Shown here: positions 1 to 64,000 of the stretch, in pieces
Position numbering within the stretch: the first letter of the stretch is position 1
Layout: every line of letters begins with the position of its first letter
DNA from: Methanotrichaceae archaeon
GTDB lineage: Archaea > Halobacteriota > Methanosarcinia > Methanotrichales > Methanotrichaceae
Direction of reading: 5' to 3'
NCBI GenBank assembly: GCA_013178225.1
Contig: JABLXE010000003.1
Coordinates: forward strand, 1 to 64,000
DNA length: 64,000 nt
The notes under the pieces: generated by a model
Told to the model about the DNA's origin: nothing
The model's database searches: none
What the model saw: the letters and a program-made list of their open reading frames with translations, nothing else
Position numbers and translations under genes: made by a program

Positions 1-60
1 TAGGAGTATCGATACTGATAGATATAAATGAAGAATGGATGACGACTAGAAAGTACTTAT

Positions 61-122
61 ATATGGATATAGAATGAGACTTGGGATTGTAGGGCCATTC
101 AAATTACAGAAGATTCGGCACA
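61..122 (+). repeat. Dispersed 62-bp repeat, copy A
   Basis: This stretch matches 30002-30063 in the same orientation without gaps, about 50 of 62 bases identical, with the last 25 bases (98-122) identical. In one frame both copies encode NETW...RA.QITEDSA, and several differences are synonymous, so the repeat looks like a fragment of a protein gene rather than a transposon end. This copy has an in-frame TAG just before NETW. No open gene surrounds it, and bases 1-172 otherwise show nothing I can support. Confidence 0.55.
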
Positions 123-172
123 CTGCCGTTTGCTGGCACCTGATTATGCCGATTTTCATCATCTTGTCATCC

Positions 173-610
173 TCAGATCGGTTCACCTGATTGCTCTGGA
201 TCTTTATTTTCGACCACATGGGCAGAAATGTGCTCATAGAACGCATTGCACCTGCACCGCTCTGCTCCTCCGTTTCTGTTCGCCGTCCATCTCAGGAGCG
301 GGATTATGGCCTCTCTCAGATCCATTCCGTCCTTGGTCAGCGAATATTCGACGCGCGGAGGTATTTCAGCGAAGGATTCCCTTTTGATCAGGCCTTCGGA
401 CTCCAGCTCCTTGAGGGTGTCGGAAAGGGTCTTGGGGCTGATTCCTGGCAAAACCTCCATCAATTTTTTGAACCTGGGACGCTCGTAATTGCCGATGGCA
501 TTGATGATCAGAAGCGCCCATTTCTTGCTGATGACGTCTATTATGCCTTTAAGAGGACAAAGGCACAGGTTTTCGCATCCCTGGTGAATAACGTTACTTT
601 CCTTTTCCAT
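173..610 (-). CDS. HxlR-family winged-helix transcriptional regulator
   Basis: A 145-residue DNA-binding protein. After an N-terminal Cys-rich stretch (CENLCLCP) comes the HxlR core: ISKKWALLIINAI, then PRFKKLMEVLPGISPKTLSDTLKELESEGLI (recognition helix region) and the wing PPRVEYSLTKDG. The open frame extends upstream to 970, but that part overlaps the divergent gene at 686 and is not family-like. I chose the ATG at 610; ATG 622 is an alternative adding four residues. HxlR proteins often sense reactive electrophiles or redox state through cysteines, and the two Cys clusters (N-terminal, and RCRCN near the C-terminus) would suit that, but this is inference. It is divergent from the small Cys/His protein at 686, a likely target together with its own gene. 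Confidence 0.88.
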   Translation of the reverse strand: MEKESNVIHQGCENLCLCPLKGIIDVISKKWALLIINAIGNYERPRFKKLMEVLPGISPKTLSDTLKELESEGLIKRESFAEIPPRVEYSLTKDGMDLREAIIPLLRWTANRNGGAERCRCNAFYEHISAHVVENKDPEQSGEPI

Positions 611-622
611 AGCCACTATCAT

Positions 623-648
623 ACTATAAACTCGATAGTTTAAATACT
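623..648. promoter_or_regulatory. Divergent promoter with small inverted repeat
   Basis: The 75-bp gap between the divergent starts (610 and 686) holds an inverted repeat ACTAT-N7-ATAGT (623-639) next to TTTAAATAC (about 640-648), which can serve as a TATA element for the rightward gene; its reverse complement GTATTTAAA could serve leftward. The repeat next to the TATA element is a candidate HxlR autoregulatory operator. Site function is inferred from position only. Confidence 0.4.
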
Positions 649-685
649 TTACATTTGATATCGAGCTTTTGGAGGCGAACCGGAT

Positions 686-898
686 ATGTGCGAAGGATAC
701 AGATGCGAAACAGAAGGGCATGGACACCACCCGGGCCATGTTGCCCACGAGAGGTGTCACTGCAGCTGCGGGCATAATGGACGGAAGTTCCTGAGCCGGA
801 ACGAAAAAATAGAGATGCTCAAGGAGTACAAAAAATCTCTGCAAAACGAGCTGGAAGGGGTTGAAGAGAAGTTGAACTCTCTCAAGGGAGAGCCTTAA
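686..898 (+). CDS. Small Cys/His-rich protein with C-terminal coiled coil (DUF5320-like)
   Basis: A 70-residue protein preceded by a GGAGG Shine-Dalgarno at 671-675. The first ~33 residues are rich in Cys and His (MCEGYRC, GHGHHPGH, ERCHCSCGH), a likely metal-binding segment. The C-terminal half (EKIEMLKEYKKSLQNELEGV...) is a short charged coiled coil typical of the DUF5320 group of small proteins found in anaerobic archaea and bacteria, whose function is not established. It is divergent from the HxlR regulator, suggesting co-regulation by metal or redox stress. The exporter operon follows 98 bp downstream on the same strand. Confidence 0.65.
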   Translation: MCEGYRCETEGHGHHPGHVAHERCHCSCGHNGRKFLSRNEKIEMLKEYKKSLQNELEGVEEKLNSLKGEP

Positions 899-996
899 TC
901 TTTCTATTTTTCCATTTGTTGTAACGGGGAAAAAAGAGTTGATGAAAGAGGCGATCAAAGGGTTGATCAAGTCAGGGTCGTGATTGCGATACAGAT

Positions 997-1968
997 ATGA
1001 ATACGCCTCCGGTCATCCAGGCAAATGACTTAACAAAGCGCTATGAAGATCTTGTGGCCGTTGACCGTATCAGCTTTGACGTTTCCGAAGGGGAGATCTT
1101 CGGCCTGCTGGGCCCCAACGGCTCGGGAAAGAGCACGACCATCAGGATGCTGGTCGGGCTTTCCCGGCCCAGTGGCGGCCGGGCCACGATTTTAGGAAGA
1201 GATATCCTTTCCGGCATGATCGAAGCCAAAAAGCAGATAGGCGTCGTTCCCGACATCTCCAACCTCTACGATGAGCTGTCGGCAAGGGAAAATCTCCTGT
1301 TCATGGCCAGGCTCTATGGAGTGCCTAAGGCGCTGCAGGAGCAGAGGGCCGATGATCTCCTCCGGGCCTTTGGGCTTTATGAACGAAAGGAGGGCAAATT
1401 CGGATCATTTTCAAGGGGAATGAAGCGGGCCCTGACCATTGCTGCCGCGCTGATACATGAGCCCAGAATTTTGTTCCTGGACGAGCCCACCGTCGGGTTG
1501 GATGTGGTGGCGGCCCGGTCTCTTCGAAACCTCATCTCCAATCTGCGGGCCCAGGGCCTGACCATAATCCTCACTACACACTATCTGGAGGAGGCGGACC
1601 ATCTCTGCGACCGGATAGCCATCCTGGTGAAGGGCAAAATAGTGAGCATAGATACGCCAGAAAGATTAAAGAGCCTGGCAAGGGGCCGTCTCAGCATAGA
1701 GTTCACCTTTTCTTCAGGGATCTCAAAGCTGATGGACGATCTTTCGGAACGGCTGTCGGACTCTGAGGTGGCCCTGCTGGATGAGAGCAGGGTGAGAATT
1801 TACGGAGATGATCCGCAAAGGATCTTCCGGGAGGCCTTCCGGTTCTCCGAGGACCATGGCCTCGGGCTGGAGGCCGCGAACAGCGTTTTTCCCAGCCTGG
1901 AGGACGCCTTCGTGAGGATCACCGGGCTGTCGCCTGTGGTCATGCTGAAAGAGAAGGGAGGCAAATAG
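997..1968 (+). CDS. ABC-2 type exporter, ATP-binding subunit
   Basis: A 323-residue ATPase of the drug/lipid/polysaccharide exporter class. Walker A is GPNGSGKST (about residues 40-48), the signature loop is FSRGMKR, Walker B is ILFLDEPTVGLD, and the switch His lies in TTHYLEEAD. The ~100-residue C-terminal extension after the nucleotide-binding domain is typical of DrrA/CcmA-like members. The permease gene starts one base after this stop, so the two form an operon and presumably a heteromeric or 2+2 exporter. The substrate cannot be read from sequence. The start at ATG 997 gives the usual N-terminus (IQANDLTKRYEDLVAVDRISF). Confidence 0.9.
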   Translation: MNTPPVIQANDLTKRYEDLVAVDRISFDVSEGEIFGLLGPNGSGKSTTIRMLVGLSRPSGGRATILGRDILSGMIEAKKQIGVVPDISNLYDELSARENLLFMARLYGVPKALQEQRADDLLRAFGLYERKEGKFGSFSRGMKRALTIAAALIHEPRILFLDEPTVGLDVVAARSLRNLISNLRAQGLTIILTTHYLEEADHLCDRIAILVKGKIVSIDTPERLKSLARGRLSIEFTFSSGISKLMDDLSERLSDSEVALLDESRVRIYGDDPQRIFREAFRFSEDHGLGLEAANSVFPSLEDAFVRITGLSPVVMLKEKGGK

Positions 1969-1969
1969 A

Positions 1970-2695
1970 ATGTGGCAGGACGAGCTGCGGTGCATCTACC
2001 ACATAGCCGAGAAGGACATGAGGACCTATTACCTGAAGCCTCCGGCGGTGAGCTGGGGAATAGTCTTCCCTGTGGCCTGGACTCTAGCCTTTTACCTCAG
2101 AAATCCTCAGGACTTCGCGGAGCTGGTTCCCGGTCTCATCGCCATGACCATTCTGTTCAGCACCACGGCCGCGGAGGCTGTGGTCATCAACTTCGAGCTT
2201 CGGCTCGGATCTCTAGAGAGGCTGCTGCTGGCCCCGGTGAGCGCAGAATCCGTCCTGCTGGCCAAGGTCCTGGGAGGATTTGCCTTTGGAGCGTTAATGA
2301 CCCTGGTGGTTGCAGCAGGCTGCATCATCGGGCTTGATCTGCACCCCGACTATCTCGGGCTGTTCACGATCTCTACCCTCTCGCTGCTGGCTTTTTCGTC
2401 CCTGGGAGCCCTTGTCAGCGTCTCTGTAAAAGAGGTGTTCGAGGCCCAGACTCTGCTAAACCTTCCCCGGTTCATCATGATCTTTCTCTGCGGAGTGGTC
2501 TATCCTGTATCGGCCATGCCCGAGGCGTTGCAGGTTCTGGCAAAGTTCTTGCCGCTCACTTATACCGTCAGCGGCCTGAGAAGCGCTCTGGCCGGCGGAA
2601 CTCCCTATCTGTGGTGGGACAGCCTGGCGCTGCTGGCCTTTCTTGCCGCCTTCATATTTCCGGCCATGAGGCTTCTTGGCAAGAAGTTTGAGTGA
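1970..2695 (+). CDS. ABC-2 type exporter, membrane permease
   Basis: A 241-residue integral membrane protein with about six hydrophobic segments and the ABC-2 permease pattern: an N-terminal cytosolic stretch, a coupling region (RLGSLERLLLAPVSAESVLLAK), and a C-terminal FLPLTYTVSGLRSAL motif typical of the family. It starts one base after the ATPase stop, with GGGAGG a few bases upstream inside the ATPase gene, so translation is probably coupled. It is convergent with dph2 (2750). Confidence 0.88.
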   Translation: MWQDELRCIYHIAEKDMRTYYLKPPAVSWGIVFPVAWTLAFYLRNPQDFAELVPGLIAMTILFSTTAAEAVVINFELRLGSLERLLLAPVSAESVLLAKVLGGFAFGALMTLVVAAGCIIGLDLHPDYLGLFTISTLSLLAFSSLGALVSVSVKEVFEAQTLLNLPRFIMIFLCGVVYPVSAMPEALQVLAKFLPLTYTVSGLRSALAGGTPYLWWDSLALLAFLAAFIFPAMRLLGKKFE

Positions 2696-2749
2696 GGAAA
2701 ATTAGAGGCGGGATTCGATCGGCCACCTATCCCGTGCCGAGGTCGTTTC

Positions 2750-3751
2750 CTACCGCTCTATCTCATCGAATTCATAGTCCTGCCAGGCTCGATCTCCGAC
2801 CATTATCTCGAACTCCTGAGGGGTGAGCATGGGAATGTCGTATTTGGCTGCATCGTCCAAGGCCACCCGCGGGCAGGCTGTCGACACCGCTGCCGGAAAT
2901 CCCAGGTTCAACAGCCGATCCGGCTCGATGTTGTCCAGGTACACCAGAAACATCTCCCGGCCTTTGGCCTCCCCCAGCTCTTTGATCCGTCTGGCCGTCT
3001 CCCAGCGCCTCTGTCCCGGCTTCTTCGATACCAGGACTGCAAATCTCCTCTCGTACCAGGCGCGGGAGATGGCTGCAAACCTCTGCCGCAGCAGTGGTTC
3101 GGGATCAATCACCGCCGCCTCGCCGGTGGCCGGGTCTGCAATAACGACCCTCTTTCCGGTGGCCAGGGCGATTCCCAGGGGGTGAAAGCGACCTGTGCCG
3201 ACGAAGAGATACTCCTCGACGTCCAGGCTCCTGGCCGTGCAATAGCTGCAGCCCAGCACCTGACCCGGATACTTGGCTCTGCCACACGGTTCCCCTATCC
3301 GGGCATCAATTCCCAGCTCCTTTAAAACCTGCAGCGCCTGGCCGATCTGATGCGAGTGCTGAACCGTGGTCGAGAGGCCCACCTTCTTGGACTTTAAAAG
3401 CGCTGCCCCGTTTCGGACCGCCTCTTTTAAGTCCTCCTTCATCCTGACCTCGACGAAGATCGCTTTTTCCGGCTGCTCTTCAAGCTCCGCATGCCCCAGG
3501 TGAACCAGCACGTCCACCTCTTCGGCGAGGATCAGGTCCAGGTCGCAGGCTCCGTAACACGGGTCACCGGAGATCACCACTTCGTGACCGGTCTTTTCAG
3601 AGATCAGCCCGGCAATCCCGGGAAGATCGCGTTTGAGCCCTTCAGGGGCCTGAAGCCCCACCTTTCGCGCTCCCCGGCTCCGCAGCCTTTCCAGGATCGA
3701 ATCCAGATCCAGATCGAAGCTAGAACCAGCGGTCAAGGGTGCTCTGTCCAC
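2750..3751 (-). CDS. dph2: Diphthamide biosynthesis enzyme Dph2 (radical 3-amino-3-carboxypropyl transferase)
   Basis: A 333-residue enzyme for the first step of diphthamide synthesis: transfer of the aminocarboxypropyl group of S-adenosylmethionine to a histidine of elongation factor 2, using a non-classical [4Fe-4S] radical mechanism. Three separated Cys sites are present at the spacing known for archaeal Dph2: C65 (GDPCYGAC), C168/C171 (GCSYC) and C293 (STACPRVA). The reading frame stays open upstream to an ATG at 3847, but that part lies inside fen1 and is arginine-rich shadow sequence. I chose GTG 3751 because GGAGGAGGTG ends seven bases before it and the length then fits the family. The start overlaps the last 32 bases of fen1, so the two are translationally linked. 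Confidence 0.9.
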   Translation of the reverse strand: MDRAPLTAGSSFDLDLDSILERLRSRGARKVGLQAPEGLKRDLPGIAGLISEKTGHEVVISGDPCYGACDLDLILAEEVDVLVHLGHAELEEQPEKAIFVEVRMKEDLKEAVRNGAALLKSKKVGLSTTVQHSHQIGQALQVLKELGIDARIGEPCGRAKYPGQVLGCSYCTARSLDVEEYLFVGTGRFHPLGIALATGKRVVIADPATGEAAVIDPEPLLRQRFAAISRAWYERRFAVLVSKKPGQRRWETARRIKELGEAKGREMFLVYLDNIEPDRLLNLGFPAAVSTACPRVALDDAAKYDIPMLTPQEFEIMVGDRAWQDYEFDEIER

Positions 3752-4730
3752 GGCGGTACACCTCCTCCAGGCGTCCTGCGGTCTTCTGCACTCTCTCCAG
3801 GTCGAAGTCCCTCTCCTCGACCAAAAAGGAGACGATCTTCTCCGCATTGGGCCTGGTCATCTTTATCTGGAACTCGTCGGTCACCTGAGGATGAAGGAAC
3901 AGCTCCCTGATCTCCTCAAAGTGGTCTATGGTCTCATTGCGGCTGGCCAGGACGGCCTTCAGATCTCCGAACTCCCGGATGAGCTTCAGAGCGGTTCTGG
4001 GACCAACCCGGGAAAGGCCGGAATTGTAATCAGTGCCGCACATGATGCCTATCTCCACCATCTGGTCCCGGGTGATATGGAGCCTTTCCAGCTCCTCTTC
4101 GAGCACAATTATCTCCGGCTCGACCTCCACGTAGACGTTCTTTCTGGGGAGCTTTCTCTTGCCGGTGATGGTCAGATTCCTGACCACGCGCGGTGCTCCG
4201 AAGAGCAGCGAATCATAATCCTGGCTGCCCACGATGTAGACCGCATCCCTTCTGGCCATGTATGCGGCCTGAGCCTCGCCTTCAGATGGAGCCTGCACCA
4301 TGGGCAGCCCCATGGCAGAGATGAGCCTTTGAGCATCATCCAGGATCTCGTCATTAATTCTCGACGCAGCCTGCGCATATTTGAAACCGTCATCTCCTCT
4401 GGCCCTGGCCTCTTCCCAGGCATCTGATGCCTTCTCTCTTAATTCAGCCCTTTCCTGCAGTGTACCGGATTTAAGCGACGGTGGCTGCCCGTCAAAGACA
4501 AAAGCCACTTTTACGCCGGCCTCCATCAGGTTGGTAGTGCGGTAAAGCAGCCCGGAGAGGTGAGAGGTTACCCTTCCCGAGCTGTCCATGAGCGGAGTTC
4601 CGTCCTTTTGCCGGATAATGCTTAAGAACTGGTAAAGAGTATTGAAGGCGTCTACAGCTACCCATCTTCCGGATAGGGCAGAAATCTCTATGCTCTTTTT
4701 CCCGAGCAGATCCCCTAAGTCAACGCCCAT
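3720..4730 (-). CDS. fen: Flap endonuclease 1 (FEN-1/XPG family)
   Basis: A 336-residue structure-specific nuclease that removes 5' flaps during Okazaki fragment maturation and repair. The N-terminal XPG domain starts at MGVDLGDLL with VAVDAFNTLYQ and VFDGQPPSLK. The internal XPG-I domain has APSEGEAQAAYMA, and YIVGSQDYDSLLFGAP carries the metal-binding acidic residues. The helix-hairpin-helix is MCGTDYNSGLSRVGPRTAL. The C-terminus QSTLDRWF is a textbook PCNA-interacting (PIP) box. Length matches archaeal FEN-1. It is followed by dph2 with overlap. A short AT-rich stretch containing TTATATA lies just upstream (about 4753-4760). Confidence 0.96.
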   Translation of the reverse strand: MGVDLGDLLGKKSIEISALSGRWVAVDAFNTLYQFLSIIRQKDGTPLMDSSGRVTSHLSGLLYRTTNLMEAGVKVAFVFDGQPPSLKSGTLQERAELREKASDAWEEARARGDDGFKYAQAASRINDEILDDAQRLISAMGLPMVQAPSEGEAQAAYMARRDAVYIVGSQDYDSLLFGAPRVVRNLTITGKRKLPRKNVYVEVEPEIIVLEEELERLHITRDQMVEIGIMCGTDYNSGLSRVGPRTALKLIREFGDLKAVLASRNETIDHFEEIRELFLHPQVTDEFQIKMTRPNAEKIVSFLVEERDFDLERVQKTAGRLEEVYRRGQSTLDRWF

Positions 4731-4922
4731 AATCCACCTTTTGTGTGCTCTTTATTATATAGATCTTCCATTGCGCTCCATTCCTTCACGGCTGCCGGGA
4801 TATATTCCAAGGAAATCCTGAGCTTTAACGTTCTCATAATCTGGGGACCCGCATTTGTTCCGGCGATGAATTCGCCTCATCAAAGATTGCCACTCCAGCG
4901 GTGATAATGCCTGATAATACCA

Positions 4923-4930
4923 TTTAAATA
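4923..4930 (+). promoter_or_regulatory. TATA box for the A-type Fe-S gene
   Basis: TTTAAATA lies 35 bases before ATG 4965. A start site about 26 bases downstream would leave a short leader that contains GGAG (4952-4955). Position and composition fit an archaeal promoter. Confidence 0.5.
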
Positions 4931-4964
4931 CCAGTTTGGCGGAGATATAATCTGGAGATAAATT

Positions 4965-5333
4965 ATGATTGAGATCACAGAAGCTGCTGCTAATATGCTG
5001 AAGCGCAGCGAGGCTGAAGGCAAGGTTATCAGGATGTTCCTGGCAGCGATAGATGAAGAAGGAGCAAATTACGGTCTGGCCCTCGGCGATCCTGAACAGG
5101 ACGACATAATCTATGAAGACCGGGGAATAAAGATTCATATGAGCCCCACAGATACGGAACTCCTGCGGGAGACCATAATCGACTATGTCAACGACGATAA
5201 TGCCACAGGCTTTATCATCAGGGGTCCGGAGGACGAAATAGATACCGGCTGCTCCTCCTGCGCCAGTTTCGGAACTTGCGAGCACGATCACGACAGCTGC
5301 GATCATGACCACGAAGGCTGCGGATGTCGGTGA
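4965..5333 (+). CDS. HesB/IscA-like A-type iron-sulfur protein with Cys/His-rich tail
   Basis: A 122-residue protein. Residues 1-95 have the pattern of the HesB/IscA fold (MIEITEAAANMLK, GANYGLALGD, DDIIYEDRGIKIHM, TIIDYVND..TGFIIRGPE). The C-terminal 30 residues are unusual: CSSCASFGTC followed by alternating EHDHDSCDHDHEGCGC, giving six Cys and five His. Canonical A-type carriers use C-x35-65-CGC-type ligands; here the N-terminal ligand Cys is absent and all Cys are in the tail, so it may bind metal differently or act in trafficking rather than classical cluster transfer. It stands alone, divergent from fen. Confidence 0.72.
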   Translation: MIEITEAAANMLKRSEAEGKVIRMFLAAIDEEGANYGLALGDPEQDDIIYEDRGIKIHMSPTDTELLRETIIDYVNDDNATGFIIRGPEDEIDTGCSSCASFGTCEHDHDSCDHDHEGCGCR

Positions 5334-5414
5334 AGTCCAATAGCTGATTCGTGGGAAGATACTTGAAATAATGGACGGCTTTCGGTTACATCACCATCAG
5401 TTTCCCCCAAAATC

Positions 5415-5963
5415 ATGCCTGTGAGCTTTGATCCCGAGTTAAGGCTTCGGCAGCTGGCCGAGTACGTTCTGAAGATCCACTTGAACCTGGGCCCTGAGGA
5501 GGCTGAAGTTCAGCTTCTACGCTGCAGGCTGGTGGGCTACAGCTTAGCAGCACAGCTAACGTCAGAGGGCTACGGCAAAAAATACATCGACAGCCTGATG
5601 GCCGAGGCCTACAAAAATCTTGAAGCTGTGACCGGAAGAGTGGTGACGAACCCGTATGCAGATCCCTGTGCTTCACAGTATGCTATGCTGGACTGGCTGA
5701 GGTCCCTGGCGATGCGAGATCCTGCTGAGCCGTTCATGATATTCATCCGTGCAGAGTTCCGGAAGGTCTTCGTTCCCACTCTGCGCCTATTGACCGTCCT
5801 TTGCGGCACCAAGAACAAATACACCTGGGAGGAGGTCAGAGGCCAGCTCCAGGAGATAATGCGTCTCCTGCAGGTCGAAGCTGCATGGGAGGAGTGCGAA
5901 TCTCACCTGGAAAGATACCTGCAGAAGGTCGCTCCAATCATGGGGGATGAATTTAGCCTTTGA
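5415..5963 (+). CDS. Conserved-looking protein of unknown function
   Basis: A 182-residue soluble, mostly alpha-helical protein that I do not recognise. It has no signal peptide or membrane segment. It contains leucine-rich helices (RQLAEYVLKIHLNL, VQLLRCRLVGYSLAAQL), a short NPYADPCASQYAMLDWL stretch and an acidic amphipathic C-terminus. Codon use resembles the neighbours, which supports it as a real gene. It lies between the HesB-like gene and fmdE on the same strand, with 81- and 120-base gaps, so co-transcription is possible but not shown. Confidence 0.6.
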   Translation: MPVSFDPELRLRQLAEYVLKIHLNLGPEEAEVQLLRCRLVGYSLAAQLTSEGYGKKYIDSLMAEAYKNLEAVTGRVVTNPYADPCASQYAMLDWLRSLAMRDPAEPFMIFIRAEFRKVFVPTLRLLTVLCGTKNKYTWEEVRGQLQEIMRLLQVEAAWEECESHLERYLQKVAPIMGDEFSL

Positions 5964-6083
5964 AATTAGCCTCTGAAATGATAGCCAAACCTCAAGTCGT
6001 TTTTTCCGTCGGCACGGTGCCGGCATATATGCAAAACCTTCTTAAAGGTGGTAGCGGAATAGCCCTTCCTTGAGGGCTTCGAT

Positions 6084-6698
6084 ATGGAGGAAATGCTGCG
6101 GTTGATAGCCGATCCCGAGTTGCGCTCTCAGGTCGAAAGGGTAGTCCCCTTTCACGGTTATCTGAGCACGGGAGCATTTATCGGCATCCAGATGTTCAAT
6201 ATTGCTCGAAGAGAGCTTGACATAAAAGAAGGTGAGCGGATCTTCGTTACCTGTGAGACCTATAACTGTCTTCCCGATCCGTTCCAGGTCCTGGCAGGAG
6301 CCACCATCGGCAATAAAGGCCTGACCATCAAAGATCACGGAAAGATGGCCGCAACGGTCGTCAAGCGGGGGGAATTCGGCAAGAAGACCCGGGGACTGAG
6401 AATCATGCTCGACCCTGCCAAGACCGCCCAATATCCCCAGCTCCATGCCTGGTTCATGAAGACCTGCAAGGTTCCTCACCCTGAAGCCGTGTCCATTCTA
6501 ATTGAGGCAGGAGAGAGCGTCTATTCCTGGGAAGTTCTGGAGGTTGAAGTTCCCGATAGGCCAAGGAAAGTCATTGCCATTTGCGAGAGATGCGGGGAGA
6601 GCTTTATTCAGCGAGAGAACGAAGCCTTATGCCAGGCTTGCCTCGATGGTCTCGCCGCTGAGAGTCACAAATCTTGCTGTTCAAATCCGGAGGATTAG
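6084..6698 (+). CDS. fmdE: FmdE-family protein with C-terminal zinc ribbon
   Basis: A 204-residue protein of the formylmethanofuran dehydrogenase subunit E family. The FmdE domain covers residues ~10-150 with VPFHGYLSTGAFIG, CETYNCLPDPFQVLAGATIGNKG and DHGKMAATVVKRG...TRGLRI, the conserved His/Cys/Asp pattern of the family. Residues ~165-190 form a CxxC...CxxC ribbon (CERCGESF...CQACLDG). In Methanosarcina fmdE heads the fmdEFACDB operon; here it is separated from F-A-C-D-B by about 5 kb and instead lies two bases upstream of the formate dehydrogenase gene, forming an operon. Its role may be cofactor or subunit assembly for both molybdoenzymes (inference). A CATATATGC element at ~6024-6032 may be the promoter. 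Confidence 0.8.
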   Translation: MEEMLRLIADPELRSQVERVVPFHGYLSTGAFIGIQMFNIARRELDIKEGERIFVTCETYNCLPDPFQVLAGATIGNKGLTIKDHGKMAATVVKRGEFGKKTRGLRIMLDPAKTAQYPQLHAWFMKTCKVPHPEAVSILIEAGESVYSWEVLEVEVPDRPRKVIAICERCGESFIQRENEALCQACLDGLAAESHKSCCSNPED

Positions 6699-6700
6699 AG

Positions 6701-8740
6701 ATGTCCGCAAAGTTAATTCCTTCAGTCTGTCCTTATTGTGCCGTCGGCTGCGGATTTTACATAGTTGTCGAGAAAGGCAAGGCAATCGGCATCGAATACA
6801 TGACCGAGCACCCCACCTGTGAGGGCGCATTGTGCCCCAAGGGAAACGCCGTTCTTGAGTTCCTGAATCACGAGGAACGGCTCAAATATCCCCTGAAGCG
6901 GGCAGGCGACACCTTTGTCAGGATCTCCTGGGACGAAGCTCTCGATTTGGTGGCCGAAGGGCTGTCCCGCAACCTCAAGAAGCACGGGCCGAAGTCGCTT
7001 GGATTTCTGGCCTCATCGCGCTGCAACAACGAAGAGAACTATCTCATGCAAAAGCTGGCCCGGATGCTGGGCTCTCCCAATGTGGATAACTGTGCCCGCC
7101 TCTGCCATTCTCCAACGGTGGTGGGCCTGGGGGCGGTCTTTGGTGCCGGAGCCATGACCAACAATCTGATCGACCTGCAAAATTCGAAATGCATCTTCGC
7201 CATAGGCACCAACTTCACCGAGGCTCACCCGATCGTGACTCGGTGGGTGCAAAGGGCTAAAGACAGAGGCGCTAAGGTGATTGTGGCCGATCCACGCATC
7301 ACTTCCACCTCCTGGATGGCGGATATGCATCTCAGGATCAAGCCCGGCAGCGACATCGACCTTCTGAGGGGAATGATGAAGGTGATAATCGATGAGGGAC
7401 TGGCAGATCAGAAGTTTATCTCTCAGAGAACCGACGGCTACCAGGAGCTCTTGCAGAACCTCCGTGGCTTCTCCGTACACGAAGCAGCAGAGCTGACTGG
7501 CGTCTCTGCGGACCAAATTGTCAAGGCTGCCAGGATTTACGCCAAGTCTCCCGCTTCGGCCCTGCTCTACTCCATGGGGATCACCCAGCACGTCTGCGGC
7601 ACTGACAACGTAAAGCTGTGTGCTACCTTGGCCCTGGTCAGCGGCCAGATCGGGCGGCCTGGATCAGGGGTGTGGCCCATGCGAGGCCAGAACAACGTCC
7701 AGGGCAACTGCGACATGGGCGGCATGGCGGAGTTTTATCCCGGCTACAAGAGGGCCTCAGACCCGAAGTCGGCTGAATTCTTCGAGTCTGCCTGGGGCGC
7801 GTCCGGCCTGCCGCTGGGCCCGGGGTTGACGTCCACCGAGATGACCGATGCGGCACTGGAAGGAACCATCAAGGCGCTGTACATCATCGGCGAAGACCCG
7901 GTCATCTGCGATCCCAATATCAAGAAGACCACCGCAGCTCTCGAAAATCTGGATTTCCTGGTGGTGCAGGAGATCTTCATGACCGCCACGGCCAAGATGG
8001 CCGACGTGGTCCTGCCTGCCGCAGCCTGGGCCGAAAAAGATGGAAGCTACACCTCCATGGAAAGGAGGGTGCAGTGGATCGACCAGGCAGTTTCACCGGT
8101 TGGCGAGGCCCGAGATGGTCTGTGGATCATCAACGAGATTGGAAAGCGGCTGGGACTCGACCTCAAGGGCACCAGTGCGACCGAGATTCTAAAGGAGATC
8201 AACCGCTACGTGCCGGCCTACGGAGGAATGACCAAAGAGAGGATCTCCAGGATCGGTGGCCTGCGCTGGCCCTGTCCGGACGAGACCCACCCCGGAACAG
8301 ATATCCTGCACTGCGAGAGGTTTGCAACTGCCGATGGAAAGGCCAAGATGGCCTCGGTCCTAAATGTGCCTCCTGCTGAGATGACCAGCCCGGAGTATCC
8401 GATTCTTCTCAGCACCGGGAGGATCGTGGTTCACTACAACAGCGGCTCCATGACCCGGAGGAGCCCGTCACTTCTGGAGAGGGACCCGGAGCTGTATGTG
8501 GAGATCAACCCTGAGGACGCCGCTTCTCTCAAGGTGCGTCACGGCGACGTGGTCAAGGTCAAGACGGTCCGCGGCGAGACCGAGGCTGTGGCCAGGATTA
8601 CCGGCAAGGTGAAACCAGGGATCGTATTCATGCCCTTCCACTGGCAGGGAACCAACATCATTACCTCTGACGCCCTGGACCCGGTGTCCAAGATACCGGA
8701 GTACAAGATGGCGGCCTGCAGGATAGAAGCTAAATCCTGA
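6701..8740 (+). CDS. fdhA: Formate dehydrogenase alpha subunit (bis-MGD oxidoreductase, Cys form)
   Basis: A 679-residue molybdopterin oxidoreductase. The N-terminal [4Fe-4S] motif is CPYCAVGCGF..., followed by CEGALCPKGN. The active-site region reads NCARLCHSP, with Cys where FdhF of E. coli has selenocysteine, and the conserved His follows. The MGD-binding C-terminal domain includes LLSTGRIVVHYNSGSMTRRSP. ATG 6701 follows a GGAGG and fits the family; an earlier in-frame ATG overlaps fmdE. No FdhB (F420-reducing) or FdhB-like Fe-S subunit is adjacent, so the electron acceptor is unknown. It is followed by fdhD. Alternatives within the superfamily are possible, but fdhD next door and the RxCHSP-type active site favour formate dehydrogenase. 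Confidence 0.88.
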   Translation: MSAKLIPSVCPYCAVGCGFYIVVEKGKAIGIEYMTEHPTCEGALCPKGNAVLEFLNHEERLKYPLKRAGDTFVRISWDEALDLVAEGLSRNLKKHGPKSLGFLASSRCNNEENYLMQKLARMLGSPNVDNCARLCHSPTVVGLGAVFGAGAMTNNLIDLQNSKCIFAIGTNFTEAHPIVTRWVQRAKDRGAKVIVADPRITSTSWMADMHLRIKPGSDIDLLRGMMKVIIDEGLADQKFISQRTDGYQELLQNLRGFSVHEAAELTGVSADQIVKAARIYAKSPASALLYSMGITQHVCGTDNVKLCATLALVSGQIGRPGSGVWPMRGQNNVQGNCDMGGMAEFYPGYKRASDPKSAEFFESAWGASGLPLGPGLTSTEMTDAALEGTIKALYIIGEDPVICDPNIKKTTAALENLDFLVVQEIFMTATAKMADVVLPAAAWAEKDGSYTSMERRVQWIDQAVSPVGEARDGLWIINEIGKRLGLDLKGTSATEILKEINRYVPAYGGMTKERISRIGGLRWPCPDETHPGTDILHCERFATADGKAKMASVLNVPPAEMTSPEYPILLSTGRIVVHYNSGSMTRRSPSLLERDPELYVEINPEDAASLKVRHGDVVKVKTVRGETEAVARITGKVKPGIVFMPFHWQGTNIITSDALDPVSKIPEYKMAACRIEAKS

Positions 8741-8770
8741 GGACGACCATATACAACCGGAGAACCGGAA

Positions 8771-9604
8771 TTGAGAGAGAGCTGGCACGCGGACAGGATA
8801 GAGGAGCCAGAGGCCACCTGGAAGGCTGAGAGGCTCCGGTCCAATATCACCTTTCGCTCATTGAAGTGCCTGGAGGTGCAGGGGGATCAGAGGCGCGAAG
8901 TGGAGGTGGATGTGGCGGTGGACGAGACCGTCAAGATCTTTCTTGATGGAAAGTGCGTGACAGCTCTGGCTGTCCTTCCCATCCAGCTGAAGGAGATGGC
9001 GGTGGGCTTTCTGGTGGGAGAGGGGTTGGTAGAGGGAATTCACGAGATTGCGGCCGTGAAAGAGCAGAACAGATCCGTGTTCTGCGAGACCGGGAAGGCT
9101 GAGGCCAGCGGTATGCCGGCCATCGATCCCGACCGCGAGGAAAGCCCGGACCCGTATCCTTCAAACCGGATCGTATCAACTGGATCACTTGAATCGGATT
9201 TCGCCATGAAGGCGGACACAATTCTCAAGACGGTGGACCAGCTCAATGACCGGGCAAAGCTCTGGCGCAGGACCGGGGCCACACACACCTCCATCGTCTG
9301 CAACTCCGACGGAGAGGTACTGGCATCCTGCGAGGACATCGGCCGGTCAACCTCTGTTGACAAAACCGTCGGTGCGGCTTTGCTCTGCGGAATGGATCTA
9401 TCGCGCTGTGCCCTGATCACCACCGGCAGGCTTTCAAAGGCAATTGTGGCCAAAGCGGCCCGGGCCGGCTTTCCGGTCATCATCAGCAGGAGCGCGCCCA
9501 TGAGCTCCGCGGTGGATCTGGCCCAAGAGATCGGCATAACCCTGGTGGCCTTTGCCAGATCTCCCAATCTGTACGTATATTGCGGAGAGGAGCGGGTAAT
9601 CTAG
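8771..9604 (+). CDS. fdhD: FdhD-family formate dehydrogenase accessory protein, lacking the CxxC pair
   Basis: A 277-residue FdhD homologue. Diagnostic pieces are DGKCVTALAVLP, LKEMAVGFLVGEGLV, RRTGATHTSIVCNSDGEVL, EDIGRSTSVDKTVGAALL, TTGRLSKAIVAKAARAGFPVIISRSAPMSSAVDLA and TLVAFAR. FdhD transfers sulfur from a cysteine desulfurase to the molybdenum cofactor of formate dehydrogenase. The mobile-loop CxxC of the E. coli protein should fall around VSTGSLES, where no Cys is present, so sulfur transfer by that mechanism looks impossible. The TTG start at 8771, with GGAG seven bases upstream, is the best choice; no suitable ATG exists before the first conserved block. It is the last gene of fmdE-fdhA-fdhD and is convergent with the transporter, with a 7-bp gap. 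Confidence 0.85.
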   Translation: MRESWHADRIEEPEATWKAERLRSNITFRSLKCLEVQGDQRREVEVDVAVDETVKIFLDGKCVTALAVLPIQLKEMAVGFLVGEGLVEGIHEIAAVKEQNRSVFCETGKAEASGMPAIDPDREESPDPYPSNRIVSTGSLESDFAMKADTILKTVDQLNDRAKLWRRTGATHTSIVCNSDGEVLASCEDIGRSTSVDKTVGAALLCGMDLSRCALITTGRLSKAIVAKAARAGFPVIISRSAPMSSAVDLAQEIGITLVAFARSPNLYVYCGEERVI

Positions 9605-9611
9605 CCCCTGC

Positions 9612-10760
9612 CTATCCGTTACCCTTCTCCTTTGACCCGTCCCCTTTGATCCAGCCTGCTTTTCCAGCTCTTTGAATCAAATAATGGGCCAGGAGACCGG
9701 CCACAAATCCAGAGGCCATGTTGGCCGCCAGAGATACAATAACGGTAGCAGCAAGCGGGATCGCATTCCTATCCGGCTTCGCTTCCCGGACGAATCCCAC
9801 CAGCTCAATTCCCACCAGGAAGAGCATGCTGCCGATCACGGCCATCGGGAAAACGGACAGGAGCTGAACGATGAACGCGGCCAGAAAGAGCCCGGCCAGC
9901 ACTTCTGCCAGGCCTTCGATGATGTTCGCACCGCCGGTTCGGGCCCCAAAGTAGTGCCTGGCCGCCAGGCCTCCTGCACCGTGGCACACGGGCATGCCGC
10001 CCAGAAACGGCGGGATCAGGTTCATGAGGCCGGTGCTAAGAGCCAGACGGTTTACGCTGGCCCTCTTGCCTTCAAGGGGCCAGTATCTCAGGGCCAGGGC
10101 GGCGGTGGCAATCACCGCGTTGGCTGTGGTAAGCGGTATCTGGGAGACGCCCGCCTGCAGCATGGACTGCCATACCTCTTCCGGACTGAAGGCCAAAATG
10201 GAAGGGAGTGCAAAGGAGAGCGCGATCTCCGGCCAGCGGCCCTGCAGGACAACGATACTCATCCCCAGGATGATCAGCGCCAGGGCCCCCGGCAGGAGGG
10301 AACTTTTTCGCAGAGCTACGGCTACCAAGAGAGAGATCAGCCCCAGCTCCGGCCAGGAGGAGATCATCTTGAGGGCCTGCCAGGCCAGAAGCAGGCCCAA
10401 CGCCACCTGGATTCCCGTGACCACGGACTCCGGCGTGACCCTGGCCAGAAAGTCCATTCCCCTGGCCATGCTCAGCAGAATCCAGAACAGGCCCATGGCA
10501 AATCCGGAGGCGTAGACCAAAGACGGCTCCCATGCTCCGGCAATCGCCACTGCGGCGATGACCTTCATGGGCTCGACCGGAACCGGGAGCCGAAAGAAGA
10601 AGGCAGTCCAGATGTTGATCACGCCCAGCATGACCAGCACTCCGGTCGGGGAAAGGTTGCACACCGCCAGGTAGCCGAGCATGAGGGGAATGAGCGTGCC
10701 GAAGTCGCCGGTCGATCCTGCCAGCTCCCGGCGGTCGAACTCAAAGGGGCCGATCTTCAT
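9612..10760 (-). CDS. MOT1-like molybdate/sulfate transporter
   Basis: A membrane protein of about 382 residues with 10 or more hydrophobic segments. It carries motifs of the MOT1/putative sulfate-molybdate transporter group related to SulP: ELAGSTGDFGTLIPLMLGY near the N-terminus, VPVEPMKVIAAVAIA, and GGMPVCHGAGGLAARHYFGARTGG in the C-terminal half. It probably imports molybdate, fitting its place between the fdh and fwd molybdoenzyme genes, but substrate choice is inferred from context. The frame is open to an ATG at 10859; I prefer ATG 10760 because the preceding 33 residues are not family-like. No strong Shine-Dalgarno supports either start. Confidence 0.78.
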   Translation of the reverse strand: MKIGPFEFDRRELAGSTGDFGTLIPLMLGYLAVCNLSPTGVLVMLGVINIWTAFFFRLPVPVEPMKVIAAVAIAGAWEPSLVYASGFAMGLFWILLSMARGMDFLARVTPESVVTGIQVALGLLLAWQALKMISSWPELGLISLLVAVALRKSSLLPGALALIILGMSIVVLQGRWPEIALSFALPSILAFSPEEVWQSMLQAGVSQIPLTTANAVIATAALALRYWPLEGKRASVNRLALSTGLMNLIPPFLGGMPVCHGAGGLAARHYFGARTGGANIIEGLAEVLAGLFLAAFIVQLLSVFPMAVIGSMLFLVGIELVGFVREAKPDRNAIPLAATVIVSLAANMASGFVAGLLAHYLIQRAGKAGWIKGDGSKEKGNG

Positions 10761-11025
10761 GGCTGGAAGGGAGTTAGGCGTTTTGGGATCTTTTAGCTTA
10801 TGGGCAAAAGGGAAAGCGGGCTTGCTGTACAAAGCTATTGGCATCAGAAGAAGCGGCAAGTTCGAAGCATCTCAATCATTTGTGGCGTCAATGGACTTTC
10901 CTAATCAACGTGAATATGTCTTTGCTGGGGTTTAACTGGAAATGCTACGGTTTTTCTTTTCTGGAAACAGAAAGCCTTCCTCCCATAATAAGTTGAGGAA
11001 TAGAAAGGATAAAATGGTTTCATTG

Positions 11026-11035
11026 TTATATATTA
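11026..11035 (+). promoter_or_regulatory. TATA element of the broken VapBC pair
   Basis: TTATATATTA lies about 15-23 bases before ATG 11049, which would give an almost leaderless transcript. It supports the idea that the decayed antitoxin-toxin pair downstream was once a functional operon. Confidence 0.4.
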
Positions 11036-11048
11036 GCTCGGGAAATTC

Positions 11049-11226
11049 ATGTCTGCAAAAGCAATATATGAAATAAAATGTCCTGAGGCCTCTTGAGAAG
11101 CTGGACTTAGAGGAAGGCGAAAAGGTGGAGATTGTTGTAAGGAAAAAGGGGATCTTCGGACTTATGAACGGCAGGAATGCCGATTCTCAGGCGTTGAAAA
11201 ATGAGCTGAGAGAGATCAATGGCTAG
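11049..11226 (+). pseudogene. VapB-type (AF2212/DUF104-like) antitoxin, frameshifted
   Basis: The ATG frame reads MSAKAIYEIK and then stops at 11094. The +1 frame continues the family sequence from 11080: VLRPLEKLDLEEGEKVEIVV and then a short tail to TAG 11226. Removing one base in the AAAATG run (around 11076-11079) restores the usual antitoxin sequence of about 58 residues. The stop overlaps the toxin start (ATGGCTAG), the normal vapBC arrangement. It was probably an antitoxin neutralising the PIN toxin downstream. The frameshift is read directly; a sequencing error is possible, but the toxin is also damaged. Confidence 0.7.
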
Positions 11227-11570
11227 ATTGTTTGCCGATACCTATGCCTTAATTGAGATCCTCAAAGGGAATTCGAGCTATGAGAATTACTATCAAGCGG
11301 ATCTGGTCACAACAGAATTTAATATTCTTGGGCTAACCTATGCTCTGGTTAGAGACTTCGGGCGAGGTGAGGCCGCTAATGTGATAGACCTCATCAGACG
11401 CAAGATAGAGATAGTACACCCTGATGACTTGGATTACTTGAATGCATCCGATTTTAGAATATCGGAGAACATTTGATATCTCCATGAATCCCTGAGAGAC
11501 GGAGAAAATCCAAATCATGTATTTGGACACGCATTTTTCAGAAAATGCCGATATTGAATTGTTAATGCTA
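11219..11570 (+). pseudogene. VapC-type PIN-domain toxin, C-terminally degraded
   Basis: Residues 1-85 follow the PIN domain (MARLFADTYALIEILKGN, LVTTEFNILGLTYALVRDFG, LIRRKIEIVHPDD, YLNASDFRISEN), then a stop occurs at 11474-11476. Beyond it, pieces of the expected C-terminus appear in different frames (AFFRK, MP, then DIELL around 11528-11564), while the middle helix with the second acidic site is missing. The toxin, a presumed ribonuclease, is therefore inactive. With the frameshifted antitoxin this is a dead toxin-antitoxin locus between the molybdate transporter and the fwd operon. From 11570 to 11705 I see only upstream sequence of fwdF. Confidence 0.7.
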
Positions 11571-11705
11571 AACGTGGGACTCATCGTCTCGGTCGGATTC
11601 CAGTAACTGTCGCGATAAATTTCCTTTCATAAGAATTATGCCCCACTATGCAAAACATCTTTATTCCCTGGCATCCTATAATTTGGCCCAACAGGCAGGT
11701 GTAGG

Positions 11706-12734
11706 ATGAGAGAGGTTTTACTGGAATCACGAGAGGAGAAGCAGCACATCTATCTGCCCGATAAGTGCATCGGCTGTGGGAGCTGTGTCCAGGTCTGCCC
11801 CAAGGGGGAGCTGGTGATCGGCTCGGTAGGCGCTGTGGCCCGCGGGCTGATTGATAAGGATTACATCGAGAAGCGAAAGAGCGGAGCATGCGCCCTGTGT
11901 GCACTGTGCGCCCGCATCTGCCCTACAGGAGCGCTGGAGGTCAGAACTGGGGAAAAGGCGGAAAAGGATGACTCCTACCTCAGCGTGGCCCTGCAGGCTA
12001 CCGCTGTAAACGAAAAGTGTGTTCACTGCGGGCTTTGCGTCGAGGTCTGCCCCCAGGGATGTATCGAGATCGTGGATAGGCATCTGGCCGAGGACGGAAG
12101 CCTGAAGATGCAAGGCAGGACCCTGATCGACCTGAACTCCTGCGTTCACTGCGGCTGGTGCGCCGCCGTCTGTCCGGCAGGGGCCATAACATTCCAAAAG
12201 CCGTTTGCCGGCGAGTTCTTCCGTGACGATCAGGTCTGCCAGGCCTGCAGGACCTGTGTGCACACCTGCCCGGCCAATGCCCTCTTCAACCGCGACTGGG
12301 AGAAGGGCGAGATCGTGGAGAAGGTCACCCACAGAAAGGAGGCCTGCATCTACTGCGGGGCCTGTGCCCAGGCCTGCCCGGTAAGGGCTATCGTGGTCAG
12401 GAAGACGGACATCGTCCCGGAGATGAAGGGCAAGAAGGCCTTTTTAAAGAAGCTCTCCGACCAGGCACCCTGGCCGACGCTGACCTCAATTCTGGAGACG
12501 GATGAGGACACTTGCCTGGGGTGCGGGAACTGTGTGATCGCCTGTCCGGTAAATGCGCTCTCCGACCCGTATCTGGCGGCAGGACACCTGAACGAGCTGG
12601 ACCAAAAGCCCCTTCTGGAAGTCTTGAACGGAACGGTCAGAGTGGTAGATCAGGAGGTCTGCGGCTCCTGCGCCACCTGTAGCATGATCTGTCCGGTCGA
12701 GGCCATATGGCTTCGGAGAAGAGAGGTGATCTGA
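11706..12734 (+). CDS. fwdF: Formylmethanofuran dehydrogenase subunit F, polyferredoxin
   Basis: A 342-residue polyferredoxin with eight CxxCxxCxxxCP motifs: CIGCGSCVQVCP, CALCALCARICP, CVHCGLCVEVCP, CVHCGWCAAVCP, CQACRTCVHTCP, CIYCGACAQACP, CLGCGNCVIACP and CGSCATCSMICP, so it could hold eight [4Fe-4S] clusters. It brings low-potential electrons to the FwdB/D active site for CO2 reduction, or takes them away when running in reverse. It is first in the F-A-C-D-B operon; its TGA overlaps the fwdA ATG by one base. The gene order matches the molybdenum-type fmd operon of Methanosarcina without fmdE. No fwdG or fwdH is present. Confidence 0.92.
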   Translation: MREVLLESREEKQHIYLPDKCIGCGSCVQVCPKGELVIGSVGAVARGLIDKDYIEKRKSGACALCALCARICPTGALEVRTGEKAEKDDSYLSVALQATAVNEKCVHCGLCVEVCPQGCIEIVDRHLAEDGSLKMQGRTLIDLNSCVHCGWCAAVCPAGAITFQKPFAGEFFRDDQVCQACRTCVHTCPANALFNRDWEKGEIVEKVTHRKEACIYCGACAQACPVRAIVVRKTDIVPEMKGKKAFLKKLSDQAPWPTLTSILETDEDTCLGCGNCVIACPVNALSDPYLAAGHLNELDQKPLLEVLNGTVRVVDQEVCGSCATCSMICPVEAIWLRRREVI

Positions 12735-14512
12735 TGACTGAGACGGCTAATATGATTATCAGGAACGGCTACGTCTTTGACCCGCTAAACGGCATAGACG
12801 GAGAGGTCAAGGACGTATTCATCAGGGACGGAAAAGTGGTCCATGACCTGACCGCAGCCGAGAGAAAGGAGGCCAAAGTCATCGATGCTCTAGGCAAGAC
12901 GGTGATGCCCGGAGGGGTGGACTCCCACGCTCACGTGGCCGGGGCCAAGGTCAACGCCGGCCGCCTGATGAGGCCGGAGGACCACTACAAGACCGTTCGC
13001 TCCAAGACGAACCTGACCCACTCCGGCAGCGGCTATACCATCCCGTCCGTGTACAAACAGGGCTACGATTATGCGGTCATGGGATACACCACCGTATTTG
13101 AGGCCGCCATGCCGCCTTTGGAGGCGCGTCACACCCACGAGGAGATGAGATCGACGCCCATTCTGGATATGGGCGCCTACATGGTCCTGGGAAACAACTG
13201 GTTCATCATGCGCTACCTGAGGGAAGGCGACATCGAGAAGGCCGCGGCTTATACCGCCTGGATGCTTCGCACCCACAAGGGCTACGGCATCAAATGCGTG
13301 AACCCGGCCGGTGTCGAGAACTGGGGCTGGGCCCAGAACGTGCACGGCCTGGACGAGGCCAACATCCACTTCGAGGTGACCCCCCGAGAGGTGATCCGGG
13401 GCCTGGCCGAGGTAAGCGAGCTATTAGGGCTTCCGGTATCCCTTCATCTGCACGCCAACAACATGGGACATCCAGGGTGCTGGGAGATCACCCGGGAATC
13501 GCTCAAAATTCCCGAAGGCCTGCAGCCGCACAGCAAGATGGATGTCGCGTGGTCGGAGACCAAGCTGGACCCCAGGAGGCAGCAAACGGTGTACCTGGCC
13601 CACGCCCAGTTCAACTCCTTCGGCGGCACATCCTGGCGGGACTTCTGCTCCGGAGCAGAGGGTGTGGCGGACTACGTAAACCAGGTCGATCACGTGGTCA
13701 TAGACAACGGGATGGTCCCCTTCGGACCGGGAACGGCCATGACCGGCGATGGGCCGGGAATTCACGACCTCTACATGCTCTCCGGCCAGAAGTGGTCCAA
13801 TACCGATGTGGAGCTGGAATGCGGATCAGGTGTGATCCCCTGGAATTACCTGAAGAGCAGTCCGGTAAACAGCGTCCAGTGGGCCATGGGCCTCGAGCTT
13901 CTGCTGCTGGTAAAAGACCCATGGAAGACCATCATGACCACCGACCACCCCAACGGGGGCGTCTTCACCAAGTATCCGGAGGTCATCGCCTGGCTGATGT
14001 CCGGGAAGGCACGTGAGGATACTTTCAAGGAATGTCACAAATGGGCTCAGGACCGGTCGAGCCTGGGAGGAATCGACAGGGAGATGAACCTCTTCGAGAT
14101 AGCCACCATCACCCGCGCCAACCAGGCCCGGACCATTGGCCTGGCCCACCGCAAAGGCCACCTGGGAGCAGGAGCGGACGGAGATGTGACCGTCTACGAT
14201 CTGGACCCGACCAGGCTGGACGTGAATGATTATGCCACCATCAAGAAGGCCTTCTCCAGGTCCGAGTACACCATCAAGGACGGGCGGATAGTGGCCTCTA
14301 GGGGCGACATCCTGAGCGTTCCGGACGGACGCAGGTTCTACAGCTCGCCTTTTGTCGACGAATCCCTGGAGAAAGATATGATGGCGGACGTGAAAGAGTG
14401 GTTCAAGTACTACACCCTGGGCTTTGCCAATTATCCCGTCCCTGATAAGTATCTGAAAAATCCGGTGCCAATCGCGGTCAACCAGCCTCTGGAAGCAGTG
14501 GTGAGGAGGTGA
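12734..14512 (+). CDS. fwdA: Formylmethanofuran dehydrogenase subunit A (amidohydrolase)
   Basis: A 592-residue zinc amidohydrolase that condenses formate, made by FwdBD and passed through an internal tunnel, with methanofuran to give formylmethanofuran. The urease/dihydroorotase pattern is visible: PGGVDSHAHVAGAKVN near the N-terminus (metal-binding HxH), then a very conserved core (GYTTVFEAAMPPLEARHTHEE, LHLHANNMGHPG, TDHPNGG). The length is close to the known ~570-residue subunit. The ATG at 12734 overlaps the fwdF stop; an in-frame ATG at 12707 lies inside fwdF and is less likely. The stop overlaps fwdC by one base, so translation is coupled along the operon. Confidence 0.94.
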   Translation: MTETANMIIRNGYVFDPLNGIDGEVKDVFIRDGKVVHDLTAAERKEAKVIDALGKTVMPGGVDSHAHVAGAKVNAGRLMRPEDHYKTVRSKTNLTHSGSGYTIPSVYKQGYDYAVMGYTTVFEAAMPPLEARHTHEEMRSTPILDMGAYMVLGNNWFIMRYLREGDIEKAAAYTAWMLRTHKGYGIKCVNPAGVENWGWAQNVHGLDEANIHFEVTPREVIRGLAEVSELLGLPVSLHLHANNMGHPGCWEITRESLKIPEGLQPHSKMDVAWSETKLDPRRQQTVYLAHAQFNSFGGTSWRDFCSGAEGVADYVNQVDHVVIDNGMVPFGPGTAMTGDGPGIHDLYMLSGQKWSNTDVELECGSGVIPWNYLKSSPVNSVQWAMGLELLLLVKDPWKTIMTTDHPNGGVFTKYPEVIAWLMSGKAREDTFKECHKWAQDRSSLGGIDREMNLFEIATITRANQARTIGLAHRKGHLGAGADGDVTVYDLDPTRLDVNDYATIKKAFSRSEYTIKDGRIVASRGDILSVPDGRRFYSSPFVDESLEKDMMADVKEWFKYYTLGFANYPVPDKYLKNPVPIAVNQPLEAVVRR

Positions 14513-15312
14513 TGGCGGTGACGGAAATAATTCTCACCCCCAGGGGCTCAATTGGGATCATGCTGGAGGCCGAGGTCATCAGCCCGGACGTGTTCCAGGG
14601 CAAGAGCCAGGAAGAGATCGAGAGCCTGACAGTCTGGCAGGGACCGCTCAAGCTTCCCCTGGCCGAGTTCTTCGAGGTGCAGGTACGACAGGCTGGAGCT
14701 GCTGAAGAGACAAAGATAATAATAGAGGGCGACGCGGCCCGTGTCAAACGGATCGGCCAGGGCATGAAGACCGGATCAATCGAGGTCAACGGCTCGGCCG
14801 GAATGCATCTGGGCGCAGAGATGGCTGGCGGAAGCATCCTGGTCAGGGGCGACGCCGGTTCCTGGGCGGGAATGGAGATGAAAGGAGGGACCATTCACAT
14901 CCTGGGAAGTGCAGAGGACCATGTGGGCTGCGCCTACCGGGGTTCCTGGCATGGCATGACTGGCGGCTGGATATTGATCGAGAAGGATGCCCGCAGCCAG
15001 CTGGGCGGCGGGATGGCCGGCGGTCAGATAGTCGTTTCGGGAAACGTGGAGAACTTCTGCGGAATTCGCCAGAGCGGTGGGACGATCTTGATCAAAGGGT
15101 CCGCGGTGCGGGGCCTGGGGGCGGAGATGAACGGAGGAACCATTGCCATAGACGGGGCGGTCCGGCAGATGTGTCCGGGGTTCGTGGTCTCCGGCAGGGA
15201 TGAAAACCCGAAACTTGGAGAGCTGGAGCTTTCAGGCGGATACACCAGGTTCACCGGCGACTATGCGGTCTCCAAGAACCCCAAGGGAACGCTTCTCCTG
15301 AGGGAGGGCTGA
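14512..15312 (+). CDS. fwdC: Formylmethanofuran dehydrogenase subunit C
   Basis: A 266-residue structural subunit related to the C-terminal beta-helix domain of glutamate synthase. Repeated GXXGXXXG turns run through the middle and C-terminal half (GSAGMHLGAEMAGGSILVRG, GSWAGMEMKGGTIHILG, QLGGGMAGGQIVVSG, GLGAEMNGGTIAIDG). ATG 14512 overlaps the fwdA stop by one base. GGAGG lies only two bases before it, so initiation at GTG 14518 (better spacing) or GTG 14509 is also possible. It scaffolds FwdA in the complex. Confidence 0.92.
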   Translation: MAVTEIILTPRGSIGIMLEAEVISPDVFQGKSQEEIESLTVWQGPLKLPLAEFFEVQVRQAGAAEETKIIIEGDAARVKRIGQGMKTGSIEVNGSAGMHLGAEMAGGSILVRGDAGSWAGMEMKGGTIHILGSAEDHVGCAYRGSWHGMTGGWILIEKDARSQLGGGMAGGQIVVSGNVENFCGIRQSGGTILIKGSAVRGLGAEMNGGTIAIDGAVRQMCPGFVVSGRDENPKLGELELSGGYTRFTGDYAVSKNPKGTLLLREG

Positions 15313-15316
15313 AGGT

Positions 15317-15382
15317 ATGCCAAAAAGCTCAGCTCTAAAGCGCCCAGCAGCGCCCAACCGATGCGAAGGGGGGAATTATTGA
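15317..15382 (+). CDS. 21-codon mini-ORF between fwdC and fwdD
   Basis: The 71-base gap between fwdC and fwdD holds an ATG-initiated frame (MPKSSALKRP...) ending at TGA 15382, one base before the fwdD start. It is basic and proline-rich. It may be chance, or a small coupling ORF that hands ribosomes to fwdD. Every other junction of the operon overlaps, so this spacer is the exception. Confidence 0.2.
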   Translation: MPKSSALKRPAAPNRCEGGNY

Positions 15383-15383
15383 G

Positions 15384-15782
15384 ATGATGAATGAGTTCTT
15401 GCTGAACACCGGGAGCACTATTGACGAGGGGCGGCTGGCCAAGGGCGGCAACAAGCTGTCCCAGGACTACACTCGGGAGTGTGCAGTCTGCGAGCTAAAC
15501 CCGCAGGACCACCAGGCAATGGGATCGCCGGATAGGGTGAAGGTCACCAGCAGAAACGGCAGGTACAGCGTAACAGTCTATGCCTGTCCGGACGACTCCA
15601 TGGCCCCCGGACAGGTCTTCATGCCCCGGGCCATCTGGTCCAACGTGGTGGTGGACCCGGCGACGTTCTCCACCGGCTCTCCGCTTTACAAAGGCTCGCC
15701 GGTATTCATCGAGGCCGCGTCCGATGAGGTTCTGAGCGCTCAGGATATCGTTTTAAATCTTTACATCAGAGGCCGAAAATGA
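15384..15782 (+). CDS. fwdD: Formylmethanofuran dehydrogenase subunit D
   Basis: A 132-residue protein equivalent to the C-terminal molybdopterin-dinucleotide-binding domain of bis-MGD enzymes. The domain pattern GSPDRVKVTSRNGRYSVTVY, APGQVFMPRAIWSNVVVDP and GSPLYKGSPVFIE is clear. It pairs with FwdB to form the CO2-reducing active site. It starts at ATG 15384 after a GGGGGG stretch; an ATG directly follows as second codon. Its stop overlaps the fwdB start by four bases (ATGA). Confidence 0.92.
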   Translation: MMNEFLLNTGSTIDEGRLAKGGNKLSQDYTRECAVCELNPQDHQAMGSPDRVKVTSRNGRYSVTVYACPDDSMAPGQVFMPRAIWSNVVVDPATFSTGSPLYKGSPVFIEAASDEVLSAQDIVLNLYIRGRK

Positions 15783-17095
15783 CCTTCAAGAACATTATCT
15801 GCCCGGTTTGCGGCGCTTCCTGTGACGACATCGCCGTCGATCTGGGAAAGGGCAATATTACTGTCAAGAACGCCTGCAAGATGGGAAATGCCAAGTTTCA
15901 GGAGATCGTGAGCGATCACCGCATCCGGGATCCTCTCATCAGAAATGGAGGCGGCATGAAGGCCGTTTCCTGGAAGGAGGCAATCGATAGGGCGGCTCAG
16001 ATTCTGGTCAATGCCAAGCGGCCGCTGATCTTCATGGGCTCCGAGACCTCCTGCGAGGCCATGGAGGTGGGGCTTCATCTGGGCGAATACCTGGGTGCAG
16101 TGGTCGATTCCAACTCCACGGTATGCCACGGTCCGACCGCCATGGGCATCCAGGAGGCGGGACGGGTAGGGGCGACCGCAGGCCAGAGCAAGTCTCGTGG
16201 CGATCTGACGGTCTACTGGGGATCCAATCCCCTGGAGTCCATGCCCCGCCACATGTCCCGCTACGCCGTTTATCCGCGGGGCTACTGGACCCGCAGGGGC
16301 CGGTTTGACCGGACGGTCATAACTGTGGATCCGAGAAAGTCCGTGACCGCAGAAAACTCCGATCTGCACCTTCAGATCAAGCCCAATTCAGACTACGAGC
16401 TGATCTCTGCTCTGCTCACAATACTGCACGGCAAGACGCCTCACCCGTCGGTTGAGGAGACCACCGGCGTCTCCATCTCCCAGATGGAAGAGATGATAGA
16501 GATCATGAAGTCCTGCAACTTCGGCGTGATCTACGTGGGGCTGGGAATTGCTTCCTCCTTCGGAAAGCACCGCAATGCAGAAGCCGCGTTCAATCTGGTA
16601 AAGGAGCTGAACAATCACACCAAGTTCGTGATCGGCGCTCTGCGGGGACACTGCAATGTGGCCGGCTTCAACCAGATTGCCTCGTACCTCTACGGCTATC
16701 CCTTCGGCCTGGATTTCTCCAGGGGCTATCCGAGGTACAATCCCGGCGAGTTCACGGCTGTGGACCTGCTGCGGGAGCGGGATGTGGATGCAGCGTTCAT
16801 CCTCTCAGCCGACCTGGTCTCGCACTTTCCGGCAGCCTGCGCCGAGTACCTGGCCGAGATTCCGGTGGCGTGTATCGATATCGCTCCCTGTCCCACCACT
16901 ATGGTTTCCGATGTGGTGCTGCCAGGGGTAATTGACGCCATGGAGTGCGACGGAACCTTCTACCGCCTGGACGACGTGCCGGTCTACTTCCAGCCGTTCA
17001 CCAGCTCGCCGTTCTCGTTCACGGCCAGCAACGAGGACACCATGAAGCAGATCTTCGAGAGGGTAAAGGAGCTGAAGGGCGGGTCGGGAAATTGA
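15779..17095 (+). CDS. fwdB: Formylmethanofuran dehydrogenase subunit B (catalytic, Cys form)
   Basis: A 438-residue bis-MGD catalytic subunit reducing CO2 to formate. The N-terminal [4Fe-4S] site is CPVCGASCDD...ACKMG. The active-site segment STVCHGPTAMG has Cys as the metal ligand (some relatives use selenocysteine). SNPLESMPRHMSRY and PRKSVTAENSDLHLQIKPNSD belong to the cofactor-binding core. Whether the metal is Mo or W cannot be read directly. The F-A-C-D-B order and the nearby molybdate-type transporter lean toward molybdenum (inference). It ends the operon, 29 bases before the first of three hairpins. Confidence 0.94.
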   Translation: MTFKNIICPVCGASCDDIAVDLGKGNITVKNACKMGNAKFQEIVSDHRIRDPLIRNGGGMKAVSWKEAIDRAAQILVNAKRPLIFMGSETSCEAMEVGLHLGEYLGAVVDSNSTVCHGPTAMGIQEAGRVGATAGQSKSRGDLTVYWGSNPLESMPRHMSRYAVYPRGYWTRRGRFDRTVITVDPRKSVTAENSDLHLQIKPNSDYELISALLTILHGKTPHPSVEETTGVSISQMEEMIEIMKSCNFGVIYVGLGIASSFGKHRNAEAAFNLVKELNNHTKFVIGALRGHCNVAGFNQIASYLYGYPFGLDFSRGYPRYNPGEFTAVDLLRERDVDAAFILSADLVSHFPAACAEYLAEIPVACIDIAPCPTTMVSDVVLPGVIDAMECDGTFYRLDDVPVYFQPFTSSPFSFTASNEDTMKQIFERVKELKGGSGN

Positions 17096-17123
17096 GACGT
17101 GGAGGTTATTATTTAAAGCGCAA

Positions 17124-17161
17124 GATATCGATCGCTATGCTGGATAGCGATTATAGATATC
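17124..17161 (+). other. Hairpin 1 in the fwdB 3' region
   Basis: An 8-bp perfect stem ATCGCTAT/ATAGCGAT (17131-17138 with 17144-17151) encloses loop GCTGG. An outer GATATC pair (17124-17129 with 17156-17161) can extend it around small bulges. It is the first of three consecutive inverted repeats in 120 bases, and may belong to a 3' untranslated structure or a small RNA. Confidence 0.5.
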
Positions 17162-17171
17162 CAACTTAAGT

Positions 17172-17195
17172 GTGGATCAGGTCGACCTGATTCAC
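17172..17195. other. Near-perfect 24-bp palindrome
   Basis: Two 12-base arms (GTGGATCAGGTC and GACCTGATTCAC) are complementary except for one pair that can wobble as G-U. The central 16 bases are perfectly palindromic with no loop, which suits a protein-binding site at least as well as an RNA hairpin. It lies 77 bases after the fwdB stop. Confidence 0.5.
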
Positions 17196-17221
17196 TCTAA
17201 TCCAGCTGTGCCTTGGACACC

Positions 17222-17241
17222 CCCCGCAGCTTGCTGCGGGG
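17222..17241. terminator. GC-rich hairpin before AT-rich tract, likely terminator
   Basis: A 9-bp perfect stem CCCCGCAGC/GCTGCGGGG with a TT loop is followed within about 12 bases by a strongly AT-rich tract (17254-17280). It separates the rightward fwd operon from the leftward nuclease pseudogene ending at 17289, so it could serve either side. Archaeal termination mostly relies on U-tracts, so the hairpin role is tentative. Confidence 0.5.
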
Positions 17242-17288
17242 TGCGCCACCGTCATTTTAATTAAAATAAAATATTAAATATCCTGCCT

Positions 17289-18216
17289 CTAATACGGTCT
17301 AATGAAAACTTTTACGTTGAGATCCTCGCCTAGTTTATTAAGATCTCTTTCTACCCCCTTTGGATTTGCAATCAATCCTTCGGGATCGTATACGAAGCAG
17401 ATAAGTACTTTGCAGTCGGGATGAGCTCGATAGCGCCCGATGTCTTCCATCAATTCGGATCCTAGCTTTCTAGCATCAAGCCCGCGTCGAGACATTTTTG
17501 TTTCGATTACTATTTGTTCACTTTTTCAACAAGAAGTCCATCTTGGCTGAACCACCAGCATATGTTGGTGTTGTCTCCTCCGGCCTTATATCTTCAAAGT
17601 TGAGTTGTAGAAGAGCTTGAAAGAGATATTGAACGTCATACTCATCTTTGATATCCAGAGAGATGCGGTCCTTTCGAGTATCTCGTAATTGACGCACGAC
17701 AAATTGAAATCTGTCACACAGGAGACAAACAAAATCGATGGGATTCAGGGATATCTCGGGAACCACTTTTCCGGCTTCCACCACTGAGGGAATACTGAGC
17801 AATAGATTTCTCTGCATATCGAACATTTCCATGTAGTTGTCCACTGCTTCAGCAGCGTTACCTTCCCATACGCCGATCGATAAACGCAATGCATCAAGAA
17901 TCCCGGAGGTCCCCATTGAATTACATATATAGTATCGAGTGAACTCTTCTTCCCTATCCGGAATACAGGCTTTAACATATTGAAGTGCTGTCGAATACCA
18001 TTCCTGATATCGTCTTACAACATCGCGCTGCAGATTCTTCCAATCCGAACTGCCAGGCTTGACCCAATGATATTGAGGGCCTACATGAACTCGCGAAGAA
18101 CTCCGGCTTCCTTCGAGCCGTGCAGCATTGAACATTTCTCTGGCCTTTAATTCGATTTCATCAGCATTTCTTTCAAGATCTGTTATCACTTTTCCCAGAT
18201 CCTCTTTATTTGCCAT
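17289..18216 (-). pseudogene. DpnII/MboI-like restriction endonuclease-fold protein, frameshifted
   Basis: Two adjacent frames make one protein. The upstream part (18216-17518, 232 residues) ends ...PTYAGGSAKMDFLLKK followed by TGA. The downstream part continues SEQIVIETKMSRRGLDARKL...DIGRYRAHPDCKVLICFVYDP. Deleting one base from the T5 run at 17522-17526 (A5 on the coding strand) gives MDFLLKSEQIVIETKM, the D-x(n)-ExK nuclease core, and a product of about 308 residues. The N-terminal ~150 residues are helical and of unknown role. It may have belonged to a defence system, but no methylase or partner is nearby. A homopolymer sequencing error or a recent mutation are equally possible. Confidence 0.75.
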
Positions 18217-18287
18217 AGATACTGAATCAAAGGTATGTGCTATAATCCTTTGGATTAATCCTTCAACGATATCAGGAGAATTTTCCG

Positions 18288-18896
18288 TTAATCTGATAAG
18301 GTCAGAGGTCCTCGTTGCTCTTTTCCGGAAGGATGCATCTCCGCCTCAATCTCCTCCACAGCTCGAACCACGCTCTGCCAGCCGTTGCAGAAACGGATCT
18401 GCTCCTCGTATTCCTCGACTCCGGCCCCGTTCCGGCTCCAGGGCTGGAGAAAGAGTATCCCGTGTCGATCCGGATCGCTCTTGACAAACTCCAGTATGTT
18501 CAGGTCAAAGTCGTCGATCAGGATGTTAGACGGCACTGCCTGCTTGTTGCCAACTCTGGCGTGGCGGTATTCCGTCAGGCAGGGAAAGTGCATGCCCAGC
18601 CACTGCCTGGTGGTCTCTTCCACCTCGGGCCACCTGGCGGTCACCACGCACAGATCATGGACGGATAGCTGTTGCACCGCGGCCTTGGCACCATCAATTG
18701 CTGGAATGCCCAGCGCATATTCAGGATCGCCCAGCAGCCTGGCGATCTCGGTCCAGATATCTATTCCCGAGAAGGTCCAGTGAGCGCGGTTGACATCGCT
18801 TTTCTGGTATTTCTGGCCATATTCCTGCTCAATCCGCCTAAGGGCGGCACCCACCTGGTCCGCCAGGACGCCGTCGATATCCACCGCAATTCTCAA
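18288..18896 (-). CDS. HAD-superfamily 5'(3')-deoxyribonucleotidase-like phosphatase
   Basis: A 202-residue protein. The N-terminal MRIAVDIDGVLAD holds the nucleophile Asp and the general-acid Asp of HAD enzymes. Motif II is VVTARWPE (Thr) and the later acidic motif is ILIDDFDLN. The cap insertion between motifs I and II (ALRRIEQEYGQKY...TFSGIDIWTEIARLL) is typical of the NT5C/deoxynucleotidase group. It probably dephosphorylates a small phosphorylated metabolite; the substrate is unknown. It lies between the broken nuclease and the ribbon-helix-helix pair on the same strand with short gaps. Confidence 0.75.
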   Translation of the reverse strand: MRIAVDIDGVLADQVGAALRRIEQEYGQKYQKSDVNRAHWTFSGIDIWTEIARLLGDPEYALGIPAIDGAKAAVQQLSVHDLCVVTARWPEVEETTRQWLGMHFPCLTEYRHARVGNKQAVPSNILIDDFDLNILEFVKSDPDRHGILFLQPWSRNGAGVEEYEEQIRFCNGWQSVVRAVEEIEAEMHPSGKEQRGPLTLSD

Positions 18897-18935
18897 AGCT
18901 CTGACACCAGAATAGAGTTCTCCATTAAAATGATA

Positions 18936-19157
18936 TTATCTTTCCTGGTCTGAGGAATCGTCAACTGATTGCTCGTCATCGGTCCGATGAACATATTTTA
19001 ATTTTCTGATAATAACCGCCTTAGCATTTTCCACAAGAGTTATACTTTGGGACCGATGCCTTCCTGTTTTTGTGATCACTTTTGGTCCGTCTACTTTTCT
19101 TGCTTCAGCATAGATTTTAGAGCCACGAAGAGTATCGCCAATCTCATAGTAATCCAC
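18936..19157 (-). CDS. Small basic protein paired with RHH regulator
   Basis: A 73-residue protein I do not recognise. GTG 19157 overlaps the last base of the upstream regulator's TAG, so the two are a translationally coupled operon. The body is beta-rich and basic (RGSKIYAEARKVDGPKVITK, SQSITLVENAKAVIIRKLKYV), and the tail is acidic and Ser-rich. The order regulator first, small protein second, plus tight coupling and an operator, is that of type II toxin-antitoxin loci, but no toxin motif is visible, so a toxin role is only a hypothesis. Confidence 0.55.
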   Translation of the reverse strand: MDYYEIGDTLRGSKIYAEARKVDGPKVITKTGRHRSQSITLVENAKAVIIRKLKYVHRTDDEQSVDDSSDQER

Positions 19158-19501
19158 TATGCCGCCTCCAATCTGCCTTCCTTTCTTAGTTCTTCGGTGA
19201 TCTTCATTACCAAATCGAAGTCCAAGCCCAAGTCCTCAGAAGCCTCATCTGGATATGCCTCCTCTTGGTCCTTGAAATATCCCAAGACTTCCTTCTTCGC
19301 AGTTTCATAGTCTACATCCCGGCATTTAATGACCTTGATCTCTGATAGTCTATGCCTGATTGCATCTCTCACAAAGTCGGACTCATTTAGGTACACCCCG
19401 GCTTCAATTAATTCTCTGATCTGCCTTGCTTCTTCAGAAGCGATCTTGGCTCCAATCGATATGGATACGGAATGAGACGCTTTTTTATCCGACGCGATCA
19501 T
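19157..19501 (-). CDS. Ribbon-helix-helix (CopG/ParD-like) regulator
   Basis: A 114-residue protein. Residues ~10-55 have the RHH pattern: a short strand VSISIGAKI, then helices EEARQIRELIEAGVYLNESDFVRDAIRHRL. The rest is an acidic helical region (YETAKKEVLGYFKDQEEAYPDEASEDLG), as in antitoxins that wrap a partner. An 18-bp palindrome starts seven bases before ATG 19501, a clear candidate for autoregulation. The downstream gene overlaps by one base. Confidence 0.78.
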   Translation of the reverse strand: MIASDKKASHSVSISIGAKIASEEARQIRELIEAGVYLNESDFVRDAIRHRLSEIKVIKCRDVDYETAKKEVLGYFKDQEEAYPDEASEDLGLDFDLVMKITEELRKEGRLEAA

Positions 19502-19507
19502 GAGTGC

Positions 19508-19525
19508 ACTATAGTATGCTATAGT
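19508..19525. promoter_or_regulatory. Palindromic operator of the RHH regulator
   Basis: ACTATAG-TATG-CTATAGT is a perfect inverted repeat with 7-bp arms, placed 7-24 bases upstream of the regulator's ATG. A TATTTAAC element overlaps its far side on the minus strand. Ribbon-helix-helix dimers bind such short symmetric sites, so self-repression is likely. Confidence 0.6.
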
Positions 19526-19562
19526 TAAATAAGATGTCGATCAGGACCTCGAATAAACATAT

Positions 19563-19589
19563 GCTGCCTTGAAAAATAAAAAAAAGGCA
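19563..19589 (-). terminator. T-rich terminator after acs copy 1
   Basis: On the minus strand, about ten bases after the stop of the first acs gene, a TTTTTTTTATTTTT tract is flanked by a weak TGCCTT/AAGGCA inverted repeat. U-rich runs of this sort are the usual archaeal intrinsic terminators. Confidence 0.55.
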
Positions 19590-19599
19590 ATTTGCAGCT

Positions 19600-21561
19600 T
19601 CAAATGCGCGGGATGCTCTCGATGGACTTGGGGTTGGCTACAGCAGACGTATCTGTCACTGCCTCTCCCAGAGCCTTGGCCTTGATCAGCGGCCGGAGAG
19701 GCTTCCCAGCCTTGTTCTTGGGGAAGTCGGGGACAAATACCACGTCTGAGGGAATGGCGATAGGCCCAAGCGTCTTGCGGACGAAGTTCTTGATGTCCTT
19801 TTGCAGAGCCGCATCTCCATTGACGCCTTCCTTGAGGACGGCGAAGACCACGATGTTCTCGCCCTTCACCCTGTCCGGCTTGCCGACAACTGCCGCTGCG
19901 GCTATCGCAGGATGCTTCTCGGCTGAGGCCTCGACCTCGGCGTTGGAGATCCTGTGACCTGCCACCTTCAGCACATCGTCAGCCCTTCCCAGAGCCCAGA
20001 TGTAGCCGTCCTCGTCCACCCGCGCCTTGTCTCCGGAGAGGTATTTCCCCGGGAACGTGGACCAGTAGGTCTCCTGGTACTTGTCCGGGTCGTTGTAGAT
20101 GCTCCTCAGCATGGAGGGCCAGGGCTCCGTCATGATGATATTTCCGGAAGTTCCGGCTGCCACAGGCTTGCCGGCGTCATCGACTACCTCGACGTTATAT
20201 CCCGGAAGCGGGAAGGACGGAGATCCGGGCTTGAGAGGCGTGATTGGCAGGGGAGCTATCACCTGCGAGCCGGTCTCGCTCTGGAACCAGGTGTCCATGA
20301 TGGGCGCAAATCCATTTCCGACATACTGCCTCCACCACACAAAGGCATCCGGGTTCATGGCCTCGCCAACCGATCCCATCAGCCGGACCGTGGACAGGTC
20401 GTACTTCTGCGGCCACTCCGGTCCCTCGTTCATGAACATCCTGATGGCTGTTGGAGCGGTGTAGATCACTGAGACGCCGTAGTCCTCTATGATCTGGAAC
20501 CAGCGTCCGAAGTCGGGATAGTCGGGAGAGCCCTCGTACATGACCGATGTGGCTCCCAGGCACAGCGGGCCGTAGGCTATGTACGAGTGGCCGGTAATCC
20601 ATCCGATGTCGGCAGTGGACCAGTAGACATCCGTGTCCTTGATGTCGAAGACCCAGGAGGTGGTGAAGGCCGGGCTGACACAGAATCCGCCGTGAGCGTG
20701 CACCACTCCGCGGGGCTTTCCGGCAGTCCCGGCGGTGTAGAGGATGAACAGCGGGTCTTCGGGGTCCATCGGTAAAGTCTCGCAGGAGCCGGACTGTCCC
20801 TTCAGGAAGTCGTCGTACCATATATCCCGGCCTTCCTTCATGGGAATTTCCTGCTTGTTCCTCTTGACCACTACGACCTTCCCGATGCTTGAGAGCCCCT
20901 CTACGGCCTCATCTGCCTGTCCCTTGGTCAGAATGGGCTTTCCGCGCCGGTATGAGCCATCGCAGGTTATGAGCACCTTGGGCTGGCAGTCCTCCAGCCG
21001 GTCCCGAACAGCCACAGCCGAGAAGCCGGAGAACACCACTACGTGAACCGCTCCGATCTTGGCGCAGGCCAGCATGGCCACCGGCAGCTCGGGGATCATG
21101 GGCAGGTAAATTGCGACTTTATCTCCCTTCTTGACGCCCTCCGCCTTGAGGGCGTTGGCCAGCTGGTTGGCCTCACGGTAGAGCTGATAATAGGTGATCT
21201 CGCGAACATCCCCCACCGGCTCGCCCACGAAGATATAGGCCACCTTGTTCCTTCTCCAGGACTTGGCATGCCTGTCCACCGCGTTGTAGGCCACGTTGCA
21301 CTTTGCACCCACGAACCACTTGGCGTACGGTGCCTTCCAGTCCAACACGGACTTGTAGGGCTCGAACCAGTCGGCGTAGGTGTTCGCCATCTCGTCCCAG
21401 AACGCCACGTAGTTCTCGGAGCACCAGGCACGCATCTCGGCCTCGGTCTTGAGCCCTTTCTTCTTCATCCACTGCATCACGTTGGAGTTCTCAACCAGGT
21501 CTCTAGTCGGATAATAAAAATCCGCTGTCTGAACGGCTTTATTCGATTTTTCATCTGCCAT
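19600..21561 (-). CDS. acs: Acetyl-CoA synthetase-like enzyme, divergent paralog
   Basis: A 653-residue AMP-forming acyl-CoA synthetase. Start ATG 21561 aligns with the N-termini of its two neighbours (each shares [12 protein letters not shown] or similar); the frame is open to ATG 21639. Key motifs are altered relative to the neighbours: the P-loop is YTAGTAGKPRG instead of [11 protein letters not shown], the acyl-pocket motif is DTWFQSETG instead of DTWWQTETG, and the C-terminal Lys motif is NKAGKPLRPLIKAKALG instead of [17 protein letters not shown], the catalytic Lys itself being kept. The second Trp of that motif limits acyl-chain length in known Acs enzymes, so Phe here may change substrate range. 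It does not share the conserved promoter-leader of the other two copies. Confidence 0.88.
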   Translation of the reverse strand: MADEKSNKAVQTADFYYPTRDLVENSNVMQWMKKKGLKTEAEMRAWCSENYVAFWDEMANTYADWFEPYKSVLDWKAPYAKWFVGAKCNVAYNAVDRHAKSWRRNKVAYIFVGEPVGDVREITYYQLYREANQLANALKAEGVKKGDKVAIYLPMIPELPVAMLACAKIGAVHVVVFSGFSAVAVRDRLEDCQPKVLITCDGSYRRGKPILTKGQADEAVEGLSSIGKVVVVKRNKQEIPMKEGRDIWYDDFLKGQSGSCETLPMDPEDPLFILYTAGTAGKPRGVVHAHGGFCVSPAFTTSWVFDIKDTDVYWSTADIGWITGHSYIAYGPLCLGATSVMYEGSPDYPDFGRWFQIIEDYGVSVIYTAPTAIRMFMNEGPEWPQKYDLSTVRLMGSVGEAMNPDAFVWWRQYVGNGFAPIMDTWFQSETGSQVIAPLPITPLKPGSPSFPLPGYNVEVVDDAGKPVAAGTSGNIIMTEPWPSMLRSIYNDPDKYQETYWSTFPGKYLSGDKARVDEDGYIWALGRADDVLKVAGHRISNAEVEASAEKHPAIAAAAVVGKPDRVKGENIVVFAVLKEGVNGDAALQKDIKNFVRKTLGPIAIPSDVVFVPDFPKNKAGKPLRPLIKAKALGEAVTDTSAVANPKSIESIPRI

Positions 21562-22014
21562 TTTAAATCGCCTTAATATATTTGCTTTTTTAGGTTCATC
21601 TAAAACCAAAATATTTCTTTTTTGATCATCTGAAATCATTTCGGTATTTTAGATGATAATGCAACTGCATTTAGCAGTTCTATTTTCCAGATATAAATTT
21701 ATAGCGCTTAATTGATGATTATATTTTTGCATTTAAAGCTGATGATCCATAATGTACATTTCATCTAGATTTGATAGTTAAATCGAATTTTAAAATCCTG
21801 ATTTTCCAAATAATTGCAATCAAAACTAAATATTAACAATTGAGGGCCTTCCAGACCAGAAAGCTATCCGCCAGCACTGCAGGTCATGGCTGAACATGCC
21901 TGAATTCTCGGGCCCGGATTTTATCTATACAGATGGTTTTGCAGGTTTGCAGGGAAGTCGTCACACGAGAACTGTCAGGAGAAGGGTAAACCTTGAGTCA
22001 AGCTGCAAAGTTCG

Positions 22015-22026
22015 AAAAAAAAGAAG
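22015..22026 (-). terminator. T-rich terminator after acs copy 2
   Basis: On the minus strand TTCTTTTTTTT follows the stop of the second acs gene by about 16-28 bases. The rest of the gap 21562-22014 is AT-rich, with a TATAAATTTATA element at 21691-21703 that could be the promoter of acs copy 1; I see no gene there. Confidence 0.5.
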
Positions 22027-22042
22027 GGTGATGATATCCCAC

Positions 22043-24034
22043 TTACAGATCGATGCGTGGGATATTCTCTACGGACTCGGGGTTGGCCAGAGCAGACAGG
22101 TCTCCGGTCTCCTTGCCCAGGGCCTTGGCCTTGATCACACGGCGCATGATCTTGCCAGACCTGGTCTTGGGGACGTCCTTTACGAAGTAGACCTTGTCGG
22201 GGTAGGCCACGGGGCCCAGAACCTTGCGTACGTGAGTGGAGATCTCCTTCTTGAGACCCTCTTCCTCAGCGACGCCATCCTTGAGAATGACGAAGGCCAC
22301 GATCTTCTCGCCCTTGACTTCATCGGGCTGGCCGACTACGGCAGCCTCGGCAACCTTGGGGTGAGAGACGGCGGCGGACTCGACCTCAGCGTTGGAGATT
22401 CTGTGTCCTGCTACCTTCAGCACATCATCGATTCTGCCCTGGATCCACCAGTAGCCATCCTTGTCGCGGGTGGCCTTGTCTCCAGCCAGATATGTGCCGG
22501 GCTTGATCTGCCAGTACATGTCCCAGTACTCCTTCTTGTACCTGACTTCATCTCTGAAGAAGGCACGGAGCATGGACGGCCAGGGGGTCTTCTGGACGAT
22601 GTTTCCGCCGTAGCCGAGTGGCACGGAGTTGGCATCCTCGTCGAATATGTCGGTGTTCATGCCGGGCAGCGGGAAGGTGACTGATCCGGGCTTCTCTGGC
22701 GTCATGGCCAGCGGGGCGATGACGTGGCATCCGGTCTCAGTCTGCCACCAGGTATCGATGATTGGGGCCTGGTCGGCGCCGATGTTCTTCCTGAACCACA
22801 TGTAGGCCTCGGGGTTCAGGGGCTCGCCCACAGATGCCAGAATTCTGACCGTGGACAGGTCGTACTTCTTCACGAAGGCTTCGCCGGTCTTCATGAACAT
22901 CCTGATGGCGGTGGGAGCAGTGTAGAATACGGAGACACCGTACTGCTCAATGATGGACCACCAGCGGCCCAGGTCGGGGAAGTCGGGGGAACCCTCGTAG
23001 AGGATGCTGGAGGCGCCAAGGCAGAGCGGGCCGTAGACCACGTAGCTGTGGCCGGTGATCCAGCCGCAGTCTGCTGTGCACCAGAATACATCATCATCAT
23101 GAACATCCAGCACCCAGGAAGTCGTCTGGGCGGGAGTGACGGCATATCCGCCATGGGCATGCTCGATACCCTTGGGCTTGCCGGTGGTTCCGGAGGTGTA
23201 CAGAATGAACAGCCTGTCCTCGGGATCGAGCTGAGCGGTCTCGCACTTTGCGGACTGGTCGGCTACGAAATCATTGTAGAAGACATCGCGTCCCTCGATC
23301 ATGGGTACGTCAACGCCGGTCCTCTTGACGACTACCACCTTCTTAACGGAGGGGGCAGTCTTCAGGGCCTCATCCACATTGGGCTTGAGAGGCAGTGGCT
23401 TTCCGCGCCTGTAGAAGCCGTCAGCGGTGACGACAACCTTGGCCTCGGCATCGTTAACCCTGCTGTTCAGGCCGCCGGAGGAGAATCCGGAGAAGACGAT
23501 GGTGTGGATGGCTCCGATCTTGGCGCAGGCCAGCATGGTGATGGGCAGCTCAGGGATCATGGGCAGGTAGGCGACAACCCTGTCTCCCTTCTCAACGCCG
23601 ACGCTCTTCAGAGCGTTGGCCATCTTATTGACTTCTCGGTACAGCTCGTAGTAGGTGATGGTCCTGTTGTCGCCCACGGGCTCGCCGATGAAGTAGTAAG
23701 CTACCTTGTTCCTGTTAGCGGACTTGGCGTGCCTGTCAACAGCGTTGTAGGCTACGTTGATCTTGCCGCCGGTGAACCACTTGAAGTAAGGATTGCCAGA
23801 GTCGTCGAGAACCTGAGTGTAGGGCTGGTACCAATCAGCGAAGGTCTGGGCCATCTCGTCCCAGAAGTCTATGTAATTTACGGAGCACCACTCACGCATC
23901 TCTTTCTCAGTCTTGAAGCCCTTCTTCTTCATCCACTGATATGCATTGGAGTGCTCAACTATCCACTGCGGAGTGTTGAAGATCCTGGTTTCTTCCTGCA
24001 GAGCAGCAGTTTTTGCTGTTTCAGCCAATTTCAT
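22043..24034 (-). CDS. acs: Acetyl-CoA synthetase (AMP-forming), copy 2
   Basis: A 663-residue enzyme activating acetate: acetate + ATP + CoA to acetyl-CoA + AMP + PPi. All canonical motifs are present: [11 protein letters not shown] (P-loop), DTWWQTETG (acetate pocket and adenylate), [13 protein letters not shown] (hinge) and TRSGKIMRR with the catalytic Lys. ATG 24034 has AAGGAGG upstream. This ATP-costly route replaces acetate kinase/phosphotransacetylase in Methanothrix and explains its high acetate affinity. The gene has its own TATA-leader region, which shares sequence with that of copy 3, and a T-tract after the stop, so it is probably transcribed alone. Confidence 0.96.
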
Positions 24035-24136
24035 ACCTCCTTAACATAATTGTTTCCCCTCCCTGTGATGGCCAGGCATTTTCGTGAAGAACAGCTTCCT
24101 ATCGCCCTCTTTCGCCCTGCCCTGACCACCATGCAC

Positions 24137-24199
24137 ATGAGCGCGGGAGGCTTAGGAAACATCGAAGCGACACCTACTTGATCATTTATAAAGTTATCG
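24137..24199 (-). promoter_or_regulatory. Promoter and conserved 5' leader of acs copy 2
   Basis: On the minus strand CGATAACTTTATAAA (24185-24199) is a BRE-TATA-like element identical over 15 bases to the one before acs copy 3. About 25 bases downstream begins a block (24139-24170) also conserved with copy 3, centred on GCCTCCCGCGCTC. The start codon is at 24034, so the leader is roughly 125 bases. The rest of 24200-24417 is AT-rich with no gene seen. Confidence 0.6.
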
Positions 24200-24417
24200 C
24201 GATAAAAATCATAATGATCAATCATAATAATGATTTTTCCATATAAATCGCTTCCTCTGAGGATAAAACTGATATTTTTGCGTCTAAAATGATTAATTCT
24301 GATATTACTTGCTTAAATGAAGAAGGATGATCATTGTCTATTTTTTTGAGATAATGGAATTCGCACTGTATGAAGGCTGCCAAATCACGGAAGAAAAAGA
24401 AAAAAGAGGAGATCCGC

Positions 24418-26403
24418 TCATTTGATGAGCGGTATTGCGTCCACGGATTCTGGATTGGCCAGAGCGGAGATATCTCCCACCGGATTACCCAGAGCCTTGG
24501 CCTTGATGACGCGGCGCATGATCTTGCCGGATCTGGTCTTGGGCACATCGTTGACGAAGTACACGACCTCCGGATAGGCCACTGGCCCCAGCACAGAGCG
24601 CACATGCTTGGCCAGGACCGGTTTGAGATCCTCGGTCTCTTCAACACCGGTCTTGAGAATTACGAAGGCCACGATGACCTCGCCCTTGACCTCATCCGGT
24701 TTGCCGATCACAGCGGCCTCGGCCACCTTGGGATGGGACACCAGGGCAGACTCGACCTCGGCATTGGATATCCTGTGTCCTGCCACCTTCAGCACATCGT
24801 CAATTCTGCCCTGGATGGTGAAGTATCCATCCTTGTCCTTGGTGGCCTTGTCTCCAGCCAGGTAGGTTCCGGGCCGAATGTCCCAATAGGTAGACCAGTA
24901 CTCCTTTTTGTACCGGACCTCATCTTTGTAGAAGGCACGTAGCATGCTTGGCCAGGGTGAATTGCTGACGATGTTGCCTCCGGAGCCGGGGGGAACAGGG
25001 TTGGCGTCCTCGTCCAGGATATCAACGTTGAATCCGGGCAGCGGGAAGGTCGGAGATCCGGGTTTCAGCGGAGTGATGGGCAGAGGCGAGACCAGGAAGC
25101 AGCCGGTTTCAGTCTGCCACCAGGTATCCATAATCTGAAGCTTGCCGCCGCCGAAGTGCTCCCTATACCACATCCAGGCCTCGGGATTGATGGGCTCACC
25201 CACAGATCCGAGCAGGCGCAGGCTGGAGAGGTCGTACTTCTTGGGCCACTGTTCGCCGGCCTTCATGAACATCCTGATGGCGGTTGGCGCGGTATAGAAG
25301 ACGGAGACCTTGTTTTCCTGAATGAGCTTGAACCAGCGTCCGAAGTCGGGATAGTCGGGAGATCCCTCGTACAGAATGGATGTCGCTCCCAGGCAGAGGG
25401 GTCCGTAAACTACGTAGCTGTGGCCGGTGATCCATCCCACATCAGCCGTGCACCACCAGACATCGCTATCCTTGACATCAAAGACCCAGGCTAGTGTCTG
25501 AGCCGGGGTAACCTGATAGCCGCCGTGCACGTGCTCGATACCCTTGGGCTTGCCGGTGGTTCCAGAAGTGTACAGGATGAAAAGCCGATCCTCAGAATCA
25601 CACTTCTCGGTCTCGCAGACGTCAGACTGCTTGGCCACCAGATCGTGATACCAGATATCCTTTCCTCCCTTCATGGGCACATCGATGCCCGCCCTCTTGA
25701 CTACAACGACATTTTGCACGCTTGGGGTATTGGCAGTCGCTTCATCCACATTGGGCTTGAGCGGCAGGGGCTTTCCGCGTCTGAAGAAGCCGTCAGTAGT
25801 GACCACTACTTTGGACTCGGCATCCAGAATGCGGCTGTTCAGGCCACCTGCAGAAAACCCGGAGAAGACCACAGAGTGAATGGCGCCGATCTTGGCACAG
25901 GCCAGCATGGTTATGGCCGTCTCGGGGATCATGGGCATATAGACTGAGACCCTGTCTCCCTTGACGACACCCAGAGATTTGAGGCCGTTGGCAAACTTAT
26001 TGACTGCCTTGGCGAGGTCTGCATAAGTGATATGCTGGGTGGGCTGGTCCACGGGCTCGGGAACGAAGATGTAGGCCACTTTGTCCTTCTTTGCTCCCGC
26101 AGCATGCCTGTCCACGGCGTTGTAGGCCACGTTGCACTTGGCACCTACAAACCATTTGGCATAAGGCGGCACCCAGCTCAGGGTCTGGGCCCAGGGCTCA
26201 AACCAATCGGCATAGGTCTGGGCCATCTCGCCCCAGAACTGGATGTAGTGCTGGCCGGTCCAGGCGCGCATCTCCCGCTCGCTCTTGAACCCCTTCTTCT
26301 TCATCCACTGCATGACATTAGAATTCTCAACAAGATCCCGGGGAGGCTCAAACACCCTAGTTTCCTCATACAGGACCGAAGTTGTTGCTTTTTGCTCAGC
26401 CAA
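24418..26403 (-). CDS. acs: Acetyl-CoA synthetase (AMP-forming), copy 3
   Basis: A 661-residue acetate-activating enzyme with intact motifs: [33 protein letters not shown] and TRSGKIMRR. The start is TTG 26403, preceded by AAGGAGGT at good spacing; no ATG is nearby. Its sequence is close to copy 2 throughout. A T-rich tract (24384-24411 on the minus strand) follows the stop. The long leader (about 160 bases) and promoter are shared in part with copy 2, suggesting common regulation. It is probably a main acetate-activating enzyme; which copy dominates cannot be told from sequence. Confidence 0.96.
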
Positions 26404-26524
26404 TTTTTAACCTCCTTTTAAATCCCCACATGTTTCCAGACTCCCTCTAAATTTGCCTGACTGAATCTTCTAGCCCTCGGAATAGATCTCCAGCGCAGGC
26501 CCTCCCGTGGTCTTCCGAGTTCTA

Positions 26525-26601
26525 TAGCTTCGAGCGCGGAAGGCTCTGGAAATACTGTAGCGATCGATAATTATCAAGGTTTTTCGTTTATAAAGTTATC
26601 G
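26525..26601 (-). promoter_or_regulatory. Promoter and conserved 5' leader of acs copy 3
   Basis: CGATAACTTTATAAA on the minus strand (26587-26601) matches the element before acs copy 2 base for base. A block at 26531-26562 (GCCTTCCGCGCTC region) matches the copy-2 leader with a few changes. The TATA-to-block spacing differs by about 10 bases between copies, so the similarity is not simply an unbroken duplication. Confidence 0.6.
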
Positions 26602-27300
26602 AAGAAAGTTTATATAATCATTAATTATTACAATTATTAATAATACAACTTTAGAAGGTTTGGTAGTATTATGGCGAGGTAGATGAGGATTCAAAACGCA
26701 CATAATGCCGGGAATATCTGCATATTAAAGGCAAAATGGCTAAAATGTGCCTGTGTTGGCAAAGGAAGGATGGTCTCTGCAGGACTGCAGAGTGCTTTGG
26801 CTTCAATCAAAATGCACACGACCTCATCCGATTCGATCTGGAGCAAGCACGAAAAAGATCGGCTGCAAGGGTGTAAGAGGGCAATTAACCGGATATGGGG
26901 GACGGTCAATAGTTTTGAGCCGGGTCTATCTAAGATAATTAAATATCTTCATCCAGCTCTAATTTTAAAAGTAATATCTGCAGCCCGGGTTCTGCTCAGG
27001 TGCTCACCGTTTGCCCAATCCATCGTCGGATTGCTGTGAAAGTTCAGGGATTTCGAGATTATGAAAACGCCCTCAGATATGTCATGATTAATTATTTTTA
27101 TTATTAATAATTTTAATGACACCTATGTAGATATAATTTATCTTTACTAAAAATACTAATAAGTGCTTCTGGATGCCTCCGGATTTCTATTTTGCTGAGC
27201 CCTTGGCAGCGATCGAATCTGCTTTAAAAAAATATAAAATAAAATTAGATATTATTATTCAAAATAGAATCCCTGCTGGAGCTGGCATCGCGACTCTGCC
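26602..27300. other. Intergenic region without a supported gene
   Basis: This 700-bp region is very AT-rich at both ends. A rightward frame at 26683-27039 (118 codons) exists, but it has no Shine-Dalgarno, no recognisable domain and an atypical composition, so I do not call it a gene. A TTTATATAAT element at 26610-26619 could drive a rightward transcript. Confidence 0.4.
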
Positions 27301-28581
27301 CTAGACCTGCTCGGCCAACAAAAAGAAAGAGTTAGACCCTTTAACTTTTACATTTATTTGGCTTCCCAAGGCAGGGCAGCCTCCTATTACCACTCCGGTA
27401 TAATTGGAAGTTCTGGCTTTCATGGTCCTGCCCTTCCCAGTCTCGGTTACCAGGGCGGCAACAGTCCTTCCTTCATACCTTCGGTTTCTGTCCTCGGATA
27501 TCTGCAGCCACAGACGGGTCAGCACTCTTGACCGCTCCTTCTTGATCCGGTCCGGCATATCGTGAAGCCTGAAGGCGGGGGTGCCGGGTCGCCGGGAAAA
27601 GCGGGTAACGTTCACTTTATCCGGCTGAAGCCGTCTAATAAGCTCAACGGTCTCCTGGAAATCATCGGCCGTCTCCCCCGGAAACCCGACGATGGCATCG
27701 GTGATGATGGTGAGGTCTTCAACAGACCTCTTCAAATAGCCTGCGATCTCCAGGAATTCCTCGCAGGTATAGCCGCGCACCATCCTCCGGAGAACTTCAT
27801 TTGAGCCCGACTGCAGCGGAAGGTGCAGGAACCTGAAGACCTTGGGGTGGTTTAGTGCCTTCGCCAGTTCCTTTTTTATGGGCAAAGCCTGATCCGGGTT
27901 CATCATTCCGACCCGCAGCATGAAGTTTCCCGGAATCCCGGCCAGGTTTTCCAGAAGCTCCGGTAGGTCGGTGCCTGTATCCTGGCCGTAGGATGCAGTA
28001 TCCTGGGCTGCAAGCTGTATCTCCGCGGCTCCGGAACCGACCAATTTCTTCGCGGAATTCGCCACATCATCGAGGCTCCGGCTCTTCAGACCGCCTCTGG
28101 CCCTCCTGACTATGCAGTAGCCGCAACGCCCCAGGCAGCCCTCGGCAATATTGATTATTCCGCAAGCATGATCTCTCCCGGATTCAGCCAGGCTGCGTGC
28201 ATTGAAGACCGGTCCGGGATTTGGATCCGGGCGGCAGCCGGATCCGGGTCCTGGATCGCTTGAAAAAGAGACGATTTCATCTGCGGCTCCCCTGCCAAGC
28301 ACTCCTAACCGGGCCCGGCAGATGATGTCGTTTAGCGACTCCGGAAGCGCTGCAAAGAGGCACCCGGCAACGATAAGCCTGGGTCCGGAAAGATGTTTCA
28401 GCCGCCTCTTGATCTTTCTCTCAGTCCTGGCTGTAACGGCACAGGTATTGACGATTATCAGATCTGCCTCTTCCAGGCAGGAGGAAGTGTGGCCTCTGTG
28501 CCTCAGCTCGTCTGAAAGCTCTTGAGAATTTCCGAAGTTGGCGGTGCAGCCGTAGGTTTCAATGTAATACTTCATCTTCAT
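27301..28581 (-). CDS. tRNA (N6-threonylcarbamoyladenosine-37) methylthiotransferase, MtaB/CDKAL1-like
   Basis: A 426-residue radical SAM methylthiotransferase adding a methylthio group to t6A37 of tRNA. The N-terminal UPF0004 domain has its three Cys in YIETYGCTANF, VNTCAVTART and VAGCLFAAL. The radical SAM site is EGCLGRCGYCIVRRARGGLKS (CxxxCxxC). The C-terminal TRAM domain (RRYEGRTVAALVTETGKG...NYTGVVI) binds tRNA. Both ATG 28581 and 28575 are possible. The archaeal copy normally corresponds to the CDKAL1/MtaB type rather than MiaB. The membrane-protein gene upstream (28596) ends 14 bases before this start, so they may be co-transcribed. Confidence 0.9.
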   Translation of the reverse strand: MKMKYYIETYGCTANFGNSQELSDELRHRGHTSSCLEEADLIIVNTCAVTARTERKIKRRLKHLSGPRLIVAGCLFAALPESLNDIICRARLGVLGRGAADEIVSFSSDPGPGSGCRPDPNPGPVFNARSLAESGRDHACGIINIAEGCLGRCGYCIVRRARGGLKSRSLDDVANSAKKLVGSGAAEIQLAAQDTASYGQDTGTDLPELLENLAGIPGNFMLRVGMMNPDQALPIKKELAKALNHPKVFRFLHLPLQSGSNEVLRRMVRGYTCEEFLEIAGYLKRSVEDLTIITDAIVGFPGETADDFQETVELIRRLQPDKVNVTRFSRRPGTPAFRLHDMPDRIKKERSRVLTRLWLQISEDRNRRYEGRTVAALVTETGKGRTMKARTSNYTGVVIGGCPALGSQINVKVKGSNSFFLLAEQV

Positions 28582-28595
28582 TTATTCATCATGAT

Positions 28596-29642
28596 CTATT
28601 CATCATGATCTGCCGCTGCCAGCATCTCTTCTCTTCTTACCTGATATATCCCCACGATTACTCCCATTAACGCTGGAGCCAGGAAAAAGCCTCCGATGCC
28701 CGCCACCAGGGCTCCACCCAGGAACGACAGCAATACCAGTAGTGGATGAAGAGACGACTTGGTGGATACCAGATAGGGACGAATCAGGAGCTCTGAGGGA
28801 AGATATATCAGAGCCGAGGAGACGGCGAAGAAAGTCGTTGCCTCCCACAGTCCCACCGTGACATAACGATAGAGGGTGATGGGAACGATCACCATCCAGG
28901 CGGTGAGGACCGGCACCATCCCTGCTATGAAGACGAAGCTGGCCAGGGCAAAGGGCCTGGGAAGGCCGAAGGAGTAGAAGACAGCGGCGGCAATCAGGCT
29001 TCCCACGATCGACGTATAAATGGTTCCGATGAATATGCCGGAGAGAATGCGATCGATCCTTGCCAGATACTTTTTAAAGACCTCCATGTCCTTGGGGGGA
29101 AGAAGAGTCACCAGAGATTCCACAAAGGCCTCTCCATCCCGCAGAAGGAAATAGCAGACCGGTATGGTGATGATGAAGTTGATCAACCCGAGAGATGCCG
29201 CCCTTCCGATGTTGAAGACCGGAATGCTGGCGGCAATCGGACCGACCAGGCTCACCACGTTTCGCACCGAGTCCGCGATGACCACATTGGCTGCTTCGGG
29301 AATGGAAAGGCGGATCAGGAAGACGCCTATTGCCCCGCGTACTGCCTCCTGGTTCTGGGCCAGGCCAATTATCTGGTTGGCGATCTCCAGCATCCCCATT
29401 CCCAGAATCAGAAAAATGGGGACCACTATGCAAATGGCGGCAACGAGGGACCCCAGGCGTCTTCTGCTGCGGAACTTGTCGCGGATCGGCCTTCCCACAT
29501 AGGCGAACACGGTCCCCAGGATCACGCCGTCCAGGAAGGGAAAGAGAAAATAAGAGATGAGGACGATTGCCGGTATGATCAGAATCAGTATGCTCTTATG
29601 TTCCGCCCACCACCTTCCCAGATCCGAGTCCAAAGATTGCAC
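28596..29642 (-). CDS. AI-2E family (PF01594-type) membrane protein, copy 1
   Basis: A 348-residue protein with about eight hydrophobic segments in the AI-2E/UPF0118 arrangement: two N-terminal segments (IILIIPAIVLISYFLFPFLDGVILGTVFAYV), a soluble central part, then the C-terminal membrane block (YTSIVGSLIAAAVFYSFGLP, FVFIAGMVPVLTAWMV). The family name comes from autoinducer-2 export, but members include Na+/H+ antiporters, so the substrate is unknown. GTG 29642 is the best available start. A paralog lies at 56334-57476. Confidence 0.82.
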   Translation of the reverse strand: MQSLDSDLGRWWAEHKSILILIIPAIVLISYFLFPFLDGVILGTVFAYVGRPIRDKFRSRRRLGSLVAAICIVVPIFLILGMGMLEIANQIIGLAQNQEAVRGAIGVFLIRLSIPEAANVVIADSVRNVVSLVGPIAASIPVFNIGRAASLGLINFIITIPVCYFLLRDGEAFVESLVTLLPPKDMEVFKKYLARIDRILSGIFIGTIYTSIVGSLIAAAVFYSFGLPRPFALASFVFIAGMVPVLTAWMVIVPITLYRYVTVGLWEATTFFAVSSALIYLPSELLIRPYLVSTKSSLHPLLVLLSFLGGALVAGIGGFFLAPALMGVIVGIYQVRREEMLAAADHDE

Positions 29643-29780
29643 CTGAGGGTAATTCGAGCATCTCAGATAGATATGGATGACGCTTTAACAAAAGCATGCC
29701 AGAGATTTTGAAGAATGGTCCCCTGAAGAACGACACTATCCAACTTCATCCCGCAATCTCATTTGCAGATGCAAGCTCGA

Positions 29781-29951
29781 TCATCTCCTCCAGATGCTCC
29801 TGGCCCCGTTCAGGTTTCCGAATTCTGTTATGCCACCCATGACCAGCTTGGTTGGGGGGATGGCCACCTCTGTGATTTTGGTAGCGTTCTCTACTCCTCC
29901 CCCCAGATCTGAGACCTGAACGGCGATGTACAGCACCGGGCCTGCAATAAG
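29781..29951 (-). pseudogene. Gene fragment of unknown family
   Basis: An uninterrupted 56-codon stretch reads like real protein (GPVLYIAVQVSDLGGGVENA, ITEVAIPPTKLVMGGITEF) but has stops on both sides and no start context. I do not recognise the family. It is one of three fragments in the ~900-bp gap 29643-30549. Confidence 0.35.
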
Positions 29952-29959
29952 TCAGACGA

Positions 29960-30151
29960 TATCTCTTCTGGGTCCCCGTTCCTATCCGGATAGAACAACG
30001 GATATGGAATAGGAATGAAACCTGGAATAACAGAGCCTTTCAAATTACAGAAGATTCGGCACAATACCTGGAATTTCTTCTTTCATTCCAGAAGCCAGGA
30101 CATTCAGCTATATTTAAAACCGCAAAGCTTAAGCCCTTTCGAACGCCTTAA
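29960..30151 (+). pseudogene. Gene fragment containing dispersed repeat copy B
   Basis: The frame reads YLFWVPVPIRIEQRIWNRNETW, then AFQITEDSAQYLEFLLSFQKPG... and ends in TAA 30151; no start is visible. Bases 30002-30063 match 61-122 at about 81 percent, and the encoded peptides share NETW and QITEDSA with synonymous changes. It looks like the C-terminal piece of a protein present at least twice in this genome. Family unknown. Confidence 0.45.
30002..30063 (+). repeat. Dispersed 62-bp repeat, copy B
   Basis: Gapless match to 61-122, with 25 identical bases at 30039-30063. See copy A; here the frame through NETW is open, while in copy A it has a stop. Confidence 0.55.
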
Positions 30152-30230
30152 ATTTCCCCTCTAACCCTTCAGATGGAATCTTCACGTCAAGATTGAGCAG
30201 CACCAGAGCGTGAAAGATGCCGGAGTCTCT
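30129..30230 (-). pseudogene. Possible C-terminal gene fragment
   Basis: A minus-strand frame reads SGIFHALVLLNLDVKIPSEG then LEGKFKAFERA and a TAA stop at 30129-30131, protein-like but without a start. It overlaps the end of the plus-strand fragment by 23 bases, so at most one of the two may be meaningful there. From 30231 to 30549 I see nothing beyond AT-rich sequence upstream of the ATPase gene. Confidence 0.25.
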
Positions 30231-30549
30231 GCTCAAGCCTCAGCTCCCCGTATCACACTCTGTATTCCCCTTATCACACCCTTTATCCCATGTATTGCCC
30301 CTGAAGGCCTCTCTGTCCTCCAACCTGGTTTTTTCGCAGCTCTCAGCCGCAGTATGTCGCTGGCGCGGCGGAAAATGTTGGTCGTACGGTACCGTTAGCC
30401 AGAATTCTGTATCTGGCATGTGGCCTGCATTCTGAGCTTTATATAATTCCGGCCTGTGAAAGCCCGCGAAAGCATGCTACCTGAAGGGTCGATAGCTTGA
30501 TAATGGATACTAATTAAATAATTTACTGCTTGATAGGACGAGATTCGCC

Positions 30550-32979
30550 ATGAAGCCCGAAGATGCGGCCGGCAGATCGGTTGAAGATCTGATGAAAGAT
30601 CTGGCATCCAGCAGAGATGGCCTTCAATCATCTGAAGCGCAAATCCGCGCGCAGAAATACGGTCCCAATGAGATCGCAGAGAAGAGGGTCAATCCCCTGT
30701 TCAAGTTCCTGAGCTATTTCTGGGGACCGATACCCTGGATGATTGAGGCCGCTTCGATCCTCTCGGCGGCTCTCGGCCGCTGGGACGATTTCGCCATCAT
30801 ATTTGTGCTTCTGCTGATGAACGGAGCGGTGGGCTTCTGGCAGGAGCACAAGGCCGACCGGGCCATAGAACTTCTGAAGAAGAGGCTGGCGCCCAAGGCC
30901 AGAGCCAGGAGGGACGGAAGGTGGCAGGAGCTGGCCTCCCGCGATCTGGTTCCTGGGGACATTGTAAGAGTGCGGCTGGGAGAGATAGTGCCAGCAGACA
31001 TCAAGCTGATTGATGGGGATTTTCTCCAGGTGGACGAATCGGCGCTCACCGGTGAGTCCCTGCCGGTGGAAAAGAAGGTCTCGGATGTGGCCTACTCAGG
31101 ATCGATAGTCCGCCAGGGCGAGATGGACGCGCTGGTCTACGCCACGGGGATGGACACATTCTTCGGGAAAACCGCCAGGCTGGTGGAGACGGCCAGGACC
31201 CGGAGCCACTTCCAAAAGGCTGTGATCAAGATCGGAGATTACCTGATCATCCTGGCAGTGGTCATGGTGGCCCTGGTCTTTGCGGTCTCAATTCTGCGGC
31301 AGGAAAGCCTTCTGTCCACCCTGCAGTTTGCCCTGGTGCTGGTTGTAGCCGCAATTCCCGCCGCCCTTCCGGCCGTCCTGTCGGTAACTATGGCTGTAGG
31401 GGCAACTAAGCTGGCCAAGAGAGAGGCCATCGTCAGCAAGCTGGCGGCAATCGAAGAGCTGGCGGGAATAGATATCCTCTGTTCCGACAAGACCGGGACC
31501 ATCACCCAGAACGCCATCAAGGTCGCCCAGGTGGTCCCCTTTCCGGGCTTCAGCGAAAGGGACGTTCTGCTCCTGGCGCGGCTCTCCTCGCGAGAGGAGG
31601 ACTCAGACCCAATCGACACCGCCATCATCGAGAGGACGGATGAGGAAAAGGTCGATGTCGCAGGCTACGCCCTCGACAGTTTCAAGCCCTTTGATCCGGT
31701 CTCCAAAATGACCGAGGCCCAGGTCAAGGGTCCAAAGGGCGGCTTTCAGGCGGCCAAAGGTGCCCCTCAGGCCATACTCTCGCTCTTAAAAGACGGCTCG
31801 ATAGAAAAGGAGGTCTCTGAGAACGTAGAGGCCTTCGCCTCCAAGGGCTACCGCGCGCTGGGCGTTGGCCAGGCGATGGGCGGATCCTGGAAATATGCCG
31901 GTCTGATTGCCCTCTACGATCCTCCCCGAGAAGACTCCAAAAAGACCATACAGACCGCCCAGTCCATGGGGGTAGCCGTTAAGATGGTCACCGGCGACCA
32001 CGTGGCCATCGCCAGGGAGATTGCCGGGATGGTCGGGCTGGGCAGCGAGATCCAGCCGGCCTCGAGCTTTGTGGATAAGCCTGACCCTGAGGCCGAAGAG
32101 GTCATAGAGCAGGCAGACGGATTTGCGCAGGTCTTTCCCGAGCACAAGTTCAAGATCGTCGAGCTGCTGCAGTCCAAAGGCCATATTGTGGGCATGACAG
32201 GTGATGGAGTTAACGATGCTCCGGCTCTTAAAAAAGCCGATGCCGGAATAGCAGTTGCGGGCGCAACGGATGCTGCGAAGTCTGCTGCTGCCATCGTCCT
32301 TACCAGCCCCGGGCTCTCGGTGATCATAGATGCCATCAAAGAGAGCCGCAGGATCTTCCGGCGGATGAACAGCTATTCTATTTACCGCATTGCAGAGACG
32401 ATCCGTGTGCTCTTCTTCATCACCTTATCAATTGTGGCCTTCAACTTCTATCCGGTAACCGCCATAATGATAGTCCTCCTGGCCCTGCTAAACGACTTTG
32501 CCATCATGTCCATCGCCTATGACCGGGCGGAGTATTCGCTCCAGCCCGATCGCTGGAGGATGTCCTCGGTCATGGGGATGGCCCTGTTTCTGGGACTGAT
32601 AGGCACCGTGGAGTCCTTCGGGCTGCTCTTCTTCGGGCTGGACTACCTGCATTTGAGCAAGGATGTGCTCCAGTCGTTCATGTACCTCAAGCTGTCTGTC
32701 GCCGGCCACCTGATCATCTTCATCGCCAGGACCAGGGGTCATTTCTGGTCTTACCGCCCCGCCAACCTGCTGATAGTAGCAGTGCTCGGCACCCAGGTGG
32801 TGGCAACTCTAATCGCCGTCTACGGATTCATGATCCCGCCCATCGGCTGGAACCTGGCGGCCATAGTGTGGGTCTACGTGCTGATCGTATTCCTGATAAT
32901 CGACCAGATTAAGGTGAGGTACTACAAATTCTTCGACCAGGGGCTGCAGTTCCTGGAAAAAAGAATCGGAGTCAGCTGA
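30550..32979 (+). CDS. Plasma-membrane proton-efflux P-type ATPase (P3A)
   Basis: An 809-residue P-type ATPase. Phosphorylation motif CSDKTGTIT (Asp near residue 313), actuator motif LTGESLPVEK, hinge GDGVNDAPALKKAD, and two plus two membrane segments before the phosphorylation domain with a six-segment C-terminal block. AAIPAALPAVLSVTMAVGA matches the P3A H+-ATPase signature in segment 4. Sequence and length (shorter than fungal Pma1, without a long regulatory tail) fit the archaeal/bacterial H+-ATPase group. It would pump protons outward at the cost of ATP, for pH or potential control in an organism with a tight energy budget. It stands alone. Confidence 0.92.
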   Translation: MKPEDAAGRSVEDLMKDLASSRDGLQSSEAQIRAQKYGPNEIAEKRVNPLFKFLSYFWGPIPWMIEAASILSAALGRWDDFAIIFVLLLMNGAVGFWQEHKADRAIELLKKRLAPKARARRDGRWQELASRDLVPGDIVRVRLGEIVPADIKLIDGDFLQVDESALTGESLPVEKKVSDVAYSGSIVRQGEMDALVYATGMDTFFGKTARLVETARTRSHFQKAVIKIGDYLIILAVVMVALVFAVSILRQESLLSTLQFALVLVVAAIPAALPAVLSVTMAVGATKLAKREAIVSKLAAIEELAGIDILCSDKTGTITQNAIKVAQVVPFPGFSERDVLLLARLSSREEDSDPIDTAIIERTDEEKVDVAGYALDSFKPFDPVSKMTEAQVKGPKGGFQAAKGAPQAILSLLKDGSIEKEVSENVEAFASKGYRALGVGQAMGGSWKYAGLIALYDPPREDSKKTIQTAQSMGVAVKMVTGDHVAIAREIAGMVGLGSEIQPASSFVDKPDPEAEEVIEQADGFAQVFPEHKFKIVELLQSKGHIVGMTGDGVNDAPALKKADAGIAVAGATDAAKSAAAIVLTSPGLSVIIDAIKESRRIFRRMNSYSIYRIAETIRVLFFITLSIVAFNFYPVTAIMIVLLALLNDFAIMSIAYDRAEYSLQPDRWRMSSVMGMALFLGLIGTVESFGLLFFGLDYLHLSKDVLQSFMYLKLSVAGHLIIFIARTRGHFWSYRPANLLIVAVLGTQVVATLIAVYGFMIPPIGWNLAAIVWVYVLIVFLIIDQIKVRYYKFFDQGLQFLEKRIGVS

Positions 32980-33055
32980 AGCGTGTGGCCTGCCGGGCGA
33001 CTGTCAGAGTGCCTGCGTCCCTCAAGGTCCGCCTGCCCTTCTGAGCCCCGCAATT

Positions 33056-33544
33056 CTAGATCCGGCAGCTGCTCCGCCCGGTCTTCTCGAAATACTGCTG
33101 GTGGTACTCCTCAGCCATCCAGAAGACGCCGGCGGGCTCTATTTGAGTCACGATCTCCCTCGTAAACCTTCCAGATTGTTGCATCTCTTCCCTGGATCTC
33201 CTGGCCTGGGCCTCCTGATCTGGATGGTGATAGAAAATGACCGAGCGGTACTGGGTTCCCAGATCGGGACCCTGCCGGTTCACGGTGGTCGGGTCGTGTA
33301 TCCTCCAAAACACCTGCAACAGATCCTGGTAGGATACCCTGGTGGGGTCGTAGAGGATTTGTACCACCTCGACATGGCCGGTTGTGCCGGTGCAGACGTC
33401 ACGATAGCTGGGACTTTCAAGCCTCCCTCCCATAAAGCCGACCGCTGTTGAGACCACGCCTTTCACCTTCCGAAAGGCCGCCTCCACGCCCCAGAAGCAT
33501 CCTGCGCCAAAGGTTGCCTTCTCAGTTTCGCCTTTCATTTCCAT
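33056..33544 (-). CDS. msrA: Peptide methionine sulfoxide reductase MsrA
   Basis: A 162-residue repair enzyme reducing methionine-S-sulfoxide. The catalytic motif [16 protein letters not shown] lies near residue 15, GYMGG appears as GFMGG, and later [24 protein letters not shown] is the family core. C-terminal [10 protein letters not shown]... SCR completes the usual pattern, with a Cys that may act in recycling. It starts 26 bases after the stop of the SOUL gene, implying an operon. It fits oxygen-damage repair in a strict anaerobe. Confidence 0.95.
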
Positions 33545-33570
33545 CTCTCCGAAGAGTTTGAATTATCGCC

Positions 33571-34140
33571 TCAGACGGCCTGGTGGTAATCAGAATTCGT
33601 TTTGGCCGCTTCATCCTCATAAATCTGGATCACCCCCTCATCGATCTGCACGGCGATCTCATTTCTGCGCTCAAAGGGCGGAGTTCGCGGATCGTCGTAT
33701 TGCATTACGTAGGTCTCTTCTCCCGGCTGAAATCCGTGTTCAGCCAGAGTTTGTAGTAGCCGTTCCAGGTTCTGCCGGTAGCTTTCGGGGCTCACATCCC
33801 CTGAGAAGGAGACGGCTGCCAGCCTCATGGGCTTTACCCTTCTCATCTTTATCCGGACCGTGTTCGGCTGAGGCGGCTCTTGCAGCCGGTATTTTTCAGG
33901 CAGGACGAAGTTCATGACCGATCCGTCCTCTCGCCGCTCAGTGATCACCGGAGCGGTCATGCCTATTCTCTCTCCACGGCGGTTATCTCCAAAGATATAG
34001 CCGGCCAGGGTGCGAAAGGCCTGATCCTGGTCTCGAAACAGAGTGGATGCCCATATCTGTTCAGGATAGTCCCTGATCTCCACTCCGTTATCCAGGACCT
34101 CTTTGACCTGGTATGGCGATTGCAGTACGCTGCTCGTCAA
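33571..34140 (-). CDS. SOUL-family heme-binding protein
   Basis: A 189-residue protein of the SOUL/HEBP family: YQVKEVLDNGVEIRDYPEQIWAST at the N-terminus, FGDNRRGERIGMTAPVITE, SVMNFVLPEKY, and a second half QPGEETYVMQYDDPRTPPFERRNEIAV. These proteins bind heme or tetrapyrroles in a two-repeat beta barrel. The start is TTG 34140; the closest ATG (34150 region) runs directly into TGA. The operon partner downstream is msrA. A role in tetrapyrrole storage or oxidative defence is inference. Confidence 0.9.
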   Translation of the reverse strand: MTSSVLQSPYQVKEVLDNGVEIRDYPEQIWASTLFRDQDQAFRTLAGYIFGDNRRGERIGMTAPVITERREDGSVMNFVLPEKYRLQEPPQPNTVRIKMRRVKPMRLAAVSFSGDVSPESYRQNLERLLQTLAEHGFQPGEETYVMQYDDPRTPPFERRNEIAVQIDEGVIQIYEDEAAKTNSDYHQAV

Positions 34141-34623
34141 CTCATGGGCCCCCCTATTCCTCGATCACAAAATTTTGTGGTCGCGTATCATCTGGCCAGA
34201 ATAACCAGAAGAGATGCTAGCTAGCCAAAGGAAATGATTTCTCTAATACAGACTTTTGGTCTTCTTTAATAATTAAGGTTTGGATGAGATGGTGAATTTT
34301 TGAGTCCTTGCGATACCCGAAATCATCGAGGGCTCGTATGCATCCCACATCCCGCAGTAAGGATTTTCACCACAAGAAGCTTATAGCTATCAACGACTCC
34401 TCTTCATTTTAAAACGGATATGATATCCTTATTGTACTTTCTAGTACTTCATACTCAACTTCCAGGATTGCTTCGCTCCTTTATCTTTTTAGTTCGTTCT
34501 CGCATTTTGGACAGGTGTGAATGGTTGAAGGAAAAGGAAATATTCTGAGAACCTGGAATCTCTTGCGCTTGAAAAAAGAATGAGGCAAAGACCATCTGTT
34601 CTGAGCCGTTTCCGCCACTTGCC
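34141..34623. other. Intergenic region, no gene seen
   Basis: This 480-bp AT-rich region has no frame with Shine-Dalgarno or family signal. A minus-strand frame at 34455-34676 overlaps the transporter's C-terminus and is discounted. Confidence 0.4.
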
Positions 34624-35703
34624 TTACCAGAGAGCATTCTTCCTGCGCAGGAAGAGGTAAACAAAGAATGGCACACCCAGGAATGAGGTCATAATTCCCA
34701 CCGGAAGAATTACCGGGGACAGGATTGTCCGGGCCACAGTATCCGCAGCCAGCAGGAGCAAGCCCCCCACCAGAGCGGATGCGGGAAGCAGAAACCTGTG
34801 GTCGCCTCCGATTACCATCCTGGTTATATGCGGAGCGACCAGGCCGATGAATCCGATAGTGCCGGTGAAGCAGATCACGCTTGCAGTGATGAGGGACACC
34901 AGCATCATACAGAAAACTCGCGTTCTTTCAACATTTACCCCCAGGCTTTTCGCGGTCTCGTCGCCAGCGCCAAGGGCGTTGATGTCCCAGGAGCGCAGAA
35001 GCAAATAAGGAAAACAGATGGCAACGATTATCGTGACGATCCACACTTTGTCCCAGGAGGACCTTCCCAGCGATCCCATCATCCAGAAGACCACCTCCTG
35101 TACCTGTTCGGCTTTACCTACATACTGCAGGAATGAGGTCATGGCCGAGAAGAGGTACATGATGGCGATTCCCGCCAGGATCATGGTCTCAGGAGAGATG
35201 CCCTTGTACTTCGCCAGACCGTAGACGGCCATGGAGGCCAGAATGGTGAAGATGAAGGCATTGGCGATGATAAGATATTCGCCTCCCACAAATCCAGCTC
35301 CCATGACGATAGCCAGAGCAGCACCGAATCCTGCTGCAGAGGCGATTCCCAGGGTAAAAGGGCTGGCAAGAGGATTCTTGAGTATCCCCTGCATCACCGC
35401 TCCGGCAATGGCCAGGGCCATTCCTCCCACCACTGCCAAAAAAATCCTGTGCAGCCTCAATCCCCAAACGATGGTATCGGAAAACCACGTCGTCTGGAAC
35501 CTGCCGGGGAAGAACCTCGCTGCAATCGTTACGTAAACGTCGGTGATGCTCAAATCAGCAGAGCCCCGGGTAGCCGCGTAGCCTGCCAGAAGGATGGTTC
35601 CAGCAATCAGCGAGATGAGGAACAGGACTTTGCGACCGACGAACTTCTGATACTCCACCCTCAGATCGGAATTGATATCCTTATAAAAAACCCTGGGGAT
35701 CAT
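34624..35703 (-). CDS. FecCD/BtuC-type ABC permease (metal chelate/corrinoid uptake)
   Basis: A 359-residue permease with about nine to ten membrane segments. Family motifs: GLRLHRIFLAVVGGMALAIAGAVMQGILKNPLASPFTLGIASAAGFGA, FIFTILASMAVYGLAK, GSLGRSSWDKVW, and near the C-terminus FIGLVAPHITRMVIGGDHRFLLPASALVGGLLLLAADTVAR. These uptake systems carry vitamin B12, heme or siderophore complexes. It starts four bases after the stop of the binding-protein gene. No BtuD/FecE-type ATPase is adjacent, so it must come from elsewhere in the genome. Confidence 0.92.
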   Translation of the reverse strand: MIPRVFYKDINSDLRVEYQKFVGRKVLFLISLIAGTILLAGYAATRGSADLSITDVYVTIAARFFPGRFQTTWFSDTIVWGLRLHRIFLAVVGGMALAIAGAVMQGILKNPLASPFTLGIASAAGFGAALAIVMGAGFVGGEYLIIANAFIFTILASMAVYGLAKYKGISPETMILAGIAIMYLFSAMTSFLQYVGKAEQVQEVVFWMMGSLGRSSWDKVWIVTIIVAICFPYLLLRSWDINALGAGDETAKSLGVNVERTRVFCMMLVSLITASVICFTGTIGFIGLVAPHITRMVIGGDHRFLLPASALVGGLLLLAADTVARTILSPVILPVGIMTSFLGVPFFVYLFLRRKNALW

Positions 35704-35707
35704 CGGT

Positions 35708-36925
35708 TCAGGCCTCAGGATAAACGAAGACTCCTTGATTTATCACGTCGACATCCGCGCCCTGGAATTTCTCAAGATATTCCTGGTAGACCTGACGCGG
35801 ATCGTATTCATTGAACATCTGAGGCTGTAGCCACTTTCCAAGGTATCCCATGCCGAGATAGAATCTCCCGCCGCCCTTGGTGCAGTCCCAGGTGAACACA
35901 TAAACCATTCCATCCTGGACGGCTTCTGTTCGGTTCAGCTCGGGACGGCTGAGCATCTCATCTCGAAGCCCTTTCAGGGCTGCGGTATCATCCAGCGATT
36001 TTTCAATTCCCGGGCTGTCCTTCAAGTATTTGTAGCGCAGGATGACCTGGGGGTTGAGTATGGCCACGGACTCAGGATCGACCTGTTTGAAGCCCTGCAG
36101 ATCTGCGAAGATGTTTTCGCCTCCAGCAGCCATGATCAAGGCGTTATGGGCATGTCCGGAACCGCAGGTGTAGTAGGTCTGACCTCCGCCAAAATCAGCT
36201 TCTAGATAGACCCTCGGCTTCTGCTCGACGGATAGATCTGAAGCGGCGTTCAAATACCTGCCGAGCTTATCCTCGAAGAATCGGCAGTATTCATCGGCGC
36301 TCTCATTTCTATCGAGAAGATAGCCCATGGTCTTCACGATATCGAGATACTGAGAAATGTTTCCCGAATCCCAGCGGATGACGGTAATGTTTGTTTCCTT
36401 CAGGTTCTGAGCCAGATCCTCAGGTTTGGGGCTGGTCATGTAGGTTATAACTATATCTGGATTGGCCTCGATCAGGGCCTCCCAATCGACTGTGGAAGTA
36501 GGAGATCCGATATTGATGTAGCCGCTCCCATCTGCGTATAAGTCGCCAGAGCCCATCTCACGGCTTAAAACCACGTACTTGCTGGCCGCTACCACCCGAT
36601 CCGTAGCGTTCAGAGTGCGCAATATCTCGTAGTCTTCAGTGGTCAGGACCGCTATCCTCGATATTGGCTTGTAAATGTCAATTTCCTTGCCCGAAGAGTC
36701 GGTGAAGGTTCGAGGGTAGCTGTCATGAATCATTCTGATCATTGCCAATTCCTCGGAGGTTATCTTTCCAGCATTACACCCGTCCTCTGCCTTTTGCAGT
36801 TCCTCGGCCGATACGATTTTATCGCCGTCGACATCTCCTGGGACTACTATTTGATCAGCGGCCTGCCCCAGAGTGCAGCCAACGCAGGCCAATAAAATAA
36901 GACTGCCCAAAATGTTATTAGTCAT
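35708..36925 (-). CDS. ABC transporter substrate-binding protein with EF-hand, copy 1
   Basis: A 405-residue exported protein. The N-terminus is a lipoprotein-like signal (ILGSLILLACVGCTLGQAADQ). Next is an EF-hand/dockerin-type calcium loop DVDGDKIVSAEE and a helical spacer, then the BtuF/FepB-type binding fold (YKPISRIAVLTTEDYEILRTL, DWEALIEANPDIVITYM, ...ILNPQVILRYK) ending YPEA. It probably captures a cobalt-, nickel- or iron-containing complex for the permease downstream. The organisation EF-hand plus binding fold is shared with the protein at 41189. The upstream gap to the chlID gene (36926-37221) is AT-rich and holds divergent promoters. Confidence 0.88.
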   Translation of the reverse strand: MTNNILGSLILLACVGCTLGQAADQIVVPGDVDGDKIVSAEELQKAEDGCNAGKITSEELAMIRMIHDSYPRTFTDSSGKEIDIYKPISRIAVLTTEDYEILRTLNATDRVVAASKYVVLSREMGSGDLYADGSGYINIGSPTSTVDWEALIEANPDIVITYMTSPKPEDLAQNLKETNITVIRWDSGNISQYLDIVKTMGYLLDRNESADEYCRFFEDKLGRYLNAASDLSVEQKPRVYLEADFGGGQTYYTCGSGHAHNALIMAAGGENIFADLQGFKQVDPESVAILNPQVILRYKYLKDSPGIEKSLDDTAALKGLRDEMLSRPELNRTEAVQDGMVYVFTWDCTKGGGRFYLGMGYLGKWLQPQMFNEYDPRQVYQEYLEKFQGADVDVINQGVFVYPEA

Positions 36926-37157
36926 ATCATGCCCCCATTTTTTTAATTTGCATCTGTAATATTAAGAGTATTTATGCTTTAATTATTAAATCTTTTGGTT
37001 ATTGTATTATTAAATCATAATAATGGATCAGATAGCATTGACGATAAAATCGCTAAAAGAACTCGATATTCTCTGATGATCAATGCGAAATTTGCCTGAA
37101 TTGACTCTCGAAGCCATTAGGATACAAATAGTTAACTACATCAATAAAAGTATGAAA

Positions 37158-37205
37158 AAAAATATTGAATTGAAATATTTTTAATACAATGTAAAGACTT
37201 ATATA
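37158..37205. promoter_or_regulatory. Inverted repeat and TATA box upstream of chlID
   Basis: AAAAATATT (37158-37166) and AATATTTTT (37174-37182) form a perfect 9-bp inverted repeat around GAATTGA. A TATA element TTATATA follows at 37199-37205. The repeat is a candidate operator between the divergent binding-protein and chelatase genes. The TATA box lies only ~20 bases before ATG 37222, which would put the transcription start after that codon and favour initiation at ATG 37240. Confidence 0.45.
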
Positions 37206-37221
37206 CGTATTCGGCTACCAG

Positions 37222-39261
37222 ATGAAGACTGGCGATACGATGCATCATTTAAAGAGACGGACCATTCCTTTTACCTCCATTATAGGCCAGGACGATATGA
37301 AGTTCGCACTTATCCTGAACGCCGTCAATCCTCGCATCGGGGGCGTGCTGATAAGGGGAGACAAGGGCACCGCGAAATCCACCGCCGTTCGGGCCCTGGC
37401 CGATCTATTGGAAGACATCCTGGTAGTGGAAGACTGCCCGTTCAACTGCGACCCCAGAAATCCGGACGATATGTGTGACCTCTGCTATGAGAAGAGCCAG
37501 AGAAGCCAGATCAGCGAAGCCTCCCGGAAAACTCCAGTGATCGACCTGCCGCTGGGAGCCACAGAAGATCGTGTGGTGGGATCGCTGAACGTCGAGAGGG
37601 CCATCAAAGAGGGGATCCGGGCTCTGGAGCCCGGAATCCTGGCATCCTGCAACCGGGGCATTCTGTACATAGACGAGGTCAACCTGCTGGACGACCATGT
37701 GGCCGACGTGCTCCTGGATTCAGCTGCCATGGGAGTGAACATCGTGGAGCGAGAGGGCGTGTCTGTAGCTCATCCTTCGAAGTTCATCCTGGTGGGGACC
37801 ATGAACCCGGAAGAGGGAGAGATCAGGCCTCAGCTCCTCGACCGGTTTGGTCTGCAGGTGAGCGTATCGGGCATCGAAGACGTGGACAAGAGGATGGCAA
37901 TTGCCAAGACCGCTGAGGCCTTCGACGCCGACCCAGAGGGATTTGCAGCAGCACATCAGGCCGAGCAGGGCGAGCTGAAGGAGAAGATCTCGAAGGCCAG
38001 GATCATTCTACCCGAGGTCAGCATGTCCGATGACCTGCTCCGGACCGTGGCCTCGACTTGTATCGACCTGGGAGTCAAGACCCACCGGGCCGAGATCGTG
38101 ATCTCCAGGACGGCCAAGACCATCGCTGCTCTGGAAGGAAGAACTGAGGTCAACTCCGAGGACGTAAAGAAGGCCATGCAGCTAGCCCTGGCTCACAGGA
38201 TGAGGAGCAGGCCCTTTGAGCCGCCCACCCTAAACAAGGACAAACTGGAAAAGTCTATGGAAAAGCAACAGCAGGAGCAGCAGCATCAGCACCGCAAACC
38301 TCCACAACAACAGAAGCAGGAGCAACAGCCCCAGAAACCCGACGAAAAGCAGGACTCCAGCCAAACCCAGGCCGCACAGCCCCAGGAGATGGTGTTCGAG
38401 ATCGGAATGCCCATAGACATGCGCCGGATCAATATGCCTCGCAAGAGGGACAAAATCCTCCGCCGCAAGACCGGTGGTCGGAGAATGAACACCCTCGCGG
38501 CACAGAACTCTGGACGGTATCTGCGCCAGAAGATGCCGAAAGAGGGAAAGGATATAGCCATCGATGCCACCATTCGAGCTGCTGCTCCATATCAACGGGT
38601 CAGATTCGGTCCCAACGCGATAAAAGTGAGGAGCGAGGACATAAGAGAGAAGGAAAGAGTGAGAAAGACCTCCTCAGTGATGCTCTTCGTCGTGGACGCC
38701 AGCGGCTCCATGGGTGCCATGCAGAGAATGGAGAGCGCAAAAGGCGCCGTTCTCTCTCTCCTGACCGACTCGTACCAAAAGAGGGATAAAATCGGCATGA
38801 TCGCCTTCAAGGGAAAGGATACGGAGGTCATCTTGCCACCCTGCTCCAGCGTGGATCTGGCTTTAAACAGGCTAAAGGAACTTCCCACCGGTGGGAAGAC
38901 ACCTCTTTCCGCAGGCCTCTCACGTGGGCTGCAGCTGCTGCAAAGCGAGATGAGAAAAGATGAGGAGACGAAGCCCATGATGGTTCTGATCTCAGACGGA
39001 AGAGCCAATGTGGGACTCGGAGGCAAGATCAAGGACGAGCTGATGGAGATCTCAGAGAGGTCCAAGCAGCTGGGGGTCCACACCATCGTGATCGATACCG
39101 AAGTGGTGAAAAGCTCCTTCATGGACATGAGGCTAGGCTACTGTCGGGAGATTGCAGAGACTGCAGGAGGAAAGTATTATCCCATCTCTGAACTCAGCTC
39201 AGAAGCACTTTACAGCATAGTGGAGGGCGAACACCAGCTTCTGTTCGAGTCCAACACCTAG
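37222..39261 (+). CDS. chlID: Fused ChlI-ChlD type magnesium/cobalt chelatase ATPase subunit
   Basis: A 679-residue (or 673 from ATG 37240) fusion. The N-terminal AAA+ domain has Walker [10 protein letters not shown], a Cys-bearing insertion ([17 protein letters not shown]), [25 protein letters not shown] (Walker B) and [21 protein letters not shown] Gln/Lys/Pro-rich linker spans about residues 335-390. The C-terminal von Willebrand A domain carries the MIDAS motif DASGSMG, with T and D ligands in PTGGKTPLS and ISDGRANVG. With CobN it forms the ATP-dependent chelatase; in methanogens this is assigned to cobalt insertion in corrinoid synthesis. The two CobN genes lie 3.5-8 kb downstream on the opposite strand. 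Confidence 0.9.
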
Positions 39262-39385
39262 AATCAATATTTTTTAGGTTACCTAAGCATTTCAGGCAGG
39301 ATTTCGCTCTCAATTTCAGGACAACGATTATAGTTTCGATTGGGATTCCTCAAGGTCTCCGGCAGGGACATTACCAAGAGGCAAC

Positions 39386-40245
39386 ATGAGCAGGATGATT
39401 GAGATATCAGGTTTGAACAAAGATTATTCCGGGAAAAAGGTGGTTGACGGACTCGATCTACAGGTGGATAAGGGTGAGCTCTTCGGTTTCTTGGGCCCAA
39501 ACGGAGCCGGCAAGACTACCACCATCCGCATCCTCACCACCCTCACCAAGCCGTCATCGGGAAGAGTGATGATCAACAGCATCGATATGGCCAAAGATCC
39601 CTCTGGGGTCAAGTCCGAGTTCGGGGTAGTTCAGCAGCACCTCAGCCTGAACCGGGACCTGACCATAGCAGAAAACATGGAGCTGCATGCCAGGCTGCTC
39701 ACCTCTCCCGGTCCGAACGAAAGAAGAGGATAGCAGAGCTCCTGGATTACGTGGTGCTGTCGGATCATGCCGACTACCTCATCGACGACGTCTCCGGCGG
39801 CATGAAGAGGAGGGCAATGATTGCCCGGGCTTTGATCCATAAGCCCAAACTTCTATTTCTGGACGAGCCAACGGTGGGCCTGGATGCTCAGACCCGCCGC
39901 AGGGTCTGGGACCTGATTCGCAAGATGAACTCCGACGGGACCACGGTATTTCTGACCACCCATTATATCGAAGAGGCAGAAGCACTGTGCGAGCGGGTGG
40001 GCGTGCTTCATCACGGCCGGATGATAGCCATCGGATCGCCGCTGCACCTTCGCCAGAATCTGGGAATGATCGCTGTGGAGATGCAGGAAAAAGACAACGG
40101 GACACAGTACAGATATTTCCCGGACCGGCAAACAGCTGCCGAGTTCATCCAGACCCTTCCCAACTCCGAGAAGGTGGTCATGAGAGAATCGAATCTGGAA
40201 GACGTCTTCATTGAGCTCACCGGCCAGAAGGTCATGGGGGATTAG
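39386..40245 (+). pseudogene. ABC-2 exporter ATP-binding subunit with single-base frameshift
   Basis: The first part (39386-39733) has LNKDYSGKKVVDGLDL, Walker A GPNGAGKTT and AENMELHARLL, then reads into ERRG and a stop. The second part, in the next frame from 39703, continues LSRSERKKRIAELLDYVVLSDHADYL with signature VSGGMKRR, Walker B LLFLDEPTVGLD and TTHYIEEAE. One base is missing near 39701-39702 (CTC AC^ CTC TCC). Repaired, it would be a normal ~287-residue DrrA-like ATPase. Its permease begins one base after the stop. Everything downstream looks intact, so this is either a very recent mutation, programmed frameshifting or a sequencing error. Confidence 0.8.
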
Positions 40246-40246
40246 A

Positions 40247-40984
40247 ATGATCGATGCCTACAGCATTCTCTGGTCGGACCTGGCAGCCCTCAAGCGCCGG
40301 TGGCCCAGATACCTGGTAACAACCCTGATCAGCCCTATTCTCTATCTGGTGGCCTTCGGATGGGGACTGGGAAAAGGGATTGACGTCAATGGAACTAGCT
40401 ACCTGGAGTTCGTGATACCTGGAATAATCGCCCTGACTGCCATGAACGCCAGCTTCAACGGAGCCGGAACCAGGTTGAACGTCGATCGTCTCTATTTCAA
40501 GAGCTTTGATGAGTGTCTCATGGCCCCGATAAGCCAATACTCGCTGCTGCTGGGAAAGGCTCTGATAGGAGGTGTCAGAGGACTCATTAGCTCGGTTGCC
40601 TTTTTGATCCTGGCTTTAATAATTGCGCCCGCCATGCACGTGAGCCTTCCGTTTATGCTCGGACTATTGCTCTGCTGTCTGACCTTTGCCTTTCTCGGCG
40701 TGCTGGTGGCTCTTCTGGCCAGGTCACACGAGGACATGGCCACCTTCGGAAGTCTGATCCTGATGCCCATGGTCTTCCTGGGTGGAACATTCTTCTCCGT
40801 GTCTCAACTGCCGGCAGGGCTAAAGCTCGTACTCTATACCCTACCACTCACTCACGCCAGCCTGTTCTTAAGGGCCGCGGCCCTGGACCAACCTCTGCCC
40901 TGGATATCGTTCTTTGTGCTCCTGGGATTCTTTGGCGCCTTTCTTCTCGGAGGAATCCGGGCCTTGAAGAAGATCAGCATTTGA
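40247..40984 (+). CDS. ABC-2 type exporter permease
   Basis: A 245-residue membrane protein with six hydrophobic segments: YLVTTLISPILYLVAFGWGLG, the conserved FVIPGIIALTAMNASFNG, FDECLMAPISQYSLLLGKAL, and C-terminal FFSVSQLPAGLKLVLYTLPLTHASLFLRAAAL. The ATG at 40247 directly follows the ATPase stop; an in-frame ATG at 40211 overlaps it and is less likely. Its partner ATPase is frameshifted. Location inside the chelatase block might hint at a metal or cofactor role, but the family gives no substrate. Confidence 0.88.
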   Translation: MIDAYSILWSDLAALKRRWPRYLVTTLISPILYLVAFGWGLGKGIDVNGTSYLEFVIPGIIALTAMNASFNGAGTRLNVDRLYFKSFDECLMAPISQYSLLLGKALIGGVRGLISSVAFLILALIIAPAMHVSLPFMLGLLLCCLTFAFLGVLVALLARSHEDMATFGSLILMPMVFLGGTFFSVSQLPAGLKLVLYTLPLTHASLFLRAAALDQPLPWISFFVLLGFFGAFLLGGIRALKKISI

Positions 40985-41188
40985 TGCTAATAGAATAATT
41001 GATCTTGAAGAGCGATAAGATGAATGAAAACTACACCGATATAGGGGGCCGCCAATAAAGAGGGCATAACGTCTGCAAGTGCGCTGGAGAAATGCTTGCA
41101 ATAATAAACAAGAATGTAAATGATGCTCGAAAACATGCTTGGCCAATGGATTGGATGTCAGATCTAAAAAATTAAAAGACTATAGCTT

Positions 41189-42397
41189 TCATGGCTCTGG
41201 ATAGACGAATACGCCCTTTTCCTCCAAATCGTAGTCCAATCCCTGGAACTCAGATAAATACTGCTCGTGAATTGCCTTGGGGTCCAGATCTTCGAAGAGT
41301 TCCGGGTGAAGGATCTTGGCCACATAAGCCACTCCTATGAAGTGCCTGCATCCGCTGTAGGGCAGGTAAGTCCACAGAGGCGAAGCCACCAAGTAGACAT
41401 TTTCCTCTTGCACAGCTTTCACGTTCTTCAGTTCCGGGCGGTTCAAGATCTCATTTCTAATCTGCTCGGCCTGTGCGGTATCCGAAGCCATCTTACCATC
41501 AGGGTCCTCTTCGTACAATAGCCTGAAGATGAACTCCGGATCCTCATTCACTACCGCTTCAGCATCTACATCTGCTATCTGCTGAATATCGAATATGAAA
41601 TGTCCTCCTGCCATCTCTATTGGATCGATGTTGTTATCTGAGGTCTTGTAGGGCAAAGATTCGCAGTACACCTTCGGCCGCTCTTCCTCCGATAGGTCCC
41701 TGGTTCTATTTTCTACGGTCTCGATCACGCCGTCATAGAACTCTAGGAACTCTTCCGCCTCTACTTCCCTCTCAAAGAGGACTCCCAGCTTCTCTACCTC
41801 TTCGGCGTAGCTCTCCGGCTTGCTGCAGGCCAGGCAAGCAATGGTGATGCCCGTTCCTTCCATCTTTTTCATGAAAGGATCAAAGAAGGCGCCATAAGGA
41901 CCGGCCCCGGAGCCGGGATGCACAATCATCAGATCGGGATTGGCCTCCAGAATCGCCTCGGCATCGGGTTCGTAGAAATGTCCCAGAGAAGGGACATCGC
42001 TGAAATCCGAGAAATACGAATATTCATTGGAGGTGTGGTCGGTAAAGACAACCATTTCCATAGGAACCTTTAGGGTTCTCAGCGTCTCAAGATGTTGAGA
42101 TATAGTACAGCCGACCGTCTTAACAGGCTTGTAAATCGTTACTTCCCGCCCTTTGGAATCGATTATCGTTCTTGGGTATTCATCATGTATGTGTTTGATC
42201 TCCTCCAGATCGTCTGAGGTGATGCTCTTATTTTCATAAGACTGCTGGGCGATCACCATTTCCTCATCGGACACGATTTTGTCCCCGTCCAATTCTCCGG
42301 GGATCATGTCAACAATAGCGATCGCAGGCACTAATGCCAGCAATAGACATAATGCCGATAGCGTCACTCTAGATGCAGTTCTCTCCACCTTTACCAC
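41189..42397 (-). CDS. ABC transporter substrate-binding protein with EF-hand, copy 2
   Basis: A 402-residue exported protein with a signal segment (LSALCLLLALVPAIA), an EF-hand loop ELDGDKIVSDEE, the helical spacer, and a BtuF/FepB-like binding fold (YKPVKTVGCTISQHLETLRTL, DAEAILEANPDLMIVHPGSG). It ends FVYPEP, like its paralog at 35708 (FVYPEA). It has no permease next to it and is upstream-adjacent to nothing on its strand except cobN (42750). It may share the FecCD permease at 34624. The start is GTG 42397; GTG 42388 is an alternative with a better-placed AGGTGG. The 350-bp gap to cobN copy 1 is AT-rich and empty. Confidence 0.85.
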   Translation of the reverse strand: MVKVERTASRVTLSALCLLLALVPAIAIVDMIPGELDGDKIVSDEEMVIAQQSYENKSITSDDLEEIKHIHDEYPRTIIDSKGREVTIYKPVKTVGCTISQHLETLRTLKVPMEMVVFTDHTSNEYSYFSDFSDVPSLGHFYEPDAEAILEANPDLMIVHPGSGAGPYGAFFDPFMKKMEGTGITIACLACSKPESYAEEVEKLGVLFEREVEAEEFLEFYDGVIETVENRTRDLSEEERPKVYCESLPYKTSDNNIDPIEMAGGHFIFDIQQIADVDAEAVVNEDPEFIFRLLYEEDPDGKMASDTAQAEQIRNEILNRPELKNVKAVQEENVYLVASPLWTYLPYSGCRHFIGVAYVAKILHPELFEDLDPKAIHEQYLSEFQGLDYDLEEKGVFVYPEP

Positions 42398-42749
42398 CTA
42401 TATCCGCGACAATTATCAAGAAGCCCTCCACTTCTGTAATGCCGTATTGAAGAGGTTAGGCTTCAGAAATTTGAGATACTAGATGGTATTTAATTCTTAC
42501 TTAATTTGAAGATATTTCTAATATTTTTCTTTTAAATCATAATATTTGAAATTAATTTATTAAAAAGAAGGCTTTGAACACATAAAATTAGAATCTTGAA
42601 GTCGGTGCTCAAAGGCAGGAACTAACATGCTTCGGTACTTCCATGTCTCATACTGTGAAAAATCAATAGTAGCAGCACCGCTGGTCTGGCAGGTGCATTT
42701 AAAATGAACTGCATATTGCGAGTCGGCTTTTTCCTTTGCAGGGATCTGC

Positions 42750-45700
42750 TCAGATCTCGCCGATGCCCTCTTCGATATCTCCCTCCATCTCAATATATGC
42801 ATCTCTCAGTTTTTCCATCTCCTCTTCTGTTGCCTTCCAATACCCTCTCTTCTCAGCCTCAAGGAGCCGTTCCGCTACCTCGACCGCTGCAAACTTATTG
42901 TTGGATGCGAGCTTGTCCCGAATCTCTCGATCGAATATGTACCGCTGGGCGATCGAAGACCAGATCCAGTTCTCGACGCAGTGGGTAGTGGCAGCAAGCC
43001 CCAGTACGTTTTCCAGCCTTTCGGCCACCTGCTGGGCGCCGTGATAGTCGTGCTTGAGCATCCCTTCGATCCACTTGGGATTGAGAAGCCTGGTTCGAAC
43101 GCCCCTGGTCACAGCGTCTTTCACGTCCTCGGTCTGGATCACCTCGCCGGTGGTGTCAGTGATGAGCATCTCAGGTCTCTGTCCTCTTGCGGTCCGGACA
43201 GCATTTGAAAGCCCCCCGAAATACTCGAAGTAATGGTCGAGGTCTACAATCTCCCGATCATGAGTGTCTCTCACCTGTGACACCAGATCCACTCGGGCCA
43301 GGTTCGACCTGTAAATGGCATCGCTCTTGACAGCGTGAAGGTTTTTGGCATAGAGGTGGCTCATCGACTGGATGTAGACCTCGGCTAACTCATCCTCCGT
43401 CTTCCAGATTGAGTCCTCTACCAGGGGAAGCATCCTGGTCCCGTACTCCCCTGCTCGGGGGCCAAATATCCTTCCGTTGGCGATCTTCGTTAGGGTCTTG
43501 AGGTCTAGGTCCGGGCCAGTGCCGTTCTTTTTCTCCGATTGCAGCTTTTCCAGATTCTCGAGGGAATGCTTCCTGACGCAGTTCATCTCCAGAGGCTCGT
43601 CCAATCCTGCCACCAGGTTAAAGGCCTGGTCAAGAAGTTCGACCACGTTCGGGAACATATCCCTGAAAAAGCCGCATATGTTCACCAGACAGTCGATCCT
43701 GGGACGGCCCATCTCCTCCAGGGGCACGACCGCCAGCCGGGGTGCCAGGGCTCCGGGAGATCTCTCGATCTTCACGCCCAGGTAGCTCAAGATCTGGCCG
43801 ACTGATTCGCCTCCGGTCTTGGTGGTCTCGAAACCCCAGAGGATGACGCCGGTGTTCTCCGGATAGCTGCCGTTCTTCTCCAGGTACTTGGAGATGGTAT
43901 TGCTGGCAATCTCCGCGCCTCGCTCAAAGGCGGCAGGCGTTGGGATCTTGGTCGGATCGAACTGGGTCAGATTTCTGCCCGTGGGAAGGACTTCCGGCGA
44001 CCTGATGACATCCCCTCCGTCTCCCTGCTCGATGAACTCGCTTTCCAGCCCCCGGCAGTAGTTGATTAGTTCTCCCTGATTCTGAGAGTAATTCTTCATC
44101 AGGCTCAATCCGTAGCCCAGTGTTTTCAGAAGCTCCTGTTTTCCCCATTCAGGAAGTTCGCTCTCCCCGACGGCTGAATCCGGCGACTTCTGGATGCAGA
44201 TCTCCACAATTCTGATGCATTCCTCGTCAATACGCGCCAGCTTGCCTGCAAACCGGGCTCTGTTCCTGAGGGCGAAATCGTAATCGATCCCTTCTGACTC
44301 GGCGAGGATACGGTTCAGGGACTTTATGCCCTCGCGGTCGTACCTCAGCAGGAAGACCACGAACTGCTTCATAACGCTGAGATCGTACTCTTCACCGAGA
44401 ACGTGGAGGCCATCGGGTATTATTCTCCGCTTCATCTCATAGAGCTGGTCGTGCAGGACCTCGACGTCTTCAGATTCGAAGCTCAGCTCGTGTGCCTTGT
44501 CCAGGATCATCTCTTTCACCCGCTCGCATCTGACCGGGTCCTGGACCTGGGCCTCTGAGTATTCGTCGATCAGATCCTGAAGCACAGCATACTCCTCGTA
44601 GAGGTCGGATGCGGTGTAAGGAGGCGAGTTGTAACCAATGATTGTCCCGTAAAGCCTCCTCTTGGCGATCACCACCTCAGAGGTGTTCACGATGTGATAG
44701 AAGTAGAGATGAGGCATGTCTCCTATCAGAAGGTCGGGGAAGCAATAGGCGCTCATCCCGACCTCCTTTCCCTTCATGAACTCGGCCAGCCCGTGTGTCC
44801 CGACGTGCACGACCAAATCGGCTTTCCAGACCTCCTGCAGCCATCTGTAGAAAGCAACGTACTGGTGATGAGGGGGCTTCGTCTTGTCGTGAGTGGCCGA
44901 GGCCAGGTCCTGATCCTTAAGTGGCGGACGGGCGGGCTGAATTCCTACAAAGACGTTTCCGAACTCGATGCCCGGGATCAGTATATCTTCTCCCAGGGTC
45001 ATGACATCTCCGGGCGGCTTTCCCCAGGAGTTGATCATGTCGGAGCGCATCGTCTCCGGAAGAGTCGAAAAGAACCTCTGGTAATCCTCGGCCTTCAGGG
45101 AGTGGCAGCTCTTCAGAGTATCCCCCTTTTGGAACCAGGTTCCGGAGTTGACGATGGAATAGTCCTGGAACAGAAGATGAAGATCCTTCTCCGGAAGATC
45201 GACCCGGTAACCTCCTCCGGACATCTTTTCCAGCAGCCCTCTAACGCTCTTGAAGACATCGAGATAGGAGGCCCGGCCCAGGTTCGCTTCTCCGGGCGGG
45301 TAGTTGTAGATGATGAAGGCAACCTTCTTCTGATCGTTGGGCATCTTTTGCAGTCGGGTCCAGTTCCGAATCCTAGAGGCGATCCTGGAAATCCGATCGT
45401 CGATTGGGATTACGTCCTGGGCGTCGAGGTCTCCCACCTTGATGCTCTGGACGCCGCAGCAGGGTATGGATTCAATGCAGCCGTCAAGCTCGGGCCAGAT
45501 GACGGCCATGATGACCTCAGGGGCCGAGAGGCCGGTTGGAGATTCGAGCCACTTCTCGACCTCCCGGCTGTACATCGAAGCCGGAGTGAACACCGGGACG
45601 TTGAGATCCTTCAGAAGATCTCTGGTGAGGGCGTGATTTCCTCCGAGGGGTCCGCCGTTCAGCCTAAACCAAGTAAGGTTTATCAGGGCATCAAGGATGG

Positions 45701-46514
45701 GGCGGCCGTCCTGGAAGAAGAATTTCCTCATGGCCCGCAGGTTGTGGATGCCATCAGAGAAGACGGGGATGAGGTTCACATCGCCGAGCTTCTCAGAGAG
45801 TGCCTCTAGCGTAGATTGGCACTGGTCGAAATGCATGTTTCCGTAAAAAAGGGCCCCAATGGTCGGCCGGGAATCGGAGAATCCGGAGCATTTCAAGAAG
45901 GCCTCCAGGTCGTCGAAGCTCCCGTAGACCGGATGGTAAATTCCGTACTCGGGAAATTCCTGGGGGTCCTCGGCCTGCGGAAGATCGCAACCTAGGTACT
46001 CCTTCATGAAATAGAGAAGCAGGTTTCGATAGTTCTTTTGGCCGCCGTATCTCCAGTACCTGGCGATCTTGATGTAGCTCTGGAGGTCCTTCATGGGTCC
46101 TGCCGGCACAGACTTTGCGGCAGGCATCATCTGCATCTTCTTCCAGACCTCTTCCGGATCCCGGACCGCACCGGGCTTGATCCGGTCTGCCATCTCGCGT
46201 CCCGAAAAGCAACCCAGCCTGGTGATCCTCATCATCCTAGAGAAGGGGCTGGTGAGGTTCACTACGATGTTCTTCTCTTCTTTCAGTGCCTTATAGACGA
46301 CTTCGCTTGCCCTGCCTTCCCCCCGAATGTCGACGAAGACGGCATCGGACTTTTTCAGCTCCTCTTCCAGAAGCCGGTCGTCCACTTCCTCCTCGTCGAT
46401 TTGGCGAGGAAAGCAGATCTTCAGATGGAGGTCGAGATCGAACTCGGCCTGGAGGTCCTGGGCCGCCTGGGCCAGGCTAGAGGCCGGAACGGTTGAGATA
46501 AAGGTGATCTTCAT
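42750..46514 (-). CDS. cobN: CobN-type chelatase large subunit, copy 1
   Basis: A 1254-residue CobN/BchH/ChlH-family protein, the porphyrin- or corrinoid-binding and metal-inserting subunit. Family blocks: IGALFYGNMHFDQCQSTLEAL, VAFIIYNYPPGEANLGRASYLDVF, VHVGTHGLAEFMKGKEVGMS, FPDLLIGDMPHLYFYHIVNTSE, VILWGFETTKTGGESVGQILSYLGVK, PRLAVVPLEEMGRPRIDCLVNICGFFRDMFPN and the C-terminal NPKWIEGMLKHDYHGAQQVAERLENVLGLAA. It is a paralog of the gene at 47110. A cobalt role is likely by family, but a nickel or other tetrapyrrole role cannot be excluded. Confidence 0.9.
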   Translation of the reverse strand: MKITFISTVPASSLAQAAQDLQAEFDLDLHLKICFPRQIDEEEVDDRLLEEELKKSDAVFVDIRGEGRASEVVYKALKEEKNIVVNLTSPFSRMMRITRLGCFSGREMADRIKPGAVRDPEEVWKKMQMMPAAKSVPAGPMKDLQSYIKIARYWRYGGQKNYRNLLLYFMKEYLGCDLPQAEDPQEFPEYGIYHPVYGSFDDLEAFLKCSGFSDSRPTIGALFYGNMHFDQCQSTLEALSEKLGDVNLIPVFSDGIHNLRAMRKFFFQDGRPILDALINLTWFRLNGGPLGGNHALTRDLLKDLNVPVFTPASMYSREVEKWLESPTGLSAPEVIMAVIWPELDGCIESIPCCGVQSIKVGDLDAQDVIPIDDRISRIASRIRNWTRLQKMPNDQKKVAFIIYNYPPGEANLGRASYLDVFKSVRGLLEKMSGGGYRVDLPEKDLHLLFQDYSIVNSGTWFQKGDTLKSCHSLKAEDYQRFFSTLPETMRSDMINSWGKPPGDVMTLGEDILIPGIEFGNVFVGIQPARPPLKDQDLASATHDKTKPPHHQYVAFYRWLQEVWKADLVVHVGTHGLAEFMKGKEVGMSAYCFPDLLIGDMPHLYFYHIVNTSEVVIAKRRLYGTIIGYNSPPYTASDLYEEYAVLQDLIDEYSEAQVQDPVRCERVKEMILDKAHELSFESEDVEVLHDQLYEMKRRIIPDGLHVLGEEYDLSVMKQFVVFLLRYDREGIKSLNRILAESEGIDYDFALRNRARFAGKLARIDEECIRIVEICIQKSPDSAVGESELPEWGKQELLKTLGYGLSLMKNYSQNQGELINYCRGLESEFIEQGDGGDVIRSPEVLPTGRNLTQFDPTKIPTPAAFERGAEIASNTISKYLEKNGSYPENTGVILWGFETTKTGGESVGQILSYLGVKIERSPGALAPRLAVVPLEEMGRPRIDCLVNICGFFRDMFPNVVELLDQAFNLVAGLDEPLEMNCVRKHSLENLEKLQSEKKNGTGPDLDLKTLTKIANGRIFGPRAGEYGTRMLPLVEDSIWKTEDELAEVYIQSMSHLYAKNLHAVKSDAIYRSNLARVDLVSQVRDTHDREIVDLDHYFEYFGGLSNAVRTARGQRPEMLITDTTGEVIQTEDVKDAVTRGVRTRLLNPKWIEGMLKHDYHGAQQVAERLENVLGLAATTHCVENWIWSSIAQRYIFDREIRDKLASNNKFAAVEVAERLLEAEKRGYWKATEEEMEKLRDAYIEMEGDIEEGIGEI

Positions 46515-47109
46515 TGCGCACCCACCAAAAATGAAACAAGATATAAGCTTTGACCATTGCAGTTCATACGATTCGAGATGTCATCTGAACCCAGGGTTCC
46601 AGAATTCGGCGAAAGACTGCCTACAGGGCGATGCAAGACGGGACGAGGTCCTATCGACTTGCCTGTAATCGCGTTTATTTCGCCTTTTTTGAATGTTATC
46701 GCCATAATCTGAAGGCATAATATAGATGCTGCCAGCAAATAGCTCAGTTGTCTCATGATTCTCACTCGTCGTCTCAGATTTTCTGTAGATCTCTCTGATA
46801 CCAACCTCTAGAGCTTCAATTACCCATGATATCAGGTACATAATTGTTCCTTCAATTCTTGCTTGATGAAATGATTTAGCCGAACTACGTTATTGGTTAT
46901 AATAATTTCGAATAATGTATCCAAAAATCAAAAAAAATTATTTTTAAGTATTATTTGATATTTGTTGAGGGTTTCACAACTAGATCTGGGCAAGTCGCAT
47001 GCCTAATATGCTTTTAACTTCAGTTGGGCTGGGAGGTCAGTTGGCTGCGAGGTTGCTGCCATTACTGCAATATTTGCATAATCAATCATTTTTCCGTGAT
47101 CATTACTCC
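46515..47109. other. Gap between the two cobN genes
   Basis: A 595-bp gap, AT-rich at 46840-46960. A minus-strand frame at 46581-46841 (86 codons, ATG with AAGGA six bases upstream, TATTATAAC further up) could be a small gene but shows no family signal; I leave it uncalled. No repeat or RNA gene seen. Confidence 0.35.
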
Positions 47110-50100
47110 TCAGGCCCCCAGCACTTTGGACATCTTCTCCTTCCAGGCCTTCACCTCATCGGCGTTTATGACATCGATTGCTCCACCCTGGAACTCTCCG
47201 TCCACGTCTCCCATTCTCTCTTCCATCCAGCCCTCGATCTCCAGGTACAGCGACTTCAGAGCATCCAGCACCTCGGGATCGGCCTTCCAGAGTCCCCTCT
47301 GCTCGGCCTCCAAGAGCCTTCGTCCCATCTCCTCCATGGCCCAGGGGTTGTTCTCCTGGAAGAACTCGCGGTTCTCCTGGTCCATGATGAAGGTCCGGGC
47401 GATATCATCGAAGATCCAGTCGTCCACCTCTTGAGTCGTCGCCTCCCAGCCGTAGACCCGGCCCACCCGCTTGGATATGTCGCCTGCACCCTTGTAGCCG
47501 TGCTGTTTCATGCCCTCGATCCACTTGGGATTGAGAAGCTTCGTCCTGACCACCCGCCGGACCTCGTCGGCCAGTTCCCGCACCTCCACGTGCTCCGGTT
47601 CTCTGGTGTCTCCGTAGTAGGCCTTCACCTCTTTTCCGGAAATGTGCCTGGCTGCGGCAGTCATTCCGCCGTGCGTGCCGAAGTAGCAGCAGCACCCGAA
47701 AAGGTCATACTCGTCGCTGACCACTTTATTGTATGTCACGTCCACAGACTTGAGCGAGTTGACGAAACTCTGATGAGCCTCCTTTCCAGCAACGCCTTTT
47801 CCGTAGGCGTAGCCGTTCCAGTAGACGAAAATATCGGATAGATCCTTCTCGTCCTTCCAGGCGCTGGCGTAGACTGCCAGGTTGGTTCCGGATTGGTAGG
47901 TCCCAGGCTTGCTGGCGAAGATTCGAAGCGTGGCCTCACGCCAATCCTTGGCAGTGCCGTTCTCTAGGTTCTCCAGAGTGTGCTTGCGAACGAAGTTCAT
48001 CTCCGGAGGCTCATCGAGCCCTGCTACCGCCTGGACCGCTTCGTCAATGGTGTCGATGCAGTTGGGGAAGTTGTCCCTGGTGATTCCCGAGACCCGGATG
48101 GTCAGATCGATCCTGGGCCGCCCAAGCTTTTCCAGCGGAACTACCTTGAAGCCCTTCAGCCGGCCTTTGGACTGCCAGACCGGTTCCGTGCCCAGCAGGA
48201 ACAGCATCTGGGACATATCCTCGCCGTCGGCCCACATGATGTCGCTGCACATCCAGAAGAAGGCCACATTTTCCGGATAATGTCCTTCCTCGTTCTGGTG
48301 CTTGGCGAGGACCGCTCCGCCCAGCTTCTGGCCTACCTTCCAGGCGGTCTTAGTAGGAACCCGGTAGGGATCAAGAGAATAGAAGTTCCTGCCTGTAGGC
48401 AGAACATCATCCCGGCCCCGGGTGATTAAGCCGCTGGGGCCGGCCTCGATGTAGCCACCGTCCATGCCGTTCAGCAGAGACTCGATCTCCAAAGAGGCCT
48501 CCATGCGAGCCTGCAAATCCAAGACCTTCTCACGAATGGCTTCAAGCTGGACTTCATAGCCAGCAGTCGAGACGCCCAGGACTTCATCCAGTTGCGAGTC
48601 GTCGCCCTGCAGATAAACATCGATGAGCTTCTTGCACAGTCCGTCGATGGTCTCCAGCAGCTGCCCGTGAGATTTGCCGTAGCGCTCGTTTACCACTCCC
48701 TGATTGGCCAGCAGATCCTCCATTGAAAGGCCCATCATTGCTGCAACTGTGCCGCGGAGCGGGACGCCGCTGCCATCGAAGCGCATCACGGAGTTTATAA
48801 ATTCCACACGTTTTTCGCCATCCGGAAGCTGACCGAAGATGTGCATGCCGGAATCGATCTGTGTGTTCCTGATCCGGCCAAGCTCGTTATGGGCTTTATT
48901 GACCATCTCATCCACAGGCATCTCTTCGAGGTGCTTCATGCCCTTGTCCAGGTTGGCGGCCTTGATGGCATCGATTAACAGATGGCGAAGCTCTTGAGAG
49001 CGCGCGTGGTCGTGCTTGGCTGTCTCATACTCTCCCAGCAGCCGGTCCAATTCCAGCAGCTCATCGTAAAGCCCGGACTCGGTCATCACGGTCTGCATGT
49101 GGTCTACCAGCGTGGCATAGCTGCGTCTCTTGGCGATGGTCCCTTCAGGAGGGTTGTCAGCGTTATAGATGTAAAGGTGAGGGATGGTCCCGATGCAGAT
49201 ATCAGGATAGCAGTTCATGGACAGACCCACGCCCTTGCCGGGCAGGAACTCCAGGTTGCCGTGGGTGCCCACGTGGATCAGCACGTCCGCCCCAAAGATC
49301 TCTTCCAGGTAGCGGTAGGTTGCCATGTACTGGTGAGTGGGCGGCACATCCGGGTCGTGCAGGATCTTGCAGACCTGGCCGTCGCAGCGCGCTCCGGCAC
49401 AGCCCCGCTTGGGCTGGACGCAGACCACTGTGTTGCCGTATTGAACTCCGGTGATAACGATCTTTCCCTGATAGAGCATGGCTGCAGGAATGTCGTTCTT
49501 TAGCTCTCCGGGCGGATTGCCCCAGGCCTCACAGACGCGGTCCTTTACCTGGTGCGTGAGAGTGTTGAACCACTTCTCATAATCCTCTTTGGTCTGGTAG
49601 GCTAAAACGCCTCCTTTGGCCACGATCTCTTCGATGGGAGTCCAGCGGAACTCGGAGATGGCCTTCCTGTTCATGATGGTCTCGATCAGCTCTTTGCCAT
49701 CCTTTGGCACATTTTCGAGGGAATAGCCAGCCTCAACCATTCGGTTCATGATGCGGGATACGCTCTCGATGGTGTCCAGATGCGCCCCGCCGCCCACGGC
49801 CGCTTCAACTGAGACACAGGGATTATTATGAAAGATGAAGGCCACCTTGCGGTTTTCCACCGGCTTCTCTGCAAGTCTTGCCCACTTTTTCACTCGTCTA
49901 ACTAGCTTTAGACAGCGTTCTTCTATAGGCGTCCGCTCCACATATCCGTCCCTGTTCCCTCCAGCGCTGACAATAATTGGCTCTATTACTCCTTCAAATT
50001 CCGGCATGGCCACGCTCCAGCCGATGTCATTAGAAAGACCAATGGCATTCTCCCATTCCTCAAGAGTCATGTGGAATGAGAGAATTGGCTCGAAAACCGG

Positions 50101-50916
50101 CACGTTAAATATTTTAAGAAGAGATACGCCCTTCTGATTGTTCTTCGCTTCGCCTATGCCTCTTGATTCCTGCCCCAGGAAGAAGGGAACGGTCTTTACC
50201 ATAGCATCGATTCGAGGCTTACCATCTTTGAGGAAGTAATCTGATACCACATCAGCCATGCTTCTAGTTCCCAGCTCCACATCCTTAACAGAATACGAAA
50301 ATACAGGGATTACATTCATTCCTTCCCTCTCAAGCGCCCGAATCAGCTCGTCTTCTACTTCCAGGGAATTGTTGGCCCAGTAAAACCTAGATATCAGAAG
50401 GCCGACAGTAGGACCAACTTTGGGTTCATACCACTCTAGATATTTCTCAACGTTATTGAAATGGTTGGGGGCATCAGGATGGTAAGCTCCTTCCCACGGC
50501 AGCGGAATAGGTGGCTCGAATGCCGTGTCCATATGGAGCTGCTCCTTGCATAGGTACAGGAACATATTGCAGACGTTGGCTTCGCCTCCATAGGTAAGGT
50601 AAGCATTCGCCTTAATCACAACCTCAGCCGGTGCGGTGGAAAGCAGCCAGTAGGATGGATCGTAGCCGAGGCATAAAATAGGAGTATGCTTTCCTATCTC
50701 TTCCAGCTTAGGGCCGATTTCGTCCCAGATGGCATCGCCCCCTCTATGAACAAAGATTAGATCCGATTCAGCACAAGACTTTAGGGCATCATCGAGCCGC
50801 TCTGGCTGATCGTCCAGGCGCTGAGTGGAATATAGCGCCAAGTCATACCCGAGCCGCTTGTTCGCCTTTGCGATTATCGGTATGTATGAATTTCCTACCA
50901 AACAAGTGATCCTCAT
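47110..50916 (-). CDS. cobN: CobN-type chelatase large subunit, copy 2
   Basis: A 1268-residue CobN-family protein with the same block order as copy 1 but the more standard motif forms: VHVGTHGNLEFLPGKGVGLS, YPDICIGTIPHLYIYNADNP, CVQPKRGCAGARCDGQVCKILHDP, VAFFWMCSDIMWADGEDMSQMLFLLG, GRPRIDLTIRVSGITRDNFPN and NPKWIEGMKQHGYKGAGDISKRV. It probably forms the active cobaltochelatase with the ChlID protein. Having two CobN proteins and one ATPase subunit in the block suggests either two metal/tetrapyrrole substrates or redundancy. TTTAATATATTATATAAATT at 51022-51041 (read on the minus strand) supplies TATA-like sequence about 110 bases upstream of ATG 50916. Confidence 0.93.
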   Translation of the reverse strand: MRITCLVGNSYIPIIAKANKRLGYDLALYSTQRLDDQPERLDDALKSCAESDLIFVHRGGDAIWDEIGPKLEEIGKHTPILCLGYDPSYWLLSTAPAEVVIKANAYLTYGGEANVCNMFLYLCKEQLHMDTAFEPPIPLPWEGAYHPDAPNHFNNVEKYLEWYEPKVGPTVGLLISRFYWANNSLEVEDELIRALEREGMNVIPVFSYSVKDVELGTRSMADVVSDYFLKDGKPRIDAMVKTVPFFLGQESRGIGEAKNNQKGVSLLKIFNVPVFEPILSFHMTLEEWENAIGLSNDIGWSVAMPEFEGVIEPIIVSAGGNRDGYVERTPIEERCLKLVRRVKKWARLAEKPVENRKVAFIFHNNPCVSVEAAVGGGAHLDTIESVSRIMNRMVEAGYSLENVPKDGKELIETIMNRKAISEFRWTPIEEIVAKGGVLAYQTKEDYEKWFNTLTHQVKDRVCEAWGNPPGELKNDIPAAMLYQGKIVITGVQYGNTVVCVQPKRGCAGARCDGQVCKILHDPDVPPTHQYMATYRYLEEIFGADVLIHVGTHGNLEFLPGKGVGLSMNCYPDICIGTIPHLYIYNADNPPEGTIAKRRSYATLVDHMQTVMTESGLYDELLELDRLLGEYETAKHDHARSQELRHLLIDAIKAANLDKGMKHLEEMPVDEMVNKAHNELGRIRNTQIDSGMHIFGQLPDGEKRVEFINSVMRFDGSGVPLRGTVAAMMGLSMEDLLANQGVVNERYGKSHGQLLETIDGLCKKLIDVYLQGDDSQLDEVLGVSTAGYEVQLEAIREKVLDLQARMEASLEIESLLNGMDGGYIEAGPSGLITRGRDDVLPTGRNFYSLDPYRVPTKTAWKVGQKLGGAVLAKHQNEEGHYPENVAFFWMCSDIMWADGEDMSQMLFLLGTEPVWQSKGRLKGFKVVPLEKLGRPRIDLTIRVSGITRDNFPNCIDTIDEAVQAVAGLDEPPEMNFVRKHTLENLENGTAKDWREATLRIFASKPGTYQSGTNLAVYASAWKDEKDLSDIFVYWNGYAYGKGVAGKEAHQSFVNSLKSVDVTYNKVVSDEYDLFGCCCYFGTHGGMTAAARHISGKEVKAYYGDTREPEHVEVRELADEVRRVVRTKLLNPKWIEGMKQHGYKGAGDISKRVGRVYGWEATTQEVDDWIFDDIARTFIMDQENREFFQENNPWAMEEMGRRLLEAEQRGLWKADPEVLDALKSLYLEIEGWMEERMGDVDGEFQGGAIDVINADEVKAWKEKMSKVLGA

Positions 50917-51113
50917 TTTAATTCTCCTTCAATATATATTCTATGAAAATAGCGAACTTGTAATGGAGCGCAGATGAATGCGCCAGATGTTCTTATATCG
51001 TTGCCATCCCGGAAACCGAACCGATTTAATATATTATATAAATTAGATAGATTAAAATCGAATCTCCGGCTGATTTCATACGAGCTGTATTTCCAAAAAT
51101 GCATCAGAGGCTA

Positions 51114-51242
51114 TCACCTCACTCCAAAGGCGGAATAGACATAAGTGCCACGATAGGGAATGCTCTGCCAATCTTCGAAATGCTCTTTGTCTACGCCTGC
51201 TGTATCTTTAATGGCCAATAGAATGGCCGCTGATCGTTTCAT
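51114..51242 (-). CDS. Possible 42-residue small protein upstream of cobN copy 2
   Basis: Reads MKRSAAILLAIKDTAGVDKE... and ends YVYSAFGVR. ATAAATTTATC (51267-51277) upstream could be its TATA box. The start codon has no clear Shine-Dalgarno (GAGATGACACC upstream). It would be co-directional with cobN copy 2, 197 bases away. Its amino-acid composition looks protein-like (short hydrophobic segment, then charged/aromatic tail), but I recognise no family. It may also be a remnant of a longer gene. Confidence 0.35.
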   Translation of the reverse strand: MKRSAAILLAIKDTAGVDKEHFEDWQSIPYRGTYVYSAFGVR

Positions 51243-51656
51243 GGTGTCATCTCTGAGATTATTTCATAAATTTATCAATAATGGTGTTCTTTACTCATAT
51301 TGATTTTTTATTAATATTAAATAAGATTATGATTTGTCTACAAATTTAAAACTATTTCGCTGATAGACGCAATTTGTGTAGCTTGATTCTATTGAATTTT
51401 GTGTTGTGGGCTTTGTGAAACCAACATACAGTGACCCAGATAATTTCGCACCACCAGCGGATACAATGTTTACCTTCTTTAATGGGACATAATCCCAGAA
51501 TTAGGATATCCTGGGGGATTAGGGAAATGGGAAATGAAATATTGAAGAGCATAAATGGGGTATGAGTGTTGGACCAAAAAAGGGAACTACTACACTTGTC
51601 CTGCTATCTTTGCTGATTTGATGAAGAAGCATGTTCGAAAGGAAATTCGCGAGAGC
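51243..51656. other. AT-rich intergenic region
   Basis: Bases 51243-51360 are strongly AT-rich. A 66-codon minus-strand frame at 51352-51552 has odd composition (multiple W, C, H, K runs) and no start context. Nothing else supportable seen here. Confidence 0.3.
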
Positions 51657-51830
51657 TCAGATGCCCACTGTGGTATATGGGTCAAGTAAGCTTCTCTGCA
51701 GCTCTCCTGCGTTCAGGACGCGGCCGCGCTTCAGGAGATCGATCAGGGCAGTATCATACTCATCTGCAACCTTACCGTTCGCCGGGCTGAAGGTCCCGAA
51801 CCTCAGCTGGTATATATCAGCCAGGGCGTT
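51657..51830 (-). pseudogene. C-terminal gene remnant, family unknown
   Basis: An open frame of 57 residues reads like a genuine protein end (ADIYQLRFGTFSPANGKVAD, YDTALIDLLKRGRVLNAGEL, SLLDPYTTVGI) followed by TGA, but an in-frame TGA (51831-51833) cuts it off upstream and no start codon exists. Codon choice is like the neighbouring real genes. The 5' part of the gene appears lost. Bases 51831-51983 hold nothing else I can support. Confidence 0.45.
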
Positions 51831-51983
51831 TCAAGTGTATTTTTAGAGTGAATAGGTCGCAGCAAGCTGCCCGGTGCGCTGCCGCAATTGACCTCGCTGC
51901 CTTTTGGGGGGTGATCGGCATTGAGTTGCTTTGAAGGCTATAAATGTCGCAGAGCGCCTGAAATCTCTCGTCCTCGCCGCTGG

Positions 51984-53120
51984 TCAGGCCACCTTTCTGG
52001 CCGTTGAGCGGCCGTTCGTCCTGGCCTTAGCTCTATCCAGCGACTCGGCCACGAGGTCGACCACGTCGATTACTTCCATCTTTCCCTTTGCCGCGTCGCT
52101 GAGGTTTCTGATGCACAGTGGGCAGGAGGTGACAATACAGTTCACGCCCTCCGGCACATCCTCTAGCCTCTTTTCGGCCAGGGAGAGCGAGAGGTCCTTG
52201 TAGCCTGCCCTGACGCCGCCACCGCCTCCGCAGCAGCGGGCCAGATCTCGGCTGGCCTTCATCTCCTGCAGCTCGCAGATGGCCTCGATGATCTTTCGCG
52301 GCGGATCGAAGATCCCGTTGCACCGTCCCAGATGACAGGGGTCGTGATAGGTGACCGTCTTCGAAAGGGGATACAGCTCCAGCTCGGAGATTCTGTCGGC
52401 CAGGAACTCTGAGACGTTCAACACTTGAAAGTCTGCAGAGTAATTATTCTTGAGGGTGGTGTAGCAGCCGGCGCAGCTGGTGACAACAGTGTTGGCCCCC
52501 ATCATCTCTATCTGCCTGAGGTTGGAGTTCATCGACTCTCCGGCATCAAAGCCCATGCGGAGAAGGGGAGAGCCGCAGCATTTCTCATCCGGCAGCAGTG
52601 AGACGCCGAAGCGCCTCAGCAGGTCTGCGGTCCTGGCAGCGGTCTCCGGATAGCGGTACGACATGAGACAGCCCACGAAAAAGACGCAATCGGCCTTCTC
52701 CTTGATCAGAGATCGGTCCCTGAGAAAGGCCAGCCGGGAAGAAGCCTCGCCGAAGGTGTTTCCGGTGGCAAAGACCCGGTCTCTGATAGAGGCCTGCTCT
52801 TTGGAGACGAATCCTGCTAAGACCAGGCCGCTCCTGGCTCGTTCGATCAGCAGAGGGGGATTGACCCCCGCCGGACAGATCTCCTTACACCTGCCGCAAG
52901 TGGTGCAGGTAAAGAGGCTCTCCTGGGCGGCCTCATCAGGCCGGCCGCTTTTCATGAGACCTTTGATCACCAGGATGCGGCCCCGAGCCCCGGAAGATTC
53001 CCATCCCTGCTCGGCCATCACCGGACAGACGGAGCGGCAGGTCCCGCACCGCGCGCATCTATCCAGCAACCTCGGATCGAGATCACTGAAGTCCTGAGTT
53101 ATGCTAAAACCGGTACCCAT
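51984..53120 (-). CDS. GlcF/HdrD-like Fe-S oxidoreductase subunit
   Basis: A 378-residue protein. Two N-terminal [4Fe-4S] motifs: CARCGTCRSVCPV and CTTCGRCKEICPAG. Two CCG domains follow: VGCLMSYRYPET...DEKCCGSPLLRMG and DPCHLGRCNG...ARCCGGGGGVRAGY, each a potential site for a non-cubane or [4Fe-4S] cluster as in HdrB/GlpC/GlcF. It passes electrons from the FAD subunit encoded upstream to an unknown acceptor, perhaps a membrane carrier. ATG 53120 has AGAGGAGA upstream and lies seven bases after the glcD stop, so the pair is an operon. Confidence 0.9.
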   Translation of the reverse strand: MGTGFSITQDFSDLDPRLLDRCARCGTCRSVCPVMAEQGWESSGARGRILVIKGLMKSGRPDEAAQESLFTCTTCGRCKEICPAGVNPPLLIERARSGLVLAGFVSKEQASIRDRVFATGNTFGEASSRLAFLRDRSLIKEKADCVFFVGCLMSYRYPETAARTADLLRRFGVSLLPDEKCCGSPLLRMGFDAGESMNSNLRQIEMMGANTVVTSCAGCYTTLKNNYSADFQVLNVSEFLADRISELELYPLSKTVTYHDPCHLGRCNGIFDPPRKIIEAICELQEMKASRDLARCCGGGGGVRAGYKDLSLSLAEKRLEDVPEGVNCIVTSCPLCIRNLSDAAKGKMEVIDVVDLVAESLDRAKARTNGRSTARKVA

Positions 53121-53127
53121 TTCTCCT

Positions 53128-54501
53128 CTATAGCCCCAGCTTTCCGGGATTCAAGATGCCTTTCTCGTCCAGGGCTTTCTTAACGGCCCTCATGACCGTC
53201 AGGGATTCGCCCACCTGGTCCTTCATGTACTGCGCCCTGGCCAGGCCGATGCCGTGCTCAGAACTCACGGTTCCCCCAAGCTCCAGAGCGGCCCTGTGAA
53301 TTGAGTCTGCGGCCTGCAGGGCCTTTTGCCGGTCTTCCGGGTCGCACGGGTCGATGAACAGGGCCACGTGGAGGTTGCCATCCCCTATGTGGCCGTACTT
53401 CATGGCCGGCAGGCCGAGCTTGTTGACGATTCCCTGGACTTTCCTGAGAAGTTCAGGAATCTCCCGGATGGGAACGCCCACGTCTTCGCCCACGTAGATA
53501 CGGCTCTTGTTGGGGTCAAGGCGGGAGATGGCAGCTCCAACCAGCCTCCGCGCCGCCCACAGATGATCCATCTCGTCTTTGCTGCCGGCAATATCGATCC
53601 TGGTGGCCCGCGGCCTGCATACCCCGGCAATCTGGCGGGCGGATTCAAGCGTTGAGCTCTCCGTCCCGTCCACCTCGAAGAGGATGACGTCACCACGATC
53701 CGGAAGCTTCAGGCCGGGATCGCAGCGCTTCAAGACCTGAAGGGTGATATGGTCCAGAATCTCGCATGCCGAAGGCGTGATTCCAGCTGAAAAGACCTCC
53801 TGCACCGCCCGTCCAGCAGTTTCGGCATCCGGAAATGCGGCCAGCACCAGCTTCCTTGACCGAGGGACCGGGACCACCCTCAGCCCCGCCCTGGTGATCA
53901 CCCCCAGAGTTCCTTCCGCGCCCACAAAGAGCCTGGTCAGGTCGTATCCGGCAGAGGACTTCAGCACCCTGGAGCCGGTGTTTATGATCCGTCCATCAGC
54001 CAGGACCACAGTCAGATCCAGGACGTACTGCCTGGTGGTGCCGTATTTCACGCTGCGCATGCCGCTCGCGTTGTTCGAGATCATGCCGCCGATGGTGCAC
54101 ATGGCCGAGCTTCCGGGATCAGGCGGAAAGAAAAATCCATGTGAGGAAAGCCTGCGGTTCAGCTCTTCATGGACCACTCCGGGCTCGACTATGACCTGGA
54201 GATTGGGAAGGTCCATCTCCAGGATTCTGTTCATCCCTGACATGTCCAGGACCACGCCTCCCCGAACCGGCGATGCCCCTCCGGACAGCCCGGTGCCGGC
54301 TCCACGTGCCGTGACGAAAACCTCCATTTCGTGACACAATCTGAGTATCCTGGAGACTTCCTGAGTGCTGCCCGGACGAACCACGTAGTCCGGAAGGCCC
54401 TCGACCTGAGAGGCATCAGTGGCATAGCAAAGCCTTTCGCTGTACGAGGCTCTCGCCCTGGTGCCGGCAATATCCTGCAAGTCCTTTAGAATATCCTTCA
54501 T
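53128..54501 (-). CDS. GlcD-like FAD-binding 2-hydroxyacid dehydrogenase subunit
   Basis: A 457-residue FAD oxidoreductase of the glycolate/D-lactate dehydrogenase family. The PCMH FAD-binding domain has YVVRPGSTQEVSRILRLC, ARGAGTGLSGGASPV, FPPDPGSSAMCTIGGMISNNASG and GAEGTLGVIT. The C-terminal domain has KYGHIGDGNLHVALF and GTVSSEHGIG. It oxidises a 2-hydroxyacid, most likely D-lactate or glycolate, with the partner Fe-S subunit downstream. I chose ATG 54501 for typical length; the frame is open to ATG 54621 but the extra 40 residues are basic and not family-like. A LarA-family gene lies 8.4 kb away (62897). Confidence 0.88.
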   Translation of the reverse strand: MKDILKDLQDIAGTRARASYSERLCYATDASQVEGLPDYVVRPGSTQEVSRILRLCHEMEVFVTARGAGTGLSGGASPVRGGVVLDMSGMNRILEMDLPNLQVIVEPGVVHEELNRRLSSHGFFFPPDPGSSAMCTIGGMISNNASGMRSVKYGTTRQYVLDLTVVLADGRIINTGSRVLKSSAGYDLTRLFVGAEGTLGVITRAGLRVVPVPRSRKLVLAAFPDAETAGRAVQEVFSAGITPSACEILDHITLQVLKRCDPGLKLPDRGDVILFEVDGTESSTLESARQIAGVCRPRATRIDIAGSKDEMDHLWAARRLVGAAISRLDPNKSRIYVGEDVGVPIREIPELLRKVQGIVNKLGLPAMKYGHIGDGNLHVALFIDPCDPEDRQKALQAADSIHRAALELGGTVSSEHGIGLARAQYMKDQVGESLTVMRAVKKALDEKGILNPGKLGL

Positions 54502-54709
54502 GGTCTGGCTGTTGAAATTGAGTTTTAACCGTTGAGGGCTCCTGACTGATAAAATCTTCCTCTCCCGGCCGAAGGCCCCTGGCAGAGGCCGGGAATAGCG
54601 GTCATATGACGGTTCGAACATTGATTGCGCTCAAAGGTTCACGACCGGCAACCGATTTAGAATACTATTAATATCAACGGTGCAGATTTCGAGGGCATTG
54701 GTCTTGAAG

Positions 54710-55363
54710 ATGAAGGCAGTTCTGATTCTTTCCGGAGGAGTGGACTCCACCACTCTGCTCTACAAGATGCTGGCCGATGGCTATGAGGTGACAGCTCTCA
54801 CCTTCAATTACGCTCAGCGCCACAAGAAGGAGATCGAATGCGCATCCAGGATCGCCGGTCTCCTGAATGTCCCCCATCAGGTGGTGGACCTGAGCGGTAT
54901 CGCGGGCCTGCTGGGAGACAGCGCCCTTCTGGGGAAAAAAGAGGTTCCACGGTGCCACTACACCGAAGATGCGGCCAGGCAGACTGTGGTTCCCAACCGC
55001 AATATGATCATGCTCTCCATCGCTGCCGGCTTTGCCGAGGCGCAGGAAGTGCCGGAGGTGTTCTATGCCGCCCACCGAAACGACTCCACCATCTATCCCG
55101 ATTGCCGTCCGGAGTTCGTGGAGGCCCTGCGGCCGGCCATCAGAATGGGGACGGCCTGGCATCCGGTGGAGCTGAAGGCTCCCTTCCTGGACCTCAGCAA
55201 GGCGGAGATCGTGAAGCTGGGACTAGGGCTTGGAGTGCCGTATGAGCTCACCTGGTCCTGCTACCGGGGAGAAGCACAGCCCTGCCTGGAGTGCCCGACC
55301 TGCATAGAGCGGATGGAAGCCTTTACGCTGAACAATGCAATCGATCCTCTGCTCGGGCGCTAA
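54710..55363 (+). CDS. queC: 7-cyano-7-deazaguanine synthase QueC
   Basis: A 217-residue ATP-dependent enzyme converting 7-carboxy-7-deazaguanine to preQ0, the precursor of archaeosine in tRNA. The PP-loop is LILSGGVDSTTLLYK; YAQRHKKEIECA, VPNRNMIMLSIAAGFAE and DCRPEFVEALRPAIRMGT are family core. The C-terminal zinc site is SCYRGEAQPCLECPTCIER. ATG 54710 starts just before the PP-loop; a GTG at 54680 would add ten residues. It is divergent from glcD. Confidence 0.95.
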   Translation: MKAVLILSGGVDSTTLLYKMLADGYEVTALTFNYAQRHKKEIECASRIAGLLNVPHQVVDLSGIAGLLGDSALLGKKEVPRCHYTEDAARQTVVPNRNMIMLSIAAGFAEAQEVPEVFYAAHRNDSTIYPDCRPEFVEALRPAIRMGTAWHPVELKAPFLDLSKAEIVKLGLGLGVPYELTWSCYRGEAQPCLECPTCIERMEAFTLNNAIDPLLGR

Positions 55364-55465
55364 AACCGGAATCTGAGAATCGGGCTTCATGGATTGTTGA
55401 TAAGGCCACGGCCGGCTTGGCGGCAATACAGCAAAATTTAATAATTTTTAGGCTGACTATTGATC

Positions 55466-56284
55466 ATGAATCTGGCCCGCCCGCTCACCGATAAGGAATA
55501 TGCAGAGTGCTTTGACGCCTTTAAGCAGGTCTCTTCAGAATGGATGGCCATGCAAGACTGGCTGGAGAAAGAGTTCCTCCCGCACCTGTCTGAAAGTGAG
55601 TCCAGCAAAGCACTTTCGGTGCTCTCAATCGGCAGCGGAACCGGAGATTTCGATCTGGCACTGATGCGAATCCTGCTGGAAAAGATTCACCAATTATCCT
55701 ATGTCGCTGTGGACCCCAATCCGGAGCACAACCGCATTTTTTGCCAGCGCTACATGAATTGCGGCTTGAAACTTGACTCCTTTGAGGTCATCCCTCATCC
55801 CTTCGGCCAGGACCACCTCCATGGTGGGTTCGACCTGATCCACCTCACCCACTGCCTGTACTATATTCCCGACCGCCGGGACTCCATCGCCCGGGCCTAC
55901 AGGATGCTGAATCAGGGCGGATTTCTGCTGATATTTCATCAGACCACCCTGGGCATAAATGAGATCCAGAGGGCCTACTTGAAATTGGTCAAAGGTGATG
56001 CGAAGGAGATGTTCTCTGCCCACGACATTTCCGTCATATTCGACGAGCTGGGCCTCAGGTTCAACTACGACGTTCTGATATCGGATATCGACGTCACAGA
56101 ATGCATAAAAGACACGGAGGTAGGAAGGAAAATCCTGAACTTCTTTTTGGAGTCCGATCAGAACGGGATCGATCCCTCTCTTAAGGCGGATATCATCGCC
56201 ACCATGAAGGAAATCTGCAGGCATGAGAACGGCAGGTACTATCTCTTTCATCCCTGCGGGATATTCTGGATCAGGAAAGGCTGA
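55466..56284 (+). CDS. SAM-dependent methyltransferase resembling histamine N-methyltransferase
   Basis: A 272-residue class I methyltransferase. The SAM motif is VLSIGSGTGDFDLALM and the acidic strand end is YVAVDPNPEHN. Post-motifs FDLIHLTHCLYYIPD, GFLLIFHQTT and a C-terminal YDVLISDIDVTECI..VGRKILNFFLE follow the order and wording of animal histamine N-methyltransferase rather than ordinary archaeal methyltransferases. The N-terminus also fits (YAECFDAFKQVSSEWMAMQDWLEKE). ATG 55466 is preferred over TTG 55460. The substrate is unknown; small amines or imidazoles are conceivable. It follows queC by about 100 bases. Confidence 0.75.
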   Translation: MNLARPLTDKEYAECFDAFKQVSSEWMAMQDWLEKEFLPHLSESESSKALSVLSIGSGTGDFDLALMRILLEKIHQLSYVAVDPNPEHNRIFCQRYMNCGLKLDSFEVIPHPFGQDHLHGGFDLIHLTHCLYYIPDRRDSIARAYRMLNQGGFLLIFHQTTLGINEIQRAYLKLVKGDAKEMFSAHDISVIFDELGLRFNYDVLISDIDVTECIKDTEVGRKILNFFLESDQNGIDPSLKADIIATMKEICRHENGRYYLFHPCGIFWIRKG

Positions 56285-56333
56285 TGCGAGATCGACATAC
56301 CGGCCTGCTACGGAAAAGAGGTCTGCCGAACCG

Positions 56334-57476
56334 TCACTCTTCCTCTTGCAGCTCATTTTTATTGAAATGGCTGGCAGTCCTGTATATCGCCAAAGCGGTG
56401 CCGTATATCAATGGTCCGATAATTATTCCCGCTGCACCAAGTACCAAGATCGGTGCCACATAGGACAGAAATTCGATGACGACATTGACCTTCGAGCTAT
56501 CCCTGGCCAGGTAAGGCCTCAGTAAGTTCTCAGGCACGTACTCCAGGAGAGCTATTCCGAAGAGCAACACCAGAAATCCTCTCGAAAGGTCGTTCGTCAG
56601 GAAGAAATAGAGCGATAAAGGCACGAACACGATCCACGGACCGATGAATCGAATCAGAGAGGCGAAAGCCGCCAGCAGTGCCCAGATGATGGCCAGAGGC
56701 ATGCCGATCAGGGAAAAAATCGTCATCCCCACCAGGGCATTGTAGGCAGCTATATCGAAATTCGTTGTGAAGAGCCTCTTAAGGATTCCATTCAGCTCTT
56801 TTAGGAAGTGGCGTACGACCGTTCTTTGCTGCCCTGGAAATACATCCGGAAAGCCTTCTGCGGCTCCCTTTCCGGTCAAGAGGAGATAATAAGCCAGGAA
56901 GGCTGCCACGATCGTCTGGGCAATTAACACCGGCAGTATCAAGGCGAAATTCAGGATGCTGAACTGAAGCGCCGGAAAGATCCAGGCATCGACCGCCCTT
57001 TGGACTACGGCAGGGATTACAAACGAGGCTGCAAAGGGGATAATTTCTTCCGGGATCGCCGGTCTGACTTCCATGGCGCCGGGTATCCCGGCGGACACCG
57101 GGCTAAAGCTCAGATTCTGCCAGAAATAGGCATCGCTATAGTAGGCATCGCTGAGATCGGCTGCCCGGCCGGCGGACTGGTTGGCAGATTGAACCGCGAT
57201 CTCGGAAAGGCCGTAAAAACCCAGTGAGACCGATCTGTAGAAGACCAGGATTATCAAGATGGCCGCGAGAAAGATGGTTGATACTGCCAGCAGCGAGGCG
57301 GTCCTTTGGGACCTGACCCTGCCGAGGATGGTCCCATAAACGGGAGACAGCATATAGGCCAGCAGTACGCCTAAGATAACTGTATCTATGAAGAATCTGC
57401 TGATGTAAGCGGCAATTAATAAAATAGTGATAATAAAAATTGAAGCAAAGATCTTAGGTCCACTGCCGGAGGACAT
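56334..57476 (-). CDS. AI-2E family membrane protein, copy 2
   Basis: A 380-residue paralog of the protein at 28596, with the family's layout: N-terminal segments (FASIFIITILLIAAYISRFFIDTVILGVLLAYMLSPVYG), a soluble middle part, and the C-terminal block (YNALVGMTIFSLIGMPLAIIWALLAAFASLIRFIGPWIVF). Compared with copy 1 it carries a longer extracytoplasmic loop (~residues 90-150). The substrate is unknown. It is convergent with the methyltransferase. Confidence 0.8.
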   Translation of the reverse strand: MSSGSGPKIFASIFIITILLIAAYISRFFIDTVILGVLLAYMLSPVYGTILGRVRSQRTASLLAVSTIFLAAILIILVFYRSVSLGFYGLSEIAVQSANQSAGRAADLSDAYYSDAYFWQNLSFSPVSAGIPGAMEVRPAIPEEIIPFAASFVIPAVVQRAVDAWIFPALQFSILNFALILPVLIAQTIVAAFLAYYLLLTGKGAAEGFPDVFPGQQRTVVRHFLKELNGILKRLFTTNFDIAAYNALVGMTIFSLIGMPLAIIWALLAAFASLIRFIGPWIVFVPLSLYFFLTNDLSRGFLVLLFGIALLEYVPENLLRPYLARDSSKVNVVIEFLSYVAPILVLGAAGIIIGPLIYGTALAIYRTASHFNKNELQEEE

Positions 57477-57591
57477 GACGATAATAAGGGCATGGCTAAA
57501 ATATAAAATTTGTTCTCTGGCGGACGGTCGCTAAAGCATCGACCATCCGCCTGCAGCCTGAGCCCCAGGGAGTTTGGATATCAATACAGGA

Positions 57592-58188
57592 TCATCCCCC
57601 GTTTCGAAGGACTTCTCTCAGCTGGTCGGCAGGAGGCGCATCGATAGAGAGCGTCAGGTAACTCTCTCCAATATAAACGCCGGTGATCTGGAATCCCTTC
57701 TGGATCTCGAGGACCGCTTGATTTGCCGCATCTTCCACCAGTGCCACTGCTGAGTCAAGCGGGCCGATCCAGATGCTTCTGGGTATATTCAGCTTTCCTA
57801 CTGCTATCGACTCCGGACGGACTTTCAGGGTGCCGTTCTCGGCGCTCAAATTGGCCTCGACTTTTATCATGGGATTCAGTGTTGTGATGCCCAGTGAAAT
57901 CTCCAGCTCGGCTAAGATCTCCACCGGTCCTCCCTCATTAAAATATACTGTTACGTTCTTCACGCCTTCGGGCTGACGTTCTTGAAGCTCGATCTGCAGA
58001 ATTGAATTGACGAAGCGCTCGTTAACGGACACGATCAGATCGGACTGATTGCTCTGATTGATGAGATCGTTGTTCAATCCGGAAATGTAGGGTTCAGACA
58101 GAGCCAAGAAGCCCGCAATCAGCACTATGAACAGCAGGATGCCGACGCTAACACCCAGATATTTGAGGACGGAGCCCATTGATGTCAT
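57592..58188 (-). CDS. Membrane-anchored extracytoplasmic protein, LmeA/DUF2140-like
   Basis: A 198-residue protein with one N-terminal membrane anchor (YLGVSVGILLFIVLIAGFLAL) and an extracytoplasmic domain of beta strands with alternating hydrophobic pattern (VSVNERFVNSILQIELQE, PVEILAELEISLGI, NPMIKVEANLSAENGTLKV, ITGVYIGESYLTLSIDAPP). This resembles lipid-binding tubular folds of the LmeA/DUF2993 or DUF2140 kind. I assign no activity. It is upstream of the AI-2E gene on the same strand with a 115-base gap. Confidence 0.5.
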   Translation of the reverse strand: MTSMGSVLKYLGVSVGILLFIVLIAGFLALSEPYISGLNNDLINQSNQSDLIVSVNERFVNSILQIELQERQPEGVKNVTVYFNEGGPVEILAELEISLGITTLNPMIKVEANLSAENGTLKVRPESIAVGKLNIPRSIWIGPLDSAVALVEDAANQAVLEIQKGFQITGVYIGESYLTLSIDAPPADQLREVLRNGG

Positions 58189-58569
58189 CTCACTTGGAAT
58201 TTTATTCCGGATTTTTTCTTCTTTGAAACATGGGAGAAATCCGGAATGAATCGCAGCGAAACTCCCTTATTTATTGGAGTTTTCTTCAGACTTAAAAGTT
58301 TGGGGCGGAAAACCCCCCGGGTTAACCGGAACTAAAAGGAAACGGATGATAGGAACTGGAGACGCGGGGCAGCACTGCTCGCACTGCCCCACTGCCTTAA
58401 CGCTGCCAGCGGCCCGAAATTCGAGGCACACTATCACAATAGGCCGACTGTTACAATTTTTGAATACATGGCCCTAGGCCGGCCTGAAATTGAAAGCAGA
58501 CACGAGGAAGAATGAATGAAGGACCAGGAGCAAGCCGTAGATAAGGTCAGGTCTGCTGAATTTCGATAG
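58189..58569. other. Intergenic region with one GC-rich hairpin
   Basis: The gap contains an inverted repeat GGGGCAG/CTGCCCC (58366-58372 with 58384-58390, 11-base loop) surrounded by moderately GC-rich sequence. No Shine-Dalgarno-linked frame or tRNA fold is visible. Possibly a small RNA or a remnant; nothing more can be said. Confidence 0.35.
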
Positions 58570-59412
58570 CTAAATCGGCAGTCCCAGCCAGCCGAACACG
58601 CCGATCATCCGCAGGCCGATATAGATCATCAGCACAATGAAGAGATATTTGAGCTTCTCGCCCGGCAGCCGGTGGGCGGCTCTGACCCCTGCCCGGGCCA
58701 TGAGGATGCTGGTCGTCGCCAGCAGCGTGAACTGCAGGAGGTCGATATAGCCTATTGAGTAGGGAGGCCGTCCAGGAACGCCAATTCCGTTTACGGCATA
58801 GGAGAATGCTCCTCCGGCAGCGTTGAAGGCGATAGCCAGGCTGGAGGTACCGACAGCCTCCAGCATACCGAATCCCAGCCCCAGCACCAGTATGGGAATC
58901 AGTATGACCCCGCCTCCGATTCCGGTCAGCCCGGAGATTATCCCCACCAGGAAGCCCGAGGCCGCGAAATAGAAGATCCCCCGCTGGTTTTCGGAAAAGA
59001 GAATGGTCTTTCCTCTGAAGGCCAGCATGATTGCGGCCGAGGCCAGAACCACCAGGCCGAATATGAACTTCAGCAGATCGCCGGGGAGCTGAGCGGCAAT
59101 TCCCCCGCCCAGGAACGCGCCGGCCAGGCCGGATATGCCCAGCGCTATTCCCTGTCTCCACCTCACCACGCCCCGGCAGCTGTGCCCCTGGCAGCCGGAC
59201 AGCGCGGTAGGCAAGATTACGGCCAGGGAGGTGCCGATGGCTATGCGAACGGCTAGCGTCTCTTCGATGCCCATGAAGGTCAGCGCCCAGATCTGTACCG
59301 GCACCATTATGAATCCCCCGCCTACGCCCAAGAGACCGGAGACAAATCCCACCGCTGCTCCCGCGGCCAAAAGGACGATCACATAGACCGCAAAGGGATC
59401 TAGCATCAGCAC
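58570..59412 (-). CDS. TauE/SafE-family membrane permease
   Basis: A 280-residue protein with eight hydrophobic segments in two halves. Each half begins with the family repeat: GFVSGLLGVGGGFIMVPVQIW and GIISGLTGIGGGVILIPILVL. These permeases export or import small anions such as sulfite, sulfoacetate or organic sulfonates. The CQGHSCRG loop is unusual but not informative. A longer frame on the same strand at 58547-59437 is a shadow. ATG 59412 is the first start fitting the family. Confidence 0.9.
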   Translation of the reverse strand: MLMLDPFAVYVIVLLAAGAAVGFVSGLLGVGGGFIMVPVQIWALTFMGIEETLAVRIAIGTSLAVILPTALSGCQGHSCRGVVRWRQGIALGISGLAGAFLGGGIAAQLPGDLLKFIFGLVVLASAAIMLAFRGKTILFSENQRGIFYFAASGFLVGIISGLTGIGGGVILIPILVLGLGFGMLEAVGTSSLAIAFNAAGGAFSYAVNGIGVPGRPPYSIGYIDLLQFTLLATTSILMARAGVRAAHRLPGEKLKYLFIVLMIYIGLRMIGVFGWLGLPI

Positions 59413-59523
59413 TGCCCCGCCCGGCGGTGACAGCCAACGATCAGCAGCAGGGACGAAAAAATTGAGGCCGCCCTAATATGCTTCAGGTTGAAGACCTCTT
59501 GAAAAGTCGCAGCAGGCCGATGG

Positions 59524-60711
59524 TCAGGCGATCCCCTGCTCCTTGTGCTTGGCCAGGATCTGGTCGGCCAGGCCGTCCAGGGCCCGAAAATCGGCTTCCT
59601 TTGGATAGCCTTTGGCCATGACCGGCTCTATCAGCTCCACCTTCAGGTTGGGAATGGCCGCTTTGATCTGCTCCGGGGCCTTTCCTCCCCAGCCGTAAGA
59701 GCCGAAGATGGAGGCAAACCTGGTCTTGGGCCGCAGGGCATTGGCCAGAATCGCGGCATATAGCGCGAGCGGATGAGCACCTGCCAGGATGGTCGGAGAC
59801 CCGATGACCACAGTTGCCGCGTCCACCAGAGCCTCTGCCAGCTCGCCGGTGTCCGTGACGGTGAGATCGAACCTCTTTACGCCTACTCCTCTCTTGATCA
59901 GCGCCTGCACCAGGTAATCGGCCATTTTCCTGGTCGATCCGTGCATGGAGACATAGGGCAGGACCACCTGGTTCTTCACCTCATCCGAGGACCAGTCCCG
60001 GTAGGCATCCAGGATGAACTGCGGCCGGTCGTACAAAGGACCATGGCTGGGCGCTACAACCTCGATGGTCAGGTCCTTGATCCTCTCCAGATGTCTCTTC
60101 ACGTTCGGCCTGAAGGGCATCATGATCTCGGCGTAGTATCTTTTGGCCGCCTCGTAAACGGTTATCGTGTCTATTGCGTACAGATCGCTGGTGGCCAGGT
60201 GAGATCCCAGGAAGTCGCAGGTGAAGAGAATCCGGTCTTCTGTAAGGTAGGTGAAGATCGTGTCCGGCCAGTGCACCCAGGGAGCATGGATGAACTCCAG
60301 CGTCTTGGCCCCTAGGTAGATCTTCTCGCCGTCCTTGACCTCTTGCACGCGATTCTTGTCCACCAGCGAGAACTCCACTAACAGTTCCATGCATTTGGCC
60401 GAGCCTATGATTTTGGCCTCGGGGAAAAGTTCAGCCAGCTTCTTGATTGCCCCGGAGTGGTCCTGCTCAGCGTGCTGAGAGACAATGAAATCCAGTTTAT
60501 CGACGCCTAACTCCCTCAGGTTATCCAGGAGAACGCCCAGCATGGCCGGGTCCACGCCGTCTATTAAGGCCGTCTTCTCGCTTCCCTTCACCAGATAGGA
60601 GTTGTAGCTGGTCCCGTTGGGCAGAGGAATGAGCGCGTCAAACAGCCTGCGGTCCCAGTCTATGGCTCCTGTCCACCATACTCCCGGCCTTATCTCCCGG
60701 CACAGGCTCAT
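59524..60711 (-). CDS. fprA: F420H2 oxidase / A-type flavoprotein FprA
   Basis: A 395-residue flavodiiron protein. The N-terminal metallo-beta-lactamase domain holds the diiron site HAEQDHSGAI with later H and D ligands (CDFLGSHLATSDLY; APSHGPLYD). The C-terminal flavodoxin domain has VLPYVSMHGSTRKMADYLV for FMN. In methanogens FprA reduces O2 to water with F420H2. The ATG directly follows the rubredoxin TAG (60712-60714), so the two are co-translated; rubredoxin may be an alternative electron donor. Confidence 0.94.
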   Translation of the reverse strand: MSLCREIRPGVWWTGAIDWDRRLFDALIPLPNGTSYNSYLVKGSEKTALIDGVDPAMLGVLLDNLRELGVDKLDFIVSQHAEQDHSGAIKKLAELFPEAKIIGSAKCMELLVEFSLVDKNRVQEVKDGEKIYLGAKTLEFIHAPWVHWPDTIFTYLTEDRILFTCDFLGSHLATSDLYAIDTITVYEAAKRYYAEIMMPFRPNVKRHLERIKDLTIEVVAPSHGPLYDRPQFILDAYRDWSSDEVKNQVVLPYVSMHGSTRKMADYLVQALIKRGVGVKRFDLTVTDTGELAEALVDAATVVIGSPTILAGAHPLALYAAILANALRPKTRFASIFGSYGWGGKAPEQIKAAIPNLKVELIEPVMAKGYPKEADFRALDGLADQILAKHKEQGIA

Positions 60712-60903
60712 CTACTGCACCTTCTCGAAGTCGTCTTTGGTAGCTCCACACTGAGGACAGAGCCAGTCGTCCGGCAAATCCTCGAAGGGCGTTCCAGGGG
60801 CAATTCCCGAGCTTGGATCTCCTTTCTCCGGATCGTAGATGTATCCGCAGATTGTGCATTGATATTTCTGGGCCGTTTCCACCACATCCCGCTTGATGGT
60901 CAA
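60712..60903 (-). CDS. rub: Rubredoxin
   Basis: A 63-residue protein with the two metal loops [10 protein letters not shown] and [13 protein letters not shown], which ligate one iron by four Cys, and the conserved [23 protein letters not shown] between. It is first in a two-gene operon with fprA, acting as a small electron carrier in oxygen or peroxide detoxification. Confidence 0.96.
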
Positions 60904-60986
60904 TTACCATCAATTGCTGTGCTCACAATATACAACCCAATACTATTTAGGGCTTACATGGCTTTTAAAATAAAGCGTTCGCTTTC

Positions 60987-61619
60987 TCAGGTCGCTCTTT
61001 TCCCGAGGCACTCTTTATCAAATATCAGCGATGGCACCTCGGATGCCTGTGCCAGCAGCTGAGCATACTGCAGCAGTGCATCCCGGATCTGAATAAGCTC
61101 CTGGCTTAGTTCTTGATAGCAATCCCACTTCCGTTCGTGGTCGTAGGAGGATTCTGTTGCCTTTTTGGTGCTCTCGTATTCGGTGAGGCGCGGATACCAT
61201 TTCAGCAGGAAGGGCCGCAATATCAGGTCCAGGACTTTGACCGAAAGGCATCCGAAGGAGATCTGGCCCTCGGCTCTGGGCCGGGCCACTTCCGGTCCGT
61301 ACTTGCGCAATATATCCCGCGTGGCTCCGAATATTTTGTAGGTGGAAGAGAGGCTGACCTGCAGCGAGCCTTCCCCCGGCACGACGAAAGCTACCGGAAT
61401 CCGGGTGACGATCTCCACGTACATGTCCCAGGCGGCGCTTCGCTCGCTCTCGGTGGGCTCCCAGAGCCCTTCGATTGTGCCAATTCTGCCGTCCTGCGAA
61501 TAGGAGATGTGTACTCTATGGACCGATTTAATCATTTTCGGAACTTCAATTTGGCTCTTCCACTTAAATAATCTTCTCACGGTAGCATCTTTCTCCCGGC
61601 TATTTTTTCGATCGGCCAT
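60987..61619 (-). CDS. Protein of unknown function divergent from nreA
   Basis: A 210-residue soluble protein. It has a basic N-terminus, a beta-rich middle ([39 protein letters not shown]) and a helical C-terminus ([41 protein letters not shown]). I do not recognise a family. I chose ATG 61619 because GGAGAG lies just upstream; the frame is open to ATG 61685, which would overlap the divergent nreA. The starts are 52 bases apart, so both genes share a compact control region or their promoters reach into each other. Confidence 0.6.
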
Positions 61620-61671
61620 TACTTTCTCTCCGTACCCCAGCTCTTTATCTGCCGAAAACATTGGAGAACCC

Positions 61672-62838
61672 GTGATCAAAGGCAAGGAAGCCTATCTGAG
61701 GAAGCTGACCACTCATACCAGCATGCGTTCGGTGCAGGTTGGACGGGAGCTGGAGGGAAGCACTCCTCCCTCGGTCTTCATCGGCAGCTGGAACTACCCT
61801 CGAGTCTACGCCGGCCCGATGATAGTTCCCGAGCACGGCGACACGTCCATAGTGGACTCGCCGGAGTCCTGGATTCCGGAAAAAAAGACCCAGGAGGAGA
61901 TCGTGGGGTTCAGGATGAGCCTGGTGAGAGGAAAGCGATTTCAGCCGGTCACCGATCTCTCCGGCCGGTTCGTGGAAAAGCTGCAGGACATAGCTCTCTC
62001 CGACAGCTCCATTTACAGCGAGGCGGTCTTTGACCGGGAGCCAAGAGGCCGGAATTTAAGCGACGAGCACACTCCTTTCGGGCCCAGCGCAAGGCTGGAG
62101 AGGTTTGATATCGGTAACGTCAAATGGGACCAGCAGCTGGAGAAGGTGTACTACGACGATCACCTGAGGGCGGCCGAGGCATTAGTGGAGCTGCACGACA
62201 GGAATATTCCCTTTTCCAGCATCCAGAAGGCCTTTTCCGTGGGTGCCATGGGTACCGGCCGCCGGAGGAGATTGGTTCCGACGAGATGGTCCATCACCGC
62301 CTGCGACAGCACCATTGGCAGCCGCCTGCTAAAGGAGGTCCGGCATTACGAGGCCATCGACTGCTGCCAGCTGCATGAGTTCAGCAGCCTGAATAACTAC
62401 TATGCAGTGCTGCTCCTGCCCACCGCCTGGCAGTACGAGTGGATGGAGGCCTTCCTCCGCATCCTGGGAACTGAAGAGCTGATGTTCTCCGATTTCGAGA
62501 AAAATGGGGGGAAAAAGGGCTACTCTCGGGTGGGTGGATGCTATTACTCCTGCAAGATGGCGGTTTTGGAGGGTCTATCCAGGCAGAAGAAGCAGGCCGG
62601 GGCGATTGTCCTGAGGGAGGCCTATCCCGGCTATATTCCCATGGGGGTGTTCAATGTGCGGGAAAACGTAAGAAACGCCATGAGGCAGCCTTCTCTGGAA
62701 TTCGAGGGCCTGGATTCCGCCCTGCGGTACGTGTCCACCAGGCTGGAGCTGCCGGTGTCCCGCTTCATTGGGCAAAGCGACCTTCTGAAGGATCTGGTCA
62801 GGGGAGGGCAGACCACCTTGAGCAGCTTCTGCAAATAA
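61672..62838 (+). CDS. nreA: NreA-like archaeal DNA repair protein with PIP box, without N-terminal zinc finger
   Basis: A 388-residue protein matching the Nre family (DUF650/DUF651): [72 protein letters not shown] and [15 protein letters not shown]. The C-terminus QTTLSSF is a PCNA-binding PIP box; Nre proteins act with PCNA in repair of alkylation or crosslink damage. The family's N-terminal Cys4 zinc finger (C..C...LCG...CP) is missing: the corresponding stretch reads [10 protein letters not shown] with no Cys and precedes the only good start, GTG 61672 (GGAG at 61662-61665). The frame is open to 61507 but runs over the divergent gene. Confidence 0.87.
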
Positions 62839-62896
62839 CACCATCCCGCGGAGATTATTTGACGGTCCTTAAAATGTCAGCATCTTCTGACAGCAT

Positions 62897-64000
62897 CTAT
62901 TTAGATCGGGCCAGGGTCAGGCTTCCATGGGGCATTACGAGCATTCTCGCACTCCTCCCCTGCCTTTTCCGGGCCATGGCTATGGCCTGCTCCAGATCTC
63001 TTGCCGGCCTGAAAAAGCACATCTCGGCCTGGGAGGGTGGCATGGAGGATGCCAGAATCAGGTCGTGCCTCAGCGATTCCCTGGCGATTAATGCCGCCTT
63101 GTGGCCGCCGAACTCGTATTCGCGCCCGAAGCGCTCCACGCAGTCCTCAGCACACCGGGCCTCACGGGCCCAGCGCTCAAAGACGGAATGGCCCAGGCCT
63201 TCGCTGCATTCGGCCAGCAGGATGATGGACCCGCCGGGAACCGCGGCGTCTTTGGCGTTTTCCAGTGCTTTTTGCGCCTGGAAGAGGTTGATGTCCTTGG
63301 GCCTTCCGCCGGCGCAGGTCAGGACGATCTCTGCCGGCTCTACGGCTTTCCTGTACATGCAATCCACGATCTCGGCCCCTCTGCGATGGGCCTTTACAAA
63401 GTCCCCTGAGACCGCCTTAACGATCTCCTTTCGGCTGTTCAGAACTACGTTAAGGATGAGGTCCAGGCCGGCAATGGATGCCGCATCCTCCATGTCCAGC
63501 CTGACCGGACCATCAAGACGCCCGGTCGAGGAGCGCGGGTCCCTCATCATCTCGTGGTTCTTCTCAACCGTGGTCTTCGAGCTGACGCCCGGAAGCAGAG
63601 CCTTAGCCCCTCCGCTGTAGCCGGCATAGTAGTGATATTCGATGTTTCCCGTGCCGATTATCAGGTCTGATGAAGCCACGTCCTCCAGGATCTCCACCGG
63701 CGTTCCCCGAGAGGTCTCTCCTACATGGGTGCATCTGTCTACATCGTGCTGCAGGTGCGGAAGCTCGATTGACTCCTTTAAGAGGTGCCGTTCTTCTTCT
63801 TCGGTCATCCGGCGGTGGGTTCCAAGCCCGAACACCACTTTAATGTCGGTGAGGCCCGTCTCCTTCAGGAGCCTCACCAGCGGCGGAAGCATCAGGTGGG
63901 TTGGAGCAGGTCGCGTGATGTCGCTTACCAGAATTGCGGCTGACCTGGCGCCGGCTATTCCCGATAGCCCCTTTCCTATGGGGCTATATAGCGCCCTTTC
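62897..64000 (-). CDS. larA: LarA-family (DUF2088) nickel-pincer racemase-like enzyme, partial
   Basis: The 3' part (368 codons including stop) of a lactate racemase/DUF2088 protein; the frame runs off the right window edge, so the start is not seen. Visible motifs: VSDITRPAPTHLMLPPLVRLL, GLGTHRRMTEEE, GTGNIEYHYYAGYSGGAKALLPGVSS (with the Lys and His region used to hold the Ni-pincer cofactor) and GGRPKDINLFQAQKAL. LarA interconverts D- and L-lactate; relatives act on other 2-hydroxyacids. LarB, LarC and LarE, needed for the cofactor, are not in the window. Confidence 0.85.
   Translation of the reverse strand, partial: ERALYSPIGKGLSGIAGARSAAILVSDITRPAPTHLMLPPLVRLLKETGLTDIKVVFGLGTHRRMTEEEERHLLKESIELPHLQHDVDRCTHVGETSRGTPVEILEDVASSDLIIGTGNIEYHYYAGYSGGAKALLPGVSSKTTVEKNHEMMRDPRSSTGRLDGPVRLDMEDAASIAGLDLILNVVLNSRKEIVKAVSGDFVKAHRRGAEIVDCMYRKAVEPAEIVLTCAGGRPKDINLFQAQKALENAKDAAVPGGSIILLAECSEGLGHSVFERWAREARCAEDCVERFGREYEFGGHKAALIARESLRHDLILASSMPPSQAEMCFFRPARDLEQAIAMARKRQGRSARMLVMPHGSLTLARSK

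Follow-up and report, generated by a model that had tools for sequence, protein, structure and literature searches.

Within the window, by which we mean the whole 64,000-nucleotide stretch of Methanotrichaceae DNA that was analysed, there is an intact open reading frame for a protein that resembles histamine N-methyltransferase (HNMT) (Table 1). An in-frame TTG is present two codons 5' of its ATG. The queC gene ends 103 bases upstream, and the AI-2E transporter gene on the other side is convergent with the methyltransferase gene; with these flanks, no partner from the same pathway is evident at the locus. An AT-rich, TATA-like stretch upstream of the ATG suggests, as read from the letters, that the gene could have its own promoter. 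(Note that a consensus site overlaps this stretch, the number of such sites being not above chance.) The genome to which the window belongs (2.98 Mb in 28 contigs, 99.8% complete) carries mcrA, and a relative of the gene lies in a Methanothrix MAG; its host is thus a methanogen that belongs to Methanothrix or stands close to it. Base composition gave no sign of horizontal transfer, the window copy (GC 51.6, GC3 69.6) being no outlier among the neighbouring genes. Elsewhere in the window (51984-54621, - strand) is an adjacent pair resembling the glycolate oxidase subunits GlcD and GlcF, an FAD-linked oxidase and an Fe-S/CCG protein, here in a methanogen.

Table 1 Features of the methyltransferase gene and its flanks, in window coordinates
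Feature	Position	Strand	Basis or remark
queC	54680..55363		Pfam QueC
AT-rich TATA-like stretch (TTTAATAAT), 21-29 bases upstream of ATG	55437..55445	+	Sequence reading
Gene for HNMT-like SAM-dependent methyltransferase, 272 aa (ATG 55466, stop 56284)	55466..56284	+	ORF, PDB search, reciprocal best hit
Putative N-terminal helical cap (residues 1-45)	55466..55600	+	Alignment of the five archaeal copies and human HNMT
SAM-binding motif I, VLSIGSGTGDFDL (residues 52-64)	55619..55657	+	Pfam matches, invariant glycines
FDLIHLTHCLYYIPD (residues 122-136)	55829..55873	+	Alignment; His129 for HNMT Gln143, Tyr132/Tyr133 = Tyr146/Tyr147
IDVTEC region (residues 208-213), aligned to HNMT MDISDC	56087..56104	+	Alignments
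C-terminal LFHPCGIFWI (residues 260-269)	56243..56272	+	Alignments
AI-2E transporter gene	56334..57476		Convergent with methyltransferase gene

Kinship with histamine N-methyltransferase

When the window protein was compared with all PDB chains using phmmer, HNMT ranked first (E 1.7e-12, residues 11-245), and the next protein matched at E 7e-5 over the core alone. The closest relative of the window protein, that of genome G033 (66% identical), matched HNMT at E 1e-17. A four-sequence profile gave HNMT at E 2e-26 and the runner-up, juvenile hormone acid O-methyltransferase, at 6e-10; with an archaeal-only profile the values were 2e-19 and 1e-9, respectively. In the reverse direction, human HNMT (residues 14-292, verified against PDB 1jqe) found the window ORF as its sole match in the whole genome (E 1.5e-11, 24% identity), and found no other protein in the PDB at E 0.01. 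Moreover, Foldseek placed five HNMT entries on top (best E 2.5e-13, TM about 0.52), ahead of the next family at E 4e-9, with a low-confidence AlphaFold model built on an alignment of two sequences (mean pLDDT 55). A nine-row tree that included HNMT, a Calothrix protein and two outgroup rows had very long branches and was unusable. By sequence, profile and reciprocal searches, full-length similarity to HNMT exceeds that to any other solved methyltransferase. It is therefore well supported, with fold ranking added to these searches, that HNMT is the nearest solved family and that the window protein is its homologue. The sequence-only reading, which had proposed an archaeal HNMT homologue, is borne out on this point, and the profile search that it had named as able to overturn the proposal did not place the best match in an unrelated family.

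With human HNMT (PDB 1jqd/1jqe) the protein has in common its length, a predicted N-terminal helical cap, motif I, an xxLYYxxD motif and the IDVTEC region. The glycines of motif I are invariant across the five intact archaeal copies and HNMT, and the class I SAM-binding motifs are represented by the GSGTGDFD loop and by Asp83, which stands at the position of HNMT Glu89. In the cap, for which the low-confidence model has helices at residues 9-22 and 24-43, Tyr12, Phe16 and Glu25 are aligned to HNMT Tyr15, Phe19 and Glu28. At the C-terminus, by contrast, archaeal copies have LFHPxxIFWI where human HNMT has LFNNTLSFIVI; in the window protein this archaeal signature, LFHPCGIFWI, takes the place of the HNMT strand bearing Asn283. 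The two proteins also differ in that the archaeal host is an anaerobic methanogen. All three motifs singled out in the earlier reading were found (IGSGTGDFDL at residues 55-64, FDLIHLTHCLYYIPD at 122-136 and IDVTEC at 208-213), but its description of a likeness to HNMT "motif by motif" was overstated, as the two proteins are 20% identical across 261 aligned residues and differ in half of the substrate pocket.

A pocket partly retained and partly rebuilt

We compared twelve pocket positions in an alignment of human HNMT, the five intact archaeal proteins and one cyanobacterial protein. Five of these, Tyr15, Tyr146, Val173, Trp183 and Phe190, we take to be HNMT pocket positions. The others are Glu28, Gln143, Asn283, Phe19, Phe243 and Tyr147 (PMC9867436), and Cys196, which is given together with Tyr147 (PMC3660329). 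HNMT Tyr15, Phe19, Glu28, Tyr146, Tyr147 and Phe243 are retained in all five archaeal copies, as Tyr12, Phe16, Glu25, Tyr132, Tyr133 and Phe226 in window numbering, so that 6 of 12 pocket positions are kept against an overall identity of 20% (binomial p 0.02). In the same five copies Gln143 is replaced by His129, Val173 by Gln159, Phe190 by Val175, Cys196 by Lys180 and Asn283 by Pro263, whereas Trp183 corresponds to Gln168 in the window protein and to Arg in G427. (Note that, the model being poor, these equivalences come from sequence alignment, in which the region of HNMT 173-196 and the C-terminus are placed with less certainty.) Across the archaeal copies the replacements vary little or not at all, which argues for a fixed, different substrate more than for decay.

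HNMT proper (EC 2.1.1.8) would be expected to conserve the histamine pocket, of which six positions are changed here. Given this pocket, histamine is an unlikely substrate of the archaeal protein, and the label histamine methyltransferase is unsupported. The earlier claim of an HNMT-type methyltransferase in a methanogen holds; that the protein does HNMT's own job is not supported. A substrate switch of this kind has precedent in a chicken HNMT-like protein, a paralogue inside the HNMT family whose changed pocket residues accompany a changed substrate: it is a carnosine N-methyltransferase and does not methylate histamine (PMC3660329). At 49% identity to chicken HNMT (PMC3660329), that protein is far closer to HNMT than the archaeal one is, and it carries changes of its own: Arg for Tyr147, a residue that the archaeal proteins retain, and Gly for Cys196.

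Distribution and state of the gene

Five intact archaeal copies were found in two methanogen families, in the window genome, G033, G427, G201 and G566. A profile search of the window's own family gave matches in 6 of 50 genomes and none in 44, and the copies of the window genome, G033 and G427 are intact. In G428 a deletion or frameshift disrupts the N-terminal part of the gene, in G034 the gene lies in two pieces on separate contigs and lacks an internal stretch, and G421 has a fragment at a contig end. Broken copies are present in at least three relatives. (Several of the genomes with broken copies are draft MAGs, and some breaks are possibly assembly errors.) In the order to which G201 belongs, true members were found in 2 of 232 genomes, G201 and G566, whose proteins are about 54% identical to that of the window; an even sample of the phylum yielded the methyltransferase in 2 of 393 genomes, and a close-relative scan of genome contigs yielded one locus, in a Methanothrix MAG (L002). 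Where intact copies could be paired (window-G033 and G201-G566), pN was 0.22-0.23 against a pS of about 0.71, indicating strong purifying selection.

No conserved neighbourhood was seen: the flanks differ among the window genome, G033, G201 and G566, and a locus is common only to G427 and G428. The loci of both G033 (L012) and G035 (L013) have the same neighbouring ORF of 98-102 codons (MGPRILKIGEKVSGRYRDMEMG...) and encode a large secreted protein of repetitive sequence. G033 has an intact copy between these flanks and G035 a 33-codon C-terminal remnant, a pair that captures the loss of the gene at a single locus. The methyltransferase gene is rare, repeatedly broken and without conserved neighbours, and is under purifying selection where intact; it therefore appears to be an accessory gene, and its sporadic occurrence and repeated breakage make a conserved ancestral archaeal function doubtful. 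Horizontal spread and heavy loss fit the patchy distribution equally well.

Outside archaea, the sole full-length relative in the collections searched was a Calothrix NIES-4105 plasmid protein (BAZ65008.1; 27% identity, E 1e-21), which itself matches HNMT at E 8e-12. No other protein in the plasmid collections covers the query, a match in Azospirillum being partial and weak, and the phage and viral collections held no relative. The Calothrix protein shares with the archaeal ones the standing of a prokaryotic HNMT relative and the His in place of Gln143, but it differs from them at the Glu28 position, which is Lys, and has no counterpart of the archaeal C-terminal signature. Two weak matches from the order of G201 were considered as members and rejected as a separate methyltransferase group. 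This second methanogen group (L030:1369-2286 and L031:1375-2193) is 22% identical to the window protein and has a similar N-terminal stretch, RYxxAFxVLERYSEEYP.

Proposed function and alternative explanations

The analysis shows the family, the intact frame, purifying selection, the pocket differences and the patchy distribution. We think it somewhat probable that this HNMT-related methyltransferase, with its rebuilt pocket, N-methylates a small molecule, cationic or heteroaromatic and distinct from histamine, in an accessory role. The enzyme belongs to class I of the SAM-dependent methyltransferases (seven-strand Rossmann) and would be soluble, with SAM held by the GSGTGDFD loop and Asp83; the N-terminal helical cap and C-terminal strands would close over a small pocket. 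That pocket would keep an acidic residue, Glu25, and the aromatic set Tyr12, Phe16, Tyr132, Tyr133 and Phe226, which under the cap could hold the substrate; its polar rim would differ, with His129, Gln159, Gln168 and Lys180, and with His262-Pro263 replacing Asn283. One methyl group would then pass from SAM to a nitrogen of the small molecule, as an accessory, niche-specific function. We infer the nitrogen as methylated atom, the small amine or imidazole as substrate and the accessory role alike; for the amine or osmolyte guessed at in the sequence-only reading, the retained Glu28 equivalent and aromatic residues are what suggest that the substrate may be of such a type.

The methylated atom could instead be oxygen, as the family ranking second in the profile searches is that of juvenile hormone acid O-methyltransferase, and class I methyltransferase families readily change nucleophile. 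It is nevertheless rather unlikely that the protein methylates an O or C atom in a small carboxylate or aromatic compound and is kin to HNMT by shared fold ancestry alone, given that the E-value of HNMT is lower by some ten orders of magnitude or more and that the Glu28 equivalent, fit for a cation, is the same in all archaeal copies.

A genuine HNMT, inactivating histamine from amino-acid-decarboxylating neighbours or from the cell itself, would agree with HNMT being the nearest family and with the retained equivalents of Glu28, Tyr146, Tyr147, Phe19 and Phe243. We regard it as improbable, because the equivalents of Gln143, Trp183, Phe190, Cys196 and Asn283 are changed in every archaeal copy and the genome has no evident source of histamine. 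In a search run without a positive control, the Pfam model for pyruvoyl histidine decarboxylase had no match in the genome. Two PLP group II decarboxylases are encoded there, of which one is the tyrosine decarboxylase MfnA, below the histidine decarboxylase cut-off (119 versus 305 bits), and the other (579 aa) falls far below every NCBIfam equivalog cut-off.

The chance is slight that the protein is a generic methyltransferase that matches HNMT through the SAM-binding core alone. Pfam gave only generic SAM methyltransferase families (Methyltransf_23/12/11/25, above cut-off), and the window protein had only generic SAM methyltransferase matches in NCBIfam and reached no equivalog cut-off; yet the HNMT alignment spans the N-terminal cap and the IDVTEC region, HNMT outscores every other solved methyltransferase, the HNMT query retrieves the window gene alone from the genome, and a generic methyltransferase of a related methanogen (L031), taken as a control, gives no detectable match to HNMT.

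That the protein makes the 1-N-methylhistidine of methyl-coenzyme M reductase (MCR) is scarcely credible: HNMT methylates an imidazole ring, and as of a 2020 review the exact enzyme for the MCR methylhistidine had not been found (PMC7581889), but HNMT substrates are small molecules, and G035 has mcrA yet only the broken remnant. Since this modification is common to methanogens and methanotrophic archaea (ANME) (PMC7581889), its enzyme would be expected across methanogens, and a gene that is intact in just five genomes, without a match in 44 of 50 family genomes and absent from nearly all methanogens sampled, is a poor fit.

Most discussion of HNMT treats it as an animal enzyme that inactivates monoamines. 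A 2023 study traces HNMT to the common ancestor of cnidarians and bilaterians and cites Iyer et al. (2004), who reportedly considered the enzyme in connection with gene transfer from bacteria to animals (PMC10244343). For cyanobacteria, HNMT-like annotations are already in print, as for WelM3 of the welwitindolinone clusters (PMC4236562), a prokaryotic protein that is HNMT-like by annotation; the literature searched, with incomplete coverage, held no archaeal member of the family. The methanogen relatives, with a pocket part kept and part rebuilt, offer a sequence set for tracing the origin and specificity of animal HNMT. More tentatively, and with some doubt, they may form an archaeal HNMT branch whose substrate in methanogens is a small metabolite of the imidazole or amine kind, as yet unrecognised; such a branch, if real, would show the family and its amine chemistry outside animals. 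For the biology of methanogens the consequences are probably minor, because the gene is rare and dispensable.

A link between the methyltransferase and the second PLP group II decarboxylase was rejected by co-occurrence, as only two (window genome and G427) of the six family genomes with that decarboxylase have both. SABATH carboxyl methyltransferases are best known from plants. In the window genome, a methyltransferase of this type (Pfam Methyltransf_7, E 7e-11) adjoins the 579-aa decarboxylase (G000 contig C28, about 50.3-53.4 kb; L019:3290-6396, - strand).
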